Shown in pieces: positions 1 through 64,000 of a DNA stretch of 64,000 bases. A model generated the notes under the pieces. It had not been told where the DNA came from. It searched no databases and saw nothing but the letters and a program-made list of their open reading frames with translations. The stretch is from assembly GCA_024641085.1 (NCBI GenBank), contig JAHEDT010000004.1:37215-101214 (forward strand), given 5' to 3'. A program made the position numbers and the translations under genes. This DNA is from Geobacteraceae bacterium. Its GTDB lineage: Bacteria; Desulfobacterota; Desulfuromonadia; Desulfuromonadales; BM103. Within the stretch, counting starts at the first letter, position 1. Each line of letters opens with the position of its first letter.

Positions 1-702
1 CGACGACCCTTTCTCTCCGATAGGGGGAAACCGCTTGGACACAGAAGGTTCTGAAACCTCTTCGACCGGGAGCGTTGACTCTTTCTTTTGGGTCAGAGCC
101 TGGTCCTCGCCGGCCTTGGCCGCGTCCTCGGCCCTGGCAGCATCCTCGCCCTTGGCGGCGTCCCCGGCAATAGCGGCGTCCTCGACCTTGGCAGCATCCG
201 TGGCGTTCACACTGCTTGCCACGGGTTCGGTTGGCGCCGGAGCGGGCTCCTGCTCCGGCACAATCTGGCGCGGAGCCAATTCGACCGACGGTTTGTCACC
301 GAAGAGGCCGGGCACGATATAGACCGCCACGCCACCCAGAAGTATGGCGCAGAGCAGTAAAAGCAAGGGGCCCCGGCCTTGTTTGGCCGCAGCTTTTCTG
401 GAACGGCTGGGTTTATGCTTGGCGACAGGCACATATTTGACCGATGCGGTCCCGGTACCGATCGGGAGGTCATCAATCTGTGCCAGCAGCGAGTCGCTAT
501 CAAGCCCAAGGTAGCGGGCGTAGACCCGGATGAAACCGGTTACGTAGGCCTGGCCAGGCAAGTCCGAGAAGCGGTTGTTCTCGATGCTCTCCAGCAAGGT
601 TTGGCGAATGCGCGTGTGCTGCGCGGCATCCTTTAGGGAGTAACCGAGTCGCTCCCGCCGTTCCTTGAGGAGGCCCCCAATATCGTCAAGTTTGTTTTCC
701 AT
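1..702 (-). CDS. rodZ: RodZ-like HTH membrane protein (3' end cut by window)
   Basis: Reading the minus strand from an ATG at 702 gives an uninterrupted frame of 234 codons that runs off the window, so the C-terminus is missing. Residues about 5-75 form a helix-turn-helix of the HTH_25/RodZ type (GGLLKERRERLGYSLKDAAQ at the start). A basic stretch (KHKPSRSRKAAAK) is followed by one membrane segment rich in Leu (about residues 111-133). The periplasmic part begins with an Ala/Pro/Glu-rich linker holding five hexapeptide repeats of DAAxxx type. RodZ links MreB to the membrane and shapes the rod; that role is inferred from architecture. The start overlaps the stop of the PilF-like gene (TGATG), implying translational coupling, and the pilF-rodZ order matches E. 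coli. Confidence 0.8.
   Translation of the reverse strand, partial: MENKLDDIGGLLKERRERLGYSLKDAAQHTRIRQTLLESIENNRFSDLPGQAYVTGFIRVYARYLGLDSDSLLAQIDDLPIGTGTASVKYVPVAKHKPSRSRKAAAKQGRGPLLLLLCAILLGGVAVYIVPGLFGDKPSVELAPRQIVPEQEPAPAPTEPVASSVNATDAAKVEDAAIAGDAAKGEDAARAEDAAKAGEDQALTQKKESTLPVEEVSEPSVSKRFPPIGEKGSS
109..198 (-). repeat. Five 18-bp tandem repeats in rodZ-like linker
   Basis: Five consecutive imperfect 18-nt units encode DAAKVE, DAAIAG, DAAKGE, DAARAE and DAAKAG (residues about 169-198). The repeat stays in frame and lies in the periplasmic linker just after the membrane segment. Such units can change copy number by slippage without breaking the frame. Confidence 0.8.
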
Positions 703-1460
703 CACTGGTTGATTATCTTCAGGTAATTGACCGCCAGCCGGGCGCTCTCACTTTTCGGAGCCAGTCGAATGACTTCCAAAAAGGCCTTTTTCGCCTTGGC
801 AGGCTCCTTTGTCTTCATATATACCAAACCTTGCCAATAATAGCCATCAGGGAAGTCCGGCGCCAAGGTTATGGTGCGCGTAAACATCTCGAGAGCCTCG
901 ACGGGCCGCTCCTGGTTATAATAGAGCTCTCCCAGGCGGAAAGGCGCCATATAGTAGCGTGGGTTGATGGACATCGCCTTCTGGTAAGCCCTCTGAGCGG
1001 CCGGGTAATCCTGCTTCTGAAAATTGGCCAGACCGATCCCCGTCCAGGCCATTTCCGGCCGGTCAAACAGCAGGTTGTCCGCGGCGTTCTGGAATGCGCT
1101 GATCGCATCGTCGTAACGCTCCATCGATAAATAGAGTGCGGCCAGATTGTTGAAATATTTAGGGTCATTGTTACTCAGGGCAATGGCACGTTTGAAACGG
1201 TCTTCAGCCAGGTCATGAGCTTGCTTGATCCAGTAGGCCTGTGCCAGGGCATTCTGGACCTCGGGATCGCGATCGTTGAACTTCTCGGCCTGGAGTAGCT
1301 CCTTGAGTGCTTCCGTCGGATTCTGCTCGTTCAGCGCCGAAACACCCATCATGTAATGATACTCGCCACTGGCCTGGTCCGACGGGGTCTTTTCAACCGG
1401 GACGCAGGCCACCATGATGAGCAGAGAGCTTAAACCAGCCATAAGCATACGATTTAGCAT
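702..1460 (-). CDS. PilF/PilW-like TPR lipoprotein
   Basis: Encodes 252 residues. The N-terminus (MLNRMLMAGLSSLLIMVAC) is a lipoprotein signal peptide with a lipobox ending in Cys 19, so the protein should be lipid-anchored in the envelope. The rest is a run of tetratricopeptide repeats (for example NALAQAYWIKQAHDLAEDRF, and FNNLAALYLSMERYDDAISA). PilF/PilW proteins pilot assembly of the type IV pilus secretin; this assignment rests on the lipobox-plus-TPR architecture and on position beside rodZ and rlmN. The start at 1460 is chosen because it begins the signal peptide and follows AAAGG; a longer frame to 1520 would overlap the upstream gene and bury the signal. Confidence 0.8.
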   Translation of the reverse strand: MLNRMLMAGLSSLLIMVACVPVEKTPSDQASGEYHYMMGVSALNEQNPTEALKELLQAEKFNDRDPEVQNALAQAYWIKQAHDLAEDRFKRAIALSNNDPKYFNNLAALYLSMERYDDAISAFQNAADNLLFDRPEMAWTGIGLANFQKQDYPAAQRAYQKAMSINPRYYMAPFRLGELYYNQERPVEALEMFTRTITLAPDFPDGYYWQGLVYMKTKEPAKAKKAFLEVIRLAPKSESARLAVNYLKIINQ

Positions 1461-1483
1461 GATGGGACCTTTCTGGGGACAGA

Positions 1484-2230
1484 TCAGAGCGAGGCCAGGA
1501 TACGGCCGACGGTTTGACATAACTGCAACTGGCGCTGCGCGATTTCCTGAGCTGATGGAGGCGACTTGCGCGCGCGCAGACCGGGGCGTTTGTTGCGCAT
1601 GGCCTCAACGGCAGCCAGCAGATCATCGACATTGTCGGCAACGTCCTCAGCCGGGACAGCTTCAGGAACAATCTTCACAGGTGCAGTCTTAACCGGATTC
1701 GGTCTGGCCGGCTTGACGGGCACCGCTGGAGCGGCTGGTGCCAGCTGGGTTTGCGGAGCAGGCTCGCCCCCAGGCTTTGCCTGCTTGTCTTCAGAGCGCA
1801 CGTCCGGTTTTTTTTCAGGGGCTGGCGCGGCCGCAACCGTCGTCTCATCCTGCAAACCGGCCGCCAGCGGCAGAGAAGCCCAAAGCATCTCCTGGTCAGA
1901 TCGTTCGAGCAGATGGAGGTCCTGATCGGTCATGAGAAACCCCATCGACTCGACGAAGTTCAACCCCTGGTCAAGCATGCTGTCGACTTTTTGAGTAGGG
2001 ACGGTCTTTGGGTCACTGCAATAGAAAGCCAGCATACGGCTCTTGTGAAGATGGAAAACAGCTATGGTCGCGATGCCATCTGTCTGCTGATACTGGCAGA
2101 GGAACGCGCTTGCCAGCTGACCAGCGACCCCCGGCAGGGCCAACTGGACATCACGCATGGAACGAAACAGGTGGACAACCTTGCTGGCCGGGATGTTGAT
2201 GGCATTGATTGATTTGTCCCAGTGAAACAT
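1484..2230 (-). CDS. Conserved-looking hypothetical protein with Pro/Ala-rich linker
   Basis: Encodes 248 residues with a clear Shine-Dalgarno (CAGGAG, 7 nt before ATG). I do not recognise the family. Residues 1-120 look globular and mixed alpha/beta (MFHWDKSINAINIPASKVVH; FVESMGFLMTDQDLHLLE). Residues about 130-200 are a low-complexity Pro/Ala/Lys linker (PAAPAVPVKPARPNPVKTAP). The C-terminal 45 residues form a short acidic-then-basic helical tail. There is no signal peptide and no membrane segment, so it should be cytoplasmic. It sits between a PfkB-type kinase and the pilF/rodZ pair and is probably cotranscribed with them. A role in pilus or cell-shape machinery is possible but only guilt by association. 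Confidence 0.75.
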   Translation of the reverse strand: MFHWDKSINAINIPASKVVHLFRSMRDVQLALPGVAGQLASAFLCQYQQTDGIATIAVFHLHKSRMLAFYCSDPKTVPTQKVDSMLDQGLNFVESMGFLMTDQDLHLLERSDQEMLWASLPLAAGLQDETTVAAAPAPEKKPDVRSEDKQAKPGGEPAPQTQLAPAAPAVPVKPARPNPVKTAPVKIVPEAVPAEDVADNVDDLLAAVEAMRNKRPGLRARKSPPSAQEIAQRQLQLCQTVGRILASL

Positions 2231-2249
2231 AAAAGAACTCCTGCTTTCG

Positions 2250-3158
2250 TTACAGCCCTTCGAATGCGGTTAAGGCCTGGAAACGGCGAAACCGGTCTTC
2301 GATCTCCACCCAGTCGAGTTTCCGCAACCTCTTCAGGCTGAAATCTTCAACCGTAAACGACGCCATGACGCTACCGAAGACCGTCGCCTTGCGAATCGTT
2401 TCGTCAGTCGGATTATCGGTCGCAGCCAGGTATCCCATGAAACCGCCGGCAAAAGTGTCGCCGGCCCCGGTCGGATCGAAGACCTCCTCCAGGGGGTACG
2501 CCGGAGCGGAAAAAACCGAGTGCTCACTGAACACCAGCACGCCGTATTCACCACGCTTTACAACCAGGGTCTTCGGGCCCATGGCCAGCACGGCACGAGA
2601 GGCTTTAACCAGGTTGGCCTCATCGGCCAGCTGGCGGACCTCGGCTTCGTTGATCACCAGGATGTCAACATGTCCGAGGGTCTTGACCAGGGCATCGCGC
2701 TTCCCCTCGATCCAGAAGTTCATCGTGTCGCAGGCGATCAGTCGCGGGCGTTCAACCTGCTCCAGGACCTCGAACTGCAGTTCGGGGTCGATGTTGGCCA
2801 GGAACACGTACTTGGCCTGGCGGTAGGCTTCGGGGAGTTGCGGATGAAATGTTTCAAACACGTTGAGCTGCGTTTCCAGGGTATGGGCTTCGTTGAGGTC
2901 GTAGCCATAACGCCCCTTCCAGCGGAAGGTTCGGCCAGGCTGCGTTTGCAGTCCGGCCAGGTCGACCCCCCGGGAGCTGAGGAACTGGCGCGGCTCGTCA
3001 GGGAAGTCGTCACCGACAACGGCCACCAGCTGCACCCCGGTAAAGAAGCTGGCAGAGGTTGAAAAATAGGTTGCGGATCCACCGAGGACATCGTCACCCC
3101 GCCCGAAAGGCGTCTCGACGCTGTCGAAAGCGACCGAACCAACGACCAGAATATCCAT
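2250..3158 (-). CDS. PfkB-family sugar/nucleoside kinase
   Basis: Encodes 302 residues of the ribokinase/PfkB fold. The N-terminal glycine motif (GGSATYFSTSASFFTG, near residue 27) and the C-terminal PfkB signature DPTGAGDTFAGGF (near residue 228, with the catalytic Asp) are both present, so the enzyme should be an active ATP-dependent kinase. The substrate is not evident. It lies directly downstream of mtnP in the same orientation (about 80 bp gap), which suggests a nucleoside or ribose-derived substrate in purine or methylthioadenosine salvage; adenosine-kinase-like activity is one option. Start ATG at 3158 follows AAGGA with good spacing. Confidence 0.88.
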   Translation of the reverse strand: MDILVVGSVAFDSVETPFGRGDDVLGGSATYFSTSASFFTGVQLVAVVGDDFPDEPRQFLSSRGVDLAGLQTQPGRTFRWKGRYGYDLNEAHTLETQLNVFETFHPQLPEAYRQAKYVFLANIDPELQFEVLEQVERPRLIACDTMNFWIEGKRDALVKTLGHVDILVINEAEVRQLADEANLVKASRAVLAMGPKTLVVKRGEYGVLVFSEHSVFSAPAYPLEEVFDPTGAGDTFAGGFMGYLAATDNPTDETIRKATVFGSVMASFTVEDFSLKRLRKLDWVEIEDRFRRFQALTAFEGL

Positions 3159-3236
3159 GAGCTTCCTTACTATTTGAAAACAAAGGAAATTATGATTAAA
3201 GCAAATCTATCCAAAATTAGCAATGGCGCTGATCCG

Positions 3237-4103
3237 TCAATCGAGATATTTGCCAATGATCGGCTCAAGATCCTTGCGGGTCTGCTCCGGGATCAGTTTG
3301 TGATCGGTCATGATGGCAAACTGCAGCGCTTGCCCGCAGGTGCAGCTGGGGACAGCGGCGAGTGACCGTACCGCGCGTTTGATGATGTCGCGCGCCATGG
3401 CAACGTTCTGCTTGATGATTGCCAGCACCGCCTCCACCGTGACATCTTCATGGCTGTCATGCCAGCAATCGTAATCGGTCGCCAGCGCGACCGTTGCATA
3501 GCAGATTTCCGCCTCGCGGGCCAGGCGAGCTTCGGGGATGTTGGTCATACCGATGACATCGACCCCCCAGCTTCGATAAATCGTCGACTCGGCACGGGTG
3601 GAGAAATTCGGCCCCTCGATGCAGAGGTAAGTTCCTCCCTGATGAACGGTCGCACCGGACTGTCGTCCGGCATCGACCAGCACATGGCTGAGGTCGGCAC
3701 AAACGGGATCGGCAAACTGGACGTGCCCGGTCACGCCCTGGCCGAAGAAAGTCGACGCGCGCCGGCCCTGGGTGCGATCGAAGAACTGGTCGGGGACCAC
3801 GATATGCCCCGGAACGATCTCCTCCTTCATGCTGCCGACGGCAGAGACAGAAATGATCCTCTGCACACCGAGTGTTTTCATACCGTAGATATTGGCGCGA
3901 TAGGGGACTTCGGAAGGCAGCAGGCGGTGCCCGCGGCCGTGGCGCGGCAGGAAGATCATCTTGACGCCATCCAGCATCCCGGTCATGTAAGCATCACTGG
4001 GAGAACCGAACGGCGTCTCAAGGCGGACCTCTGCAATCTCGGTCAGCCCCTCAATTTCATAGAGGCCGCTGCCACCAATCACACCAATCGTCATCTGTTG
4101 CAT
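3237..4103 (-). CDS. mtnP: S-methyl-5'-thioadenosine phosphorylase
   Basis: Encodes 288 residues of the purine nucleoside phosphorylase family, which cleave methylthioadenosine (a by-product of polyamine and SAM-dependent reactions) with phosphate to adenine and methylthioribose-1-phosphate. The N-terminal phosphate loop IGVIGGSGLYE, RHGRGHRLLP and the substrate loop CIEGPNFSTRAES are present, as is GMTNIPEARLAREAE, which is typical of MTAP rather than generic PNP. The start at 4103 is supported by GGAGG eight nt upstream. With metK and ahcY elsewhere in the window it covers part of methionine/SAM recycling. Confidence 0.92.
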   Translation of the reverse strand: MQQMTIGVIGGSGLYEIEGLTEIAEVRLETPFGSPSDAYMTGMLDGVKMIFLPRHGRGHRLLPSEVPYRANIYGMKTLGVQRIISVSAVGSMKEEIVPGHIVVPDQFFDRTQGRRASTFFGQGVTGHVQFADPVCADLSHVLVDAGRQSGATVHQGGTYLCIEGPNFSTRAESTIYRSWGVDVIGMTNIPEARLAREAEICYATVALATDYDCWHDSHEDVTVEAVLAIIKQNVAMARDIIKRAVRSLAAVPSCTCGQALQFAIMTDHKLIPEQTRKDLEPIIGKYLD

Positions 4104-4154
4104 ATATCTGTCCTCCAGAAAAGATATTCGACCCCGCCTTAAAGCCCTGCAGCC

Positions 4155-5195
4155 TCAAAGCTTCTGTTCAAGTTTCCCCTTCAGCTGCCCGCAGGCGGCA
4201 GAGATGTCCTGCCCTTTGCCGGCCCTGCGGATGGCAACGATGTTTCGATCCAGCAGGTAGGTCTGAAATGCGCGCATGGCCTGCTCGTCGGGTGCCTGGC
4301 AGGAAGACCCGGCGTGTTCGTTGAAAGGAATCAGATTGACCTTGGCCTTGATACCGTGCAGCAGCCTGACCAAACGTTTGGCATCGGCCGGGCTGTCGTT
4401 GACACCCCGGATCAGGATGTATTCGAATGTAATCCTCTGGCGTGGCGCGAGGGGGAATTCCCGACAGGCCCGCATCAGTTCCTGAAGGGGGTAGCGCCGG
4501 TTGATCGGCATCAGCTGGTCGCGCACTTGGTCGGTCGTCGCGTTGAGGGAGACCGCCAGGTTGACCTTGATGCGCCGGCCGAGTTCGGACATCTGCGGGA
4601 CCAGACCCGAGGTTGACAAAGTCACCTTGCGCGGGCCGTAATCGAATCCTGCCGGAGCATAAAGAATCTGCAGCGCATCGATGACATTGTCGAGGTTATG
4701 CAGCGGCTCCCCCATCCCCATCAGCACGATGTTGTCGACCGGGTAGTCCCTGCGCACGGCACAGACCTGGTTGACGATCTCGCTGGTCGTCAAATTGCGC
4801 TCCAGGCCGAAGGTCCCGGTGAGACAGAAGGAACATTGCATGGCGCAGCCAACCTGGGTGGATATGCACAGGGTGTTGCGTCCCCCCTCCATCGGGATCA
4901 GCACGGTTTCGACACTCCTGCCGTCGTCAAGCCGGAAGAGAAACTTGCGTGTTCCGTCAGCACTGATCTCGACCGTTTCCTGGGTGAAATCAGAAATGAT
5001 CGCCCGCCTGGCCAAATCTTCACGGAAGGACTTGGCCAGATCAGTCATCGCCGAAAAATCTGCGATTCCCCGCTGGTAGACCCAGCGCAGGACCTGGTCG
5101 GCGCGAAACTTTTCCTTGCCCATCCCGGCGAGGAAATCGACCAGGGCACTGGGGGTCAGATTTTTCAGATCGACCACTGTTTCAGTTGTCATCAT
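4155..5195 (-). CDS. rlmN: Dual-specificity 23S rRNA/tRNA (adenine-C2)-methyltransferase
   Basis: Encodes 346 residues of a radical-SAM enzyme that methylates C2 of A2503 in 23S rRNA and of A37 in some tRNAs, supporting translational fidelity. The [4Fe-4S] motif CAMQCSFC is at about residues 117-124. [22 protein letters not shown] and NLIPFNEH are typical RlmN blocks. The C-terminal Cys ([11 protein letters not shown], about residue 335) that carries the methyl intermediate is present. The start is taken as ATG 5195; a second ATG follows immediately, and no strong ribosome binding site is visible. The ndk-rlmN-pilF-rodZ order is recognisable with extra genes inserted. Confidence 0.93.
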
Positions 5196-5405
5196 GACGT
5201 TCAAAATAATTGACCAGCACCCGGTTTGGTCCGAGTGTCCATTAACCGGCCTGAACCAGCTTTAGCCGTAACCTTAAAAAACCACGAGGACATTGTCACG
5301 GGGAGCAGCAGAGACAATCAGGACTCCCACGGCGCAGACCTGCCGATGAGTCATATGACAGCGGCTGCTTCGCTCGGTGTTGCCATGAGCGGGTCTCATG
5401 ATCCG

Positions 5406-5441
5406 AAAGCAAAAGGCCCTCCGGATTGTACCGGAGGGCCT
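5406..5441 (-). terminator. Rho-independent terminator after ndk
   Basis: An 11-bp perfect GC-rich stem (5414-5424 with 5431-5441, 6-nt loop) is followed on the minus strand by TTTTGC. It lies just past the ndk stop and separates ndk from rlmN. The other 200 bp of this gap show nothing I can identify. Confidence 0.85.
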
Positions 5442-5474
5442 ATGGTGACTCAAGTTTTTCCTCGTTGGAACGGC

Positions 5475-5888
5475 TTAAAGAAGCTCGAGTCCGGAGAAGA
5501 AGTAGGGAATCTCGAAAGCTGCCGTTGCCGGGGCATCGGAACCATGGGTAGCATTCTCGCCGATGCTCCGGCCGAACTCTTTGCGCAGGGTTCCGGCAGC
5601 GGCTTCGGCCGGGTTGGTGGCTCCCATCAGGTCGCGCCATTTAAGGATTGCACCCTCTGCCTCCAGAACCATGACGATGCAGGGTCCGCTGCTCATGAAA
5701 TTGGTCAGCTCGCCGAAAAAAGGGCGTTCCTTGTGAACATAGTAAAAACCTTCGGCCTCGACCTTGCTCATGTAGAGTTTCTTGATGCCGACCACCTTGA
5801 AACCCTCGGTATAAATGCGCGACAGAATCTTTCCGGCATCACCGGCGGCAAAAGCGTCTGGCTTGATGATTGCGAATGTACGTTCCAT
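5475..5888 (-). CDS. ndk: Nucleoside diphosphate kinase
   Basis: Encodes 137 residues, the normal family length. It transfers the gamma phosphate of ATP to nucleoside diphosphates through a phosphohistidine. IIKPDAF near the N-terminus, [13 protein letters not shown], and the active-site stretch NATHGSDAP with His 115 are all present. The ATG at 5888 is chosen because GGAGGATATC precedes it and family members begin MERTF; an upstream in-frame codon would add seven atypical residues. It is flanked by a terminator downstream and an inverted repeat upstream, so it may be a single-gene unit. Confidence 0.96.
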
Positions 5889-5978
5889 GATATCCTCCAG
5901 ATTTTTCAAATAGGCTCAAATAGCCCCGCGCTTTTAACATCAGGGCCCGCAAAAGTCAAGGGGTGAGGCAATGCGCTG

Positions 5979-6007
5979 GGGCAGAGTGCTGCGAGCACTC
6001 CGCCCCT
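5979..6007 (-). repeat. Long inverted repeat between leuD and ndk
   Basis: A hairpin with outer arms GGGGC/GCCCC and inner arms GAGTGCT/AGCACTC around a 3-nt loop lies 35 bp past the leuD stop. There is no tight U-tract on either strand, so it may be a weak terminator or a 3' stabilising structure rather than a canonical terminator. Confidence 0.6.
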
Positions 6008-6040
6008 CTCGAGTGTGGTCCCAATCCCCTGTAACAGAGG

Positions 6041-6577
6041 TCAATACCTCGCGTCAGCGTACTCAACCCAGCCGCCGGCGGCCACCAGGGCCTTGTCAAA
6101 GGGACTGATGTCAAAGCCGCATGACACTTCCCGGCCATTGCCGCGGGCGACGACTCTCTGCTCCTGGAGATGAACTTCGACATCGACACTGCCGTTGCTC
6201 TCCTTTTCCAGGTTGATCAGGGCATCGATGTCCGGTCTGGGCAATTCTATGGCGAGCATGCCGCAATTGAACATGTTCTGGCGAAATATCCGGGCGTAGC
6301 TCTCGGCAATCACCGTATGAATCTCGTTGACCTCGAACACCCAGGGGGCATGTTCCCGTGACGAACCACAGCCGAAATTCGCCCGGGTGATGACCACGCG
6401 GGCCTTTTGCAACTTCTCCCCCTTGGCGTCCAGGCCTTCGAGCTTGAGATCCTCCAGGCAATAAGGCTTGAGGGCTTCCTTGGTGGCTTCGGTGAGATAC
6501 TTGGCCGGAATGATTTCATCGGTATTGATATCGTCACGGTCAAGAATCAGCGCCGGACCGCCAAATGTCTTTTTCAT
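6041..6577 (-). CDS. leuD: 3-isopropylmalate dehydratase small subunit
   Basis: Encodes 178 residues of the aconitase swivel domain. With LeuC it isomerises 2-isopropylmalate to 3-isopropylmalate in leucine synthesis. Typical small-subunit blocks are DDINTDEIIPAKYL near the N-terminus and FGCGSSREHAPWVF, which carries substrate-contacting residues. Length fits the short (archaeal/HACN-like) class of LeuD, matching the 426-residue LeuC class upstream. It begins about 107 bp after leuC, a larger gap than usual for this pair, with AAGGAG ahead of the ATG. An inverted repeat follows the stop. Confidence 0.93.
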   Translation of the reverse strand: MKKTFGGPALILDRDDINTDEIIPAKYLTEATKEALKPYCLEDLKLEGLDAKGEKLQKARVVITRANFGCGSSREHAPWVFEVNEIHTVIAESYARIFRQNMFNCGMLAIELPRPDIDALINLEKESNGSVDVEVHLQEQRVVARGNGREVSCGFDISPFDKALVAAGGWVEYADARY

Positions 6578-6684
6578 AATATGCTCGGCTCCTTAGAAAA
6601 CGTTTTGCACAACACCCACGAGGCCCGCGAAAAAACCCATATTTTGCACGTATGCATTTTATTCGCGTCCGACGTGCATGACGG

Positions 6685-7965
6685 CTAGAGGGTCCTGGCG
6701 TCCGTAATGACGCCGGTGATGGCAGTCGCCGCCGCCGTGGACGGACTCATCAGGTGCACCATCCCGCCCTTGCCCATCCGACCATTGAAGTTGCGGTTGC
6801 TGGTCGAAGCACAGGCTTCGCCTTCCGCGAGCACGCCGTTGCTCATGCCGAGGCAGGCGCCGCAGGTTGGGTTGGTCACGCAGAACCCGGCATCCATGAA
6901 TATTTGAATGAGCCCTTCGGACAGCGCTTCCTGGAAAATTTTCGGCGTTGCCGGCGAGACAATCGCGCGCAGGGAATCGGCGATCCTGCGTCCCTTGAGG
7001 ACGTCAGCCGCCTGGCGCAGGTCCTCGATTCGGCCGTTGGTGCAAGTGCCGATATAGACCTGGTCGATCCTGGTCCCGGCCATTTCGCTAACCGGTTTGA
7101 CACAGTCCGGTTTGAAACCGTAGGTCACCTGCGGCGCGAGCTTGGTCATGTCAAAATCAAGGATCTTGTCATAGTCGGCATCGGCATCGGCACACCATTG
7201 GCGGTACTCTTCGAGAGCCGCCTGCGGGCTGGTGAATTCACCCTCAATGAAAGGCCAGAGGTAGTCGACCGTTACCTGGTCGGGCTGACAGATGCCGCAG
7301 GTGCCGCCGGCTTCGATCGCCATGTTGCAGAGCGTCATGCGGGCATCCATGCTCATCGCATCGACGACCGGACCGTGAAACTCGATGACCCGGTCGGTGG
7401 CGCCGTTGACGCCGAGTTCACCGACCACGAAGAGGATCACGTCCTTGGCGTGGACACCCGGCCGCAGCTTGCCGTCCAGATTGACACGAATGGTCTTCGG
7501 CTCGCGGAAGGCACAGACGCCTTTGAGAATACCGACTTCGAGATCTGTCGTGCCGACACCGGCGGCAAAGGCCCCGAAAGCCCCGTGGGTGCAGGTGTGT
7601 GAATCACCCATGATCGCAGTGAACCCCGGGCGGATATAACCCTTCTCCGGGAAAAGCGCGTGGCAGACGCCGTTACGGCCGATGTCGAAGAAGTCTTTGA
7701 TGGCGTGACGGCGGGCCCAGTCACGCAGGATCTTGGCCTGCAGCGCGGTCTTGCTGTCCTTGGACGGGGTCACGTGATCGATGACCGCCTTGATCCTGGT
7801 GTTGTCGAACACCCGGTCCTTGCCGCGCCATTCCAGGTCGGCAATGGCCACCGGCGTGGTGATTTCGTGGCAGAGAACCCGGTCCAGATCGAGCACCTTG
7901 GTCCCGGGGAATGGCTCATCGCGCAGATGTGCCGCAAAAATTTTTTCAGCTGTCGTCTGACCCAT
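6685..7965 (-). CDS. leuC: 3-isopropylmalate dehydratase large subunit
   Basis: Encodes 426 residues of the aconitase superfamily, the iron-sulfur subunit of isopropylmalate isomerase. GDSHTCTHGAFGAFAAG, the cluster Cys in YIGTCTNGRIEDL and the pair in NPTCGACLGMSNG are visible, giving the three cysteines expected to bind the [4Fe-4S] cluster. The length fits the shorter LeuC type common in Deltaproteobacteria and archaea rather than the 466-residue E. coli type. The ATG at 7965 is chosen because GAGGAG lies 5 nt upstream; the frame extends two codons further to a GTG inside that site. It starts about 50 bp after the leuA terminator, so expression may come from readthrough or a weak local promoter. 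Confidence 0.94.
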   Translation of the reverse strand: MGQTTAEKIFAAHLRDEPFPGTKVLDLDRVLCHEITTPVAIADLEWRGKDRVFDNTRIKAVIDHVTPSKDSKTALQAKILRDWARRHAIKDFFDIGRNGVCHALFPEKGYIRPGFTAIMGDSHTCTHGAFGAFAAGVGTTDLEVGILKGVCAFREPKTIRVNLDGKLRPGVHAKDVILFVVGELGVNGATDRVIEFHGPVVDAMSMDARMTLCNMAIEAGGTCGICQPDQVTVDYLWPFIEGEFTSPQAALEEYRQWCADADADYDKILDFDMTKLAPQVTYGFKPDCVKPVSEMAGTRIDQVYIGTCTNGRIEDLRQAADVLKGRRIADSLRAIVSPATPKIFQEALSEGLIQIFMDAGFCVTNPTCGACLGMSNGVLAEGEACASTSNRNFNGRMGKGGMVHLMSPSTAAATAITGVITDARTL

Positions 7966-8010
7966 AAACACTCCTCAAAGACATCAAAATTAATTTGGGG
8001 GGATTTTAGC

Positions 8011-8044
8011 GAAAAAAATGCCGGCAGGGAAGCCCTGCCGGCAT
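8011..8044 (-). terminator. Rho-independent terminator after leuA
   Basis: A 12-bp perfect stem (8018-8029 with 8033-8044, 3-nt loop) is followed on the minus strand by seven T residues. It begins only 12 bp past the leuA stop and should end most leuA transcripts before leuC. Confidence 0.93.
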
Positions 8045-8055
8045 CATTGAGTGAA

Positions 8056-9600
8056 TTAAATTTCCACGTTGCTGCTGCGTTCGGTGGCATTGAGCGCCTT
8101 GTTGATGGCATTGATATAAGCCTTGGCGCTGGCCACGATGATATCCGAGTGAGCGCCCTGCCCCAGCACTTCGTGTCCCCCATGCTCGAGACGCACGGTG
8201 CATTCGCCGAGAGCATCGGTGCCGCCGGTGATCGCACCTATGGAGAAGTTGATCAGGCGAGGGTCCATCCTGGTCAGCTTCTTGATGGCCTTGAAAGTCG
8301 CATCGACCGGGCCATCCCCCATGACAGCAGCCTTTTTGAGCTTCCCACGGACTTCCAGTTCGACCGTCGCGGTCGGCGCTGCGAAAGACCCCGAAGAGAC
8401 GTTCATCTGCTTGAGTTTGACGGTTTCGGGAATCCGGATGATTTCATCGGCAATTATTGCATCGAGATCCTCATCGAAAATTTCCTTCTTCTTGTCGGCC
8501 AGCGCCTTGAAGCGCACGAAAGCCTTTTCGATGTCCTCCTTGGGCAGGTCGTAGCCGAGTTCCTTGAGCCGGGCAATGAAGGCGTGGCGGCCAGAATGCT
8601 TGCCAAGAACCAGCTTGTTGGTGTTGAGGCCGATGGACTCAGGGGTCATGATTTCATAAGTTTCCTTGTCCATGAGCACGCCATGCTGGTGGATGCCCGC
8701 CTCATGGGCGAAGGCATTGGCGCCGACAATCGCCTTGTTAGGCTGGACGACAATCCCGGTCACGGTGGAAAGCAGCCGGCTGGCGGGGTAGATGTGTTCG
8801 GTCCGGATGTTGGTTTCGAAGGGCATGATGTTGCGCCGTGTCCGCAGAGCCATGACCACCTCTTCGAGGGAGCAGTTGCCGGCACGCTCGCCGATGCCGT
8901 TGATGGTGCATTCGATCTGCTGGGCACCAGCATGAATCGCCGCCAGGGAATTGGCGACGGCCAGGCCGAGGTCGTTGTGGCAATGCACGGACACCACCGC
9001 CTTGTCGATATTCGCGACATTGTCCATCAAGTGCTTGATGATATTATAAAACTCGAAGGGAACCGAGTAACCTACGGTGTCCGGTATATTGACCGTGGTG
9101 GCCCCTGCATCGATAACCGCTTCGATCATTTCTGCCAGGAAATCCAGACGGGTACGGACGGCATCTTCGCAGGAGAACTCGACGTTGGGCGTATAAGCAA
9201 CCGCATGTTTAACCGCCTTGATCGCGGCCTCCATGACCTTGGCCGGCTTCATCTGCAGCTTGCGCTCCATGTGAATGTCTGAAGTGGCAATGAAGGTATG
9301 GATTCTGCCGCGCTCGCCAGCGTACTTGAGAGCGTCCCAGGCACGATCGATATCCATAATGTTGGCACGGCAGAGGCCGGCGATCTCAGGACCTTTGATA
9401 ACCTGGGAGATCCTTTTTACGGCCTCGAAATCGCCGTCGGAGGCGATCGGAAAGCCGGCTTCGATAACGTCGACGTTGAGCTTCTCCAGTTGGCTGGCGA
9501 TGCGCAACTTTTCCTCGATGTTCATACTGGCGCCGGGCGATTGTTCGCCGTCGCGCAATGTCGTATCAAAAATTTTAATGGTCTTCATCTTGCTCATCAT
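8056..9600 (-). CDS. leuA: 2-isopropylmalate synthase
   Basis: Encodes 514 residues. It condenses acetyl-CoA with 2-oxoisovalerate, the first committed step of leucine synthesis. The catalytic TIM barrel starts with FDTTLRDGEQSPGASM. The metal-binding HCHNDLGLAVANS and NGIGERAGNCSLEE blocks, and HEAGIHQHGVL, follow. The C-terminal third (residues about 390-514) is the LeuA regulatory domain for leucine feedback, so this is a true LeuA rather than a truncated homocitrate-type enzyme. Two ATGs lie directly after GAGGAGG (9600 and 9597); the second has better spacing. Transcription is expected to be controlled by the T-box leader upstream. Confidence 0.95.
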   Translation of the reverse strand: MMSKMKTIKIFDTTLRDGEQSPGASMNIEEKLRIASQLEKLNVDVIEAGFPIASDGDFEAVKRISQVIKGPEIAGLCRANIMDIDRAWDALKYAGERGRIHTFIATSDIHMERKLQMKPAKVMEAAIKAVKHAVAYTPNVEFSCEDAVRTRLDFLAEMIEAVIDAGATTVNIPDTVGYSVPFEFYNIIKHLMDNVANIDKAVVSVHCHNDLGLAVANSLAAIHAGAQQIECTINGIGERAGNCSLEEVVMALRTRRNIMPFETNIRTEHIYPASRLLSTVTGIVVQPNKAIVGANAFAHEAGIHQHGVLMDKETYEIMTPESIGLNTNKLVLGKHSGRHAFIARLKELGYDLPKEDIEKAFVRFKALADKKKEIFDEDLDAIIADEIIRIPETVKLKQMNVSSGSFAAPTATVELEVRGKLKKAAVMGDGPVDATFKAIKKLTRMDPRLINFSIGAITGGTDALGECTVRLEHGGHEVLGQGAHSDIIVASAKAYINAINKALNATERSSNVEI

Positions 9601-9616
9601 GGCCTCCTCTGCCAAT

Positions 9617-9760
9617 GCGATTCAATATCTCGCGGGGGTTGGTTCCTCTTGCTCCAGCTTCTGTCCACGTTTGTCAGGTAACAGGTCCAGGTCACTCAGG
9701 TCACTCAGGTCAGTGTCCACAGAACCACCCCCTTTCAAGGAATTCGTTGGTTGACGCAAA
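9617..9760 (-). other. Spacer between T-box terminator and leuA, with short direct repeats
   Basis: About 145 bp separate the T-box terminator from leuA. The plus strand at about 9688-9712 carries tandem 9-bp repeats (GTCACTCAG type, two full copies and partial ones). On the minus strand a seven-codon frame (GTG start, sense VVLWTLT, then TGA) follows a purine-rich GGGGG stretch; this is too short to call a gene. No other feature is seen. Confidence 0.4.
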
Positions 9761-9762
9761 AT

Positions 9763-9999
9763 AAAAAACTCCCGCCCCTGATCAGGGGCGAGAGCTGAGC
9801 TTCGCGGTACCACCCTGTTTGGTTTCGCCGCAGCGAAACCCTCGATTGACCATTTACGCAGGCTCACGACGGAAATTACTCGGGCAGCAGCCCTTTAACG
9901 CCCGCAGCTCCAAGGCCAGTTCGGGTCCTGTCTGTACCGGTTCGCAGCACCACCGGCTCTCTGTAACAGCTTCAGACCTTACTCTTCCTCTTCAACGCT
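9763..9999 (-). promoter_or_regulatory. Leucine T-box riboswitch
   Basis: The minus strand carries the canonical T-box AGGGTGGTACCGCG (9803-9816). It is followed by a terminator hairpin (9769-9780 with 9783-9794, one G-U pair) and a T-rich tail from 9768 downward. Upstream are Stem I elements: a GAAGAGGAAGAGTAAGG segment, the AGAGAGCCGG...CCGG apical arm, and GAACTGGCC with a CTG codon at 9917-9919 as the likely specifier for Leu. The TGGT of the T-box complements an ACCA tRNA 3' end, matching the discriminator A of the tRNA-Leu in this window. Uncharged tRNA-Leu should stabilise the antiterminator and switch on leuA. T-boxes are known before leuA in delta-proteobacteria. Confidence 0.93.
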
Positions 10000-10015
10000 T
10001 TTGATAATTGATTCA

Positions 10016-10044
10016 GTTAAACAGTAAATCAGCGATGTTGTCAA
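10016..10044 (-). promoter_or_regulatory. Sigma-70-type promoter for the T-box/leuA transcript
   Basis: On the minus strand, TTGACA (10039-10044) is separated by 17 nt from TTTAAC (10016-10021). Transcription would start near 10009, just ahead of the T-box Stem I. The -35 is a perfect consensus; the -10 is weak. Confidence 0.65.
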
Positions 10045-10093
10045 GTATCTGCTGATTTTTCTCCGGGAGGCCGGCTGAGTTTGCGTACGCCTC

Positions 10094-10894
10094 CTAGGAT
10101 GCATCCTCCCCCGGGTCGTCGGTGACGTCCTTATCGGGCGGCTCCGGCACTGACGGCTTGCCCCGGAAATATTTCAGGACCGTGCTGACAGGGCCTGAGG
10201 CCACATACAGGGACGCCATGCTGAAGAGCATGATTTCCGGCTGAGCGACGATCACGATAATCAGAATGATCGCCAGCACCAGGAAACCAAAGGGCTGGCG
10301 TTTGACCAGCTCCGGGTCCTTGAACGAATTATAAGTGTGGTTGCTGACCATCAGGTAGGCGAGGATGTAAATCAGCAAAACCACCGAGACCTTCTTGATC
10401 GTCCCTGAGCCGCCGAGATGGTAGAATAACAGAACGCAGGAGGCCACCATCCAGGCGGCGGAGGGGATGGGCAGGCCGACGAAGCGCCGCGACTCGACGG
10501 TATTGACCTGGACATTGAAGCGCGCCAGCCGCAAGGCCCCGCAGACCACATACAGGAACGCAGCCAGCCAGCCGAATTTTCCGAACGGCTGCAGCGCCCA
10601 GGAATACATCAGCAGCGCGGGAGCCACGCCAAAGGCAACGACATCGGCAAGAGAATCATATTCGACCCCGAAGCGACTGGTCGTACCGGTCAGGCGGGCG
10701 ACCTTGCCGTCGAGGGCGTCGAAAACCGCGGAAATCAGGATAAACCAGGCAGCCAGGTCGTATTTGCCGTTCATCGTGGCAACGATTCCGTAGAAACCGG
10801 CAAAGAGACTCCCGGTCGTCACCAGGTTCGGCAGGATGTACACGCCCCTTTTCAGGCTTTCGCGCCGATCGTAGGAACCGCCGACCCGACTCAT
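10094..10894 (-). CDS. pssA: CDP-diacylglycerol-serine O-phosphatidyltransferase
   Basis: Encodes 266 residues of a polytopic membrane enzyme that makes phosphatidylserine from CDP-diacylglycerol and serine. The CDP-alcohol phosphatidyltransferase signature is visible as ALDGKVARLTGTTSRFG followed by VEYDSLAD, with all the conserved Asp, Gly and Arg positions. Several hydrophobic segments follow, and the C-terminal 25 residues are acidic and hydrophilic. It overlaps the end of psd by four bases (ATGA), so the two phosphatidylethanolamine-route enzymes are translationally coupled. CdsA, which supplies the substrate, is encoded 10 kb away in the same window. Confidence 0.93.
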   Translation of the reverse strand: MSRVGGSYDRRESLKRGVYILPNLVTTGSLFAGFYGIVATMNGKYDLAAWFILISAVFDALDGKVARLTGTTSRFGVEYDSLADVVAFGVAPALLMYSWALQPFGKFGWLAAFLYVVCGALRLARFNVQVNTVESRRFVGLPIPSAAWMVASCVLLFYHLGGSGTIKKVSVVLLIYILAYLMVSNHTYNSFKDPELVKRQPFGFLVLAIILIIVIVAQPEIMLFSMASLYVASGPVSTVLKYFRGKPSVPEPPDKDVTDDPGEDAS

Positions 10895-11538
10895 CGCAGA
10901 TACCCCAATACAGTTTCACCGGCAACGGTCTTCTCACCGAGACTGGCAGTAACCTCTACGCCTTCCGGGACGTACAGGTCGACCCTGGAACCAAAGCGAA
11001 TCAGCCCAAACCGTCGTCCGCGCACCAGCATGTCACCGGTCTCAGGATAGGAGACGATGCGCCGTGCAACCAGTCCGGCAATCTGAATGCAGAGGATCTT
11101 TATTCCGGAGCCGGTTTCGAGCAACAATCCAGACTGCTCGTTTTCCAGGCTGGCCTTGTCCAGGGAAGCGTTGAGAAAGCGCCCCTGGTTGTAAAACTGG
11201 TTGATCACCTTGCTGTTGATCGGCACCCGGTTGACATGAACATTGAAGACATTCATAAAGATGCTGATCTTGGTCACATCCTGGCCACCGAAATAGCGCT
11301 CCTCGGGGACCTTGCCAACGAAGATGATCTTCCCGTCCGCCGGGGCCACAATGGCATCGTCGCCTTCCGGGGGTGTGCGCTCCGGGTTGCGGAAAAAATA
11401 GACGGCGAAGAGAGTCAGACCAAGCGAGATTGTCGCCAGACAATTCCAGTCGACTGCGGCAAAGAACACCGCGAAGAAAGCAAACAGACCGATGAAGGGG
11501 TAGCCCTCAACGGCCACGGGCTGATGCTGGTTTTTCAT
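10891..11538 (-). CDS. psd: Phosphatidylserine decarboxylase proenzyme
   Basis: Encodes 215 residues, the short PSD type (archaeal/Geobacter-like) rather than the long E. coli form. It converts phosphatidylserine to phosphatidylethanolamine. The self-cleavage site that generates the pyruvoyl group is RFGSRVDLY near the C-terminus (Gly-Ser). An N-terminal membrane-associated helix pair is present (GLFAFFAVFFAAVDW; ATISLGLTLFAVYFF), and FMNVFNVHVNRVP is the typical catalytic block. The ATG at 11538 is preferred; a TTG six codons upstream lacks a ribosome binding site. It is followed directly by pssA. Confidence 0.92.
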   Translation of the reverse strand: MKNQHQPVAVEGYPFIGLFAFFAVFFAAVDWNCLATISLGLTLFAVYFFRNPERTPPEGDDAIVAPADGKIIFVGKVPEERYFGGQDVTKISIFMNVFNVHVNRVPINSKVINQFYNQGRFLNASLDKASLENEQSGLLLETGSGIKILCIQIAGLVARRIVSYPETGDMLVRGRRFGLIRFGSRVDLYVPEGVEVTASLGEKTVAGETVLGYLR

Positions 11539-11555
11539 GGTCAGATGGCCTGTCA

Positions 11556-11588
11556 AAGGAAACCGGCGGGAGCAGCATGCCCCCGCCG
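11556..11588 (-). terminator. Terminator-like hairpin between ilvC and psd
   Basis: A CGGCGGG/CCCGCCG stem (11564-11570 with 11582-11588) lies in the 60-bp gap after ilvC. On the minus strand it is followed by GTTTCCTTTG, an imperfect U-tract, so partial termination is likely. Confidence 0.6.
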
Positions 11589-11600
11589 TTGGTCAATGAA

Positions 11601-13234
<1,634 letters not shown>

Positions 13235-13346
13235 TGTAAAACTCCTGGATTAGTGGTCGTCAATCGCCCTTACGGCGCTGTTGTATTGAGCTGGTGTGCG
13301 TTGCTTCGTTGAATCGGCGGCGATTCTGCAGACGCTTGGCAATGGG

Positions 13347-15047
13347 TCAAGCGGTCCTCAGTACCATCTCATTGAGACCGGCTCCGGCGGGGACCATGGG
13401 CACGACGTTCTCTTCTCGAGACACCTTGAACTCCATGATCACCGGCCCGGGCATGGCAAGGGCCTGCCTTATGACCTCTTCGACCTCATCCGGCCTGCTC
13501 GCACGCAGCCCGTTGGCACCGTAAGCTTCCGCCAACTTGATGAAATCGATCGGCAGTTCCATGCAGGTCTGGCTGTAGCGCTTGTCGAAAAACAGCTGCT
13601 GCCACTGGCGCACCATGCCGAGGAAGTTGTTGTTGAGAATCACGATCTTCACCGGCAGCCGGTACTGGACAAGGGTCGCCAGCTCCTGGGAGTTCATCTG
13701 GAAGGAACCGTCCCCGGAGATGTCGATGACCTGGCGCTCGGGGAAAGCCGCCTGGGCGCCGAGCGCTGCCGGCAGGCCATAACCCATGGTGCCGAGCCCC
13801 CCCGAAGAGAGAAACGTGCGCGGCTGGGTAAAATCGAAGAACTGGGCGGTCCACATCTGGTGCTGGCCGACCTCGGTGGTAATGATCGCGTCGTCGCTTG
13901 CGAGTTCGCGCAGCTTCTCGATGACGAACTGCGGCTTGATCTCCGTCTTGGAGGACTTGTAGGTCATCGGCTGCTCTTTGCGCCAGCCGGCAATTTCCAT
14001 ATGCCAGGGCTTGAGCGTCTCGCCGGCCTGCGTGGTTTCGTCCCGGTGTTCGGCAAGCTTCTTGTTCATCTTCTTCAGGACATCACGCAGATCGCCAACG
14101 ATCGGCAGGTCAACCCGGACGTTCTTCTTGATCGAGGTCGGGTCGACATCGACGTGGATGATCTTGGCGTGGGGTGCAAAGGTGGAGATCTTGCCGGTGA
14201 CACGATCGTCAAAACGGGCGCCGAGGGCAATCAGCAGGTCGGAGTTGGTCACGGCCATATTGGCATAGTAGGTGCCGTGCATACCGAGCATGCCGAGGGA
14301 CAGGGGGTGGCGTGTCGGGAAACAGGCCATTCCCATCAGAGTGGTCGTCACCGGGGCCTGCAGAGTTTCGGCGAGTTCCATAAGTTCGTTGTGGGCATCG
14401 GCCAGAGTCGCCCCGCCACCCACATAGAGCACGGGTTTTTTGGCGGTCAGCATCATCTTGACGGCTTTTTCCACCATGCGCACGTTGCCGCTGAAAGTCG
14501 GCTTGTAACCGCGCAGTTCAACCGTGTCCGGGTACTCGAACTTGGCCGTGGCAATCTGCACATCCTTGGGCAGATCGATGACCACCGGACCGGGGCGCCC
14601 GGTTCTGGCGATATAGAAAGCCTGCTTGATGATCCGTGCCAGTTCATTGACATCCCTGACCAGGTAGTTGTGCTTGGTGATCGGCCGGGTAATGCCGATC
14701 AGGTCGGCTTCCTGGAAGGCATCGTTACCGATCAGGGCGGTGGGCACCTGGCCGGTGATTACGACCAGCGGGATCGAGTCCATGTAGGCGGTGGCAATGC
14801 CGGTGATGGTATTGGTCGCACCGGGACCGCTGGTGGCAATGGCCACGCCAACCTTGCCGGTCGCTCGGGCGTAACCGTCGGCGGCATGCACGGCGGCCTG
14901 TTCATGGCGGGTGAGGACATGTTTGATCGAGGACCCCATCAGGTCATCGTAAATATTGATAACCGTCCCGCCCGGATAGCCGAAGATCGTGTCCACACCT
15001 TCCAGAACCAGGCTCTCCAGGAGAATTTTCGAACCAGTCAGTTTCAT
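13347..15047 (-). CDS. ilvB: Acetolactate synthase large catalytic subunit
   Basis: Encodes 566 residues, a thiamine-diphosphate enzyme condensing pyruvate with pyruvate or 2-oxobutyrate. The N-terminal block [19 protein letters not shown] carries the YPGG motif, then the catalytic Glu region ([20 protein letters not shown]) follows, and the ThDP/Mg motif [15 protein letters not shown] ending in NNN lies near residue 445. The FAD-domain region in the middle is full length. A plus-strand frame across the same interval is an antisense shadow. The gene is preceded by a GAGGGTACGTTT ribosome site and a striking inverted repeat in the ilvD-ilvB gap. Confidence 0.96.
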
Positions 15048-15084
15048 AAACGTACCCTCGAAATGATGTTGATTCTTTGAGCTG

Positions 15085-15122
15085 TTGAACGGTTGGATTT
15101 TAAAATCATTTCAACCGTTCAA
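15085..15122 (-). repeat. Inverted repeat in the ilvD-ilvB gap
   Basis: Perfect 11-bp arms (TTGAACGGTTG, 15085-15095, and its complement 15112-15122) flank a 16-nt spacer that itself contains GATTTTAAAATC. There is no U-tract, so this reads as an intercistronic RNA hairpin or a DNA-binding palindrome rather than a terminator. Confidence 0.7.
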
Positions 15123-15155
15123 GGCGCGAAATCACCCAACCATCGATTCAACCGA

Positions 15156-16823
15156 TTATGCCCTGCAAATAGCACCGGTGTTGGCCGAGGTCACGACCTT
15201 GGCATAACGGGCCAGCCAGCCCGTATTGATCTTGGCTTCCGGAGCCTTCCAGGCGGCCTTGCGGCTCGTCAGTTCGGTGTCGTCGACCAGCAGTTCAAGC
15301 TTGCGGTTCGGGATATCGAGACGGATCTGGTCGCCATCCTCGACCAGGCCGATCGGCCCGCCTTCTGCAGCCTCCGGGGAGATATGCCCGATGCACGGGC
15401 CGCGGGTCCCACCGGAGAAGCGGCCATCGGTGATCAGGGCGACACTGTCACCCAGGCCGAGACCCATCAGGGTCGCAGTCGGGGCCAGCATCTCCCGCAT
15501 GCCGGGACCACCCTTGGGGCCCTCGTAGCGAATCACCACCACGTCACCGGCCACAACCTGGCCTCCCATAAGGGCCGCCATTGCCGCCTCCTCAGAATCA
15601 AAGCAGCGCGCCCGCCCTTCAAAGTTCATCATAGTCTCGGAGACGCCGGACTGTTTGACCACCGAGCCGAGCGGCGCCAGGTTGCCAAACAGGATGGCCA
15701 GACCACCCTCGGCGCGCACGGGGTGATGCACCGGCTGAATCACTTCTTCATCCACCGCAGCGACACTGGCGACAATTTCCTTGACCGTCGGCCCGGTCAA
15801 AGTCGGGTTGTCGTTGATCCGGTCACGCAACTGGTAGAGGACTCCCGGAACCCCGCCGGCCGTATCCAGGTCCTCCATGAAGTGCTTGCCGCCAGGGTTC
15901 ATCGAAGCCAGCTGAGGGGTTTCCCTGCCGAGTCGATCAAACTCTTCCAGAGGCAGATCGACGCCCGCCTCACTGGCAATCGACAGCAGGTGCAGCACGG
16001 TGTTGCTGGAGCCGCCAAGGGCCAGATCGACGCGGATGGCATTTTCAAAAGCAGCCCTGGTCATGATTTGGCGCGGGGTGATCTGTTGACGGACCAGTTC
16101 GACGACGCGCTCACCGCTGGCAAAGGCAATCCGTCGTTTCAAAGAGGAAACGGCCAGCGAGGTGCCGCAGCGTACCAGGCTCATCCCAAGGGTTTCCGTG
16201 AGAATGGCCATCGTGTTGGCGGTGAACAGCCCCTGGCAGGAACCGGCAGTCGGGCACGCATTATCCTCGCAGGCCATCAACTCCTGTTCGTCGATGACCC
16301 CGGTCTTGTATTTAGCCATGGCCTCGAAGGTGTCGGTGACAAAGGAGAATTTACGCCCTTCGTTGCCGGCCCCGGTCATCATCGGCCCGGCGGTCACCAC
16401 GATGCAGGGGATATCGAGGCGCGCGGCCGCCATGAGCATCCCCGGGGTAATCTTGTCGCAATTGGTCAGCAGCACCAGGCCGTCGAGGCGATGCGCCTCG
16501 GCAATCGATTCGACCATGTCAGCAATCAGCTCCCGGGTCGGGAGAGAATAGTGCATGCCGCGATGGCCCATGGCGATACCGTCGCACACCCCGGGGATCC
16601 CGAAGATGAAGGAATAACCGCCGCCGGTGTGGACGCCTTTTTCTATGAAACGCTCCAGGTCACGCATGCCGGTGTGCCCAGGAATCAGGTCGGTGAAGGA
16701 AGACGCTATGCCGATGAACGGCTTGTTCATCTCCTTCTGGGGGACGCCGGTCCCCTTCAGCAATGCGCGATGCGGAGTCCGTTCAAATCCTTGGGTGATG
16801 GCGCTGCTGCGTTTCTGGGTCAT
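15156..16823 (-). CDS. ilvD: Dihydroxy-acid dehydratase
   Basis: Encodes 555 residues of the IlvD/Edd family, an iron-sulfur enzyme that dehydrates dihydroxy acids in valine and isoleucine synthesis. Cluster-binding cysteines appear in [16 protein letters not shown] and [18 protein letters not shown]. The C-terminal [16 protein letters not shown] block is typical. The start at 16823 follows CAGGAGGAGA and begins [12 protein letters not shown] as in homologues; the frame is open for another 56 codons upstream without support. A large plus-strand frame here is an antisense shadow. Confidence 0.96.
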
Positions 16824-16913
16824 CTCGTTCTCTCCTCCTGGATACAAACTCGGTTCTATTTTCCGTAAGAGTGTCCGCTCTTTATACCCGTGAGGCCCCG
16901 CAAGGTAAAGTGC

Positions 16914-16965
16914 AAAAACGCAAAAACCGGACCCTGTCGGACCCGGTACGCTCATACGGTCCGGT
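16914..16965 (-). promoter_or_regulatory. Attenuator-like hairpin upstream of ilvD
   Basis: An 8-bp perfect stem (ACCGGACC 16926-16933 with GGTCCGGT 16958-16965) with a structured 24-nt loop is followed on the minus strand by TTTTTGCGTTTTTGC. It lies between the DUF465 terminator and ilvD, so it could be a second terminator or a transcription attenuator in an ilvD leader. I see no T-box consensus and no Ile/Val/Leu-rich leader peptide. Confidence 0.45.
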
Positions 16966-16970
16966 GCAAA

Positions 16971-17000
16971 ACAAAAGGGGCCGATCGTCAAGCGGCCCCT
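16971..17000 (-). terminator. Rho-independent terminator after the DUF465 gene
   Basis: An 8-bp stem AGGGGCCG (16976-16983) with CGGCCCCT (16993-17000) is followed on the minus strand by TTTTGTTTTG. It lies 24 bp past the DUF465 stop. Confidence 0.85.
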
Positions 17001-17023
17001 GTATATTTCGTTTAAATTGTCAA

Positions 17024-17245
17024 TTAGTGGCGGAATTCGCGCAGAATCGACTCCATCTCGTCTTTGCCTGCCAGTTTTAATTTTTGGATTTTCTTGCGTT
17101 CGAGGTCTTCGTCAGCGGAAAGGTAGGTCAGTTCTTCGTATTCTTGCAGTTTTTTCTCAAAAAACAGGTGTTCTTCATGCAGTTTCCGGAAACGGGGGTT
17201 TTCTTCGGTCAAGCGCTGGATCAGGTCCTGGTCATTCTCTACCAT
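17024..17245 (-). CDS. DUF465 (YdcH-like) small coiled-coil protein
   Basis: Encodes 73 residues, almost entirely charged helix. The blocks [20 protein letters not shown] and [16 protein letters not shown] are typical of the DUF465/YdcH family, whose function is not established. It has no signal or membrane segment. The ATG at 17245 is chosen because AGGAGG sits 5 nt upstream; the frame also opens at a GTG two codons earlier, inside that site. It has its own terminator downstream and lies between tsaB and ilvD. Confidence 0.88.
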
Positions 17246-17331
17246 GAGCACCTCCTAGGATTTAAGGATGGAAAAAACAATGGTATGTAAAAAATAACGA
17301 ACGCGTGGCCGGGTTGTCAACTGGAATTCCC

Positions 17332-18021
17332 TCAGGCACGCCAATTAAGTTCCGCTTCCGAGGGACGCAGATAGACCGGCATCAATTCCTCCGCTGAAAG
17401 AGTCCGCCCGGCTTGCCATTCATGCCAGGCAAGCGCGGCCGCCGCGGCAGCCCTCGGCAGGTTCAAATAGGCCGGGGCGAAGTGGGCGTGTCCGCCCAGT
17501 TGCCGGACAATCAGCGAGCGGTAGGCCAGCGCACCGCTCCCCACGAACAGGGCCTCGCCGGGAATCTCAGCCAGAAGCGTCTCAGGCTTGATTACGCGTT
17601 CACCAGCCACGGGGTGCGGACGACCGGACTCCCAATAGTAGAGTGCCGTGTAGACTTCCTGTTTGCGCGCGTCCAGCATGACACAGACCGGCAGCACGGT
17701 GAAAGGCAGCTGCATGGCGAGACATTGCAGCGATGACACGCTGAGCAGCGGGCAGCCGGTCGCCAGCGCGAGCCCTTTGGCCGTTGCCAGACCGACCCGC
17801 AGTCCGGTGAACGAACCCGGCCCCCGCACCACGCCGACCCCCTCCAGGTCACTCTTGGCTAGATCCGCCCGTTCCAGAAGATCTTCTATCGATTGCAGCA
17901 GCCATTCCGTTGCCGTTTTACGTACATCCAGGTTGACTTCGGCGAGCAGCTTGTCGCCGTCGGAGAGGGCGATACCGCCGGCCGGCGATGCGGTCTGAAT
18001 AGTCAGCAGAATCGGCGGCAT
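17332..18021 (-). CDS. tsaB: tRNA threonylcarbamoyladenosine biosynthesis protein TsaB
   Basis: Encodes 229 residues of the ASKHA-fold TsaB family, the platform that works with TsaD and TsaE to make t6A37 in tRNAs reading ANN codons. The N-terminal LLTIQTASPAGGIAL and the block GVVRGPGSFTGLRVGLATAK are diagnostic. The start at 18021 comes one base after the rseP stop (TGA C ATG), indicating coupled translation in the rseP-tsaB unit. An in-frame codon ten residues upstream lies inside rseP and is less likely. Confidence 0.92.
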   Translation of the reverse strand: MPPILLTIQTASPAGGIALSDGDKLLAEVNLDVRKTATEWLLQSIEDLLERADLAKSDLEGVGVVRGPGSFTGLRVGLATAKGLALATGCPLLSVSSLQCLAMQLPFTVLPVCVMLDARKQEVYTALYYWESGRPHPVAGERVIKPETLLAEIPGEALFVGSGALAYRSLIVRQLGGHAHFAPAYLNLPRAAAAAALAWHEWQAGRTLSAEELMPVYLRPSEAELNWRA

Positions 18022-18022
18022 G

Positions 18023-19345
18023 TCAGCTTCCAATGATTCGGACAATGTCATTGTAAAAAGCCAGGACCATCAGCAGGATCAGCAGGATCAGGCCGATTTG
18101 CTGCGCCCATTCGCGGGCACGCAGGGAAAGTGGCCGACGAAACACCAGCTCGCAGGCATAGAAGAACAGATGGCCGCCATCCAGTATCGGGATCGGCAGG
18201 AGGTTGAGGATGCCCAACTGAATGCTCAGAAAGGCCAGGACACTCAGAATGCTCGAAAAGTCGGTCTGTGCCGCCTGCCCGGCAATCTGCACGACGGTGA
18301 TCGGCCCGCCGATGCTGCTGGTCGACACATGGCCGGCAAAGAGTTTCTGAATGAAGACCAGGGTCAGTTCGATCAGGTCCATACTGCGCTTGGTGCCTGC
18401 AGCAACGGCTTCGCCAAAAGGAAAGCGCTTGAAGATCGTGTCCTGGTAGGGAGAGACACCGATCAGGTAGTCGTCATTGCCCTCCACCTTGCGCGGCGCG
18501 ACACCAATCACGAGCTGTTTGCCGTCGCGCTCGACGACAACCTGTACCGGCTGCTCACCGGCGGCCTGGATAGAAGCCTTGAGTTCATACCAAGTGGCGA
18601 TCTTCTGTGTGCCGACGGCCAGGATTCGGTCTCCGGCTTTGAGTCCGGCCTCGACCGCCGGCATCGCCGGGGCCAGGCTGCCGATCACGGCCGCCTGTTC
18701 CGGAAGCAGCCCGATCGACTGCAGCCCCTCGAGAGCACCGTTTTCAGGAGTAATCGTCAGTTCGGTTGTTTGCCCGCCGCGATCAAGGGTAAAGACGATC
18801 GGATCGCCGGCGCTGTTGACCAGGGCAGGCCCAGTATCTGTCCAGTTCGACACCTGCATGCCGCTGATGCTGACAATGCAGTCATCAATCCGGAAGCCGG
18901 CGGCAGCGCCCTCCGACTCTGGGACGACGTAGCCGATGCAGGGCGGCTCTTCCAGGTAGGCGGGCAGGTTGATACCGACCAGGTAGGCGAGCGGCAGCAC
19001 CATGAAAGGCAGGAGAAGATTCATGATCGGCCCGGCGGCAACGATGGACATCCGCCGGGGAATCGACTGCTTGGCAAAGGAACGATGTTCCTCTAGCGGA
19101 TCGATCTCGGCGTCTTCACCCTGTTCGCCGCCTCCCTCACCAAGCATCTGGACATAGCCGCCGAGCGGGATTGCGCAGATCATGTACTCGGTCTCGCCCC
19201 ATTGTCGGGAGAGCAGGCGCGGGCCAAAACCGAGAGAGAACTTGAGAACTTTGACGCCGCAAAGTTTAGCGATGCAGAAGTGCCCAAGTTCATGGATAAA
19301 AACCAGGATGCCCAGCATAACGATGCCGGCAGCGATAGTAATCAC
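18023..19345 (-). CDS. rseP: RIP-family site-2 zinc metalloprotease RseP
   Basis: Encodes 440 residues if it starts at the GTG at 19345, which overlaps the dxr stop (GTGA) and is preceded by AAGGAG. The site-2 protease motif FIHELGHF is at residues 16-23, right after the first membrane helix. A PDZ region occupies the middle (about 190-290), and the second conserved motif NLLPIPILDGGH is near the C-terminus. The enzyme cleaves membrane-embedded anti-sigma factors and remnant signal peptides. The open frame extends 89 codons further upstream through dxr, but that extension is dxr antiframe. Confidence 0.94.
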   Translation of the reverse strand: MITIAAGIVMLGILVFIHELGHFCIAKLCGVKVLKFSLGFGPRLLSRQWGETEYMICAIPLGGYVQMLGEGGGEQGEDAEIDPLEEHRSFAKQSIPRRMSIVAAGPIMNLLLPFMVLPLAYLVGINLPAYLEEPPCIGYVVPESEGAAAGFRIDDCIVSISGMQVSNWTDTGPALVNSAGDPIVFTLDRGGQTTELTITPENGALEGLQSIGLLPEQAAVIGSLAPAMPAVEAGLKAGDRILAVGTQKIATWYELKASIQAAGEQPVQVVVERDGKQLVIGVAPRKVEGNDDYLIGVSPYQDTIFKRFPFGEAVAAGTKRSMDLIELTLVFIQKLFAGHVSTSSIGGPITVVQIAGQAAQTDFSSILSVLAFLSIQLGILNLLPIPILDGGHLFFYACELVFRRPLSLRAREWAQQIGLILLILLMVLAFYNDIVRIIGS

Positions 19346-20514
19346 GGGTAAGAGGCTCCTTGAATTTCTTGGATAACGTCCCGGGCCATCAGGCGAGCCC
19401 AGCGGTCGGCGGCAAGCACCTGATCGAGGCTGCTTGCCGCAGTGCCGACGTGTTTTTCGACGACGGCCGCGATGATCCGCGGGATATCGAGAAAGCCGAC
19501 CTTTTCCTGCAGGAAAGCGTCCACGGCAAGTTCGTTGGCGGCATTCAGAACCGCCGGCGTCGTCCCGCCACGCCGGATGGCATCGTAGGCCAGCCCGAGA
19601 CAGGGAAAGCACTGGCTGTCGGGAGCAGCGAAATGCAGCTGACCCAGGCGGCAGAGGTCAAGCGCCGGCAGGTCGAGTTCCAGCCGCTCAGGAAAGCTCA
19701 AGGCATAGGCGATCGGCGTTTTCATGTCCGGGATGCCAAGCTGCGCAATGATCGCGCCATCGACATACTCCACCATGGAATGGACAATACTTTCGGGGTG
19801 GATGTGCACGGCAATCTTGTCGACCGACAGGTTGAAAAGCCAGTGTGCCTCGATGACTTCGAGCCCCTTGTTCATCATGGTCGCAGAATCGATGGTGATC
19901 TTGCGCCCCATGGTCCAGTTGGGGTGGGCCAGTGCATCCTTCGGCGTCACTTCCACCAGATCATCGAGGGACCAGTTGCGGAAGGGGCCTCCGGAGGCGG
20001 TCAGAATCAGGCGCCGTACATCGGTTTTGCTGTGCCCCGCCAACGACTGAAAGATCGCCGAATGCTCGCTGTCGACCGGAAAGAGCTGACAGCCTGATGC
20101 CGCGACCGCAGCCATGACCAGTTCCCCGGCGATGACCAGGGTTTCCTTGTTGGCCAGCGCGACATCCCTGCCCGCCTGGATGGCGGCGAGAGTCGGTTCA
20201 AGCCCTGCGGCACCGACAATCGCTGAAACCACCATGTCGGCCGGCGACTCAGCCGCACAGGTAATCAGGCCCTCCGTGCCGTAAAGGACGCGGGGGCCGC
20301 TGCGGCCTATACGCTCGCTGAGATGTCGGGCATTGTCCAGATCGGGAACCGCGACAACCTCCGGCCGGAAACGGGCGATCTGTTCCTCAAGCAGGGACAG
20401 GTTGCGCCCTGCGGTCAGGGCAACGACCTTGAAGCGGTCGGCGTGCTCGGCAACGATCTCCAGTGTGCTCACGCCAATGGAGCCGGTGGAACCCAGGACA
20501 GCCAGTCGTTTCAT
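19342..20514 (-). CDS. dxr: 1-deoxy-D-xylulose 5-phosphate reductoisomerase
   Basis: Encodes 390 residues, the second enzyme of the non-mevalonate isoprenoid pathway. The NADPH loop VLGSTGSIGVSTLEIV is at the N-terminus; ALANKETLVIAGELV, PVDSEHSAIFQ and SASGGPFRNWS are the catalytic and metal-binding blocks. The start at 20514 overlaps the cdsA stop by four bases (ATGA), and the end overlaps the rseP GTG start, so cdsA-dxr-rseP form a coupled chain. Its product feeds UppS upstream in the same operon. Confidence 0.96.
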   Translation of the reverse strand: MKRLAVLGSTGSIGVSTLEIVAEHADRFKVVALTAGRNLSLLEEQIARFRPEVVAVPDLDNARHLSERIGRSGPRVLYGTEGLITCAAESPADMVVSAIVGAAGLEPTLAAIQAGRDVALANKETLVIAGELVMAAVAASGCQLFPVDSEHSAIFQSLAGHSKTDVRRLILTASGGPFRNWSLDDLVEVTPKDALAHPNWTMGRKITIDSATMMNKGLEVIEAHWLFNLSVDKIAVHIHPESIVHSMVEYVDGAIIAQLGIPDMKTPIAYALSFPERLELDLPALDLCRLGQLHFAAPDSQCFPCLGLAYDAIRRGGTTPAVLNAANELAVDAFLQEKVGFLDIPRIIAAVVEKHVGTAASSLDQVLAADRWARLMARDVIQEIQGASYP

Positions 20515-21335
20515 GCCAGCATCCATACGGCGTAATAATAAGTAACGGGGAAAGCGAACAGCAGACTGTCCAGACGGTCAAGCATCCCGCCGTGCCCGGG
20601 AAAGAGCGTCCCGGAGTCCTTGACCCCGAAGCTGCGTTTGAACAGCGATTCAACCAGGTCGCCGAGTTGGCTGAAAGCACCGACACCGAGACCAATGAAG
20701 AGCACATCGACACTGTCCAGTTCCGTGAAGAACGACAGTTTACAGATCATCGCCCCGAGCACACCACCGACCAGACCACCGAGGGAGCCCTCGATGCTCT
20801 TTTTCGGGCTGACCGCCTGATAAAGGCGGTGCCGCCCCCAGTTCATGCCAACAATATAGGCCATAGTGTCACTGACCATGACGACACACAGGACGAGAAA
20901 GACCCAACTGCGCCCAGACGGCAACGCGCGCAGCAAAGCGAGGTGAGACAGCAAAAGCGGGATATAGAACAAGCCGAGCAGGCTGAATGCCAAGTCCCGA
21001 GTGACGCTCTGCATGTCCTGCAAACGGAACAGGTAAAGCAGAGATAGAAACAGGCAGGGGAGTGCAATACTGAGCAGGACAAAGGGGGGGCTCGCTGCGT
21101 AGACCAGGCCGACGCAGCAGAGAACGCCGGCAGCAACCGAGAGAGAACGTTCCAGGCGCCGTTCGGCCGGCAGGGCCATACGGTAAAATTCATGCAGGGC
21201 CAGACCGCTAGCAATGGAGATCAATCCGGCAAAGAGGCCCTGGCTGGCATAGGACACGCACAGGATCAGCAGCGGCAACGCGATCAGGGCTGTTATGATT
21301 CTCTGTTTAATGGCGTCCCTCCCCGCCGTCGGCAT
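20511..21335 (-). CDS. cdsA: Phosphatidate cytidylyltransferase
   Basis: Encodes CDP-diacylglycerol synthase, a polytopic membrane enzyme of phospholipid synthesis. About eight hydrophobic segments are visible, and the C-terminal signature region includes GDLVESLFKRSFGVKDSG and LFPGHGGMLDRLDS. The start is uncertain. The first usable conventional codon is ATG 21335, giving 274 residues, but it has no ribosome binding site and lies inside uppS. The natural family start (KQRIITAL as residues 2-9) corresponds to an ATT codon at 21309-21311 that has GGGGAGGG six nt upstream and overlaps the uppS TAA. See findings. Confidence 0.92.
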   Translation of the reverse strand: MPTAGRDAIKQRIITALIALPLLILCVSYASQGLFAGLISIASGLALHEFYRMALPAERRLERSLSVAAGVLCCVGLVYAASPPFVLLSIALPCLFLSLLYLFRLQDMQSVTRDLAFSLLGLFYIPLLLSHLALLRALPSGRSWVFLVLCVVMVSDTMAYIVGMNWGRHRLYQAVSPKKSIEGSLGGLVGGVLGAMICKLSFFTELDSVDVLFIGLGVGAFSQLGDLVESLFKRSFGVKDSGTLFPGHGGMLDRLDSLLFAFPVTYYYAVWMLA

Positions 21336-22053
21336 TGGTTTCGCGCAACTGTGCCCCGGTGAGGCCAAAGCGCCGCTGCCGCCGGTTGTACTCTGCGATC
21401 GCCTGCAACAGGTGATCGCGCGAAAAATCCGGCCAGAGAGCTTCGGTAAAGTAAAGCTCACTATAAGCCATCTGCCAAAGCAGGAAATTACTGATACGCA
21501 TCTCTCCACTGGTCCTGATCAGCAGATCCGGGTCGGGGATGCCATGGGTGTCGAGTGCCGCCTCAATATCCTCCTCGGTGATTTGCTCGGCCTGCATTCT
21601 GCCGTCGGCGATTTCACGGCCAAGCACCTGCATGGCCCGGGTTAATTCGTTGCGTGACCCGTAGGAGAGCGCCAGATTCAACACCATGCGGTCGTTACCG
21701 GAGGTTTTCTTGATCGAGTCTTTGAGGATTTTGCTGATTGATTTCGGCAAGCGGTCCAGTTCGCCGACAGCAATCAGTCGAATACCCTGTTCATGGATCT
21801 GGCTCAGCTCCTTTTTCAGGAAGGTCCCCAACAGACCCATCAGCGCTTCAACTTCTTCCTGCGGGCGGCCCCAGTTCTCTGAACTGAAGGCGTAGAGCGT
21901 CAGGTAGCCGATTCCCAGTTCGATGCACTCGCCGACAATCGTCTGCACCGCTTCCACACCTTTGCGATGGCCCAGAATGCGCGGCAGGTGACGCTGCTCC
22001 GCCCAGCGGCCGTTGCCATCCATGATAATTGCCAGGTGTTTTGGAATCTGCAT
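21307..22053 (-). CDS. uppS: Undecaprenyl diphosphate synthase
   Basis: Encodes 248 residues of the cis-prenyltransferase family, making the C55 carrier lipid for peptidoglycan and O-antigen. The active-site motif IIMDGNGRWAEQR is at residues 9-21, followed by GHRKGVEAV, TLYAFSSENWGRP and the C-terminal RTSGEMRISNFLLWQ. It lies just upstream of cdsA, whose probable ATT start overlaps the TAA stop. No ribosome site is strong, though AAAGGAACATAT-like sequence is nearby. Upstream is a 310-bp gap. Confidence 0.96.
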   Translation of the reverse strand: MQIPKHLAIIMDGNGRWAEQRHLPRILGHRKGVEAVQTIVGECIELGIGYLTLYAFSSENWGRPQEEVEALMGLLGTFLKKELSQIHEQGIRLIAVGELDRLPKSISKILKDSIKKTSGNDRMVLNLALSYGSRNELTRAMQVLGREIADGRMQAEQITEEDIEAALDTHGIPDPDLLIRTSGEMRISNFLLWQMAYSELYFTEALWPDFSRDHLLQAIAEYNRRQRRFGLTGAQLRETNADGGEGRH

Positions 22054-22338
22054 AAAAAGTGGTCCCGGAAAGGAACATATGGGGTTAATGGACGACCCCG
22101 CAGTGAGCTGTGGGGCATTCAGAACCAGGGGTTCGGCATCCAGTAGACAGAAAAACGCGTGGTTGGTCCTCTGTAGACTGAACTTGTCCTGGATTCTCAG
22201 GTACTGTATTCGCGTAAGGCACGAACCAAGCGGCAGCGAATGCTCGCAGCACGCCGCGGAGAAACAACCCTCTTGTCGATTAAAGTATCATGACATGATA
22301 CATCGGGCAACCGGGGAAGTATGCCCCTGGAACAAGAA
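22054..22338. other. Non-coding gap between uppS and the ferredoxin gene
   Basis: About 285 bp without a convincing gene. Short frames on both strands lack start signals and family features. A small partial palindrome (GCTCGCAGC core near 22241-22251) shares 13 of 15 bases with the inverted repeat after leuD. I see no promoter strong enough to name; uppS may nonetheless have its own start here because the ferredoxin terminator precedes it. Confidence 0.5.
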
Positions 22339-22357
22339 GGGCGCCGGTAAGGCGCCC
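22339..22357 (-). terminator. Terminator-like hairpin after the ferredoxin gene
   Basis: A perfect 7-bp stem GGGCGCC/GGCGCCC (22339-22345 with 22351-22357) starts 7 bp past the ferredoxin stop and is followed on the minus strand by TTCTTGTTCC, an imperfect U-tract. Confidence 0.65.
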
Positions 22358-22363
22358 CCTGGT

Positions 22364-22522
22364 TCAATCGACGATTGCGTCGACCGGGCAGGTATCGATG
22401 CATGCCCGACATTCAGTGCAGGCTGAGGTGATCGCGTAAATATCGTCTGATTCAACAATTGCTTCAACAGGGCAGGACTCGACACACGTCCCGCAGGCAA
22501 TACACTCTTCAGTAATCTTCAT
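22364..22522 (-). CDS. Small 2[4Fe-4S] ferredoxin
   Basis: A 52-residue protein from an ATG at 22522 to a TGA at 22364-22366, easy to overlook because of its length. It carries two complete cluster motifs: CIACGTCVESCP (Cys 7, 10, 13, 17) and CTECRACIDTCP (Cys 35, 38, 41, 45), each closing with Pro, as in clostridial-type ferredoxins. The protein should be a soluble low-potential electron carrier. It is inserted between frr and uppS, inside a cluster otherwise devoted to translation and envelope synthesis. A plausible but unproven partner is an iron-sulfur enzyme of isoprenoid synthesis (IspG/IspH) or anaerobic metabolism. It has a terminator-like hairpin downstream. Confidence 0.92.
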   Translation of the reverse strand: MKITEECIACGTCVESCPVEAIVESDDIYAITSACTECRACIDTCPVDAIVD

Positions 22523-22558
22523 TAATGATAAGCCTCCATTTGCAATCGCCTGAAGAGA

Positions 22559-23116
22559 TCAGATCTCCATCAGGTCCTTTTCCTTGTCGGCAATCACCTG
22601 GTCGACGCGCGCGACATAATCATCCGTCACTTCCTGGATTTCCTTCTCGCCACGCTTCAGATCATCTGCGGAGATTTCCTTGTCCTTCTCCAGCTTCTTC
22701 AGGCTGTCGTTGGCCTCGCGGCGGACGTTGCGGACCGCGATTTTGGCGTCTTCCCCCATGCGCTTGACCTGCTTGACCATCTCCTTGCGGCGTTCTTCAG
22801 TCAGTGGCGGGAACGCCAGGCGGATAATCTGTCCGTCGGAAGACGGATTCAAGCCGAGGTCTGACTTGAGAATGGCTTTTTCAATCTCGCCGATCAGATT
22901 CTTTTCCCACGGCTGGATGGTGATCAGTCGGGGTTCCGGCACAGCCATGGCGCCAACCTGGTTGATCGGAGTCGGCGTCCCGTAATAATCGACGCGGAGA
23001 TCGTCGAGCAGCGCAAGGGAGGCCCGCCCGGTCCGGACCTTGCCCAGATCACGCTTAAAGGATTCAAGGGCTTTGGTCATTCCGGCAGTCGCTTTGGATT
23101 TGACATCAGCAATCAT
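22559..23116 (-). CDS. frr: Ribosome recycling factor
   Basis: Encodes 185 residues, the family's normal length. With EF-G it splits post-termination ribosomes. [21 protein letters not shown], the hinge region TPINQVGAM, and the C-terminal helical bundle [20 protein letters not shown] are characteristic. The ATG at 23116 begins [10 protein letters not shown], matching homologues; the frame opens 16 codons further upstream but overlaps pyrH. Part of rpsB-tsf-pyrH-frr. Confidence 0.96.
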
Positions 23117-23120
23117 GGCA

Positions 23121-24819
<1,699 letters not shown>

Positions 24820-24870
24820 GGTAAAACCTCCTCTGACATCTATCTGTATTGATTGATTAAGTTGTCTGAT

Positions 24871-24900
24871 AAAAAGGCGGCCGCAAAGCAGACCGCCTTT
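24871..24900 (-). terminator. Terminator/attenuator between rpsB and tsf
   Basis: An 8-bp stem AAAGGCGG/CCGCCTTT (24873-24880 with 24893-24900) is followed on the minus strand by TTATC after a short T run. An attenuating terminator between rpsB and tsf is also known in E. coli; this one would set the tsf-pyrH-frr level below rpsB. Confidence 0.75.
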
Positions 24901-24925
24901 ATCCTTGTTCTCGGTTATCGATGAG

Positions 24926-25741
24926 TTAAGCTTCTGCCGGGGTATCCGTCTCTGCAGGTGCTTCGGCGGGCTTTTCGATGATGATCGTTTCCGGGACTGC
25001 TGCGGCAACCGGCTCTTCGACATCGGCCCCTTCGGCCTCGTTGCGCAGGTTGTCCTGGCGAGCGGCGGCTCCTTCCATGCAAGCTTCCGCCATCTTCGAC
25101 GCAAACAGGCGGATGGCACGGATCGCATCGTCGTTGCCGGGGATGATATAATCGATGCCGTCGGGGTCACAGTTGGTATCGACAACGGCCACCACCGGGA
25201 TGCCGAGCTTGCGGGCTTCCTTGACGGCAATCTCTTCCTTGTTGGGGTCGACAATGAAAACGGCTGCCGGCAGACGGGTCATGTTCTTGATGCCGCCGAG
25301 GCTCTTTTCCAGCTTGGCTTTTTCCCGATCCAGCTGCAGGACTTCCTTCTTGAGGAGCAGATCGTAGGTGCCGTCTTCGGCCATGACCTCGATCTTCTTG
25401 AGGCGATCAATGCTCCGCTTGATGGTCGAGAAGTTGGTCAGCATGCCACCCAGCCAGCGATTATTGACGTAATACTGGTCGGCACGGACAGCTTCTTCCA
25501 TAATGGAATCCTGGGCCTGCTTCTTGGTGCCAACAAAGAGGATTTTTTCGCCACGTTTGGAAACATCACTGATGAAGCTGTAAGCGTTTCTGAAATAACG
25601 TACGGTTTTCTGCAGGTCGATAATGTAGATGCCGTTGCGCGCCCCGAAGATATAAGGCTTCATCTTGGGGTTCCAACGACGGGTCTGGTGACCGAAGTGG
25701 ACACCGGCCTCCAAGAGCTGCTTCATGGTAATCTGTGACAT
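24926..25741 (-). CDS. rpsB: 30S ribosomal protein S2
   Basis: Encodes 271 residues. The N-terminus [20 protein letters not shown] and the following [20 protein letters not shown] are diagnostic. The last 40 residues are an acidic Ala/Glu/Pro-rich tail ([20 protein letters not shown]) beyond the usual S2 core, a variation seen in several Deltaproteobacteria. The ATG at 25741 follows AAGGAGTTCGTACA-type sequence. A good promoter and two small hairpins lie in the 5' leader. Confidence 0.96.
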
Positions 25742-25796
25742 GTACGAACTCCTTAATTTAGGTTTTTCCGCCGCCCCCCTCAACCCCTGCAACCGA

Positions 25797-25827
25797 CCTG
25801 ACACCATGTCAGGCACCCGGTCCGGGT
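25797..25827 (-). promoter_or_regulatory. Paired hairpins in the rpsB 5' leader
   Basis: Two adjacent hairpins lie in the roughly 110-nt leader: CCTGACA/TGTCAGG around 3 nt (25797-25803 with 25807-25813) and ACCCGG/CCGGGT around 1 nt (25815-25827). Neither has a U-tract. S2 synthesis is autoregulated through leader RNA in other bacteria, so a regulatory leader is a reasonable but untested reading. Confidence 0.45.
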
Positions 25828-25856
25828 CAGAAGGCGTGTGAATTGAACAGCACATT

Positions 25857-25885
25857 CGTATAACACGAGAGTATCCATAAGGCAA
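25857..25885 (-). promoter_or_regulatory. Sigma-70-type promoter for rpsB
   Basis: On the minus strand TTGCCT (25880-25885) and TATACG (25857-25862) are spaced by 17 nt. It reads toward rpsB and would give a leader of about 110 nt. It is back to back with the lptF promoter. Confidence 0.65.
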
Positions 25886-25908
25886 GGGCTTTTTAGGAAT
25901 CAACAGCG

Positions 25909-25938
25909 TTTACAATCCCTTGGCGCCTGTACTAGTAT
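25909..25938 (+). promoter_or_regulatory. Sigma-70-type promoter for lptF
   Basis: TTTACA (25909-25914) and TAGTAT (25933-25938) are spaced by 18 nt on the plus strand. The expected start of transcription (about 25945-25947) coincides with the lptF ATG at 25947. Confidence 0.55.
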
Positions 25939-25946
25939 GCGTGACT

Positions 25947-27125
25947 ATGTCCACCCCGCAAATCAATCGCTATATCATCAGGGAGGTGCTCTCCCCCACC
26001 CTGCTCAGCATCACCATATTTACTTTGGTCATGGTGATGGGACGGGCATTCAACCTGGCCGACCTGGTGATCAACAAGGGGGTCTCTCCTTCTGATATCC
26101 TGGTACTGCTTGCCGCCCTCCTGCCAACCTGTCTTTCAATATCATTGCCTCTGGCGTTCCTGATGGGGATTATGATCGGCTTTGGGCGCCTATCGGCGGA
26201 CAGTGAAACGGTGGCGTTCAAATCGGCAGGAATCGGCCTGGCAAGAATGTCCTTACCGGTCTTTCTGTTGGCGGCCATCTTCGCCTTCCTGAGCGGCGCA
26301 ACCAACCTCTGGGGGCAACCCTGGGGATTCAAGGCCTTCGCAACCAAGAGCTTTGAAATTGCCAGCCAAAAAGCAACCATCGGCTTGGAGCCGCGCGTGT
26401 TCATGAATCATTTCAGCAATCTGGTCGTCTACGCCAATGAGCTTGACAACCGCAGTGACCAGTTGCAAGGCCTGTTAATTATCGAGAAAAAAGCCGGGAC
26501 GACCGCCTGGATCTTTGCCGACAGCGGCAACATCATCACGGATGCAGAGTCTCAGACCGTGACGATCCGTCTCCACGATGGCGTTATTCATCGCCGGGAG
26601 GGCGATTCCGACGACAAGTTCCAGCTGATCCATTTTCGCAACTACGACGTGCAGCCTGAGCTCACGACAATCAGCGACGCGAGCAGCCGCTCGCTAAAAC
26701 CGAAGGAAATGCCCACCGGCAGGCTCTGGAGCAGCATCAGTAATGAATCGGATTCGTCGAAAAACCAGAAACTCCGTGCCGAACTGCATGAGCGACTGAT
26801 TTCTCCGCTGGCGCCCCTGCTGTTCGTACTGTTCGGGCTGCCGTTCAGCATGCAGTCGCAGCGGGCCGGTCGCAGTGGCGGCTTCGTTATGGGCCTGCTG
26901 ATTTTTATCTGTTACTATTTCATCACATCGACAGCGTATTCCCTGACCAAGGACGCCGCGGCCCCACCCTGGTTGACCTTCTGGTTACCGCAGCTGGTCC
27001 TCGCAATCGCCGGTATTTTATTCCTTCGCCAGTCGTCTCTGGAACAACCCAACCGGTTACTCGGCTGGCTTGACCAGGCCCTGGACACCCTGCAGAAATG
27101 GACCCGCAAGCGTGACGACTCTTGA
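25947..27125 (+). CDS. lptF: LPS export permease LptF (YjgP/YjgQ family)
   Basis: Encodes 392 residues. LptF and LptG form the membrane part of the LptB2FG transporter that extracts lipopolysaccharide from the inner membrane. Three N-terminal membrane helices (TLLSITIFTLVMVMGRAF and following), a central periplasmic beta-jellyroll-like domain (about residues 130-260), and three C-terminal helices (PLLFVLFGLPFSMQSQRAGR start) fit the family. No Shine-Dalgarno precedes the ATG at 25947, and the promoter -10 is only 8 bp upstream. It overlaps lptG by 14 nt. LptB, LptA and LptC are encoded 18 kb away. Confidence 0.92.
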   Translation: MSTPQINRYIIREVLSPTLLSITIFTLVMVMGRAFNLADLVINKGVSPSDILVLLAALLPTCLSISLPLAFLMGIMIGFGRLSADSETVAFKSAGIGLARMSLPVFLLAAIFAFLSGATNLWGQPWGFKAFATKSFEIASQKATIGLEPRVFMNHFSNLVVYANELDNRSDQLQGLLIIEKKAGTTAWIFADSGNIITDAESQTVTIRLHDGVIHRREGDSDDKFQLIHFRNYDVQPELTTISDASSRSLKPKEMPTGRLWSSISNESDSSKNQKLRAELHERLISPLAPLLFVLFGLPFSMQSQRAGRSGGFVMGLLIFICYYFITSTAYSLTKDAAAPPWLTFWLPQLVLAIAGILFLRQSSLEQPNRLLGWLDQALDTLQKWTRKRDDS

Positions 27126-28197
27126 TCGATACGTCCTGAAAGCGTTCACCAGGAACCTGGCTCTCATGCTGCTGATCCTGGTCTCACTCTACGGTCTGAT
27201 CGAGTTTATAGAAAAGGTCGACGACCTGATTGAGAACCAGGCCGCACTGAAATATTATCTAATCTACCCGGTCTACCACCTGCCGGTCATCCTCTCCAAT
27301 ACGCTGCCGATGGCAGTGCTGCTTGCCACCTTTGCGACCATCGGCGGATTGTCCCGCACCAGCCAGCTCACAGCCATGTTCTGCAGCGGCATCACCCTGA
27401 ACCGCATCAGCAGGCCGCTCTTCATATGCAGCGTGATCCTGGCATTGCTGGCGCTGGCTGCCAACCTGTGGCTGGTCCCCTGGTCATCCCGCGAGTCGAA
27501 CTTCATGCTGCGCAGCGAAATCCGTGGAAGCACTCCAAAGGCAGAGGAGGGGCATGAACTCTATTTCCGCGACGGCAATCGAATCATCAGTGCAGGTCAG
27601 TCGTTCCCGGCCAAGGGCTTGGTGCTCGACCTGACGATTATCGAATTCAACGATCAATTCATGCCGATCAAACGCATAGATGCCGAACAGGCCAGGTACG
27701 TGCAAAACGGCCAGTGGCGCATGGAGAATGTGATCAGTTGGGGCTTTAATCCGCTAACCCGGGATGTCAATGCTTATGCTCGGCAATCGGAACTGCTTGT
27801 TGATCTCGCCCGCCAGCCGACTGAAATGCTGCAGCTCTGGGATCGGCCTGAAGATCTGACGATCAAGGAATTATTCTCTTTCACGGAAAAATTGAGCGCG
27901 GAAGGCTACGATCCGAAAGCCTACCGGATGGAGGCACAAATGCGCTTCTCCGGTGCCGTCATCCCGATCATCATGGTCCTGGTCGGCATCCCATTTGCCC
28001 TGCAACGTGGCCGCAACGCCAGTTTTTCTTCCGGAATTGTCATCAGCCTGATCATCTTTGCCGTCTACTTCTTCCTGTATGCGGTCTTCTCAGTTTTCGG
28101 GACCATAGCAGTCCTCCCACCGCTGCTCGCCGCCTGGGCGGCGAATATTCTCATGGCTCTGATCGGCACCTGGTTCCTGCTGCGCGTCGATAATTGA
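27112..28197 (+). CDS. lptG: LPS export permease LptG (YjgP/YjgQ family)
   Basis: Encodes 361 residues from a GTG at 27112 that lies inside the end of lptF, so the pair is translationally coupled. It has the same six-helix plus periplasmic jellyroll layout: DRYVLKAFTRNLALMLLIL at the N-terminus, GLSRTSQLTAMFCSGITLNR at the cytoplasmic coupling-helix region, and AVIPIIMVLVGIPFALQRGR before the last helices. An earlier in-frame ATG at 27070 would extend into lptF by 14 more residues and is less likely. The partner pair LptFG is needed for LPS export in Gram-negative cells. Confidence 0.92.
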   Translation: MTTLDRYVLKAFTRNLALMLLILVSLYGLIEFIEKVDDLIENQAALKYYLIYPVYHLPVILSNTLPMAVLLATFATIGGLSRTSQLTAMFCSGITLNRISRPLFICSVILALLALAANLWLVPWSSRESNFMLRSEIRGSTPKAEEGHELYFRDGNRIISAGQSFPAKGLVLDLTIIEFNDQFMPIKRIDAEQARYVQNGQWRMENVISWGFNPLTRDVNAYARQSELLVDLARQPTEMLQLWDRPEDLTIKELFSFTEKLSAEGYDPKAYRMEAQMRFSGAVIPIIMVLVGIPFALQRGRNASFSSGIVISLIIFAVYFFLYAVFSVFGTIAVLPPLLAAWAANILMALIGTWFLLRVDN

Positions 28198-28225
28198 ATG
28201 GTGGAAAAATGGACGGCCCTGCAAC

Positions 28226-28348
28226 TTGCCACGAAGGCACGAATACATCAAAAAGGACACTATTCAGGGATATGATCGATTGATCAGACCAAGCAAGGGG
28301 GGCGCTTGCTAAGCAATACCAGTGATGGCTTGGTGACTTAGTGGCGAA
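28226..28348. repeat. Short element with imperfect terminal inverted repeats (copy 1)
   Basis: Lies between convergent lptG and ahcY. The left end (28226-28243, TTGCCACGAAGGCACGAA) and the complement of the right end (28329-28348, TTCGCCACTAAGTCACCAAG) match at most positions. The 85-bp interior has no frame. No transposase or clear target duplication is seen. Such MITE-like ends with a CACGAAGGCACGAA character recur in other bacterial genomes. Confidence 0.5.
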
Positions 28349-28372
28349 CCTTTGTTTTGGTTATAAGTCCGT

Positions 28373-28403
28373 AAAAAAAAGGGGGCCATAAAAACGGCCC
28401 CCT
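28373..28403 (-). terminator. Rho-independent terminator after ahcY
   Basis: An 8-bp stem AGGGGGCC/GGCCCCCT (28380-28387 with 28396-28403) is followed on the minus strand by eight T residues. It starts about 30 bp past the ahcY stop. Confidence 0.92.
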
Positions 28404-28431
28404 GATTCCGGTTGCTGATGTCAGCTATGAA

Positions 28432-29889
28432 TTAATATCGATAAGAGTCAGGCTTGTAGGGCCCTTCCACTGGCACACCGATGTAGTCGGCCTGCTCCCT
28501 GGTCAGGACGGTTAGCCTCGCACCCAGTTTAGCGAGGTGCAGGCGCGCCACTTTTTCATCGAGGCTCTTCGGCAGGACGTAAACCTTTTTTTGGTAGTTC
28601 TCCGCGTGCAGAAAGAGTTCGATCTGCGCCATCACCTGATTGGTGAAGCTGTTCGACATGACGAAGGAGGGGTGTCCCGTAGCACAGCCCAGGTTGAGCA
28701 GCCGGCCTTCGGCCAGGACGATCACCGCATGGCCGTCGGGAAAAACCCACTGATCGACCTGGTTGCCATGCTCCCGGGGATTCTTGATGTTGACTTTGAC
28801 GATCCCGGGAACTTTAGCCAGGCCGGCCATCTCGATCTCGTTATCGAAATGACCGATGTTGCCGACGATGGCGTTGTGCTTCATCCGGGCCATATGCCTG
28901 ACGCCGATCACGTCCTTGTTGCCAGTGGTGGTCACAAAGATGTCGGCTGTTGCCACGACATCCTCCAGCGACTTGACTTCATAGCCTTCCATGAGAGCCT
29001 GCAGGGCACAGATCGGGTCGATTTCCGTAACAATCACCCGGGCGCCCTGGCCGCGCAGTGACTGGCAGCACCCCTTGCCGACATCCCCGTAGCCACAGAC
29101 CACGGCAACTTTGCCGGAGAGCATGACGTCGGTTGCCCGCATGATGCCATCGACCAGGCTGTGGCGGCAGCCATAGATATTGTCGAATTTGCTCTTGGTC
29201 ACCGAGTCGTTGACGTTCATCGCCGGAAATGGCAGCCGGCCTTCTTTCTGCAGTTGATAAAGACGATGGACGCCTGTCGTGGTTTCTTCTGTGACTCCCT
29301 TGACAGATTTGCAGACTGCTGTCCAGTTGACGGCCTTGGCAGCGATTGACTGTTTCAGGCATTTGACCAGTTCTAGCCAGTCTTCCGGGTCGTCCGCCCC
29401 GCAGGCAGGGACCCCATTCTTCTGCCACTCGGCCCCGTAAAGCACCATCATGGTCGCATCGCCACCGTCATCGAGGATCATGTTCGGCAACTGGCCTTCC
29501 GGCCAGCGAAGGGCCTTCTCGGTACACCACCAGTACTCTTCGAGCGTCTCTCCCTTCCAGGCAAAGACAGGCACCCCCGCAGGATTTTCTGGCGTCCCGT
29601 CACGACCGACGGCAACTGCAGCCGCGGCCTGGTCCTGGGTTGAGAAAATATTGCACGACGCCCAGCGCACCTCGGCACCAAGATCGATCAGCGTTTCAAT
29701 AAGTACTGCGGTCTGGATCGTCATGTGCAGGGAGCCGGTGATCCTGGCGCCCTTGAGCGGCAGCTGGTTTCGGTATTCCTCGCGCAGAGCCATCAGGCCA
29801 GGCATTTCAACCTCGGCCAGCTGCATTTCCTTGCGGCCCAAAATGGCTAGGGATAGGTCCATAACCTTGAAATCACGATTGTCTGTCAT
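28432..29889 (-). CDS. ahcY: Adenosylhomocysteinase
   Basis: Encodes 485 residues. It hydrolyses S-adenosylhomocysteine to adenosine and homocysteine, relieving product inhibition of methyltransferases. [29 protein letters not shown], the NAD loop [17 protein letters not shown] and the C-terminal [12 protein letters not shown] (with the conserved Lys and Tyr) are present; the ending is exactly typical. GGAGGACTTGTCAG precedes the ATG. It follows an ArsR-methyltransferase regulator by 18 bp, giving a regulator-ahcY operon. No SAH riboswitch fits in that gap. Confidence 0.96.
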
Positions 29890-29907
29890 CTGACAAGTCC
29901 TCCGTTG

Positions 29908-30843
29908 TTAGTTCCTGCTATCGTTGGCAACTCCGGCGCTTAATAGAAACACCGGCTGCTGCGAGGCGGGGTCGCCCAATTCATGGTAGGTCTTCATCAA
30001 CAGGCCGGTCTCGGCGAGCCAGCTTTGCAGCTCATCGCGAGTGAAGCCGAGCCATTGGTCGGCCAGACGTTGCCTGACCCAGTCATGCTGGTGCCGGACC
30101 AGGTCTGCCAAGACCAGGACCCCCTGGTGTTCAAGCACTCGACAGATCTCCTTTAACACCTCGACAGGCCGTTCAGCGTGGTGCAGCACCTGGTTCATGA
30201 CCACCGTGGACACCTCACCGTCAGCGAATGGCAGGTGATTCATCTCGGCCAGCCGGATTTCAACCTGGTCGGCGATTTGGTTCTGGGTAATGGTTTCTCT
30301 GGCCAGAGCAACCATCGAGGGGGAATGATCGAGTCCGACCGTACGCGCCGCCTTGCCGGCCAGCAACGGGAGCAGAGTACCGGTGCCGGCGCCGATTTCA
30401 ACCAGCAGGCCGCCCTCGGGGAGCAAGTCGATCAGGCCCCCCCGGTAATCGGGCAGGCTCAAAAGCTCGACATGCATCGTGTCCCAGTCGCGGGCGTGGT
30501 GATTGAAAAATTCCTGACTGCGCCGACGCCTCTCCGCCATGACCTGCAGGACGCCGGCGGCGTCCGGCTCCTGACCGACATGCTCGACGAGTCGCGTTTC
30601 AACAAAAGGCCAGATGTCGTTGAAGAGTCCTTCACCGGGAGACAGCCGATAGTAGTGCCAAGTCCCCTGCTTCTCGACGCGCAGCAGTCCCGCCTCGCTC
30701 AAGATCTTCAGGTGGCGGGAGATCCTGGATTGCCCCATGTTCAGGATCTGCATCAGGTCCTGGACGGTAAAATCCCCCTGGCGCAAAATCCGCAGGAGGC
30801 GCAGGCGGGTGCTGTCAGCGAGTACTTTAAATAGGCTCAGCAT
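29908..30843 (-). CDS. ArsR-family regulator fused to a SAM methyltransferase domain (SahR-like)
   Basis: Encodes 311 residues in two parts. Residues 1-75 are an ArsR-type winged helix (ADSTRLRLLRILRQGDFTVQ, then LNMGQSRISRHLKILSEAGL), without the metal-binding CxC of ArsR sensors. Residues about 115-300 are a class I methyltransferase fold with motif I VEIGAGTGTLLP (148-159). This architecture and the adjacency to ahcY match SahR, a SAH-responsive regulator of methionine and SAM-cycle genes described in Proteobacteria, where the methyltransferase-like domain senses SAH. Its own promoter region carries a perfect palindrome (30869-30884). The gene name is therefore probable but not certain. 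Confidence 0.85.
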   Translation of the reverse strand: MLSLFKVLADSTRLRLLRILRQGDFTVQDLMQILNMGQSRISRHLKILSEAGLLRVEKQGTWHYYRLSPGEGLFNDIWPFVETRLVEHVGQEPDAAGVLQVMAERRRRSQEFFNHHARDWDTMHVELLSLPDYRGGLIDLLPEGGLLVEIGAGTGTLLPLLAGKAARTVGLDHSPSMVALARETITQNQIADQVEIRLAEMNHLPFADGEVSTVVMNQVLHHAERPVEVLKEICRVLEHQGVLVLADLVRHQHDWVRQRLADQWLGFTRDELQSWLAETGLLMKTYHELGDPASQQPVFLLSAGVANDSRN

Positions 30844-30868
30844 ACATCAATATCACTTATTTTAATAA

Positions 30869-30884
30869 ATCAATATTTATTGAT
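30869..30884 (-). promoter_or_regulatory. Candidate operator of the ArsR/SahR-like regulator
   Basis: A perfect inverted repeat ATCAAT-ATTT-ATTGAT, flanked by AT-rich sequence, lies 26-41 bp upstream of the regulator start, where it would overlap the promoter. A partial match (GATATTGATG) lies nearer the start. ArsR-family dimers bind such AT-rich palindromes, so autoregulation of the regulator-ahcY operon is likely. Confidence 0.6.
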
Positions 30885-31067
30885 ATACTTCGAATCGGCA
30901 TGTCAGGCAAGCAAAAACGGTTCATCATTGAATTACGGGGAGATTCTAAAAAAATCGCTCCAGGCAGATTTTCCTCAGGAGTTGCGGCCCCGGATGGATG
31001 ATGGTCAAGGTGAAGTGAAACCGGCCAAGGACTTTCGGCAGCGCCCCGGTTGACCGACTGAGTCGAT

Positions 31068-31099
31068 AAAAAGCGTGGGGACCGGTCCGGTGCCCACGC
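31068..31099 (-). terminator. Terminator after the glycine-zipper lipoprotein gene
   Basis: Stem GCGTGGG/CCCACGC (31073-31079 with 31093-31099), with a further ACCGG/CCGGT pairing in the loop, is followed on the minus strand by TTTTTATC. The gap 30885-31067 between it and the regulator holds no other recognisable feature. Confidence 0.85.
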
Positions 31100-31124
31100 C
31101 AGGAGGCAAGCATGACCCGCCGGT

Positions 31125-31856
31125 CTAAAGCGGAAGAATAACCGTGTACTGTTCGCCAGACTCCACATCGCGCAACCGCAGACGCAACGTGATGGCATCC
31201 GGAGCCTCGCCTGGGAAAAAGAGGAAACCATGGCCCAGGGTGCTCGGTTCTATGGCCCGGTTGTCAAGCTGCTTGTTGGCCAGGTCCCGGGCAATCTGGC
31301 GCCCTTGATCGCCTGACATTCCAGCCTGAGCACCGCCCAGGATGGCCCCTCCGGCAGCGCCTACGGTAGCAGCACGGCCAATGTCATTGCCGATGTTGCC
31401 CCCGTCGAGGACTCCGACGGCCAAGCCGACCAGGGCCCCTGCGGCCGCGCCCCAGAAAGCCTTCTGCGATCCACTTTTGACAATCGCACTGAACTCACTG
31501 CTCTCTTCCACGCGTTGGTAAGCGGTGCGACGGTCCATCAGGTTCCAGAAATTGCCGCCGCTGTCGATCAGAAAGGTCTGCTCGGGGACCATTTCAAGCC
31601 GGCGTTGACCGCTGTTCTCGATCGCAACCTGAACCGGCAGCAAGCCAGCGCCGCGAATGTCAAAGCCGAACACCTCCTTGGCGCGGGCCGGCGCGTTGAA
31701 AGACTCAGCCGCAAGCTGTACGCCTGCAACCGTCTGCAGATTGGCATATTGTGCCGGTGGTCGGAAGGGAACCTCACGACTTTCATAAACCGTGCATGCC
31801 GATGCGAGCAGAACCAGGAAGGCCAGTGCCGTGGTCGCAGAAAAGTCTTTGATCAT
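31125..31856 (-). CDS. Lipoprotein with glycine-zipper segment, function unknown
   Basis: Encodes 243 residues. A lipoprotein signal peptide (FLVLLASAC, lipobox Cys at residue 21) follows AAAGGAGAGACAC and an ATG. After a beta-rich region with NSGQRRLEMVPEQTFLIDSG, residues about 130-180 form a Gly/Ala-rich segment (FWGAAAGALVGLAVGVLDGG; GAAGGAILGGAQAG) with the GxxxG spacing of glycine-zipper membrane segments. The C-terminus (HGFLFFPGEAPDAITLRLRL) is beta-rich. I do not recognise a named family. It is probably an envelope protein, standing alone with its own terminator. Confidence 0.8.
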   Translation of the reverse strand: MIKDFSATTALAFLVLLASACTVYESREVPFRPPAQYANLQTVAGVQLAAESFNAPARAKEVFGFDIRGAGLLPVQVAIENSGQRRLEMVPEQTFLIDSGGNFWNLMDRRTAYQRVEESSEFSAIVKSGSQKAFWGAAAGALVGLAVGVLDGGNIGNDIGRAATVGAAGGAILGGAQAGMSGDQGRQIARDLANKQLDNRAIEPSTLGHGFLFFPGEAPDAITLRLRLRDVESGEQYTVILPL

Positions 31857-32059
31857 GTGTCTCTCCTTTTATGTGACCACCCGCATGTTGCAAACCTCTG
31901 CTGCGGTCTCCCTGCTGACGGGCGGAGGCTGCCCCTGAGGCGAAGAGAAAACAGGCTGTTAAGGATATTGTAGCTCTTTTTTGCCTGTATGCTACGGCTG
32001 AGGAGCTGCAAATGAGCGGATCTCCGGCATTTCCAGCGTGGCTGTTCCCCGCCCCAGCC

Positions 32060-32479
32060 CTACGACGTGTTCTGCAGAGATTTTTGGGAAAGGACCAGCA
32101 GGGTTACGCTGCCATGGGCAACCAGTCGCCGCTCCTGGTCGAGGACCTGTACCGTGAGGCTGGCGGTGCGGCGACCCAGGTGGAGGAGTTCAGAGCGCGC
32201 CACCAGGCGATCGCCACGACTGGCTGGTCGGATGTAATGGACGTTCAGGTCGACCGTCGTCACGTCGCGTCCCGATGGCAGCAGCGGCTGCGGAAAGAAG
32301 CAGACCGTATCAACCAGGGCCGAGATCAGGCCGCCGTGGGCTCCGCCCATGTAGTTGAGATGGCGGTCGTCGATGGTCACGCTCATTTCGGCATGTCGAT
32401 CGCCTATGTCCTTGATGGTGATGCCCAGTGTCTGCAGGAAGTTAATCGCACCGGTACCGCCTGCGGCCATGTCCTTCAT
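32060..32479 (-). CDS. PaaI-type hotdog-fold thioesterase
   Basis: Encodes 139 residues of a single hotdog domain. The motif NYMGGAHGGLISALVDTVCF (about residues 42-61) holds the HGG loop and catalytic Asp of PaaI/YbgC-like acyl-CoA thioesterases, and TVDLNVHYIRPASRGDRLVA is the second typical strand. It should hydrolyse an acyl- or aryl-CoA; the substrate cannot be told. It starts 25 bp after the glycosyltransferase gene and is likely cotranscribed with it. Confidence 0.85.
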   Translation of the reverse strand: MKDMAAGGTGAINFLQTLGITIKDIGDRHAEMSVTIDDRHLNYMGGAHGGLISALVDTVCFFPQPLLPSGRDVTTVDLNVHYIRPASRGDRLVARSELLHLGRRTASLTVQVLDQERRLVAHGSVTLLVLSQKSLQNTS

Positions 32480-32504
32480 CGTTGCGCCCCTTGTAGAATA
32501 GTGA

Positions 32505-33566
32505 TTATTCAGCGTTGCTCCGCATTTTCCAAGAAGACCAGCCCCAGACCAACAATGCCGTTATGGCACGCCCGAGGCCGTGGTCCGTCAACGGATCGAA
32601 CCAGCGGTCGAAAAAGTCCAGCCAACGGCGCTCCTCAGGAACCACTCTGCAACCATGCCGATAAGCCTTGCGACAATCGAGGGCCAGGCCAATCTGCCAG
32701 GCCTGGCTGCGCACAAACTCACCGGTAGCCAACCAGACCGCCCATCTCCTGCGCAGCGGCAATTCTCCGAGGAGACCTTTGGCCAGACTGAAAAAGGGCT
32801 GCAGCTGCAGCGGTTGGGCCCGGTCCTGCCGGCGATAGATATCAGGGGCCCGAACAAAGAACTCCAGCCAGCCGATAACTAAGAAATTCATCATCAGAGC
32901 ATTGAGCGTCTGGCGGGCTTTAAGGCCCTCGACCCGGAAACGGCGCGCGGAGGTCACAATCTCCCCGGGCAGCAGCAGCCATTGACCCGCGGTGCGGATG
33001 CTCTCCGCCAGAGAGGTGTCTTCCATCACTGGCAGATCTTCCCGGAAGGGTCCGATGCTCCGGAAGAACGCCCTCGACAGCAGCAGCCCCTGGTCGCCAT
33101 GAATGCACCATGGCCGGCCGAGAGAGGCCTTGACTTCATAAAAGTAGAGGACGTTGCCCGTCCCATCCCCAGGTTCATCAAAGCGCAATGCGAACCGCCC
33201 GGCCAAGGCATCCGAAGTCAAGCGCTGCTGGTGGCCGCGCATGAACTCGAGCGCAGTTTGCAACAGGTTGAGGTCATGCAGCCGGCTGTCAGCATGCAGG
33301 AAAAGCAGCCACTCGGCCTGGGCCACCGCCGCACCGGCATTCAACTGGCGCCCCCGTCCCCGGAGGCCAGACCGGCAGCCCCCCTGAAGACGACCAGCGT
33401 CAAATGCCTTATTGGCAAGCTGACAGGTTGCATCGGTCGAACCGCCGTCAATGACGATGACTTCGCAGCTGATTCCCTGCTGACGATCCAGGTCAGCCAG
33501 CAAAAACGGCAGAGTCTGCTCCTCGTTGAGAGTCGGGATAACGATCGTGAGGTCGGGAGGAATCAT
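32505..33566 (-). CDS. Family 2 glycosyltransferase (TIGR04283-like)
   Basis: Encodes 353 residues. A GT-A domain fills residues 1-230: TIVIPTLNEEQTLPFLLADL at the N-terminus, VIVIDGGSTDAT, and the metal-binding DxD-like LLFLHADSRL. The motif EDTSLAESIRTAGQWLLLPG matches the TIGR04283 group. The C-terminal 100 residues are basic and partly hydrophobic, suggesting membrane association. The donor and acceptor are unknown. The frame allows GTG 33569 or ATG 33566; neither has a visible ribosome site. It lies between metK (with terminator) and the thioesterase. Confidence 0.85.
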   Translation of the reverse strand: MIPPDLTIVIPTLNEEQTLPFLLADLDRQQGISCEVIVIDGGSTDATCQLANKAFDAGRLQGGCRSGLRGRGRQLNAGAAVAQAEWLLFLHADSRLHDLNLLQTALEFMRGHQQRLTSDALAGRFALRFDEPGDGTGNVLYFYEVKASLGRPWCIHGDQGLLLSRAFFRSIGPFREDLPVMEDTSLAESIRTAGQWLLLPGEIVTSARRFRVEGLKARQTLNALMMNFLVIGWLEFFVRAPDIYRRQDRAQPLQLQPFFSLAKGLLGELPLRRRWAVWLATGEFVRSQAWQIGLALDCRKAYRHGCRVVPEERRWLDFFDRWFDPLTDHGLGRAITALLVWGWSSWKMRSNAE

Positions 33567-33613
33567 CACTTGTCAGCTTTAAACCTGAATCAATCAGTTC
33601 ACTGGTTCAGATT

Positions 33614-33652
33614 GAACGCAAACGGGCGGACCGCTCAAACGATCCGCCCGTT
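33614..33652 (-). terminator. Rho-independent terminator after metK
   Basis: A 10-bp perfect stem AACGGGCGGA/TCCGCCCGTT (33621-33630 with 33643-33652), 12-nt loop, is followed on the minus strand by TGCGTTC. It is about 25 bp past the metK stop. The U-tract is short, but the stem is strong. Confidence 0.75.
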
Positions 33653-33676
33653 CAATCATGAGTACACACGGCCCGA

Positions 33677-34846
33677 TCAGAGACCGGCGCGCTTCTTCAG
33701 GGAGTCGGCACGATCGGTGCGCTCCCAGGTAAACTCGGGAAGTTCGCGGCCGAAATGTCCGTAGGCTGCCGTCTTGAGGTAGATCGGGCGCAGCAGGTCG
33801 AGGGTTTCAATGATGGCGCGCGGTCGCATGTCGAATTCCTCGCGCGTGATCTGGGCAATCCGGTCGGAAGGGATCTTGCCCGTACCGAAGGTGTTGATCA
33901 TCACCGAAACCGGCTCGGCGACGCCGATTGCATAAGCCAGTTGTACCTCGCATTTGTCGGCGAGACCGGCAGCGACAATGTTCTTGGCCACGTAACGGGC
34001 CATGTATGAGGCGCTACGATCGACCTTGGACGGGTCCTTGCCGGAGAAAGCGCCGCCGCCATGAGAGCCCTGGCCGCCGTAGGTGTCGACGATAATCTTA
34101 CGACCGGTCAAACCGCAGTCGCCCATCGGGCCGCCGATCACGAAACGGCCGGTCGGGTTGATATAGTACTTGGTGTGTTCATCGAGGAGCTCGGCGGGAA
34201 TCACTTTGCGGACGACCTCTTCGATGATCGCCTCCTTGAGATTAGCATAGGAAACCTCCGGCCGGTGCTGGGAAGAGACCACCACCGTATCGACCCGCAT
34301 CGGTTTGTCATTGATGTACTGGATCGAGACCTGCGACTTGCTGTCGGGACGCAGGAAATTGAGCAGTCCGCTCTTGCGTACATCGGCGAGGCGTTTCGTC
34401 AACTTGTGTGCGAAGGTAATCGTCATCGGCATCAGTTCAGGCGTTTCGTTGCAGGCGTAGCCGAACATCAGACCCTGATCGCCGGCGCCCTGTTCAGCAT
34501 ACAGCCCCTCGCCTTCGGTGACGCCCTGGGAGATATCCGGGGACTGGCGACCGATCGAGGTGAGTACCGCGCAGGTTTCGTAATCGAACCCCATCGACGA
34601 GTCGTCGTAGCCGATCTCCTTGATCGTGGCGCGGACGATGTCGGGCATATCGACATAGGCACTGGTGGTAATCTCACCGGCAATCATGGCCATACCGGTC
34701 GTAACCAGGGTTTCGCAGGCGACCCGGGCCCTGGGGTCCTGGTCGATGATGGCGTCGAGAATGGCATCGGAAATCTGATCGGCAACCTTGTCGGGATGAC
34801 CTTCGGAGACCGATTCAGAGGTGAAAAGAAAATCTGTCATAGCCAT
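33677..34846 (-). CDS. metK: S-adenosylmethionine synthetase
   Basis: Encodes 389 residues and makes SAM from methionine and ATP. The ATP-site [20 protein letters not shown] at the N-terminus, [18 protein letters not shown] and the phosphate loop [19 protein letters not shown] are the standard MetK signatures. The ATG at 34846 follows AAGGAG; a second ATG two codons on is possible. It has its own good promoter and a palindrome at the expected transcription start, and a terminator, so it is a single-gene unit that forms the SAM cycle together with ahcY. Confidence 0.96.
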
Positions 34847-34868
34847 ATGAGTCTTACTCCTTCTGAAA

Positions 34869-34885
34869 GCTCTTAATTTAAGAGC
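34869..34885 (-). promoter_or_regulatory. Perfect palindrome at the metK transcription start
   Basis: GCTCTTAA-T-TTAAGAGC is a 17-bp perfect palindrome lying 4 bp downstream of the -10 of the metK promoter. It could be an operator blocking initiation or a 5' RNA hairpin. It does not resemble the ATCAAT-type palindrome of the SahR-like gene. Confidence 0.55.
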
Positions 34886-34889
34886 GGGA

Positions 34890-34918
34890 ACGTTAAACTG
34901 TTACTCCCGTGCTGTCAA
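34890..34918 (-). promoter_or_regulatory. Sigma-70-type promoter for metK
   Basis: On the minus strand TTGACA (34913-34918) and TAACGT (34890-34895) are spaced by exactly 17 nt. Transcription would begin near 34883, giving a leader of about 35 nt. Confidence 0.75.
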
Positions 34919-34974
34919 GTCGTTCCTCCCTGCGGGCCGGGTCCCGGGCTGCCAGAGGGAGACGCCAACTGGAT

Positions 34975-36762
34975 CTAAAGGGATAATTCGGCAAACACCT
35001 GGGGGTAGCGCTGTTGCATTTCCCTGCTGAGCGCCTCGGCCACTTCAACGGCCGTCGCCAGGGACATGAGCCGGTCTAGAATCTGCTTGACCTCTGAGTA
35101 TTCGATCTTACGCATCACCCGCTTGATCCGCGAGATATTGACGGCGTTCATCGACAACTCGCTGAAACCGAGTGCAATCAGCACCAGCGCATAGATATCT
35201 TCTCCGGCCATCTCGCCGCACATGCCGACCTCGATGCCAGCATTCCTGGCCGCACTGCAGACACGCTGCAATGCCTGCAGCACCGCCGGATGCATCGGTT
35301 CGTAAAGATAGGCGACATGTTCGTTGCCACGGTCAATCGCCAGACAGTATTGAATCAAGTCGTTGGTGCCGACCGAGAAGAAATCGACCTCTTTTGCCAG
35401 GTGATCAGCAATCAAGACAGCTGCCGGAGTCTCGATCATGACTCCGACGTCGACTTTTTCACCACAGGGGATGCCTGCTGCGAGCAGGTCCCGGTACTCG
35501 CGCTCGAGGAACTGCTTGCAGGCGCGCACCTCGGCAACCCCTGAGATCATCGGGAACATGATGCGGATCGGGCCAAATGCCGCGGCGCGGAGAATGGCCC
35601 GCAACTGGGTTCTGAACAAGTTGACTTCCTTGAGTGAAAAGCGAATGGCACGCAGCCCCATGGCCGGATTGACCTCATCAGAGAGATTAAGTTCCGGCAC
35701 AAACTTGTCACCACCGACATCAAGGGTCCTGATGGTCACCGGGAAAGGCGCCATCTGCTCAACAGCCTGACGATAGATCTCGAACTGTTCATCTTCAGAA
35801 GGCGGCCCATCGCCGGTCATGTACAGGAATTCCGTACGGAACAGGCCGATTCCCTGGGCCCCCTGCTCGCGCGCCGCGGCAATTTCTTCGACGAAGTCGA
35901 TATTGCCGCGCAGAGCCAGGGAATAGCCATCCATGGTTTCAGCCGGCAGGCTGCGGAACTGGATGAGTTCTGATTCGAGGTAGTCGTAGCGCTGTTTCTT
36001 CTGCAGGTAGTCGCGGAACGTGTCCCGGGACGGCCGAAGGATGACGGTTCCGGTACTGCCGTCAATGATCATCGGAGTGCCGTCGGGCACCAGAGAGGTC
36101 ACGGTTTCCAGGCCGACCACGGCAGGGATACGCAGGGAGCGTGCCAGAATGGCGGTGTGCGATGTGCGACCGCCGACATCCGTGACGAAACCGGCAACCT
36201 TGGTCCTGTCAATCTGCACGGTATCTGCCGGTGACAGGTCATGGGCGACGACAATCACATGGGCGTCTATATCGGCCAGCGACTCACGCGTTTCACCCAG
36301 CAGGTTGCGTATCAACCGGTCGCCGATCGAATCGATGTCGGAGCGACGCTCACGCAGGTACTCGTCGCTGATCTGGTCGAAGACCCGCCGCAGTTTGCGC
36401 AATACCCGGTTGAGAGCACCCTCTGCATTGATCAATTCATCGCGAATCAGGGCGATGGTATCACCGATCACCATGTCATCATCGAGGATCAACAAGTGGG
36501 TATCGATGATATAAAGATGTTCGACCAGGACCTTGTTCTCGGCCTGCTCCTTAACCTCAATCAGCTGCGCCTTCGACCTGGCGACGGCATCCCTGAATGC
36601 AGCAATCTCGGGCTCGACCTCTGCCGGGTAAATGCGGCGCTCGATTACCGCCATCCGGTCTCGATTGACCAGGTGGCTCCTGGAGATAGCGATTCCGGGA
36701 GCCGCGGCGATGCCGACGAGGATGGTATCCTCGGCTATGTCAATCTTCACCGAAGCCGTCAT
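34975..36762 (-). CDS. ptsI: PTS enzyme I (PEP-protein phosphotransferase)
   Basis: Encodes 595 residues, a canonical EI without an added sensor domain. It autophosphorylates from phosphoenolpyruvate at His 202 in GGRTSHTAILAR and passes the group to HPr. PEP-site blocks are present in the C-terminal barrel: TLDVGGDKFVPELN, MIETPAAVLIADHLA, FFSVGTNDLIQY and GMCGEMAGE. The ATG at 36762 lies 23 nt inside the end of the HPr gene, indicating coupling. Upstream genes supply HPr, a mannose-type permease and EIIA-Ntr, so this EI probably serves both sugar and regulatory branches. Confidence 0.96.
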   Translation of the reverse strand: MTASVKIDIAEDTILVGIAAAPGIAISRSHLVNRDRMAVIERRIYPAEVEPEIAAFRDAVARSKAQLIEVKEQAENKVLVEHLYIIDTHLLILDDDMVIGDTIALIRDELINAEGALNRVLRKLRRVFDQISDEYLRERRSDIDSIGDRLIRNLLGETRESLADIDAHVIVVAHDLSPADTVQIDRTKVAGFVTDVGGRTSHTAILARSLRIPAVVGLETVTSLVPDGTPMIIDGSTGTVILRPSRDTFRDYLQKKQRYDYLESELIQFRSLPAETMDGYSLALRGNIDFVEEIAAAREQGAQGIGLFRTEFLYMTGDGPPSEDEQFEIYRQAVEQMAPFPVTIRTLDVGGDKFVPELNLSDEVNPAMGLRAIRFSLKEVNLFRTQLRAILRAAAFGPIRIMFPMISGVAEVRACKQFLEREYRDLLAAGIPCGEKVDVGVMIETPAAVLIADHLAKEVDFFSVGTNDLIQYCLAIDRGNEHVAYLYEPMHPAVLQALQRVCSAARNAGIEVGMCGEMAGEDIYALVLIALGFSELSMNAVNISRIKRVMRKIEYSEVKQILDRLMSLATAVEVAEALSREMQQRYPQVFAELSL

Positions 36763-37012
36763 TGATTAAGGACCCGATTACCTTGATAGCCTCTGCCGCG
36801 TCCCTGCCGGACACGGTCACGGTTACGCGTGAACCCTGCGGTGCCGCCAGCATCAGCAGCCCCATGATACTCTTGCCGTTTACCTCATCACCGTCTTTGG
36901 CGATCGTCACGTCTGACACAAACCGGTTGGCCGTCTGCACCAGTTGTGCGGCCGCACGGGCATGCAGGCCCAGGCGGTTGACTATCTTGAATTCCGAACT
37001 TTGCGTCGTCAT
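36740..37012 (-). CDS. ptsH: Phosphocarrier protein HPr
   Basis: Encodes 90 residues. The active His 17 lies in NRLGLHARAA, and the regulatory Ser 48 lies in NGKSIMGLLMLAA, the target of HPr kinase. Both sites are intact, so HPr can be phosphorylated by EI at His and by HprK at Ser. Its gene overlaps ptsI and follows the EIID gene. GGGAGAAG precedes the ATG. Confidence 0.95.
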   Translation of the reverse strand: MTTQSSEFKIVNRLGLHARAAAQLVQTANRFVSDVTIAKDGDEVNGKSIMGLLMLAAPQGSRVTVTVSGRDAAEAIKVIGSLINDGFGED

Positions 37013-37031
37013 CTTCTCCCCCCGGTTTCAA

Positions 37032-37784
37032 TCAGAACACCAGCGCCAGCAACAGCAGGCTGGACGTTGTCAGTAAAACAAGAAACAGGCTGGTCACTCC
37101 CTTGTGAGCCATCCAGGCGAACAGCAGCACGACCGGCAACAGTGCGAACCCCCAGACGACCGAGAGCGACTGGTGCTCGCAGCCCTTGAAGGAGAGGTAA
37201 GCGCAGAGGACGCCGATCAATATCGTCGTGGACTCCTTGAGGCGGATTGCCAGGTCAGGCAGCCGGCACTTCTGCACCGTTTCTATGGCCCGCAACTCCT
37301 GCAGGGCACCAAGCAGGAGACCACTGCCACGGGACACCAGGTGCGGCAGGTTGAAAAGCACCAGGAACACCACCGGTGCCCAGAGGGAGCCCTGACTCGC
37401 TACCAGCAGCCCGACCAGGGCGGCCAGGGGGCGGACACCACCCCAAAAGAGGGCGTCTCCCATCGCCGCAAACGGTGCCATGACCATACTTTTGTAGGTC
37501 TCCGCATCCACTGCAAGGTCCTCACCGGCGAGGCTGCGCGCTTCCAGACGCAGGATGGTCCCGGCAACCAGCGGGGCAAAATAGGGGTGGGTATTGAAGT
37601 AGCCCCCATGGCGCTTGCACACCTCGGCCGGGATTTCGTCACCATAGAGGCTATGCAATCCGGGCAGTATGAGGTAGACAAACCCCAGGTTCTGCAACTT
37701 TTCGAAGTTCCAGCTGGCCTGCAGCAGAAACGACCGCAGATACATGCGCAACAGGGTCAGTGAGCTAAGGCGGTTCTCTTTCAT
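37032..37784 (-). CDS. PTS mannose/sorbose-family IID component
   Basis: Encodes 250 residues of the EIID family of the mannose-class PTS, which forms the membrane translocator with EIIC. The opening block LRMYLRSFLLQASWNFEKLQ and the following NTHPYFAPLVAGTILRLEAR are diagnostic; a bundle of C-terminal hydrophobic helices ends at the last residue. It begins four bases after the EIIC stop. Substrate specificity cannot be read from the sequence. Confidence 0.9.
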   Translation of the reverse strand: MKENRLSSLTLLRMYLRSFLLQASWNFEKLQNLGFVYLILPGLHSLYGDEIPAEVCKRHGGYFNTHPYFAPLVAGTILRLEARSLAGEDLAVDAETYKSMVMAPFAAMGDALFWGGVRPLAALVGLLVASQGSLWAPVVFLVLFNLPHLVSRGSGLLLGALQELRAIETVQKCRLPDLAIRLKESTTILIGVLCAYLSFKGCEHQSLSVVWGFALLPVVLLFAWMAHKGVTSLFLVLLTTSSLLLLALVF

Positions 37785-37788
37785 TCTC

Positions 37789-38481
37789 TCATCTCAGCCA
37801 GAGCACCAGCAAGGTTCCGGTAAACGCTGCACAGAACAGGGAAATGCTGCGATTGACGTTGATTGTCCCCAGCAGCGATGCAGCGCCCACCAGGATCAGA
37901 CTGTATTGCAGACTCAAACCGGCCTTCCGTACAGCCCCGATCAAAAAGGGTGCTGCTTCATAGAGGATCAAGCTGCCGACCAGGACAATCACCAGCGCCG
38001 TTGCCAGGCTGGCCAGGGAAAAGCTGGCCAGGCCGAGCAGGTGGTAGCGCTCCATAACGCGCGTTCTGCCAGCCGCAAGGGCCCTCTCCCCGGAGACCGC
38101 CAACCGGTCGTTGACATGTCGGGCCAGCCGATCAAAAACCTGGCCGAATTTGCCAAGCGGGATCGCAATCAGCACGGCGAGAATCACAAATGGCATGCCG
38201 TGCAGACCAAGCATCGGTCCGACGCTGAGGGTCAGGACCGTTGCTCCAATCGCCACTTGGGTATCGTCCGGGGGGATCGCTGCACCCACGGGCAACCGGC
38301 CAAGCCAGAGCAGTTCGAGCAGCATTCCAACCTCGAGACCGACCATGGGATGTCCCAACAACCATCCGGTCAAGGGGGCGGCAACCAGCGGCCGCGAGAT
38401 CATCACCTGGACCAGGGCCACCCGGTCCAGACCGGTCAGCATGGCCACCAGGCCGGCCAGGAGGTAATCTCCGATGACCAT
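37789..38481 (-). CDS. PTS mannose/sorbose-family IIC component
   Basis: Encodes 230 residues, highly hydrophobic throughout. The sequence ISRPLVAAPLTGWLLG and VGMLLELLWLGRLPVGAAIP is characteristic of EIIC of the mannose-fructose-sorbose class, the sugar channel. It starts directly after the EIIB stop with no gap. Together with IIA, IIB and IID it makes a complete four-gene permease. Confidence 0.9.
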   Translation of the reverse strand: MVIGDYLLAGLVAMLTGLDRVALVQVMISRPLVAAPLTGWLLGHPMVGLEVGMLLELLWLGRLPVGAAIPPDDTQVAIGATVLTLSVGPMLGLHGMPFVILAVLIAIPLGKFGQVFDRLARHVNDRLAVSGERALAAGRTRVMERYHLLGLASFSLASLATALVIVLVGSLILYEAAPFLIGAVRKAGLSLQYSLILVGAASLLGTINVNRSISLFCAAFTGTLLVLWLR

Positions 38482-38970
38482 TCAACGCCCTCCGGATCGA
38501 ACCAGTTTGTGCCAGTTCTGCTCACGATCCGCAGGGATGCACTGGGAAACGATGGTGACCCCCTGATCCTCGACCTGCCGCAGCGTCTCGATATCCTCCT
38601 GGTCGAGTGCAATAGTGCAGGTATAACGGTCCTTGCCCTCACTCGAGTGCATGTTACCGAGGTTGAGCTTCGGGAAAGACACCCCGAGCTGGCGAGCTTT
38701 GAGCGCATCCTCTGAACTGGCGAAAAGCAGCAAAACGCGCTTTTTAAGCAGTTCGGCGGAGCTGAGGATATGCGCGGTCTCCTCCAGCGTGCCGATGATC
38801 AATTTGACCGAACTGGGGACAGCCGCCTGCATCACCATGCACTGGAACGACGTGCCGGCCACTTCGTCATTGGCAACGACGATACAATCGGCGTTGACGT
38901 AGGGGACCCAGGCCTCCAGGACCTGGCCATGCACCAGGCGGCTGTCAATGCGTGCCAGAACAATACTCAT
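38482..38970 (-). CDS. PTS mannose/sorbose-family IIB component
   Basis: Encodes 162 residues. The phosphorylatable His 14 lies in RIDSRLVHGQVLEAW, the EIIB-mannose signature, followed by NADCIVVANDEVAG. The rest of the domain is full length. The ATG at 38970 is preferred over one two codons upstream because homologues start MSIVLARID. It receives phosphate from EIIA and passes it to the sugar. It starts 11 bp after the EIIA stop. Confidence 0.9.
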   Translation of the reverse strand: MSIVLARIDSRLVHGQVLEAWVPYVNADCIVVANDEVAGTSFQCMVMQAAVPSSVKLIIGTLEETAHILSSAELLKKRVLLLFASSEDALKARQLGVSFPKLNLGNMHSSEGKDRYTCTIALDQEDIETLRQVEDQGVTIVSQCIPADREQNWHKLVRSGGR

Positions 38971-38981
38971 TGGCAACCTCT

Positions 38982-39383
38982 CTATCGCTGCAGGTATTCG
39001 CTGGCCAAAGCGATACTCTGTTGGCCATATGACTTGAGAATCCCGGCCAGTTCATCAAGTGCGAGGCTCTCCTGGCTGTTGAAAAACTTGAGCAGCATCG
39101 GCAGGTTGACTCCCGTGAGGACTTCGACCATCTGCGGCTCGAGAAAAGTCATGCTGACGTTGGCGGGGGTGCCGCCGAACATGTCGGTTACGATGATCAC
39201 ACCGTGGCCATCCTTAACGACCTCGGCGATTGCCGCCGCAATGGTATCACGGATACTTTCCATCGAGCTTTCCTGGGTAATGCTCACAGCCCGGGCATTG
39301 CGCACAGGACCTATGATCATCTGTGCTGACGCGAGAAGTTCGTTACCAAGATTACCGTGTGTCGCTACGACCAAACCAATCAT
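38982..39383 (-). CDS. PTS mannose/sorbose-family IIA component
   Basis: Encodes 133 residues. The active His 9 is in IGLVVATHGNLGNELLASA, and the following VIIVTDMFGGTPANVSM is the second EIIA-mannose motif. It is a single-domain protein, not fused to IIB as in E. coli ManX. The start overlaps the end of rapZ by four bases (ATGA), coupling it to the regulators upstream. Confidence 0.92.
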   Translation of the reverse strand: MIGLVVATHGNLGNELLASAQMIIGPVRNARAVSITQESSMESIRDTIAAAIAEVVKDGHGVIIVTDMFGGTPANVSMTFLEPQMVEVLTGVNLPMLLKFFNSQESLALDELAGILKSYGQQSIALASEYLQR

Positions 39384-40243
39384 GATTCACCTTTGTCAAT
39401 ATCCCTGTGGTGCACCTGCACGACAAAACCGGCACCGAGCAGGTGCGGTCCCAAATCCTCGGCAACAGCGACGCTGCGATGGCGACCACCGGTGCAGCCG
39501 ATCGCTATGGTCAGGATGGTTTTGCCTTCCTGGCGATAGCGCGGCAGGAGAAAGAAGAGCAATCCTTTGAGCTTGTCAAGAAAAACCTTGTAGTCAGGCT
39601 GGTTGAGGACGAAGTTGCTGACCTCTCGATCCAGTCCGGTCTTGGGGCGCAAAGCTTCGACGAAATGCGGGTTGTCCAGGAAACGGACGTCGAACAACAG
39701 ATCCGAACCGAGCGGCAAGCCGTTCCGGAAGCCGAAAGACTGGATCTGCAGGTGCAGTTGAGCCTCGTGATCTTCCGCACCGAGCACGACAGCCAGGACT
39801 CTCTGGCGCAGCTGATGCACGGTCATGCCGGAAGAATCCACGATGACCGTCGACAGTCGGCGCAAACCGGACATGATTTCCCGTTCCCTGCTGATGGCGG
39901 GAAGAATCCCTTCTATCTGCACCAGGGGATGACGACGGCGGGTCTCGGAAAAACGTTTGATCAGGTCGTGGTCCGTGGCTTCGAAGAAGAGTACGTCGAC
40001 CACATGGCCCTGGGCCCTGATCGTGCTCAGCACCTGATGGCAATCACCGAGGAAATCGGAACTTCTCGCATCGACGACCACGGCCACCTTGGCGGCACCC
40101 CGGTCAGTCAGGGAAAGGAAATCCGGGAGCATGACCAGCGGCAGGTTGTCGATGACAAAAAAACCGGCATCTTCGAGAGCACGGGCAGCGGTGCTCTTGC
40201 CGGACCCTGACAAGCCGGTAATCACCACCAGCCGGCGCTTCAT
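39380..40243 (-). CDS. rapZ: RNase adapter/nucleotide-binding protein RapZ (YvcJ family)
   Basis: Encodes 287 residues. The Walker A motif ITGLSGSGKSTAARALEDAG is at the N-terminus, followed by FFVIDNLPLVMLPD. The C-terminal block AIGCTGGRHRSVAVAEDL is diagnostic of the family. In enteric bacteria RapZ guides RNase E to a sRNA controlling glucosamine-6-phosphate synthase; in other phyla only nucleotide binding is established. It is coupled by ATGA overlaps to hprK upstream and EIIA downstream. Confidence 0.93.
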   Translation of the reverse strand: MKRRLVVITGLSGSGKSTAARALEDAGFFVIDNLPLVMLPDFLSLTDRGAAKVAVVVDARSSDFLGDCHQVLSTIRAQGHVVDVLFFEATDHDLIKRFSETRRRHPLVQIEGILPAISREREIMSGLRRLSTVIVDSSGMTVHQLRQRVLAVVLGAEDHEAQLHLQIQSFGFRNGLPLGSDLLFDVRFLDNPHFVEALRPKTGLDREVSNFVLNQPDYKVFLDKLKGLLFFLLPRYRQEGKTILTIAIGCTGGRHRSVAVAEDLGPHLLGAGFVVQVHHRDIDKGES

Positions 40244-41223
40244 TCCAGATTATCTCCGATGATTGACTGGGCGTGGATACGTGCAGTTTCAGCCATGCGC
40301 TGTTCCAGGCGCTCCTCGAATTCAACCGCGCTGTGATAACCCATTTCCTTGAGCAGCTGGTTGCGGGCCGCAACCTCGACTATGGTGGTGATGTTTCTGC
40401 CCTGGCGCACCGGAATCGTCTGCAGGGGCAGCTTCACGCCGAGCAGTTCATAACAGCTCTCCTCAAGCCCCAGGCGGTCATATTCGTGGCCATCCTGCCA
40501 TTCTACGAGTTCGATGACCAGGTCGATCTTCTTGCGCTCTCGAATGGCGGCCACACCAAAGAGGTGTTTGATATTGATGATGCCGAGGCCGCGGATTTCC
40601 ATGTGATAATGCAGCAGATCGTTGCCCTCTCCGAAAAGCACCGCCGGCAGCTTCAGACGCACCTTGATGATGTCATCGGCGACCAGCCGGTGACCCCGCA
40701 GCACCAGATCCAGGGCACACTCGCTTTTGCCGATGCCACTTTTGCCAAGCAGCAGAACACCGACACCCAGGACATCGACCAGCACCCCGTGCACATTGGT
40801 CTGGGCAAGCAGGCGTTCTTCCAGATACTGGGTCAGAAGCGAGATAAAGGTTGAGCTTTGATGATGGCTGCGCAACAACGGAATGTCATGATTTTCCACT
40901 TCGCGCAGCAGGTAATCAGGAGGCTCGAGATCCTTGGTGATGATAAAACAGCAGATATCGAAGGAACAGATTTTGACGATGTGCTCTTCGGCCTTGACCG
41001 GGTCGCGCTGGAACAATTCGGATAGGTAGCTGAGCTCGGTGGCGCCGAGGATCTGGATGCGGTCGGGGTGGAGGTTCTTGGTGTAGCCAGCCAGCGCCAG
41101 TCCGGGCTTTTGAATTCTTGGGACCTGTACAACACGGCCAAGGCCACGCTCACCGGCCAAAAGCTCCAAGTCAAGCCCGGCCTCCGTCTCGGACAGCAAT
41201 TCTGAAATACTCAGACGAGGCAT
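40240..41223 (-). CDS. hprK: HPr kinase/phosphorylase
   Basis: Encodes 327 residues. The N-terminal domain is followed by HGVLVDVLGVGVLLLGKSGI, whose continuation gives the Walker A loop GKSGIGKSECALDL. LRGHRLVADDIIKVRL and EIRGLGIINIKHLFG are the typical catalytic blocks. It phosphorylates and dephosphorylates HPr at the Ser site found in the ptsH gene here. The ATG at 41223 is used; the frame opens one TTG codon earlier. It lies between ptsN and rapZ. In Gram-negative bacteria HprK usually serves regulation of the PTS rather than classical CcpA repression. Confidence 0.95.
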   Translation of the reverse strand: MPRLSISELLSETEAGLDLELLAGERGLGRVVQVPRIQKPGLALAGYTKNLHPDRIQILGATELSYLSELFQRDPVKAEEHIVKICSFDICCFIITKDLEPPDYLLREVENHDIPLLRSHHQSSTFISLLTQYLEERLLAQTNVHGVLVDVLGVGVLLLGKSGIGKSECALDLVLRGHRLVADDIIKVRLKLPAVLFGEGNDLLHYHMEIRGLGIINIKHLFGVAAIRERKKIDLVIELVEWQDGHEYDRLGLEESCYELLGVKLPLQTIPVRQGRNITTIVEVAARNQLLKEMGYHSAVEFEERLEQRMAETARIHAQSIIGDNLE

Positions 41224-41235
41224 CAATTCAACCGT

Positions 41236-41697
41236 TTACAGATGCTCTTCCTCTTCAGCAATGATGCGATGAATTTCCGCACTGTCGACTGCTGACTGCA
41301 GACGCTCACGAACAGCTGGACTCTTCAACAGTTTGGAGATACGGGCAAGGGTTTTCAGGTGAACGCCGACAGACTCCTCCGGAGCAACCAGGAGGAAAAA
41401 AAGATGTGCCGGTTTGCCATCCATGGAGTCGAAATCAACACCACGACGGCTCAAGCCGAAAGAGATCAGCAAGTGGTCGATATCCTTCAACTTGCCGTGA
41501 GGAATCGCAACCCCGTCGCCGATTCCTGTAGAGCCAAGCCGCTCGCGTTCCATGAGGACCTTGAGGACCTCGTCACGGGCCAGGCTATGGTCAGCTTTCA
41601 GCAGAGCATCGGTCAGCTCGGCGAGAACTTCTTTTTTGCCAATACCGTTCAACTCTGCGACGATCGCCGCAGGATCAAGCAACTCCGAAATTTTCAT
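41236..41697 (-). CDS. ptsN: PTS EIIA-Ntr regulatory protein
   Basis: Encodes 153 residues of the EIIA-fructose/nitrogen fold. The phosphorylatable His 67 is in GIGDGVAIPHGKLKDID, and FFLLVAPEESVGVHLKTLA is the second family block. PtsN has no sugar permease partner and regulates potassium, nitrogen and envelope functions in other Proteobacteria. The ATG at 41697 is preceded by a GTG in frame. It lies after hpf and before hprK, the standard rpoN-hpf-ptsN-rapZ neighbourhood. Confidence 0.93.
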   Translation of the reverse strand: MKISELLDPAAIVAELNGIGKKEVLAELTDALLKADHSLARDEVLKVLMERERLGSTGIGDGVAIPHGKLKDIDHLLISFGLSRRGVDFDSMDGKPAHLFFLLVAPEESVGVHLKTLARISKLLKSPAVRERLQSAVDSAEIHRIIAEEEEHL

Positions 41698-41735
41698 CAC
41701 ACGTTTTACCTGGTTACGAATGCGTTAGTGAGCAG

Positions 41736-41767
41736 AACAAAGGCAGGCGGACAAATTGCCGCCTGCC
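41736..41767 (-). terminator. Terminator/attenuator between hpf and ptsN
   Basis: A 9-bp stem GGCAGGCGG/CCGCCTGCC (41742-41750 with 41759-41767) is followed on the minus strand by TTTGTTCTG. It begins 14 bp past the hpf stop, so part of the rpoN-hpf transcript should end here. Confidence 0.75.
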
Positions 41768-41780
41768 GTAAAAGATAGCC

Positions 41781-42323
41781 TTAGGACTGGGGTACAATCA
41801 AGCCATAATTGCCATCTTTGCGACGATACACCACATTTATCTCTTCGGATGACGAATCGGTGAAAACCAGAAATTCCTTTTCCAACAGATCCATCTGCAT
41901 AACTGCTTCATCCACCGACATCGGTTTTACCTGGAAGCTGTCGGACTTGATAATGCTGGGCTCCGGATGCCCTTCATCAATACTTTCAGCGGTGAAGACC
42001 GTTTTTTCCACCCGGCGCTCCCGTCCGCTCAGCGGCTTGTGTTTTTTTATTTTGTCCTTGTAACGTTTCAGTTGGCGTTCGAGTTTATCCAAAACCCCGT
42101 CGATCGCGGCATACATGTCCGCGGTCTCATCGGTCGCTTTAATCGTGATCCCCTTGGCGGCAAGGGAGACCTCCGCCTTGTGGCGAATCTTTTCGACCGA
42201 GAGGACCACCTGAGCCTCTACGGGTTCATCAATATATTTTTTGACCTTTGGCAACTTCTCTTCAACATAGTTACGAACCGGTTCACTTGTTTCCATATGT
42301 CGAAAGGTCACGTTAATGCGCAT
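41781..42323 (-). CDS. hpf: Ribosome hibernation promoting factor, long form
   Basis: Encodes 180 residues. The N-terminal ribosome-binding domain starts MRINVTFRHMETSEPVRNYV and contains KADETADMYAAIDGVLDKLE-like sequence near residue 80. The C-terminal dimerisation domain includes FLVFTDSSSEEINVVYRRKD. The two-domain length means it is the long HPF that pairs 70S ribosomes into 100S dimers directly. The ATG at 42323 follows AGGAGGTGAGAAAACT. It follows rpoN, as in many Proteobacteria. Confidence 0.94.
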   Translation of the reverse strand: MRINVTFRHMETSEPVRNYVEEKLPKVKKYIDEPVEAQVVLSVEKIRHKAEVSLAAKGITIKATDETADMYAAIDGVLDKLERQLKRYKDKIKKHKPLSGRERRVEKTVFTAESIDEGHPEPSIIKSDSFQVKPMSVDEAVMQMDLLEKEFLVFTDSSSEEINVVYRRKDGNYGLIVPQS

Positions 42324-42408
42324 AGTTTTCTCACCTCCTGGCAAATGTTTATGAAAAGGGTCGTGTTGCTACAATTATACCCGGTGGTTGTCATAACGCC
42401 ATGGCAGA

Positions 42409-43860
42409 TTAAAACAAACGTTTCCTTTGCGTCGACGAGCCGACACCAAGCATCTCACGGTATTTTGTTACCGTACGACGGGCGATATCAATCCCCTGAT
42501 CGTGCAGGATGTCAACAATTTTCTGATCTGAGTGGGGTTTGCGTGAGTTCTCCGCAGCGATTATTTCCTTGATTTTGCTTTTCACGCTCTCCGAGGCGAC
42601 CGAGTCACCCTCGGTCGTACTGATGCCGCTGTTGAAGAAATATTTCAATTCAAAGAGGCCCTGCGGCGTCTGAACATATTTGTTGGTCGTTACGCGACTG
42701 ACCGTGGATTCGTGCATCTCGATATCTTCAGCGACATCCCGCAGGACCAGGGGCTTGAGATGGTCGACCCCACGGTCGAAGAAATCTCGCTGAAACTTGA
42801 CGATACTCTTGGTCACTCGGTAAATGGTCCGCTGGCGCTGGTGAATGCTCTTGATCAACCAGAGCGCGCCACGCAATTTTTCCTGAATATACTCGCCGGC
42901 TTTTTCATCGAGCGGCGCAGAGCCCGACAAAGCATTGCGATAGAAGGAGTTGATGCGCAGATTGGGCAGCCCTTCGTCGTTGAGGACGACCACGTACTCG
43001 TCGCTGACTTTATAGACGAAGATATCGGGGATGATGTAATGGACGTCTTCCTGACCAAATTGACTGCCCGGGCGAGGGTCCAGGGCACTGATGAACTTGG
43101 CCACGCCGAACACCTCATCCAGGGAAACCTGGAGACTCCGGGCAATTGCCTGGTAACGGCGGTTTTCCAAATCTTCAAGATGATCTCTCAGAATGATGCC
43201 GACCAGGTCGTCCGACATCCCAAGCTGATCAACCTGCTTGAGCAGACATTCCTGGAGATTGCGGCTGGCGACACCGGGAGGATCAAAGTCCTGGACAACG
43301 GCGAGGACCCGCGCGATGTCCCTGGGGTCACAACCGGTCTGCGCAGCAAGCTCTTCTACGGAAGCCTGCAGATAGCCATCATCATCCACGTTGCCGATGA
43401 TTTCCGTGGCAATGGCCCGGTCCTGGTTTTCCAGACGTGAAAGATTCAGCTGCCAGAGGAGGTGATCGGAGAGGGTCGGTTTTCTGGTGAGAAGGTTCTC
43501 GTAAGAGGGGCGGTCCTCATCATCCTCATAGCTGTCCGCCGTCGAGCCGCCGAGGCTGTAGCTCTCCAGGTAGGTCTTCCAGTCGATATCCGACATGCCG
43601 TCGCGGTCACCCTCGACCTCCTTGACACCATCCTGAGCCTGCTCGGCTGAGACCTCGGCGTCCTGCTCCTCTTCAGCCGGGGTTTTCTCATCGGCAGTTT
43701 CCTGACCTTCTTCGAGGACCGGGTTTTCCTCGAGCTCGGTACGCACCACATCCATCAGTTCCATGCGTGACAGCTGCAGCAGCTTGATCGCCTGCTGCAA
43801 CTGTGGCGTCATAACCAGTTGCTGACTGAGTTTGAGTTGCTGTCTGATCTCTAGAGCCAT
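42409..43860 (-). CDS. rpoN: RNA polymerase sigma-54 factor
   Basis: Encodes 483 residues. The Gln/Leu-rich N-terminal region that contacts activators is LKLSQQLVMTPQLQQAIKLL; an acidic linker follows (about residues 55-100). The core-binding domain, the HTH and the C-terminal RpoN box (ARRTVTKYR, recognition of the -24 element) are all intact. It directs transcription of nitrogen, motility and other activator-dependent genes. The gene lies between lptB and hpf, a classic arrangement. Confidence 0.96.
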   Translation of the reverse strand: MALEIRQQLKLSQQLVMTPQLQQAIKLLQLSRMELMDVVRTELEENPVLEEGQETADEKTPAEEEQDAEVSAEQAQDGVKEVEGDRDGMSDIDWKTYLESYSLGGSTADSYEDDEDRPSYENLLTRKPTLSDHLLWQLNLSRLENQDRAIATEIIGNVDDDGYLQASVEELAAQTGCDPRDIARVLAVVQDFDPPGVASRNLQECLLKQVDQLGMSDDLVGIILRDHLEDLENRRYQAIARSLQVSLDEVFGVAKFISALDPRPGSQFGQEDVHYIIPDIFVYKVSDEYVVVLNDEGLPNLRINSFYRNALSGSAPLDEKAGEYIQEKLRGALWLIKSIHQRQRTIYRVTKSIVKFQRDFFDRGVDHLKPLVLRDVAEDIEMHESTVSRVTTNKYVQTPQGLFELKYFFNSGISTTEGDSVASESVKSKIKEIIAAENSRKPHSDQKIVDILHDQGIDIARRTVTKYREMLGVGSSTQRKRLF

Positions 43861-43938
43861 AGTACCAACATAACGGATAGAGGGTTTAGGCAGGTCAAAT
43901 TCCTGCCTCTGAAGAAATGACTCCTGGGCTCTGGGAGC

Positions 43939-44660
<722 letters not shown>

Positions 44661-44664
<4 letters not shown>

Positions 44665-45167
44665 GGCTTCTTCTCCGTCTGTGGGGTAAAAATGGCATTG
44701 ACCCTGCCACCTGCACCGCCGGTGACCACACTGCGCTTGTCATTCAGGTAGAGCGTGATCTCCTCCCCCTGGACGAAATCGCCTCCATCGGTGACTTTAG
44801 GGGAACCGGTCAGCACAATGCGATCTTCGGGGCGATAAAGAACAGCTTTTGCTCCGGTCGCAACCCGGGTTCCCTGTTCGATCCGCACGGAACCCTCTGC
44901 GATCAGCTGCTGGATGTCCCTTTGTGCACCGGTATACTTCACCGTCAGGCGATCGCCGCGCACGGTCACATCATCCTGGACGGCAACGGCATTTCCTGAA
45001 AAAACCAGCTGTTGTGCCTGATCATCAGCTTCGAGACGATCGGCAGAGACCTTGACCGGTCCGCGAGACTGTTTCTGCGCTTCGGGAGCGGCATAAACTG
45101 ACAGCGGCACGAGCAGCAGGCAAACCATGATCAAGCGGGCAGCAATTCTCGGCATAGGAGTCGTCAT
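44661..45167 (-). CDS. lptA: LPS transport periplasmic protein LptA
   Basis: Encodes 168 residues. A signal peptide ([20 protein letters not shown]) is followed by the beta-jellyroll OstA-like domain ([35 protein letters not shown]). It bridges LPS between the inner-membrane LptC and the outer-membrane LptD. Both ends overlap neighbours by four bases (ATGA), so lptC-lptA-lptB translate as one chain. Confidence 0.93.
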
Positions 45168-45736
45168 TCCCTCTTCGCTGGTTCAAAAGTCCCTTCGACA
45201 TCGGCATTCAGATGCAGAAGCCCTTTCGGTACGTTGAACTCCAGACCGGTCCCTTCAAGCTGCACACCATCTCCGACCAGCTGCACACGCGCGTCAGTCG
45301 TCGCCGTCTGTGAAGCCTGGTCGTAGTCGAGATGTGCGGTATAAAGTGTGTACCCTTCAGGATTCTTCAGTACGACCTGGCCAATCAATCTGACTGTCTT
45401 ATAATCCTCGCTGACCTCGCCCCGGTCGGCCTCCAGGGAGCCTGAAGGCTCTCCCTGAGCATCGAAAAAGCTCATCCGTGGCCGGTTGACTCCGAGAAGC
45501 CCGGTGTCGGCTTGGCGCGCGACCTGTTGAGCAACCAGGCGCCAGCGGGCCTGCCCTTTCTCGAGGTGCGTATAGTCGATGTCCTGCATGGAGACATCGA
45601 CTCCCTTGGGCAGGGTCTTCACCAGCGTCTCCAATTGGCTGGCCGGCCGATAACGCAGGGCGATGACTGCCAGCAGGATCAATGCCAGAGCCAAGGCCAT
45701 AACCAGGAGCAGATTGCGCGGCTTGAAGTAGCTCAT
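45164..45736 (-). CDS. lptC: LPS export system protein LptC
   Basis: Encodes 190 residues with one N-terminal membrane anchor (LLLVMALALALILLAVIALR) and a periplasmic jellyroll domain containing GQVVLKNPEGYTLYTAHLDY. It receives LPS from LptB2FG and hands it to LptA. It starts 80 bp after kdsC and is coupled to lptA. The sequence is divergent, as usual for LptC, so the call also relies on position. Confidence 0.88.
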   Translation of the reverse strand: MSYFKPRNLLLVMALALALILLAVIALRYRPASQLETLVKTLPKGVDVSMQDIDYTHLEKGQARWRLVAQQVARQADTGLLGVNRPRMSFFDAQGEPSGSLEADRGEVSEDYKTVRLIGQVVLKNPEGYTLYTAHLDYDQASQTATTDARVQLVGDGVQLEGTGLEFNVPKGLLHLNADVEGTFEPAKRE

Positions 45737-45816
45737 CGACGTGGGTCAGTATAGCACTCCGGAATAATTTCTGTAAAGCGCAATCAGGGAAGTTGGCATG
45801 GGATTTGTATGGAGGG

Positions 45817-46335
45817 CTAGACTTCGAAATAACGACGGGTCACTGCCGGCCAACGCCCGGATTCCTTGAGGAGGTGATCACAAATCTCCCGCACGGCACC
45901 TCGCCCACCGGCACGCCGGGTCACCATGTGGGCGGCAGCTTTCACCTCGTCCACAGCGTCGGCCACGGTTGCCGCAAAACCCACCTGCCGCATGACCGGC
46001 AGGTCGATGATGTCATCGCCCGCATAAGCGACTTCCCCAGGCTCCAGAGCAAGTTTCTGCAGGATCTCCCAGAAGGGCTGCTGCTTGTCCTTGGCCCCCT
46101 GATAGACAATTTCAATGCCCAGCTCGGAGGCCCGGCGGTCAACTATGGTCGACTTCCGGCCGGTAATGATGCCGACCTTGATTCCGGCACGCTGGACCAG
46201 CTTGAGGCCATGGCCGTCCTTCACGTCGAAAGCCTTGGTCTCACCGCCTCCGCTGTCATAGATGATGCGTCCATCGGTCATGACACCATCGACATCGAGC
46301 AGCAGCAGTTTAATCCGGGAGAGATCACCAGGCAT
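45817..46335 (-). CDS. kdsC: 3-deoxy-D-manno-octulosonate 8-phosphate phosphatase
   Basis: Encodes 172 residues of the HAD superfamily type C0. The nucleophile motif LLLLDVDGVMTDGRIIYDSG is at the N-terminus, GIITGRKSTIVDRRASELGI is motif II and YAGDDIIDLPVMRQVGFA is the acidic motif. It releases phosphate from KDO-8-P. The ATG at 46335 overlaps the kdsD stop (TGATG). The longer frame upstream lies antisense-like inside kdsD and is ignored. Confidence 0.94.
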   Translation of the reverse strand: MPGDLSRIKLLLLDVDGVMTDGRIIYDSGGGETKAFDVKDGHGLKLVQRAGIKVGIITGRKSTIVDRRASELGIEIVYQGAKDKQQPFWEILQKLALEPGEVAYAGDDIIDLPVMRQVGFAATVADAVDEVKAAAHMVTRRAGGRGAVREICDHLLKESGRWPAVTRRYFEV

Positions 46336-47315
46336 CAGATCACTCCGGCCTTGAGCAGATCGTGCAGGTGAATAATCCCGATCGGCTCCTGGGCCTCTTC
46401 CGAGTCGAACACGAACAGGGATGTGATCTGGTGCTCCTCCATGCGCTGCAGCGCCTTGGCGGCCAGATTGGTACTCAGAATGCGTTTCGGCGTGCCGCTC
46501 ATGAGCTCGCAAATCGGCTGGTTGAGGACCTCGATCCCCTGCTCGATCTTACGACGCAAATCACCGTCGGTGAAGACACCGGCCAGGTGCCCTCGATCGT
46601 CGAGAATTCCGGTAATCCCCAATTTTTTGCTGGAGATCACATACAGGGCATCTTTCAACAGGGTGTTCACATTGACGGTCGGCACAGCATTTCCAACATG
46701 CATCAGATCTTCGACCCGCAACAACAGCCGCTTCCCCAAAGCGCCTCCGGGGTGATACAGGGCGAAGTCCTCTTCCCGGAACCCCCTCTGAAGCAACAGG
46801 GCAACGGCCAGAGCATCCCCCATGGCCAGAGTGGCTGTGGTACTCGCCGTTGGCGCCAGTTGCAACGGGCAGGCCTCCTCCTTGATCGAAATATCGAGAA
46901 AAACATCGCCGGCCCGACCCAGAGTCGTGAGCGGGCTTCCGGTCATGGCAATCAGCGGCAGGCCCATCCGTTTGATGACCGGTAAGATCCGCGTGATCTC
47001 CTCGGTTTCGCCAGAGTTGGATACCGCGATGACGACATCGCCTTTCATCAAGATGCCCAGGTCGCCGTGAACGCCTTCCGCGGGGTGCAGGAAGATTGCC
47101 GGCGTTCCTGTCGAAGCCATGGTCGCCGCCACTTTCTGGCAGATCAGTCCCGACTTGCCCATGCCGGTCACGATGACGCGCCCGGTGCAGGCGAGGATCA
47201 TCTCGACAGCCCTCGCGAAACGGTCATCCAGCCTCAGGGCCAGAGCCGCAACCGCGTCGGCCTCGATCTGCAGTACTTTACGAGCGGAATCTAGAATTTC
47301 TGAATGTTTTTCCAT
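46335..47315 (-). CDS. kdsD: Arabinose-5-phosphate isomerase (KpsF/GutQ family)
   Basis: Encodes 326 residues. An N-terminal SIS domain (VIVTGMGKSGLICQKVAATM; FLHPAEGVHGDLGILMKGD) is followed by two CBS domains (MHVGNAVPTVNVN region and ELMSGTPKRILSTNLAAKAL). It converts ribulose-5-phosphate to arabinose-5-phosphate, the first step of KDO synthesis. It ends at the kdsC start and begins two bases after the kdsA stop. Confidence 0.95.
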   Translation of the reverse strand: MEKHSEILDSARKVLQIEADAVAALALRLDDRFARAVEMILACTGRVIVTGMGKSGLICQKVAATMASTGTPAIFLHPAEGVHGDLGILMKGDVVIAVSNSGETEEITRILPVIKRMGLPLIAMTGSPLTTLGRAGDVFLDISIKEEACPLQLAPTASTTATLAMGDALAVALLLQRGFREEDFALYHPGGALGKRLLLRVEDLMHVGNAVPTVNVNTLLKDALYVISSKKLGITGILDDRGHLAGVFTDGDLRRKIEQGIEVLNQPICELMSGTPKRILSTNLAAKALQRMEEHQITSLFVFDSEEAQEPIGIIHLHDLLKAGVI

Positions 47316-47317
47316 CT

Positions 47318-48136
47318 TTATCTGACGATCCTGTCCAGCGCCAGCATCTGCTGCAGCAGCCCTTCGACAGTATCAAGCTGCAAACTGTTCGGCCCGTCGC
47401 AGAGGGCCTGTGCTGGATTCTCATGGACTTCCCAGAACAGGGCATCGATGCCGGTGGCAACCGCTGCCCGTGAGAGTGGCGCGACGAATTCACGTTGACC
47501 GGAAGAGGTCGAACCGGCTCCGCCGGGCAACTGCACGGAATGGGTGGCATCGAAAACAATCGGGTAGCCGGTCCGGCGCATGATGACCAGCGAACGCATG
47601 TCAGTCACCAGGTTGTTGTACCCGAAGCTGGCGCCACGCTCCGTCAGCAGTATCCGGTCATTGCCCGTTGAAAGGACCTTGCCGGTGGCGTTCTCCATAT
47701 CCCAGGGAGCCTGGAACTGGCCCTTCTTGATATTGACGATGCGGCCGGTCTCACCGACTGCGACCAGCAGGTCGGTCTGGCGCGAGAGGAAGGCCGGGAT
47801 CTGCACAACATCGAGGACTTCTGCTGCAGGCTTGACCTGAGAGATGTCATGCACATCGGACAGGACCGGCAGCCCCGTTTCCTCTTTGACCACGCGCAGG
47901 ATCGCCAAGCCCCTGTCGAGCCCGGGGCCACGATAGGATTGCACGGAAGTCCGGTTGGCCTTGTCATAAGAGGCCTTGAAAACCAGGCCGACCCCGACCC
48001 GCTCGGCAATGGCCTGCAATGCCCTGGCGATGCTCAGGGTATGGGCTTCGTTTTCGATGACACAGGGCCCGGCAATCAACACCAGAGGGTTGCCGCCGCC
48101 GATCTTGACCGGTCCGGCAGAGAGGGTCTTGCTCAT
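47318..48136 (-). CDS. kdsA: 3-deoxy-8-phosphooctulonate synthase
   Basis: Encodes 272 residues of the DAHP synthase family barrel. It condenses arabinose-5-phosphate with [43 protein letters not shown], and [13 protein letters not shown] (with the binding-site residues) are present. CVIE contains the metal-site Cys of metal-dependent-type KDO8P synthases. It overlaps the pyrG stop by four bases (ATGA). Confidence 0.95.
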
Positions 48137-49746
48137 TGGCCATCCTGCTCCTGATGGGCTTTGAAACAGGCGCCGACAAAGGACTCGAATAGCGGATGGG
48201 GCTCCATCGGCCGTGATTTGAATTCCGGGTGAAACTGACAGCCCAGGAACCAGGGGTGATCGGTGATCTCAACGATCTCGACCAGGTCCTCATCCGGGTA
48301 GACACCGGACAGCACCAGTCCGCACTTTTCCAGGGACTTGCGGTAAGCGTTGTTGAATTCATAACGGTGACGGTGACGTTCGCCGATGTCCTTCTGTCCA
48401 TAGATCCGGCGGGCCAGGGTCTTATCCTGCAAAGTGCACGGATAGGCCCCGAGCCGCATGGTCCCCCCCTTGCCCTTGACCGTCTTCTGTTTTTCCATAA
48501 TATGAATCACGGGGTTCTTGGCGTCTTCCTTGAATTCGCTCGAATAGGCCTCATCGATATTACAGACCGTGCGGGCAAATTCAACAACCGCCATCTGCAT
48601 ACCGAGGCAGATGCCGAAGAAAGGTATTTTGTTCTCACGGGCATAGCGGATTGCCGCAATTTTCCCTTCGCTGCCCCGTTCACCGAAGCCACCCGGCACC
48701 AGGATCCCGTCGACATCGTTGAAAGTGCTGCCGATCCCATGGCGTTCAAGCGCTTCCGAGTCGACATATTTCAACTGCACGCGGCAGTCGTTGGCGATAC
48801 CGCCGTGGGTCAGCGCCTCGGCGAGCGACTTGTAGCTCTCGGTGAGCTCCACGTACTTGCCGACGATCGCGATCGTGGTGGCTCCGGAGGGCTCCTTGAC
48901 CCGTTTGACGATCCGTTCCCAGGCATTCAGATCGGGCTTCTTGGTCCAGATGTTCAAGGCTTCGACAATCCTTTCGTCGAGGCCTTCGTCGTGAAAAGCG
49001 ATTGGAACTTCGTAAATCGTTTCAACGTCCCGGGCGGTGATGACCGACTCTTCGCGGACATTGCAGAACAGGGCGATCTTCGCCTTCATATCGCGTGGCA
49101 GCTCGCGATCGCAACGACAGAGCAGGATATCCGGCTGGATGCCTATCTCGCGGAGTTCCTTGACACTGTGCTGGGTCGGCTTGGTTTTCAGTTCGCCGGC
49201 CGTCGGGATGTACGGCACCAGGGTCAAGTGAACATAGAGCACATTTTCCGGGCCGAGGTCGTTGCGAAACTGGCGAATCGCTTCGAGGAACGGCAGCGAT
49301 TCGATATCGCCGACCGTGCCGCCGACTTCGATGATCGCCAGGTCGACGGCCTTGGCGTTCTCGAGGATCTTCCCCTTGATCTCATTGGTAATATGGGGGA
49401 TGACCTGGACTGTACCGCCCAGATAGTCGCCGCGCCGTTCCTTGCGGATCACCGAATCGTAAACCTGCCCGGTGGTAAAGTTCGACTTCTTGCTCAGGTT
49501 GGCCGTGGTGTAGCGTTCGTAGTGACCGAGATCGAGATCGGTTTCGGCACCGTCGTCGGTGACAAAGACTTCGCCGTGCTGGAACGGACTCATGGTGCCC
49601 GGGTCGACGTTGATGTAAGGGTCCAGTTTCTGCATGGAGACCCTCAGCCCGCGGGCCTCCATGAGCGCTCCGATCGAAGCGGCCGCCAACCCCTTGCCGA
49701 GCGACGAAACCACGCCGCCGGTGATAAATATGAACTTGGTCTTCAT
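48133..49746 (-). CDS. pyrG: CTP synthase
   Basis: Encodes 537 residues. The N-terminal synthetase domain begins [20 protein letters not shown], and the C-terminal glutamine amidotransferase has the nucleophile motif [16 protein letters not shown] with the His-Glu part in [15 protein letters not shown]. It makes CTP, needed for CMP-KDO (kdsB next door) and CDP-diacylglycerol. A plus-strand frame of similar length across this gene is an antisense shadow. Confidence 0.96.
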
Positions 49747-49843
49747 AAATTCTCCTGACCGGTGAACAATTAAAAAGCAGTCAATAATTCAAGCCACGGA
49801 TTTTACACTTATGACGCATAAATGAAAACCCCATATACTCACC

Positions 49844-50593
49844 TCAGGAGGCGGATAGGGCCTTTTTCACCCGTTCGAGGTCCTCAGGCGTGTCAACGCC
49901 CTGCCCCGGCAGCGCGGTTTCCGCCACCCTGATGCGGAAGCCGTGCTCAAGCGCCCGCAGCTGTTCGAGACATTCCTGGGTTTCCAGGGGCATCGCCTGC
50001 ATATGCGGGTAGCCGAGCAGGAATTCCCGCCGGTAGACGTACAGGCCGATGTGCCTGGCGGTCGCCAGTTCGGCCCAGCGCTGTTCGAGGTCACTACTGA
50101 AATCCCGCGGATAGGGGATCGGCGACCTGGAGAAGTAAAGCGCGAAGCCCTGCTGATCGGTGACCACTTTGACAACATTCGGGTCGCGATATTCCGCCAG
50201 AGAGGTCAATGGAGTCTTGAGCGTCCCCATGGGGATCGAACCGTCTGCCAGCAGAGGGGCCACGGCTGCCTGGATCATGGCCGGGTCGATCATCGGTTCA
50301 TCGCCCTGGACGTTCACCACCAGGTCATCATCCAGGCCGGCAGCTACCTCGGCCAGGCGGTCGGTGCCGGTGGCATGGTCTGAACGGGTCATCGCCACCT
50401 CGCCGCCAAACGCGGTCACAACCTCGGCGATGCGCGCATCGTCGGTAGCGACAATCACCCGGTCAACCGACTCGCAGAGCGACGAACGTTCGTAAACCCA
50501 CTGGATCATCGGCTTTCCGCACAGGTCGGCAAGCGGCTTCCCCGGGAATCGGGTCGAGGCATAACGTGCCGGGATAACAACGGTAACACCCAT
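49844..50593 (-). CDS. kdsB: 3-deoxy-manno-octulosonate cytidylyltransferase
   Basis: Encodes 249 residues. It activates KDO with CTP to CMP-KDO. VVIPARYASTRFPGKPLADL at the N-terminus, VYERSSLCESVDRVIVATDD, and VNVQGDEPMIDPAMI are typical. The ATG at 50593 is preceded by GGAGG; an upstream TTG three codons earlier overlaps that site and is unlikely. The gene begins the kdsB-pyrG-kdsA-kdsD-kdsC series. Confidence 0.95.
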   Translation of the reverse strand: MGVTVVIPARYASTRFPGKPLADLCGKPMIQWVYERSSLCESVDRVIVATDDARIAEVVTAFGGEVAMTRSDHATGTDRLAEVAAGLDDDLVVNVQGDEPMIDPAMIQAAVAPLLADGSIPMGTLKTPLTSLAEYRDPNVVKVVTDQQGFALYFSRSPIPYPRDFSSDLEQRWAELATARHIGLYVYRREFLLGYPHMQAMPLETQECLEQLRALEHGFRIRVAETALPGQGVDTPEDLERVKKALSAS

Positions 50594-50680
50594 GATGGTC
50601 AACCTCCGAAGTCAGTCTTAAGATAAGCGGCAGGGCCTCGGGCCGGCAACCCAAACGAAGGCAAAAAGCTTAAACCATTC

Positions 50681-50783
50681 ACTCACGCAGAGACCAGGAG
50701 ATACAGAGAGAAATGCCAAGCCCATGATATTTATAAGATTTATGAACTTTCCCGCTGAGACCTTAGCGCCTCTGCGTTAAAGC
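50681..50783. repeat. Short element with imperfect terminal inverted repeats (copy 2)
   Basis: Lies between the NMO-type gene and kdsB. The left end has ACGCAGAGACCAGGAGATAC and the right end reads AACGCAGAGGCGCTAAGGTC on the other strand. The two ends resemble copy 3 (60897-60992). No frame and no target duplication are evident. Confidence 0.5.
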
Positions 50784-50828
50784 TTTATTCAGGTTATAGA
50801 AGCATGAATAATCCAGGGTCAGAACCCT

Positions 50829-51884
<1,056 letters not shown>

Positions 51885-52029
51885 TCAACAAAAACCACTC
51901 TATTCGAACACGATTTCTTCGGGCAAATCAGTATTGACCAATGGTCAATTTATTTCAACGCTTTCATTTTTGGGAAAATTGGACATTTTGGCTGTTTAAT
52001 GGGCTATCCGTGTGCTTTTACGGCGAGAA

Positions 52030-52069
52030 ATGCGAAATCCCCGGGGGCTTGCGAGCCCACCGGGGATTT
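52030..52069 (-). terminator. Terminator after tRNA-Leu
   Basis: Downstream of the tRNA on the minus strand, AAATCCCCGG (about 52060-52069) pairs with CCGGGGATTT (about 52035-52044) around an inner GGGCT/AGCCC stem, followed by a TTTCGCATTTC tail. The remaining 220 bp up to the NMO gene show nothing notable. Confidence 0.75.
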
Positions 52070-52074
52070 GATTA

Positions 52075-52161
52075 TGGTACCCGGGACGAGAATCGAACTC
52101 GTACAGGATTGCTCCCGAGGGATTTTAAGTCCCTTGCGTCTACCAGTTCCGCCACCCGGGC
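52075..52161 (-). tRNA. tRNA-Leu (anticodon UAA)
   Basis: An 87-nt type II tRNA on the minus strand with encoded CCA. The acceptor stem pairs GCCCGGG with CCCGGGT (one G-U). The D-arm has TGGTAGACGC, the anticodon stem AGGGA/TCCCT encloses CTTAAAA (anticodon TAA), the long variable arm is CGGGAGCAATCCTG-like, and the T-arm carries GTTCGATTC. The long variable arm and discriminator A fit leucine. Confidence 0.97.
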
Positions 52162-52228
52162 AAAGTGTTCAAATCTCGGCTATTATTAATGCAACTGTGA
52201 ACGTAGTGTCAACCGGAGGTTGCCTGAC

Positions 52229-52702
52229 ATGCAAGATTCCCTGACCTGCCCGAACTGCGGAGAGATCGTAGTTCGCTACCGCAACCCCTTCCCCACCGTG
52301 GACATCATCATCAGAATCGGTGCCGGCATCGTCCTGATCGAGCGCCGCAACCCGCCATACGGCTGGGCGCTGCCCGGCGGCTTCGTCGACTATGGCGAAT
52401 CACTCGAAGAGGCGGCCCTTCGCGAAGCACGTGAAGAAACCGGGCTCGATATCGTCAACCTGGAGCAATTTCGGGCCTATTCAGACCCGGGACGTGATTT
52501 TCGGCAGCATAATATCTCCGTGGTGTTCACCGCGGAAGCCCATGGCGTCCCGCATGCCGGCGACGATGCCGAACGGGTCCGGATCTTCCCCCTGGACCAG
52601 TTGCCGAATCCGCTCTGTTTCGACCATACCTTAATTCTCAGTGATTACGGCGCCGGGAAAAAATGCAGGGCGGGCACTTCATTCAGCAGGCCGTGCTTGT
52701 GA
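52229..52702 (+). CDS. Nudix hydrolase with N-terminal zinc-ribbon-like motif
   Basis: Encodes 157 residues. The Nudix box is complete at residues 51-73: [20 protein letters not shown] followed by TGL, with all catalytic Glu positions. A CPNCG pair near residue 7 resembles half of a zinc ribbon. The substrate is unknown; related short proteins hydrolyse ADP-ribose or nucleotide derivatives. The ATG at 52229 follows CGGAGG. It converges on mqnA, and the two genes overlap by 58 bp at their 3' ends. Confidence 0.88.
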
Positions 52703-53472
52703 CAGAGGGTGAAGTAGAGCCGCAGGCCTTCCACATGCCCTTCACTCAAATCGTAAGACATACCGCGCCAGTAGGCCTCTAGCTGCTCGACAGTAAAACC
52801 CGTCCTGACCGATAGCTGGGAGGCCATTTCGTGCAGACAGCGGAAGGCGTGGCGACGCGATTCGTGAAGCTGCTCGGCCAACCTGGAGATGTCCTGCGGA
52901 AACGCGGCAACGGCTGAGCGGCGCAGGATCCAGAGAGCGAAGACAAAGGGCAAGCCGGTAAAGTGATACCAGAGCTCCCCGAGGTCGGTGATCTTGAATC
53001 CGGCGGGGCAGTTCCTTGCTGCGGACAGGGCCCGATCGCCGATCAGCAGAGCACTCCGGCCTGCGCTGAGCAGCCCTTCAACACTCCCGTTTGGAACGTT
53101 GCAAGAGACATCCCCGATACCGCAAAATTCCCTGAGGAGAATCTTCAACAGGTTGATCGAGGTTGCCGATTCGCCGGTGATGGCGATCTCGCTGCCCGAC
53201 AGCTCATGCAGCGGGCCAGGGGTAAACAGCAGAACGCTGTGCACCGGTCCGATGCTGCTGATGGAATGCCCCGGCAGCAGGTAGTAATCGGCAGCGTGGA
53301 CGCCGTATTCGAATGATGAAGAGGGGCAGGCATCGATGTCCCCCCCCGCCAGCATGGAATTCAACTCCGATGGCACACCGGCGACAATCTCACCGGTGAA
53401 ACCTTCTTCACGCAGGAAGTGGAAATATGGGGCCACGTTCAAATAGGCGATGCGCCCGATACGAAGAGTCAT
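52645..53472 (-). CDS. mqnA: Chorismate dehydratase MqnA (futalosine menaquinone pathway)
   Basis: Encodes 275 residues of the periplasmic-binding-protein-like MqnA/MqnD fold. [20 protein letters not shown] and [20 protein letters not shown] at the N-terminus, then [12 protein letters not shown] and [16 protein letters not shown], fit MqnA rather than MqnD. It converts chorismate to 3-enolpyruvylbenzoate, the entry step of menaquinone synthesis through futalosine. Chorismate supply connects to aroB in this window. It is encoded opposite the Nudix gene. Confidence 0.9.
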
Positions 53473-53502
53473 AATATCTTCAGGCTGCCGTCAATCCGGC
53501 AA

Positions 53503-53528
53503 AGAAAATGCGGGGGTATGGCCCCGCA
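53503..53528 (-). terminator. Rho-independent terminator after the small exported protein gene
   Basis: Stem TGCGGGG/CCCCGCA (53509-53515 with 53522-53528) is followed on the minus strand by TTTTCTTT. It begins about 30 bp past the stop of the upstream gene. Confidence 0.85.
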
Positions 53529-53555
53529 CTCAGACAGCTCTCTGTGGATGAGATA

Positions 53556-53966
53556 TCAGGGGATCGCAATACTGGCCACATCCCGCGACGCGATCTGGAA
53601 AGCACCGAAACCCGTCGCCCCGTAAAATTGCGCGCGCGAACGAATGGAGAGGGACAAGGCTTCACCGGACTTGAGCTTGACCTCGGCCATGACTGCATCA
53701 CCTTTGATGTCACCGAAGGTAATGCTCCCTACCTGCTGAAAAGGAATGGACAGCTTGCCTTTGCCATGCCAGGCTTCCAGATAGGTCTTGCCATCCATTG
53801 AAAACTGGTTGAGGTCGGTCGTCGTACCAACGCGATCCTTGACCTGCGCCTGGATGTTGATCTCGGTTTCCGGAACAGACCCTCCCGGCTGACCGCCGAG
53901 ACCGCCCATTCCCAGGCAAATCAGCGCGACACTTATTGTCACCAGGAGAATCAGGCCACGCTTCAT
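53556..53966 (-). CDS. Small exported protein of unknown function
   Basis: Encodes 136 residues. The first 23 residues form a Sec-type signal (RGLILLVTISVALICLG), followed by a Gly-rich linker. The mature part is about 105 residues and looks like a beta-sandwich (WHGKGKLSIPFQQVGSITFG; VKLKSGEALSLSIRSRAQFY). No named domain is recognised. The ATG at 53966 follows GGAGGTGCAT; a codon four residues earlier is possible. It has its own terminator and lies between mqnA and the LipM-like gene. Confidence 0.78.
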   Translation of the reverse strand: MKRGLILLVTISVALICLGMGGLGGQPGGSVPETEINIQAQVKDRVGTTTDLNQFSMDGKTYLEAWHGKGKLSIPFQQVGSITFGDIKGDAVMAEVKLKSGEALSLSIRSRAQFYGATGFGAFQIASRDVASIAIP

Positions 53967-54065
53967 ATGCACCTCCAAATTCGTGTGAAATTACTGAGCT
54001 ATCTTATCATGCTCATCCCGTCTGTTCAATGAACAAACGGCTCCCGCCCGGCAGACGACCAGGAC

Positions 54066-54875
54066 CTAACGCTTGAGGGTCCAATCCGGGTGGCCGAATT
54101 TCTCAGCGCACAAACTCCGGGCTTGCCGCAGCTCCGCAGCGGTCGGCTCGGAATGCAGCCACTCGATCTGCAGATGCCTGGAAAATTCGTCGGCCAGCAG
54201 GGTTTCCAGTTCGTTGACGGCAAGCGGCTTTGGGCTCCACTGGTTCAGCCAGCCAACCGTCTTCAGGGAATCGGCCGTGGTTTTAACCATGTCAGCCTTC
54301 AATGCCCGACCCAGGAGGTCGAGGTCCATCTCGATGGGGATCGACCCATGCTGCAGGAAAGCCTGCCCATAGCGCTTCTGCGCACTGCCGGCAACCTTAC
54401 GGCCATCGATGACCAGTTCATATTGTGACGGCGCGGAAAAGCATACGGCCTTCAGGGCGTTCTGCTGACCGCCACGCGGCTTGCCCGGCACCAGTTGGGC
54501 CGGGCAACCGAGTTTGACGAGAGTCTGCTGCAGGACTTCGGAGATGACCCGGTAACAGTCGAGAACCGACCCGCCGAACAGGCCGGCATGAAGAGGCGCA
54601 ATCACCGCGTAAGTGACCTCGTGGTCGTGAAGGACCGCCCTGCCCCCGGTTGACCGGCGCACCACCTCGAGCCCCGCCCGGCGGCACACCTCCAGGTCCA
54701 CGTCGGCAGTCACCGACTGGCCATAGCCAAGGCTGATCGTGGCCGGGCGCCAGCGGTAAAAACGCAGTACCGGCAGCGACTCGCCACTGGCGACGGCCTG
54801 CAAAAGGGCCTCATCAAGAGCCATGTTCATGGCCCCCGCCTGGAATCCCGAGTTGATCAACCGCCAGCTGTGCAT
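54066..54875 (-). CDS. LipM-like octanoyltransferase / lipoate-protein ligase family protein
   Basis: Encodes 269 residues of the biotin/lipoate ligase fold. RRSTGGRAVLHDHEVTYAV is the conserved lipoyl-binding loop. The block CFSAPSQYELVIDGRKVAGS contains Cys 145 and Lys 160, matching the position of the catalytic Cys in LipM-type octanoyltransferases and the Lys of the family. There is no C-terminal LplA accessory domain. It therefore probably transfers octanoyl groups from ACP to lipoyl domains rather than ligating free lipoate; this is inference from the Cys and the length. The ATG at 54875 is used. Confidence 0.87.
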   Translation of the reverse strand: MHSWRLINSGFQAGAMNMALDEALLQAVASGESLPVLRFYRWRPATISLGYGQSVTADVDLEVCRRAGLEVVRRSTGGRAVLHDHEVTYAVIAPLHAGLFGGSVLDCYRVISEVLQQTLVKLGCPAQLVPGKPRGGQQNALKAVCFSAPSQYELVIDGRKVAGSAQKRYGQAFLQHGSIPIEMDLDLLGRALKADMVKTTADSLKTVGWLNQWSPKPLAVNELETLLADEFSRHLQIEWLHSEPTAAELRQARSLCAEKFGHPDWTLKR

Positions 54876-54905
54876 GTTTGTTTCATTCCGAACCAAAGGC
54901 CATGA

Positions 54906-54934
54906 AGAAGAAAGGCCAGGAAAACCTGGCCTTT
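54906..54934 (-). terminator. Rho-independent terminator after accC
   Basis: A 10-bp perfect stem AAAGGCCAGG/CCTGGCCTTT (54911-54920 with 54925-54934), 4-nt loop, with TTTCTTCTTC on the minus-strand side. It starts 5 bp past the accC stop. Confidence 0.88.
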
Positions 54935-54938
54935 CTTG

Positions 54939-56276
54939 TCAGAGCTTTAAACGCTCAATGAAGCCGGTATCGATATCACCGGATATAAAGTCCTTGTTGT
55001 CCATGATGCGCTGATGAAATTCAATCGTTGTCTTGATACCACCGATGATGAATTCATCAAGCGAGCGGGCCATGCGCTTGATCGCTTCCTCACGGGTATC
55101 GGCATGGACGATCAGCTTGGCAATCATCGAATCGTAGTGCGGCAGGACCACGTACTGGTCATAGACGGCGCTGTCGATGCGCACCCCCAGCCCTCCCGGG
55201 GGATGATAGCCGTCGATCTTGCCTGGAAACGGCGTGAACTTTACCGGGTCCTCGGCGTTGATCCGGCATTCGATCGAGTGGCCGTTGATCTTGATGTCCT
55301 TTTGCTTGTACTTCAAAGGCTCACCGTAGGCTGCGCGGATCTGCTCCTTGATGATGTCGACCCCGGTGATCATTTCCGTAACCGGATGCTCAACCTGAAC
55401 ACGGGTATTCATCTCCATGAAATAGAAATCGCCCTGCTTGTCGAGCAGGAACTCCATGGTGCCGGCACTCGTGTACTGAATCGACTTGGCCGCTTTGACC
55501 GCACAATCACAGAGCTGCTTGCGCTGAGCGGCAGTCAGAACCGGGCAGGGAGCTTCCTCGATCAGCTTCTGGTGACGCCGCTGGATGGAGCAGTCACGTT
55601 CGCCGAGATGAATCACGTTGCCGTGCTGGTCGGCCAGAATCTGGACTTCAACGTGCCTCGGGTTCTCACAGAACTTCTCGATGTAGACATCGGAGTTGCT
55701 GAACGAAGCCTGGGCCTCGGCCCGGGCCATGGCATACAGGTTCGGCAGGGATGCCGGCGAGTGGACGACCTTCATGCCCTTGCCACCGCCACCGGCTGTC
55801 GCTTTGATGATAATCGGGAAGCCGATCTCTTCGGCAATACGCTGGGCTTCATCGACAGACGGAACATTCTCCTTGGTGCCCGGCAGGATCGGCACGCCGG
55901 CCTTGATCACCGACTGGCGTGCGGCGATCTTGTCACCCATCAGGCGGATGTTCTCCGGGGTCGGTCCGATAAAAGTCAGACCGCAGTTCTGACATATTTC
56001 AGCGAATTCGGCGTTTTCGGCCAGGAAACCGTAGCCGGGGTGAATGGCTTCGGCGTCAGTCACCTCGGCCGCGCTGATGATCGCCCGCATGTTGAGATAG
56101 CTCTGGCTGCTCGGAGCGCGGCCGATACAGATACTTTCGTCAGCGATCTTGGTATGCAGGGCCTCGGCATCGGCATCGGAATGCACGGCTACCGTCAAAA
56201 TGCCCATTTCCTTGCAGGCGCGGATGATGCGCAGGGCTATTTCGCCGCGATTGGCGATGAGTATTTTGCGAAACAT
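54939..56276 (-). CDS. accC: Acetyl-CoA carboxylase, biotin carboxylase subunit
   Basis: Encodes 445 residues. The ATP-grasp fold begins [20 protein letters not shown]; the P-loop [36 protein letters not shown] and [17 protein letters not shown] (catalytic Glu and Arg) are intact. With AccB it carboxylates biotin for malonyl-CoA formation. AGGAGG precedes the ATG. It follows accB by 180 bp and ends the unit with a strong terminator. Confidence 0.96.
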
Positions 56277-56456
56277 GAAGCCTCCTTTGCGCCCAGGAGT
56301 CTGTCGATTTATCCGGGCCGAAGCGAAAATTTACAGGATTGAACAATTCCAGCTCATTTGTACAGTGGCACAGCCTTCACCGTGGCCCGGAAATAAGCTG
56401 CGATATGAAACAGGCGGCCGCAGGGACATACGGCTCATGGATGAGCCTCGAGCCTC

Positions 56457-56918
56457 CTAAAGGCGTTCCACCTTGAAGAGCGGCTCACCGAACTCGACCG
56501 GGGCAGCGTCCTCCTTGAGGATTTCGATGATTTTGCACTTGAACTCGGCCTCGATTTCGTTGAACAGCTTCATTGCTTCGACCAGGCAGACGGCCTGACC
56601 GGCTTCGACAATTGCACCGACTTCCACAAAAGCAGGGGCTTCCGGGCTCGGTTTACGGTAAAAGCTGCCGACAATCGGCGAATTGATGGTTTCGTACTTG
56701 TCATCGACGACAACCGGCGCAGCCGCCGCTGACGGTGCGGGTGCGGGCGCCGCAACAGGCGCGGGAGCAGCGATCGCGGTCGGTGCTGAGAATTGCACGT
56801 ATTCCTTGTCCGGGCCACGCTTGATAACGATTTTCTCCTCGGCATTTTCCATTTCGAATTCAGTGATATCAGTGTCGGTGATTATTTTAACCAATGACTT
56901 CAAATCCTTGATATCCAT
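56457..56918 (-). CDS. accB: Biotin carboxyl carrier protein
   Basis: Encodes 153 residues. An N-terminal dimerisation-like region (KDLKSLVKIITDTDITEFEM) is followed by an Ala/Pro linker (about residues 45-70) and the C-terminal biotinyl domain with the biotin-accepting Lys 117 in VEAMKLFNEIE. The thumb and hammerhead regions are standard. AGGAGGAGTAGCG precedes the ATG. It lies between a Xaa-Pro peptidase and accC; efp, which is common between these two genes in relatives, is absent here. Confidence 0.95.
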   Translation of the reverse strand: MDIKDLKSLVKIITDTDITEFEMENAEEKIVIKRGPDKEYVQFSAPTAIAAPAPVAAPAPAPSAAAAPVVVDDKYETINSPIVGSFYRKPSPEAPAFVEVGAIVEAGQAVCLVEAMKLFNEIEAEFKCKIIEILKEDAAPVEFGEPLFKVERL

Positions 56919-56972
56919 CGCTACTCCTCCTTAGATCACCGGCACTGTTGCGCAGCCCGGGCTGTGTGAAAA

Positions 56973-58052
56973 TCAGTTTAACAGAATGTTGCGAAACGTC
57001 TTGGGGATTTTTGTCAAGACCTGGTGCCCTTCCCCGGTGACCACAACCGTGTCCTCGATCCTGACACCACCGACACCCGGCAGGTAAATGCCCGGTTCGA
57101 TGGTAAACACCATACCCGCTTCGGCGAGGGCCTGGCTGCGTGGAGAAACGGTCGGGGCTTCATGAACCTCCAGCCCGACACCGTGTCCCAGGCCGTGGCC
57201 AAAATAATCGCCATAACCGCTGGACTTGATATGATCCCGTGCGATCCTGTCCAGTTCAGCCAGGGCAACCCCGGGAGCAACCGCCGCCAGGGCGCGATCA
57301 TGCGCCTCCAGGACAATGTCAAAAATGGCCCGCAGCACATCGGGTACTGCGCCCAGGGCCAGGGTGACCGTTTCGTCAGAGTGATAGCCGGCCAGGCGGC
57401 AGCCGAAATCGATCGTGACCAGGTCACCTTCGCCAAGGGCCCGGTCGCTTGCGACGCCGTGGGGCATGGCGCCACGTGGCCCGGAGGCGACGATCGTATC
57501 AAAAGCCTTTTCCTCGGCACCGAGCTTGCGCAGGGCGAACTCGAGGGCCAGGGCCACGTCCTTTTCACGGACTCCCGGCCTGATCAACCCCGTAACCTCA
57601 GCCAGGGCGGCAACATGCAGGTCGGCAGCGGAGGCCATGCAGCGGATTTCATCTGCCGATTTATGCAGGCGCAAGCCCTGCAGCTCTTCCCGGAGATGCC
57701 GCCATTGCCAGCCGGCAGCCCCCCGGTCCTGCAACTCCCGAACGGTCCCGTAGGACAGTCCGGCCTCGAAGCCGATACGTTCAACTCCGGATTCCAGCAA
57801 CTGCCCAAGAATTCCGTCGACCTTGGTTTTGTACTCGCAGAGATGGTCTGCAGAGACTTCTGTTTCAGCTTGTGTGGTATAGCGCGAATCGGTCAGAAAA
57901 ACAAGCTTGTCAGCAGTGACGACCAGTGCGCCGTCGCTACCGGAAAAGCCGCACAGGTAGCGCAAGTTTTCTGCCTGACACAGGATCAGGGCGTCCAGCT
58001 TGAGCGCACCGAGGAGATTGGCAACCTTCTGCCTGCGTTGTGGATAGACCAT
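56973..58052 (-). CDS. Xaa-Pro aminopeptidase (M24 family)
   Basis: Encodes 359 residues. An N-terminal creatinase-like domain (residues 1-125) precedes the pita-bread catalytic domain with metal ligands visible in VTIDFGCRLAGYHSDETVTL (two Asp), YGDYFGHGLGHGVGLEVHEA (His) and TIEPGIYLPGVGG (Glu). It removes N-terminal residues before proline. Its position before accB-accC is typical of this group. Confidence 0.92.
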   Translation of the reverse strand: MVYPQRRQKVANLLGALKLDALILCQAENLRYLCGFSGSDGALVVTADKLVFLTDSRYTTQAETEVSADHLCEYKTKVDGILGQLLESGVERIGFEAGLSYGTVRELQDRGAAGWQWRHLREELQGLRLHKSADEIRCMASAADLHVAALAEVTGLIRPGVREKDVALALEFALRKLGAEEKAFDTIVASGPRGAMPHGVASDRALGEGDLVTIDFGCRLAGYHSDETVTLALGAVPDVLRAIFDIVLEAHDRALAAVAPGVALAELDRIARDHIKSSGYGDYFGHGLGHGVGLEVHEAPTVSPRSQALAEAGMVFTIEPGIYLPGVGGVRIEDTVVVTGEGHQVLTKIPKTFRNILLN

Positions 58053-58228
58053 GGCAGAGAATCAGTCAGGAAAGACCAGTGGTCAGGACGCGTAAAACCG
58101 CGCTGGCAGGCGCCAGGCCTGCAGGGAGGATGCTATCGGCAAGATTGTCCCGGCCGTAGCCCCCGGGTTCAGTCTGGCCAGGGTGCTTCAGGTCAGGCTC
58201 AGGCAATAGCAGGCGATGCCTCGACATG

Positions 58229-58588
58229 TCAGCTGAGTGCCTCAACCAGGTTCTCATTCTCACGGGTCAGCAGGTAGCGGCCCTTGCCGAAGTTGCCATC
58301 ACGGTTGATGATCAAAGCGACAAAGTAGTCCACGGTCAGCATGCGGATCACAATGATGAAGCGGTCGGTACGAATGGAGATTTCCTCCATTTCACCCAGG
58401 CTCAGAATCTCCGCTGTCCTGCGAATCTCCTTGAGAACGTTGGAATATTCGACCACAACCATCTGCAGGTCGATTTCCTGCTCGGGAGCAAAGAACTGTT
58501 CAATGGCAATGCCGTCATAGCCCATCAGAACGGCTCCGACGCCCCCCCCGGTTTCCTCGACGATTCGCTGCAGAATCTCACTAAACAT
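58229..58588 (-). CDS. Roadblock/LC7-domain protein (MglB-like)
   Basis: Encodes 119 residues, a single roadblock/LC7 domain beginning VEETGGGVGAVLMGYDGIAI, with the characteristic LQMVVVEYSNVLKEI and IIVIRMLTVDYFVALIINRD strands. Such proteins regulate small Ras-like GTPases; MglB is the best-known bacterial case. No GTPase is encoded next to it. Its start overlaps the end of the TPR gene by 8 bp, so the two are coupled and may act together. The 175-bp gap before the Xaa-Pro peptidase holds nothing clear. Confidence 0.87.
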   Translation of the reverse strand: MFSEILQRIVEETGGGVGAVLMGYDGIAIEQFFAPEQEIDLQMVVVEYSNVLKEIRRTAEILSLGEMEEISIRTDRFIIVIRMLTVDYFVALIINRDGNFGKGRYLLTRENENLVEALS

Positions 58589-59444
58589 TTGCTTTCCCCT
58601 GTTTGATGGCAGTCAGCCAGCGCTGTAAAACCGCAAGCGGTGATTGATCTTTGATGGTCCCCTGGAGTGGCGCGGACGTTGGCGCGGTTTCGAGCAGGTC
58701 ATCCTCTACCTCAGCGTGCTGCACGACGGCCGGAGCAGCCGGCGCAACGGTTTCTAAGGCGGGCGGAATTACGGGTTTGCCGCCGAGAGACTCCTGAAGC
58801 TTCAGCAACCGCTCGCGAACGCTGGCGTTGTCCGGATTTTGTCGCAGGATGTCCTCGTAAACCCTGGCCGCCTTGTCCAACAAACCCTGCTGCGCATAGA
58901 TTTCTGCCAGGGTAACCGTAGAAATCGGCTCGGCCGGTTCGACCGGCTCGGCTGACGGGACTTGTATCTTGGCGGGAAGGTCCTGGGCTTGCGATGCCTG
59001 CTTGATGTCCTTCCAGGGCCTCGGCAGGTCCAGGGCGACCAGCATGTCGGCGATCTTTTCATCGTCTGGATGAAACCCCTCGGCCTGCTTGAGGATATCG
59101 CGGGCCAGGTCACGTTCGCCTCGAATCAGGTGCAGACGAGCCAGACCTACCAGCGCAGACTGGCTCTGGGGGTCAATGCTGAGAGCCCGGGCGTAAGCAC
59201 TTATGGCCTCATCGATACGCCCCATCTGCCCGAGGATGCGGCCCATGGTCGAGAAACCGGGACTGAAATGCGGCAGCATCTTCGTGCCGAGATGGGTCGC
59301 TTCCAGGGCATCGTCCAGCAAACCGATCTGGCGATAGGCTTCTGCCAGAGGGACGAACGCGGTAGAACTCGGGTCCTTGGCGACAATCTGCAGGTAACTG
59401 CCGATCTTGCCAATCAAACTTCCTCCTCTGCTTGCCGAAGTCAT
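58581..59444 (-). CDS. TPR-repeat protein
   Basis: Encodes 287 residues with several tetratricopeptide repeats (FVPLAEAYRQIGLLDDALEA; STMGRILGQMGRIDEAISAY; AEIYAQQGLLDKAARVYEDI). It has no signal peptide and ends in an Ala/Pro-rich tail with VLQRWLTAIKQGKANV. It is probably a cytoplasmic scaffold. It lies between aroB (16 bp) and the roadblock gene (8-bp overlap), so an interaction with the roadblock protein is likely. Confidence 0.85.
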   Translation of the reverse strand: MTSASRGGSLIGKIGSYLQIVAKDPSSTAFVPLAEAYRQIGLLDDALEATHLGTKMLPHFSPGFSTMGRILGQMGRIDEAISAYARALSIDPQSQSALVGLARLHLIRGERDLARDILKQAEGFHPDDEKIADMLVALDLPRPWKDIKQASQAQDLPAKIQVPSAEPVEPAEPISTVTLAEIYAQQGLLDKAARVYEDILRQNPDNASVRERLLKLQESLGGKPVIPPALETVAPAAPAVVQHAEVEDDLLETAPTSAPLQGTIKDQSPLAVLQRWLTAIKQGKANV

Positions 59445-59460
59445 CTTCCCTCTTTCAGGT

Positions 59461-60540
59461 TCAGGTTAAGAGCTCGTCCAGGTATTTCTCCAGGTCACTG
59501 ACCTGGTGCAATTCGGCGGATCCTATTCCGTGGTTCAAAACCAGCCTGACCGCACCATCCTTAACCTTTTTGTCCCTTTGCATGACACCGAGATAATCAG
59601 CGACGGTGTAATCAGGCGGCGTAACCGGCAGTTCAAAATAAGTCAGCAGATTGACAATTCTTTCAACATCCTCAACCGAACAGCAGCCAAGCCGCTGCGA
59701 GGTATGCGCAGCCATGACCATGCCTATGGCCACGGCTTCCCCATGCTTGACGACGCCGTATCCGGCAAGGGTTTCAACGGCATGGCCATATGTATGGCCG
59801 AGATTGAGGAGTACCCGTAATCCCTGCTCTTTTTCGTCATTTTCTACAACATTCGCTTTGATTTGGCAAGACATCATTACAGCATGAACCAGAGCCTCAG
59901 CAGATCGATCCGCAAGCCGGTCGCGATGGTCTTCCAGCCATTTGAAGAATTCCGGGTCATGGATGATTCCATACTTGATGACCTCCGCGAGACCTGAAGC
60001 GTACTCTCTCTGCGGCAGGGTTGCCAAGGCGTTGACATCGATATGAACATGTTTCGGCTGATAAAAGGAGCCGATCAGGTTCTTGCCCTGGGGGTGGTTG
60101 ACGCCGGTCTTGCCGCCGATGGAGCTATCCACCTGGGCGAGCAGGGTGGTCGGCACCTGGACAAACGGAACCCCCCGCAGAAAGGTGGCCGCGGCAAAAC
60201 CCGTCAGATCACCGATCACGCCGCCACCCAGGGCGATCAAGCCACAGTAGCGATCGAACTTCCGGTCGATCAGCACATCGTAGATATCTTCCAGGGTAGC
60301 AATCGTCTTGTACTCTTCGCCGTCCGGAACCTGGATAACGCTGACCTGGCGTCCGGAGATTACCAGCGCATCCACCAGTTGGTCACAGTACAGCTCGCCG
60401 ATATTCGGATTCGTGACGATGGCCACCTTGTTGGGGAAATCGACCTCCTGAAGGGCGGTCCCGATGGCCGGGAAGATGTTCTCGCCGATCCAGATCGGAT
60501 AACTGCGCTCACCAAGTCCGACATACATTCTCTCTGTCAT
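59461..60540 (-). CDS. aroB: 3-dehydroquinate synthase
   Basis: Encodes 359 residues. It closes DAHP to 3-dehydroquinate in the shikimate pathway. GLIALGGGVIGDLTGFAAAT, VPTTLLAQVDSSIGGKTGVN and the metal-binding NLGHTYGHAVETLAGYGVVK are diagnostic. The ATG at 60540 is followed by another four codons later; neither has a strong ribosome site. It heads the aroB-TPR-roadblock unit, and its chorismate product serves mqnA. Confidence 0.95.
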   Translation of the reverse strand: MTERMYVGLGERSYPIWIGENIFPAIGTALQEVDFPNKVAIVTNPNIGELYCDQLVDALVISGRQVSVIQVPDGEEYKTIATLEDIYDVLIDRKFDRYCGLIALGGGVIGDLTGFAAATFLRGVPFVQVPTTLLAQVDSSIGGKTGVNHPQGKNLIGSFYQPKHVHIDVNALATLPQREYASGLAEVIKYGIIHDPEFFKWLEDHRDRLADRSAEALVHAVMMSCQIKANVVENDEKEQGLRVLLNLGHTYGHAVETLAGYGVVKHGEAVAIGMVMAAHTSQRLGCCSVEDVERIVNLLTYFELPVTPPDYTVADYLGVMQRDKKVKDGAVRLVLNHGIGSAELHQVSDLEKYLDELLT

Positions 60541-60896
60541 TCGGCAAAACTTTCTGCAATACGCAAATGAGACCCAAGACCCGCCATCCCCACGAGATGA
60601 CTTGCGATTGACACCGCTTTCCAGGTCTTTGGGCGGGGCCCGGGACGATCCTGCCTCGGGTCGAAAACTACTCTAACGCATCCGGTTCCCCGGACACAAG
60701 TTTGTCTTATGGCTTCGGTCAATTTATGGTGATATGAAGAGGTGTTCAGGTGCAGCACAGGAAGGGCTTAAGTCATTCAGGCCAAAGGTTCCCGCTTATC
60801 TTCATGGAGGACGGGATCGGCCGCACTGTCAGGGACCTGGAGAGCTGAATGACACCGCAAACAGTTCAAAAAAAAGTAGCACCAGGACTTAAAATG
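60541..60896. other. Non-coding stretch upstream of aroB
   Basis: About 355 bp with no convincing gene, RNA or terminator. Short frames here lack start signals and family features. It may carry the aroB promoter, but I cannot name one with confidence. It borders the repeat element at 60897-60992. Confidence 0.4.
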
Positions 60897-60992
60897 CTTT
60901 AACGCAGAGACGCAAAGGTCGCAGAGGAAGAACTCTTTAAATCTTAAGAAAACTTCTCAACCTTGGCATTGTTCTCTGCGCCTTTGCGTTAG
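60897..60992. repeat. Short element with imperfect terminal inverted repeats (copy 3)
   Basis: The left end CTTTAACGCAGAGACGCAAA (60897-60916) matches the complement of the right end (CTAACGCAAAGGCGCAGAGA, 60972-60992) at most positions. The 55-bp interior is AT-rich and has no frame. The same end sequence is seen at copy 2 (50681-50783). Confidence 0.6.
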
Positions 60993-61109
60993 TCAATGGC
61001 CTAAGTTTTGTTGCGCCGGGGTTTGGGTTGCTGACAGGGGAAATACAGCACCGGGCGACGGATTTCCGGCGCTCGTGGATGTTAATACGAGACAAACCGG
61101 CCGGCCAAA

Positions 61110-61125
61110 GCGACCAGACGGTCGC
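61110..61125 (-). terminator. Weak terminator-like hairpin after the AEC permease gene
   Basis: Stem GCGACC/GGTCGC (61110-61115 with 61120-61125), 4-nt loop, followed on the minus strand by only TTTGG. It lies 15 bp past the permease stop. The stretch from 60993 to here has no other feature. Confidence 0.45.
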
Positions 61126-61139
61126 CACTCTGGCTGCAA

Positions 61140-62051
61140 TCAGGGGACCGGGTTCAGAAGGATGAACAGCGGGACCAAAAACAGCCCGATCAGCGTCGAA
61201 TAAGAGACAACGCTCGCGGCAAAATCCTTGTCCAGATTCTCCATGGTCGAAAAGATCAGGGTCGTGACGCCGGACGGTGCCGAGGCGCTGAGCAGCACGA
61301 TCACCTTGATGAGACCGTGCAGATCGAAGAGTTCAGCCAGCATGGTACCCAGCAGCAGCCCCATCAGCATCCTCAGGGCAATGACCGTGACCAGCGGTCC
61401 GTTCCTGCAGATCCGGGGATCGAAGTAGATGCCCAGCGACAGCATCATCAGCGGCGTGGTCATGCCGCCGAGAATTTTCAGGAATTCGATGCCGACCTCG
61501 GGCAGGTGCACCCCGGCCAGGTTGAATACCACGGCAATCGCCAGGGTTATCAGCGGTGAAGAGGCGAGAAATTTCTTGAGCAGGGCCAAGGAACTCTGGT
61601 TGCCGTCACTGCCGTAGCGGCAGGCAAGATAATAGACGAACGACAGCACCACTGCGGCATTACCGAAATCAAACAGGGTTGAGAACGCCATCCCTTCGGG
61701 ACCGTAGGCGGACAGAACAAACGGAAAGGTAAACCCGGTGTTCATGACGCTCGAACCGATGATGAACACCCCAAGGGTCGGCCGATCCAGTTGAAAGCGA
61801 CAGCCGACAGCATAGGCGACGCCACAGCTGGTGAAGTTGATCAGGCTGGCAATCAGCGGCAGCATCGCCACTTTGAGCGAAAGGTCGAGGCGTGGCACGG
61901 AGAGCAGGATCAGGGCCGGCAATGCCACATGGAAGAACAGCTTTTGGAACAGATCGGCGTTGCTCTTACTGAAAAGCCCAATCCGGCGCAGCAGAAACCC
62001 GAGCAGGAAAGTCAGGACCACTGGAACGATTTTAAGCAACATAACAGACAT
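61140..62051 (-). CDS. AEC-family (auxin efflux carrier-type) permease
   Basis: Encodes 303 residues with ten predicted hydrophobic segments, arranged as two five-helix halves. LLKIVPVVLTFLLGFLLRRI at the N-terminus, GVFIIGSSVMNTGFTFPFVL in the first half and FLKILGGMTTPLMMLSLGIY in the second half are typical; the conserved Pro/Asn-containing breaks are visible. Members export or import small organic acids or malonate. Divergent neighbours (DapA-like lyase, GntR regulator) suggest a role with the lyase's substrate. The ATG at 62051 follows AAGGA; the frame runs 54 codons further upstream without support. Confidence 0.85.
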   Translation of the reverse strand: MSVMLLKIVPVVLTFLLGFLLRRIGLFSKSNADLFQKLFFHVALPALILLSVPRLDLSLKVAMLPLIASLINFTSCGVAYAVGCRFQLDRPTLGVFIIGSSVMNTGFTFPFVLSAYGPEGMAFSTLFDFGNAAVVLSFVYYLACRYGSDGNQSSLALLKKFLASSPLITLAIAVVFNLAGVHLPEVGIEFLKILGGMTTPLMMLSLGIYFDPRICRNGPLVTVIALRMLMGLLLGTMLAELFDLHGLIKVIVLLSASAPSGVTTLIFSTMENLDKDFAASVVSYSTLIGLFLVPLFILLNPVP

Positions 62052-62372
62052 GCCGGCCGGTTCCTTCTCGAAATTATCGACAGGGGGATCATCAGGTGAC
62101 AACGTTTCAGTGTCAAGCGGATTCCGGGATGCACAGGGGATACCGTCCTGGCAGAGGACGCAGGGCTGGCCTCCTTCACGCAATGTCGCTTCTCGACATA
62201 TGCATCCCAACACACTCTGCCCGCCCCCCCGATGCTTGCGTCATGGCACGTCTAGCACGGCTCTTCAGACAGCCTTCACCATGAGCAACGACCGTGTACT
62301 GAGAAAAACAAATTGCGCTTGCGCCACAACCAACATGTCAGTAATATGTCATTCATATATTGGAGGTACAAC
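62052..62372. promoter_or_regulatory. Divergent regulatory region of the AEC / DapA-like module
   Basis: About 320 bp separate the divergent genes. Near the DapA-like start, ATATGTCATTCATAT (about 62345-62359) is an inverted repeat with 5-bp arms, and ATGTCA occurs twice in direct orientation nearby, consistent with a GntR-type operator. A run of seven C at about 62222-62229 is the only other notable feature. The promoters themselves cannot be assigned with confidence. Confidence 0.4.
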
Positions 62373-63293
62373 ATGATCAGCCCGCCAACCACAGTCACAC
62401 ACCCAGCCCGGGTTGTGGGGTCACGAGCCCATCTTTTCGGCATCTCGGCAGCACTGGTGACGCCATTCAATGCTGATGGATCCATCAACCTGTCGGACGC
62501 CACGAGACATGCAAAGCGGGTCATCGATTCCGGGGCAAACGGCGTCACGCTCTTCGGGACAACCGGAGAAGGGGCTTCTATCGGACTCTCCGAACGCGCC
62601 GCAATGCTTGATCAAATCAGCGGTTCAGCCGTTGATGCCGCGAGGATCACCGTCTGTATTTGCGCCACCGACCTCGAACAGGCACGAGCCCAGGCGGAGC
62701 AGGCACTGGCTCGTGGGGTCAGGAAGCTGCTGTTGACGCCGCCTTTCTATTTCAAAGGCATCGACGACCAGGCGCTCTACTCATGGTTGACCAGTTTCAT
62801 TGCGAGCCTTGAGCCGAACGACGTACAGATTATCCTCTACCACATACCACAGGTGACCCAGGTTGGCCTGTCGCTCCCACTGGTTCGCCGGCTTAAAGAA
62901 CGTTTCGGCGACACCATCTTTGGGATCAAGGACAGTTCAGGGGATTGGAGCAACAGTCAGGCACTGCTGAAGTTCGATGATCTGGCTATCCTGATCGGTG
63001 ATGAAAGGCTGCTGGCCAAAGCAGCGCCCCTGGGTGGCGCAGGGGCGATCAGCGGCATGGCCAACCTGATGGCCGGGTTGTTGGCTGAAATCGTACATAG
63101 CGGCATACAGAACAACGCCATGTGCGAACTCGTTGACGAGGTGGTTCGCCACCCGGTCACTCCTCTGGTCAAGGCGCTGGTCGGCGCCGTTTACGGCGAG
63201 GGCATCTGGGAAAACGTGCGGGCGCCGCTTTCGCCAGCTCAACCGGGTATTGCCGACGATCTCGCTGCAATGCTGAAAAAACAGCCGTGGTAA
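62373..63293 (+). CDS. DapA/NanA-family class I aldolase or lyase
   Basis: Encodes 306 residues. The ATG at 62373 follows GGAGGTACAAC. GTTGEG (residues 62-67), the Tyr of YHIP (156) and the Schiff-base Lys 186 in GIKDSSGD are all present, so it should be an active member. The family includes dihydrodipicolinate synthase, N-acetylneuraminate lyase and keto-deoxy sugar acid aldolases. YHIP instead of the usual YNVP/YNIP, and the company of a GntR regulator and a permease, point to a catabolic lyase rather than lysine synthesis. The substrate is unknown. Confidence 0.85.
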   Translation: MISPPTTVTHPARVVGSRAHLFGISAALVTPFNADGSINLSDATRHAKRVIDSGANGVTLFGTTGEGASIGLSERAAMLDQISGSAVDAARITVCICATDLEQARAQAEQALARGVRKLLLTPPFYFKGIDDQALYSWLTSFIASLEPNDVQIILYHIPQVTQVGLSLPLVRRLKERFGDTIFGIKDSSGDWSNSQALLKFDDLAILIGDERLLAKAAPLGGAGAISGMANLMAGLLAEIVHSGIQNNAMCELVDEVVRHPVTPLVKALVGAVYGEGIWENVRAPLSPAQPGIADDLAAMLKKQPW

Positions 63294-63326
63294 AATAATG
63301 ATGCTTCGCAAGCCGGGAGTCCTGAC

Positions 63327-63965
63327 ATGCTGATGCGCGAACAAGCCTATGAGACCTTTACCGAGCGTCTGCTGGCCCGGGAGATTTCACCCGGTCAGTT
63401 CGTGTCGCAACGTGAGCTTGTCCAGATTACCGGCATGCCTCTCGGCGCCATCAGGGATATGATCCTGAGGCTTGAAGCGGACGGGCTCATCCGCACGGTT
63501 CCCAACCGGGGGCTGCAAATCGCCCATGTCGACCTGGATCTCATCCGCAACGCCTTTCAGCTCAGGGACCTGCTCGAACGCGAGGCCGTCGCAGAATTCG
63601 TCAAGACCGCGGGTGATCAGGATATCGAGCGCCTCAGGGTAGAACATCAGGCCGTCCGCAATGCCGCCCAGAACGAGATCACCGAGGAACTGCTGGCCCG
63701 TGCGCAGACCATGGACCGGTTGATGCACGACACCATGATCAGTGCCCTGAACAATGAACTGATCTCCGATATATACCGGGTCAATTCGGTCAAGATTCGC
63801 CTCATCTGCCAGGAGAACACGCGCCTGCTGCCGCGGCTGGTCATTTCAGTCATGGACGAGCACCTGGCAATCATCAATGCCCTGGCACAGCGTGACGAGG
63901 CAGCAGCAGTGGCGGCAATGGCGGCCCACGTTGACAGCGCGAAGCGGCGTGCAATGAAGCTCTGA
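63327..63965 (+). CDS. GntR-family transcriptional regulator (FCD type)
   Basis: Encodes 212 residues. The N-terminal winged helix has ERLLAREISPGQFVSQRELV and GAIRDMILRLEADGLIRTVP, the usual GntR DNA-binding signature. The C-terminal all-helical FCD domain (LIRNAFQLRDLLEREAVAEF; ISVMDEHLAIINALAQRDEA) includes the His and Asp/Arg positions that bind a metal and an organic acid in this subgroup. It lies 33 bp after the DapA-like gene and probably controls the operon and the divergent permease. Confidence 0.9.
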   Translation: MLMREQAYETFTERLLAREISPGQFVSQRELVQITGMPLGAIRDMILRLEADGLIRTVPNRGLQIAHVDLDLIRNAFQLRDLLEREAVAEFVKTAGDQDIERLRVEHQAVRNAAQNEITEELLARAQTMDRLMHDTMISALNNELISDIYRVNSVKIRLICQENTRLLPRLVISVMDEHLAIINALAQRDEAAAVAAMAAHVDSAKRRAMKL

Positions 63966-63985
63966 CAAGTTCGTAAGGGAGAGTT

Positions 63986-64000
63986 ATGGCCAGATTCATC
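63986..64000 (+). CDS. Start of a further gene, cut by window end
   Basis: An ATG at 63986 preceded by AAGGGAGAGTT opens a frame MARFI that runs off the window. It lies 20 bp after the GntR gene in the same orientation, so it is probably part of the same operon. Nothing about its function can be said. Confidence 0.5.

Follow-up and report, generated by a model that had tools for sequence, protein, structure and literature searches.

Gene-less repeats sharing inverted word arrays with GxxExxY cassettes point to a little-noticed class of mobile elements

The repeat unit and its two families

Between two host genes in a 64,000-nucleotide stretch of Geobacteraceae DNA (the whole of which is called the window here) lies a short sequence with inverted ends. 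What kind of element is it, and by what means may its copies have come to lie between genes? A sequence-only reading of the window had marked positions 60897-60992 as one of three related units of 95-125 bp. The marked stretch turned out to be only the core of a unit of about 170 bp, which was located by a match to a profile (R1) at 60876..61039 on the plus strand (143.4 bits, model positions 1-172) and which we assign to family A. Two open frames on the minus strand, both of them host genes outside the unit, border it. The adjoining one, 59461..60540, we take from its sequence to be aroB-like (relatives were found by protein); the one on the other side, 61140..62213, is presumably, again from its sequence, a gene for an AEC-type transporter. 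The sole tRNA gene found in the window, tRNA-Leu (TAA), is located at 52075-52161.

The family A consensus is composed, in this order, of an outer end ACGGTTCTATAACC, a run of A, a left array, a core, a right array, a longer right arm and an inverted outer end. Its left array is AACGCAGAG GCGCAAAGG TCGCAGAGG and its right array, read on the other strand, is AACGCAAAG ACGCGGAG ACGCAGAG; the pair of octamer arrays inside the unit is thus inverted (ACGCAGAG/ACGCAAAG). Terminal inverted repeats are present in the family (consensus ACGGTTCTATAACC / ACGGGCCTATAACC) and degenerate in the window copy, where the alignment of copies places the left one at 60876..60889 (plus strand) and the right one at 61026..61039 (minus strand). 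The left array of the window copy, AACGCAGAG ACGCAAAGG TCGCAGAGG, occupies 60901..60927 on the plus strand. A core without strand (60928..60973) separates it from the right array at 60974..60990, which is inverted, reads AACGCAAAG GCGCAGAG on the minus strand and, by the alignment, has one octamer fewer than the family consensus. Mean column identity in the alignment is 77%, and some copies lack whole octamers, a kind of loss that fits units of some age built from tandem words. The ends of the marked stretch had been credited with about 17 matches in 20 positions, whereas we counted 15 of 20 in the best ungapped register and only 8 of 20 when the two ends as marked are compared directly. The AT-rich core, given as 55 bp, was nearly right in length at 56 bp between those ends, and is 61% A+T.

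The repeat is real and far above chance. A BLAST query covering window positions 60880-61010 (131 bp) matched 40 places in its own genome, an assembly of 151 contigs and 3.5 Mb. The other family A copy of the window, a unit at 50638..50805 on the minus strand (R1, 157.4 bits), matched 37. The covariance model R1, built on an alignment of 26 of the 33 copies, gave 62 matches in the genome at E<=1e-3 and 57 at >=46 bits; inside the window it found the two units already named. The whole-genome profile scan on which the first reading had staked its proposal thus bore out a family of intergenic units, while the hundreds per genome that it had foreseen shrank to dozens: 57 good copies, together with up to 38 matches of a sister family, in 3.5 Mb. 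Single octamers show no enrichment over the window: with at most one mismatch allowed, 61 were counted and 58 expected. What is special is only the arrayed and inverted form, not the octamer alone. Family A units are short and gene-less, have many copies and contain no conserved frame; 27 of 30 profile copies do not overlap coding-like frames and three do. A custom gene caller placed genes on either side of 28 of these 30, and the neighbours were co-directional in 19 cases, convergent in five and divergent in four. No preference for 3' ends of genes, a point that the first reading had proposed to check, is seen here, and a terminator or other 3'-end role was rejected, convergent neighbours not being favoured.

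The five bases adjoining the unit ends are 79-84% A+T, compared with 42% in the window. The left and right flanks of 27 of the 33 copies (the ends of the other six could not be placed, and these were left out) share a sum of 141 matches against 112 ± 6 (permutation p 1e-4). At least six flank bases are shared in 11 of the 27 against 2.4 expected (p 1e-4), and the clearest target duplication is 11 bp long. Target-site duplication in family A is a statistical signal only. A genome of the same genus gave no R1 match in the stretch upstream of aroB, in sequence too diverged to show the exact join.

Family B units have the outer ends of family A and arrays of the CACGAAG / CACCAAG type. One of them lies in the window at 28210..28382 on the plus strand, as judged from the sequence and from BLAST with a family B unit from another contig (L194, G000:C96:46264-46504; match at 28225-28382), a query that had 38 matches in its own genome. 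This is probably the third copy of the sequence-only reading, whose three members of one family within 64 kb would then be two of family A and one of its sister. The outer end has three more exact matches in the genome, and these lead to family B units with inner arrays of CACGAAG and CACCAAG type. Since both families have the same outer ends and other arrays, different arrays occur in one outer frame. It is common for a family A unit and a family B unit to adjoin or overlap end to end (G000 C4:46474-46998, C3:25134-25816 and C135:5708-6039), and such units look as if inserted next to or into each other. Outer ends, target duplications and the link to GxxExxY genes were all absent from the earlier reading.

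Arrays are associated and co-inherited with GxxExxY genes

Whether arrays of this kind go with the GxxExxY family was tested here. The genome of the window has one PF13366 match only, in a gene that lies between TTAACGCAAAGACGCAAAGGCGCAAAG arrays and their inverse; the enclosing words are AACGCAAAG ACGCAAAG GCGCAAAG and their inverse. Its product belongs to TIGR04256/PF13366 (PD-(D/E)XK_3, PDDEXK_3). The cassette (L196, G000:C125:3361-3711) fills a gap between two genes which we take, from their sequences, to be meaB-like and epimerase-like.

The GxxExxY family is present in 141 of 395 genomes of the phylum, and from this one phylum 90 loci with strong matches, not a random sample, were compiled (the 30 best matches and 60 chosen by hand). 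Octamer arrays lie within 400 bp of the gene at 51 of the 90 loci, against nine at a distance of 500-900 bp and 1.6 in shuffles. A forward array upstream is combined with an inverted one downstream at 40 of 90, a combination seen at 0 of 90 loci at 500-900 bp and never in shuffles. Most of the other loci show other words by eye (CGCAGATGAA, CACGGATT, CACAGAC, CACGAAA and ACAGGATG). With no motif assumed, the two flanks form an inverted repeat beyond the 99th percentile of shuffles in 76 of 86 loci (the remaining four of the 90 had short flanks), compared with 10% for mismatched flanks. Tandem periods of 8, 9 and 10 nt occurred in 9, 15 and 10 of 177 flanks and in none of the shuffles. The cassettes show a weak signal of target duplication (70 loci, p 0.006).

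In other phyla both arrays were found at the GxxExxY genes of Bernardetia and Bacteroides finegoldii, and at one of Sphingomonas parapaucimobilis that is located between fabD and fabG. The latter cassette (L289:1183-1611) is on a plasmid and splits fabD-fabG, with 33 and 2 bases to the annotated neighbour frames. The Treponema gene has one word per side, and the stretches viewed from Gemmatirosa, Persicobacter and Prevotella contained no clear octamer array. Phage records gave no GxxExxY match, and viral contigs six pattern matches with no confirmed relative; carriage by phages was rejected on these searches. The active-site residues E28, D68, E78 and K80 are intact in 82-83 of 83 GxxExxY proteins. 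A sequence search retrieved no solved structure, and the structure model is poor (pLDDT 62); a fold search with this model gave no significant match, its top-ranked entries being PD-(D/E)XK nucleases such as lambda exonuclease.

The type of array, or flavour, was labelled by a rule of our own (the four bases after CRC) and placed on a tree of 83 of 99 proteins, 16 without a clear flavour having been dropped and the plasmid loci L291 and L292 not entered. With four flavour classes the tree requires 6 changes against a shuffled mean of 25.3, and 0 of 200 shuffles were as low. Eight finer classes require 14 changes, where shuffling gives a mean of 34 and a minimum of 31. Host family, in comparison, requires 59 changes against a shuffled mean of 66, and 13 of the 38 host-family labels contain more than one flavour class. 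Flavour thus follows the GxxExxY protein tree and not the host, and the arrays are accordingly part of what moves rather than of the host.

Array-rich genomes and GxxExxY genes also coincide. Across the 395 genomes, in counts transcribed by hand with per-genome totals under 5 set to 0, a PF13366 match is present in 75 of the 93 genomes rich in octamers and in 66 of the remaining 302 (odds ratio 15); for genomes rich in the decamer word the counts are 68 of 91, and 73 of 304 for the rest. Genomes with a sampled GxxExxY gene of A[AG]AG flavour have a median of 32 octamer arrays, where the others have 0 (Mann-Whitney p 2e-5). For [AG]GAT flavour and decamer arrays the two medians are 48 and 6 (p 6e-6). 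Both p-values are too small because related genomes are not independent. Three genomes of one host family (G194, G218 and G241) contain more than 400 matches each to the decamer word CRCRGAT; the richest octamer genome has 169.

The exact 20-mer of the left arm, TTTAACGCAGAGGCGCAAAG, was found in at least 117 stretches of the species collection and in at least 17 named phyla, where simple arithmetic from 257 billion bases gives a chance expectation of about 0.5 for the whole collection. Among the listed matches with full flanks, 63 of 115 have an inverted partner array within the following 250 bp; the control distance of 600-850 bp gave 1 of 115, and shuffles gave 1. The sequence between the arms varies from locus to locus, and R1 scored highest on these stretches (86-115 bits) in three records from deltaproteobacteria: L107, which is a Geobacteraceae bin, L113 and L096. 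The array pair is therefore widespread and the outer frame local.

A model for the unit and its rivals

We define a GxxExxY-array system as a GxxExxY gene with inverted arrays of 8-10 nt words on both sides, accompanied by many gene-less array pairs. Family A has inverted arrays of such a word; the genome contains a GxxExxY gene with the word of family A, and the PF13366 search found none with that of family B. Our preferred reading, to which we give a probability of roughly 55%, is that the window unit is a non-autonomous, gene-less member of this mobile system. Mobilisation by GxxExxY might be pictured as follows. The nuclease would recognise the word of its own arrays, acting perhaps as a multimer or on a hairpin extruded from the DNA, and cut at the array, and the break would be repaired or joined. 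DNA bounded by arrays, with or without a gene, would in this way be copied to new A/T-rich intergenic sites. Gene-less array pairs would then be non-autonomous passengers, much as in REPIN-RAYT systems though served by an unrelated enzyme, and the units described here would be old products, carried in a MITE-like frame with outer ends of its own. A nuclease that reads its own word in inverted arrays, cuts there and lets array-bounded DNA be copied to other places seems to us the most economical model, in which we infer both the recognition and the movement. Several observations stand against it. The 170-bp unit has its own outer ends and duplications outside the arrays, unlike the GxxExxY cassette of the same genome; the arrays of family B have no GxxExxY gene of matching word in the genome; and 18 of the 93 octamer-rich genomes have no PF13366 match.

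The chief competing account of the 170-bp unit as such invokes a conventional transposase that works on the outer ends. The unit would then be an ordinary MITE moved by way of its ACGGTTCTATAACC ends, the arrays would be passengers, left by an array element that once inserted into the MITE, or subterminal binding sites, and GxxExxY would be uninvolved. The outer inverted ends common to families A and B, with their different arrays, speak for this, as do duplications of about 6-11 bp and A/T-rich targets. However, a search of the genome, whose contigs are fragmentary, for a longer element with the exact end pattern found this pattern five times, and the sites viewed were gene-less units. Moreover, an ordinary MITE would leave unexplained why the same array words occur in 17 phyla and around GxxExxY genes, and we regard this account as possible though rather unlikely.

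It might also be thought that the arrays were there before the gene, as targets into which GxxExxY inserts in the manner of a homing-type gene, so that gene-less arrays would be empty targets. Gene-less arrays do far outnumber gene-bearing ones, and one site, the meaB-epimerase gap, is occupied by several GxxExxY lineages. We examined this site at 30 loci (L196 and L317-L345). A GxxExxY cassette is present in nine of them, with several sequence kinds and array words, and the gap looks like an insertion hot spot; one locus has 214 bp and no GxxExxY gene, and meaB was not found upstream in seven. The empty relatives, however, are plain gaps of 23-111 bp without arrays (12 of the 30 loci), and flavour follows the GxxExxY protein from host to host. 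Both points indicate that arrays arrive with the gene, and we consider pre-existing targets improbable.

A hairpin that serves the host as terminator, mRNA stabiliser or regulatory site and has spread for its function is the least likely of these explanations, and very unlikely indeed: the copies are mostly intergenic and none of 200 dinucleotide shuffles folds as well as the core of the window copy (z -3.6), but in six copies folded as single-strand DNA the z-score ranges from this value down to 0, convergent gene ends are not preferred, the RNAalifold consensus of 26 copies amounts to -0.4 kcal/mol with no conserved fold, and Rfam gave no match at E<=1 over 60541-61139. The RNA structure contemplated in the first reading was not borne out, and an RNA element was rejected on the lack of a conserved fold, the z-scores reaching 0 and the absence of an Rfam match.

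Relation to known systems and wider meaning

Considered apart from the GxxExxY-array system to which it points, the window unit would be no more than an ordinary MITE-like repeat. Like a MITE it is about 170 bp long and gene-less, with inverted outer ends, target duplications and dozens of intergenic copies. It differs in that its inner octamer array pair is common to an unrelated gene cassette and to other phyla, and a search of the genome by the exact end pattern brought no parent element to light. Its tie to the GxxExxY family (TIGR04256 / PF13366 PDDEXK_3) is the family member enclosed by the same arrays in its own genome; the unit differs in carrying no gene. In having short tandem words between genes it resembles the STRR repeats, heptamers of heterocystous cyanobacteria, to which, as far as we know, no gene is attached.

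REPIN-RAYT systems usually have one or a few nuclease genes per genome and a repeat type that co-varies with the protein, and REPIN palindromes are tagged GTAG or CGTC, a tag named in the title of PMC3733652. In the GxxExxY-array system we found tandem words of 8-10 nt, which in the octamer arrays begin with TTTAACGC, instead of single palindromes with either tag, and the enzyme is of the PD-(D/E)XK_3 type (PF13366) rather than an HUH-type TnpA-REP. The likeness lies in the pairing of a flanked nuclease gene with many gene-less intergenic repeats: REPIN-RAYT (TnpA-REP) systems, too, have a nuclease gene with inverted palindromic repeats on its two sides, together with many gene-less repeat pairs (PMC8049555, PMC8266576, PMC3733652).

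One of the 30 meaB-epimerase loci, from genome G425, carries another gene where its relatives hold GxxExxY. It is an S23 four-helix-bundle gene (PF05635; L333:950-1318) enclosed by inverted ACAGAATA-like arrays, and its product has weak similarity to bAvd. When this gene and eight plasmid S23 genes were compared with shuffles, the flanking inverted repeat exceeded all 200 in five of the nine; the four that did not exceed them are from related Nostocales plasmids. Three plasmid S23 genes (L350, L351 and L352) lie between cas genes with short-word repeats around them, the neighbours being cas10 and a cmr3-like gene once and cas6 and cas4 twice. S23 is the gene of 23S rRNA intervening sequences, which are likewise a small gene enclosed by inverted repeats (PMC4990558). 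They differ from GxxExxY cassettes in the protein and the array words, and a location in rRNA was not seen among our loci. S23 as a second cargo of the same array architecture is possible, a lead and not a finding.

The open-licence PMC full texts searched contained no description of arrays around GxxExxY genes or of these repeats. Gene-less repeats that share the arrays of GxxExxY cassettes point to a little-noticed class of mobile elements. It is quite conceivable, though we would stop short of calling it probable, that inverted intergenic runs of short words such as CGCAGAG, CACAGAG, CACGAAG, CGCAGATGAA and CACGGAT in at least 17 phyla all derive from one such class, either as its ends or as its offspring without a gene. 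Each GxxExxY lineage would read its own word, and the S23 gene that intervening sequences of 23S rRNA contain would be another cargo of this architecture. If this is true, the intervening sequences would gain a class to belong to, and very common unexplained intergenic repeats would be tied to a protein family known only by the name of a motif. The natural pairs of protein and DNA word might then allow the recognition code of a nuclease of about 125 residues to be read. A testable explanation would also be at hand for repeats that are otherwise masked or passed over in the genomes of environmental bacteria, and perhaps for rRNA intervening sequences too.
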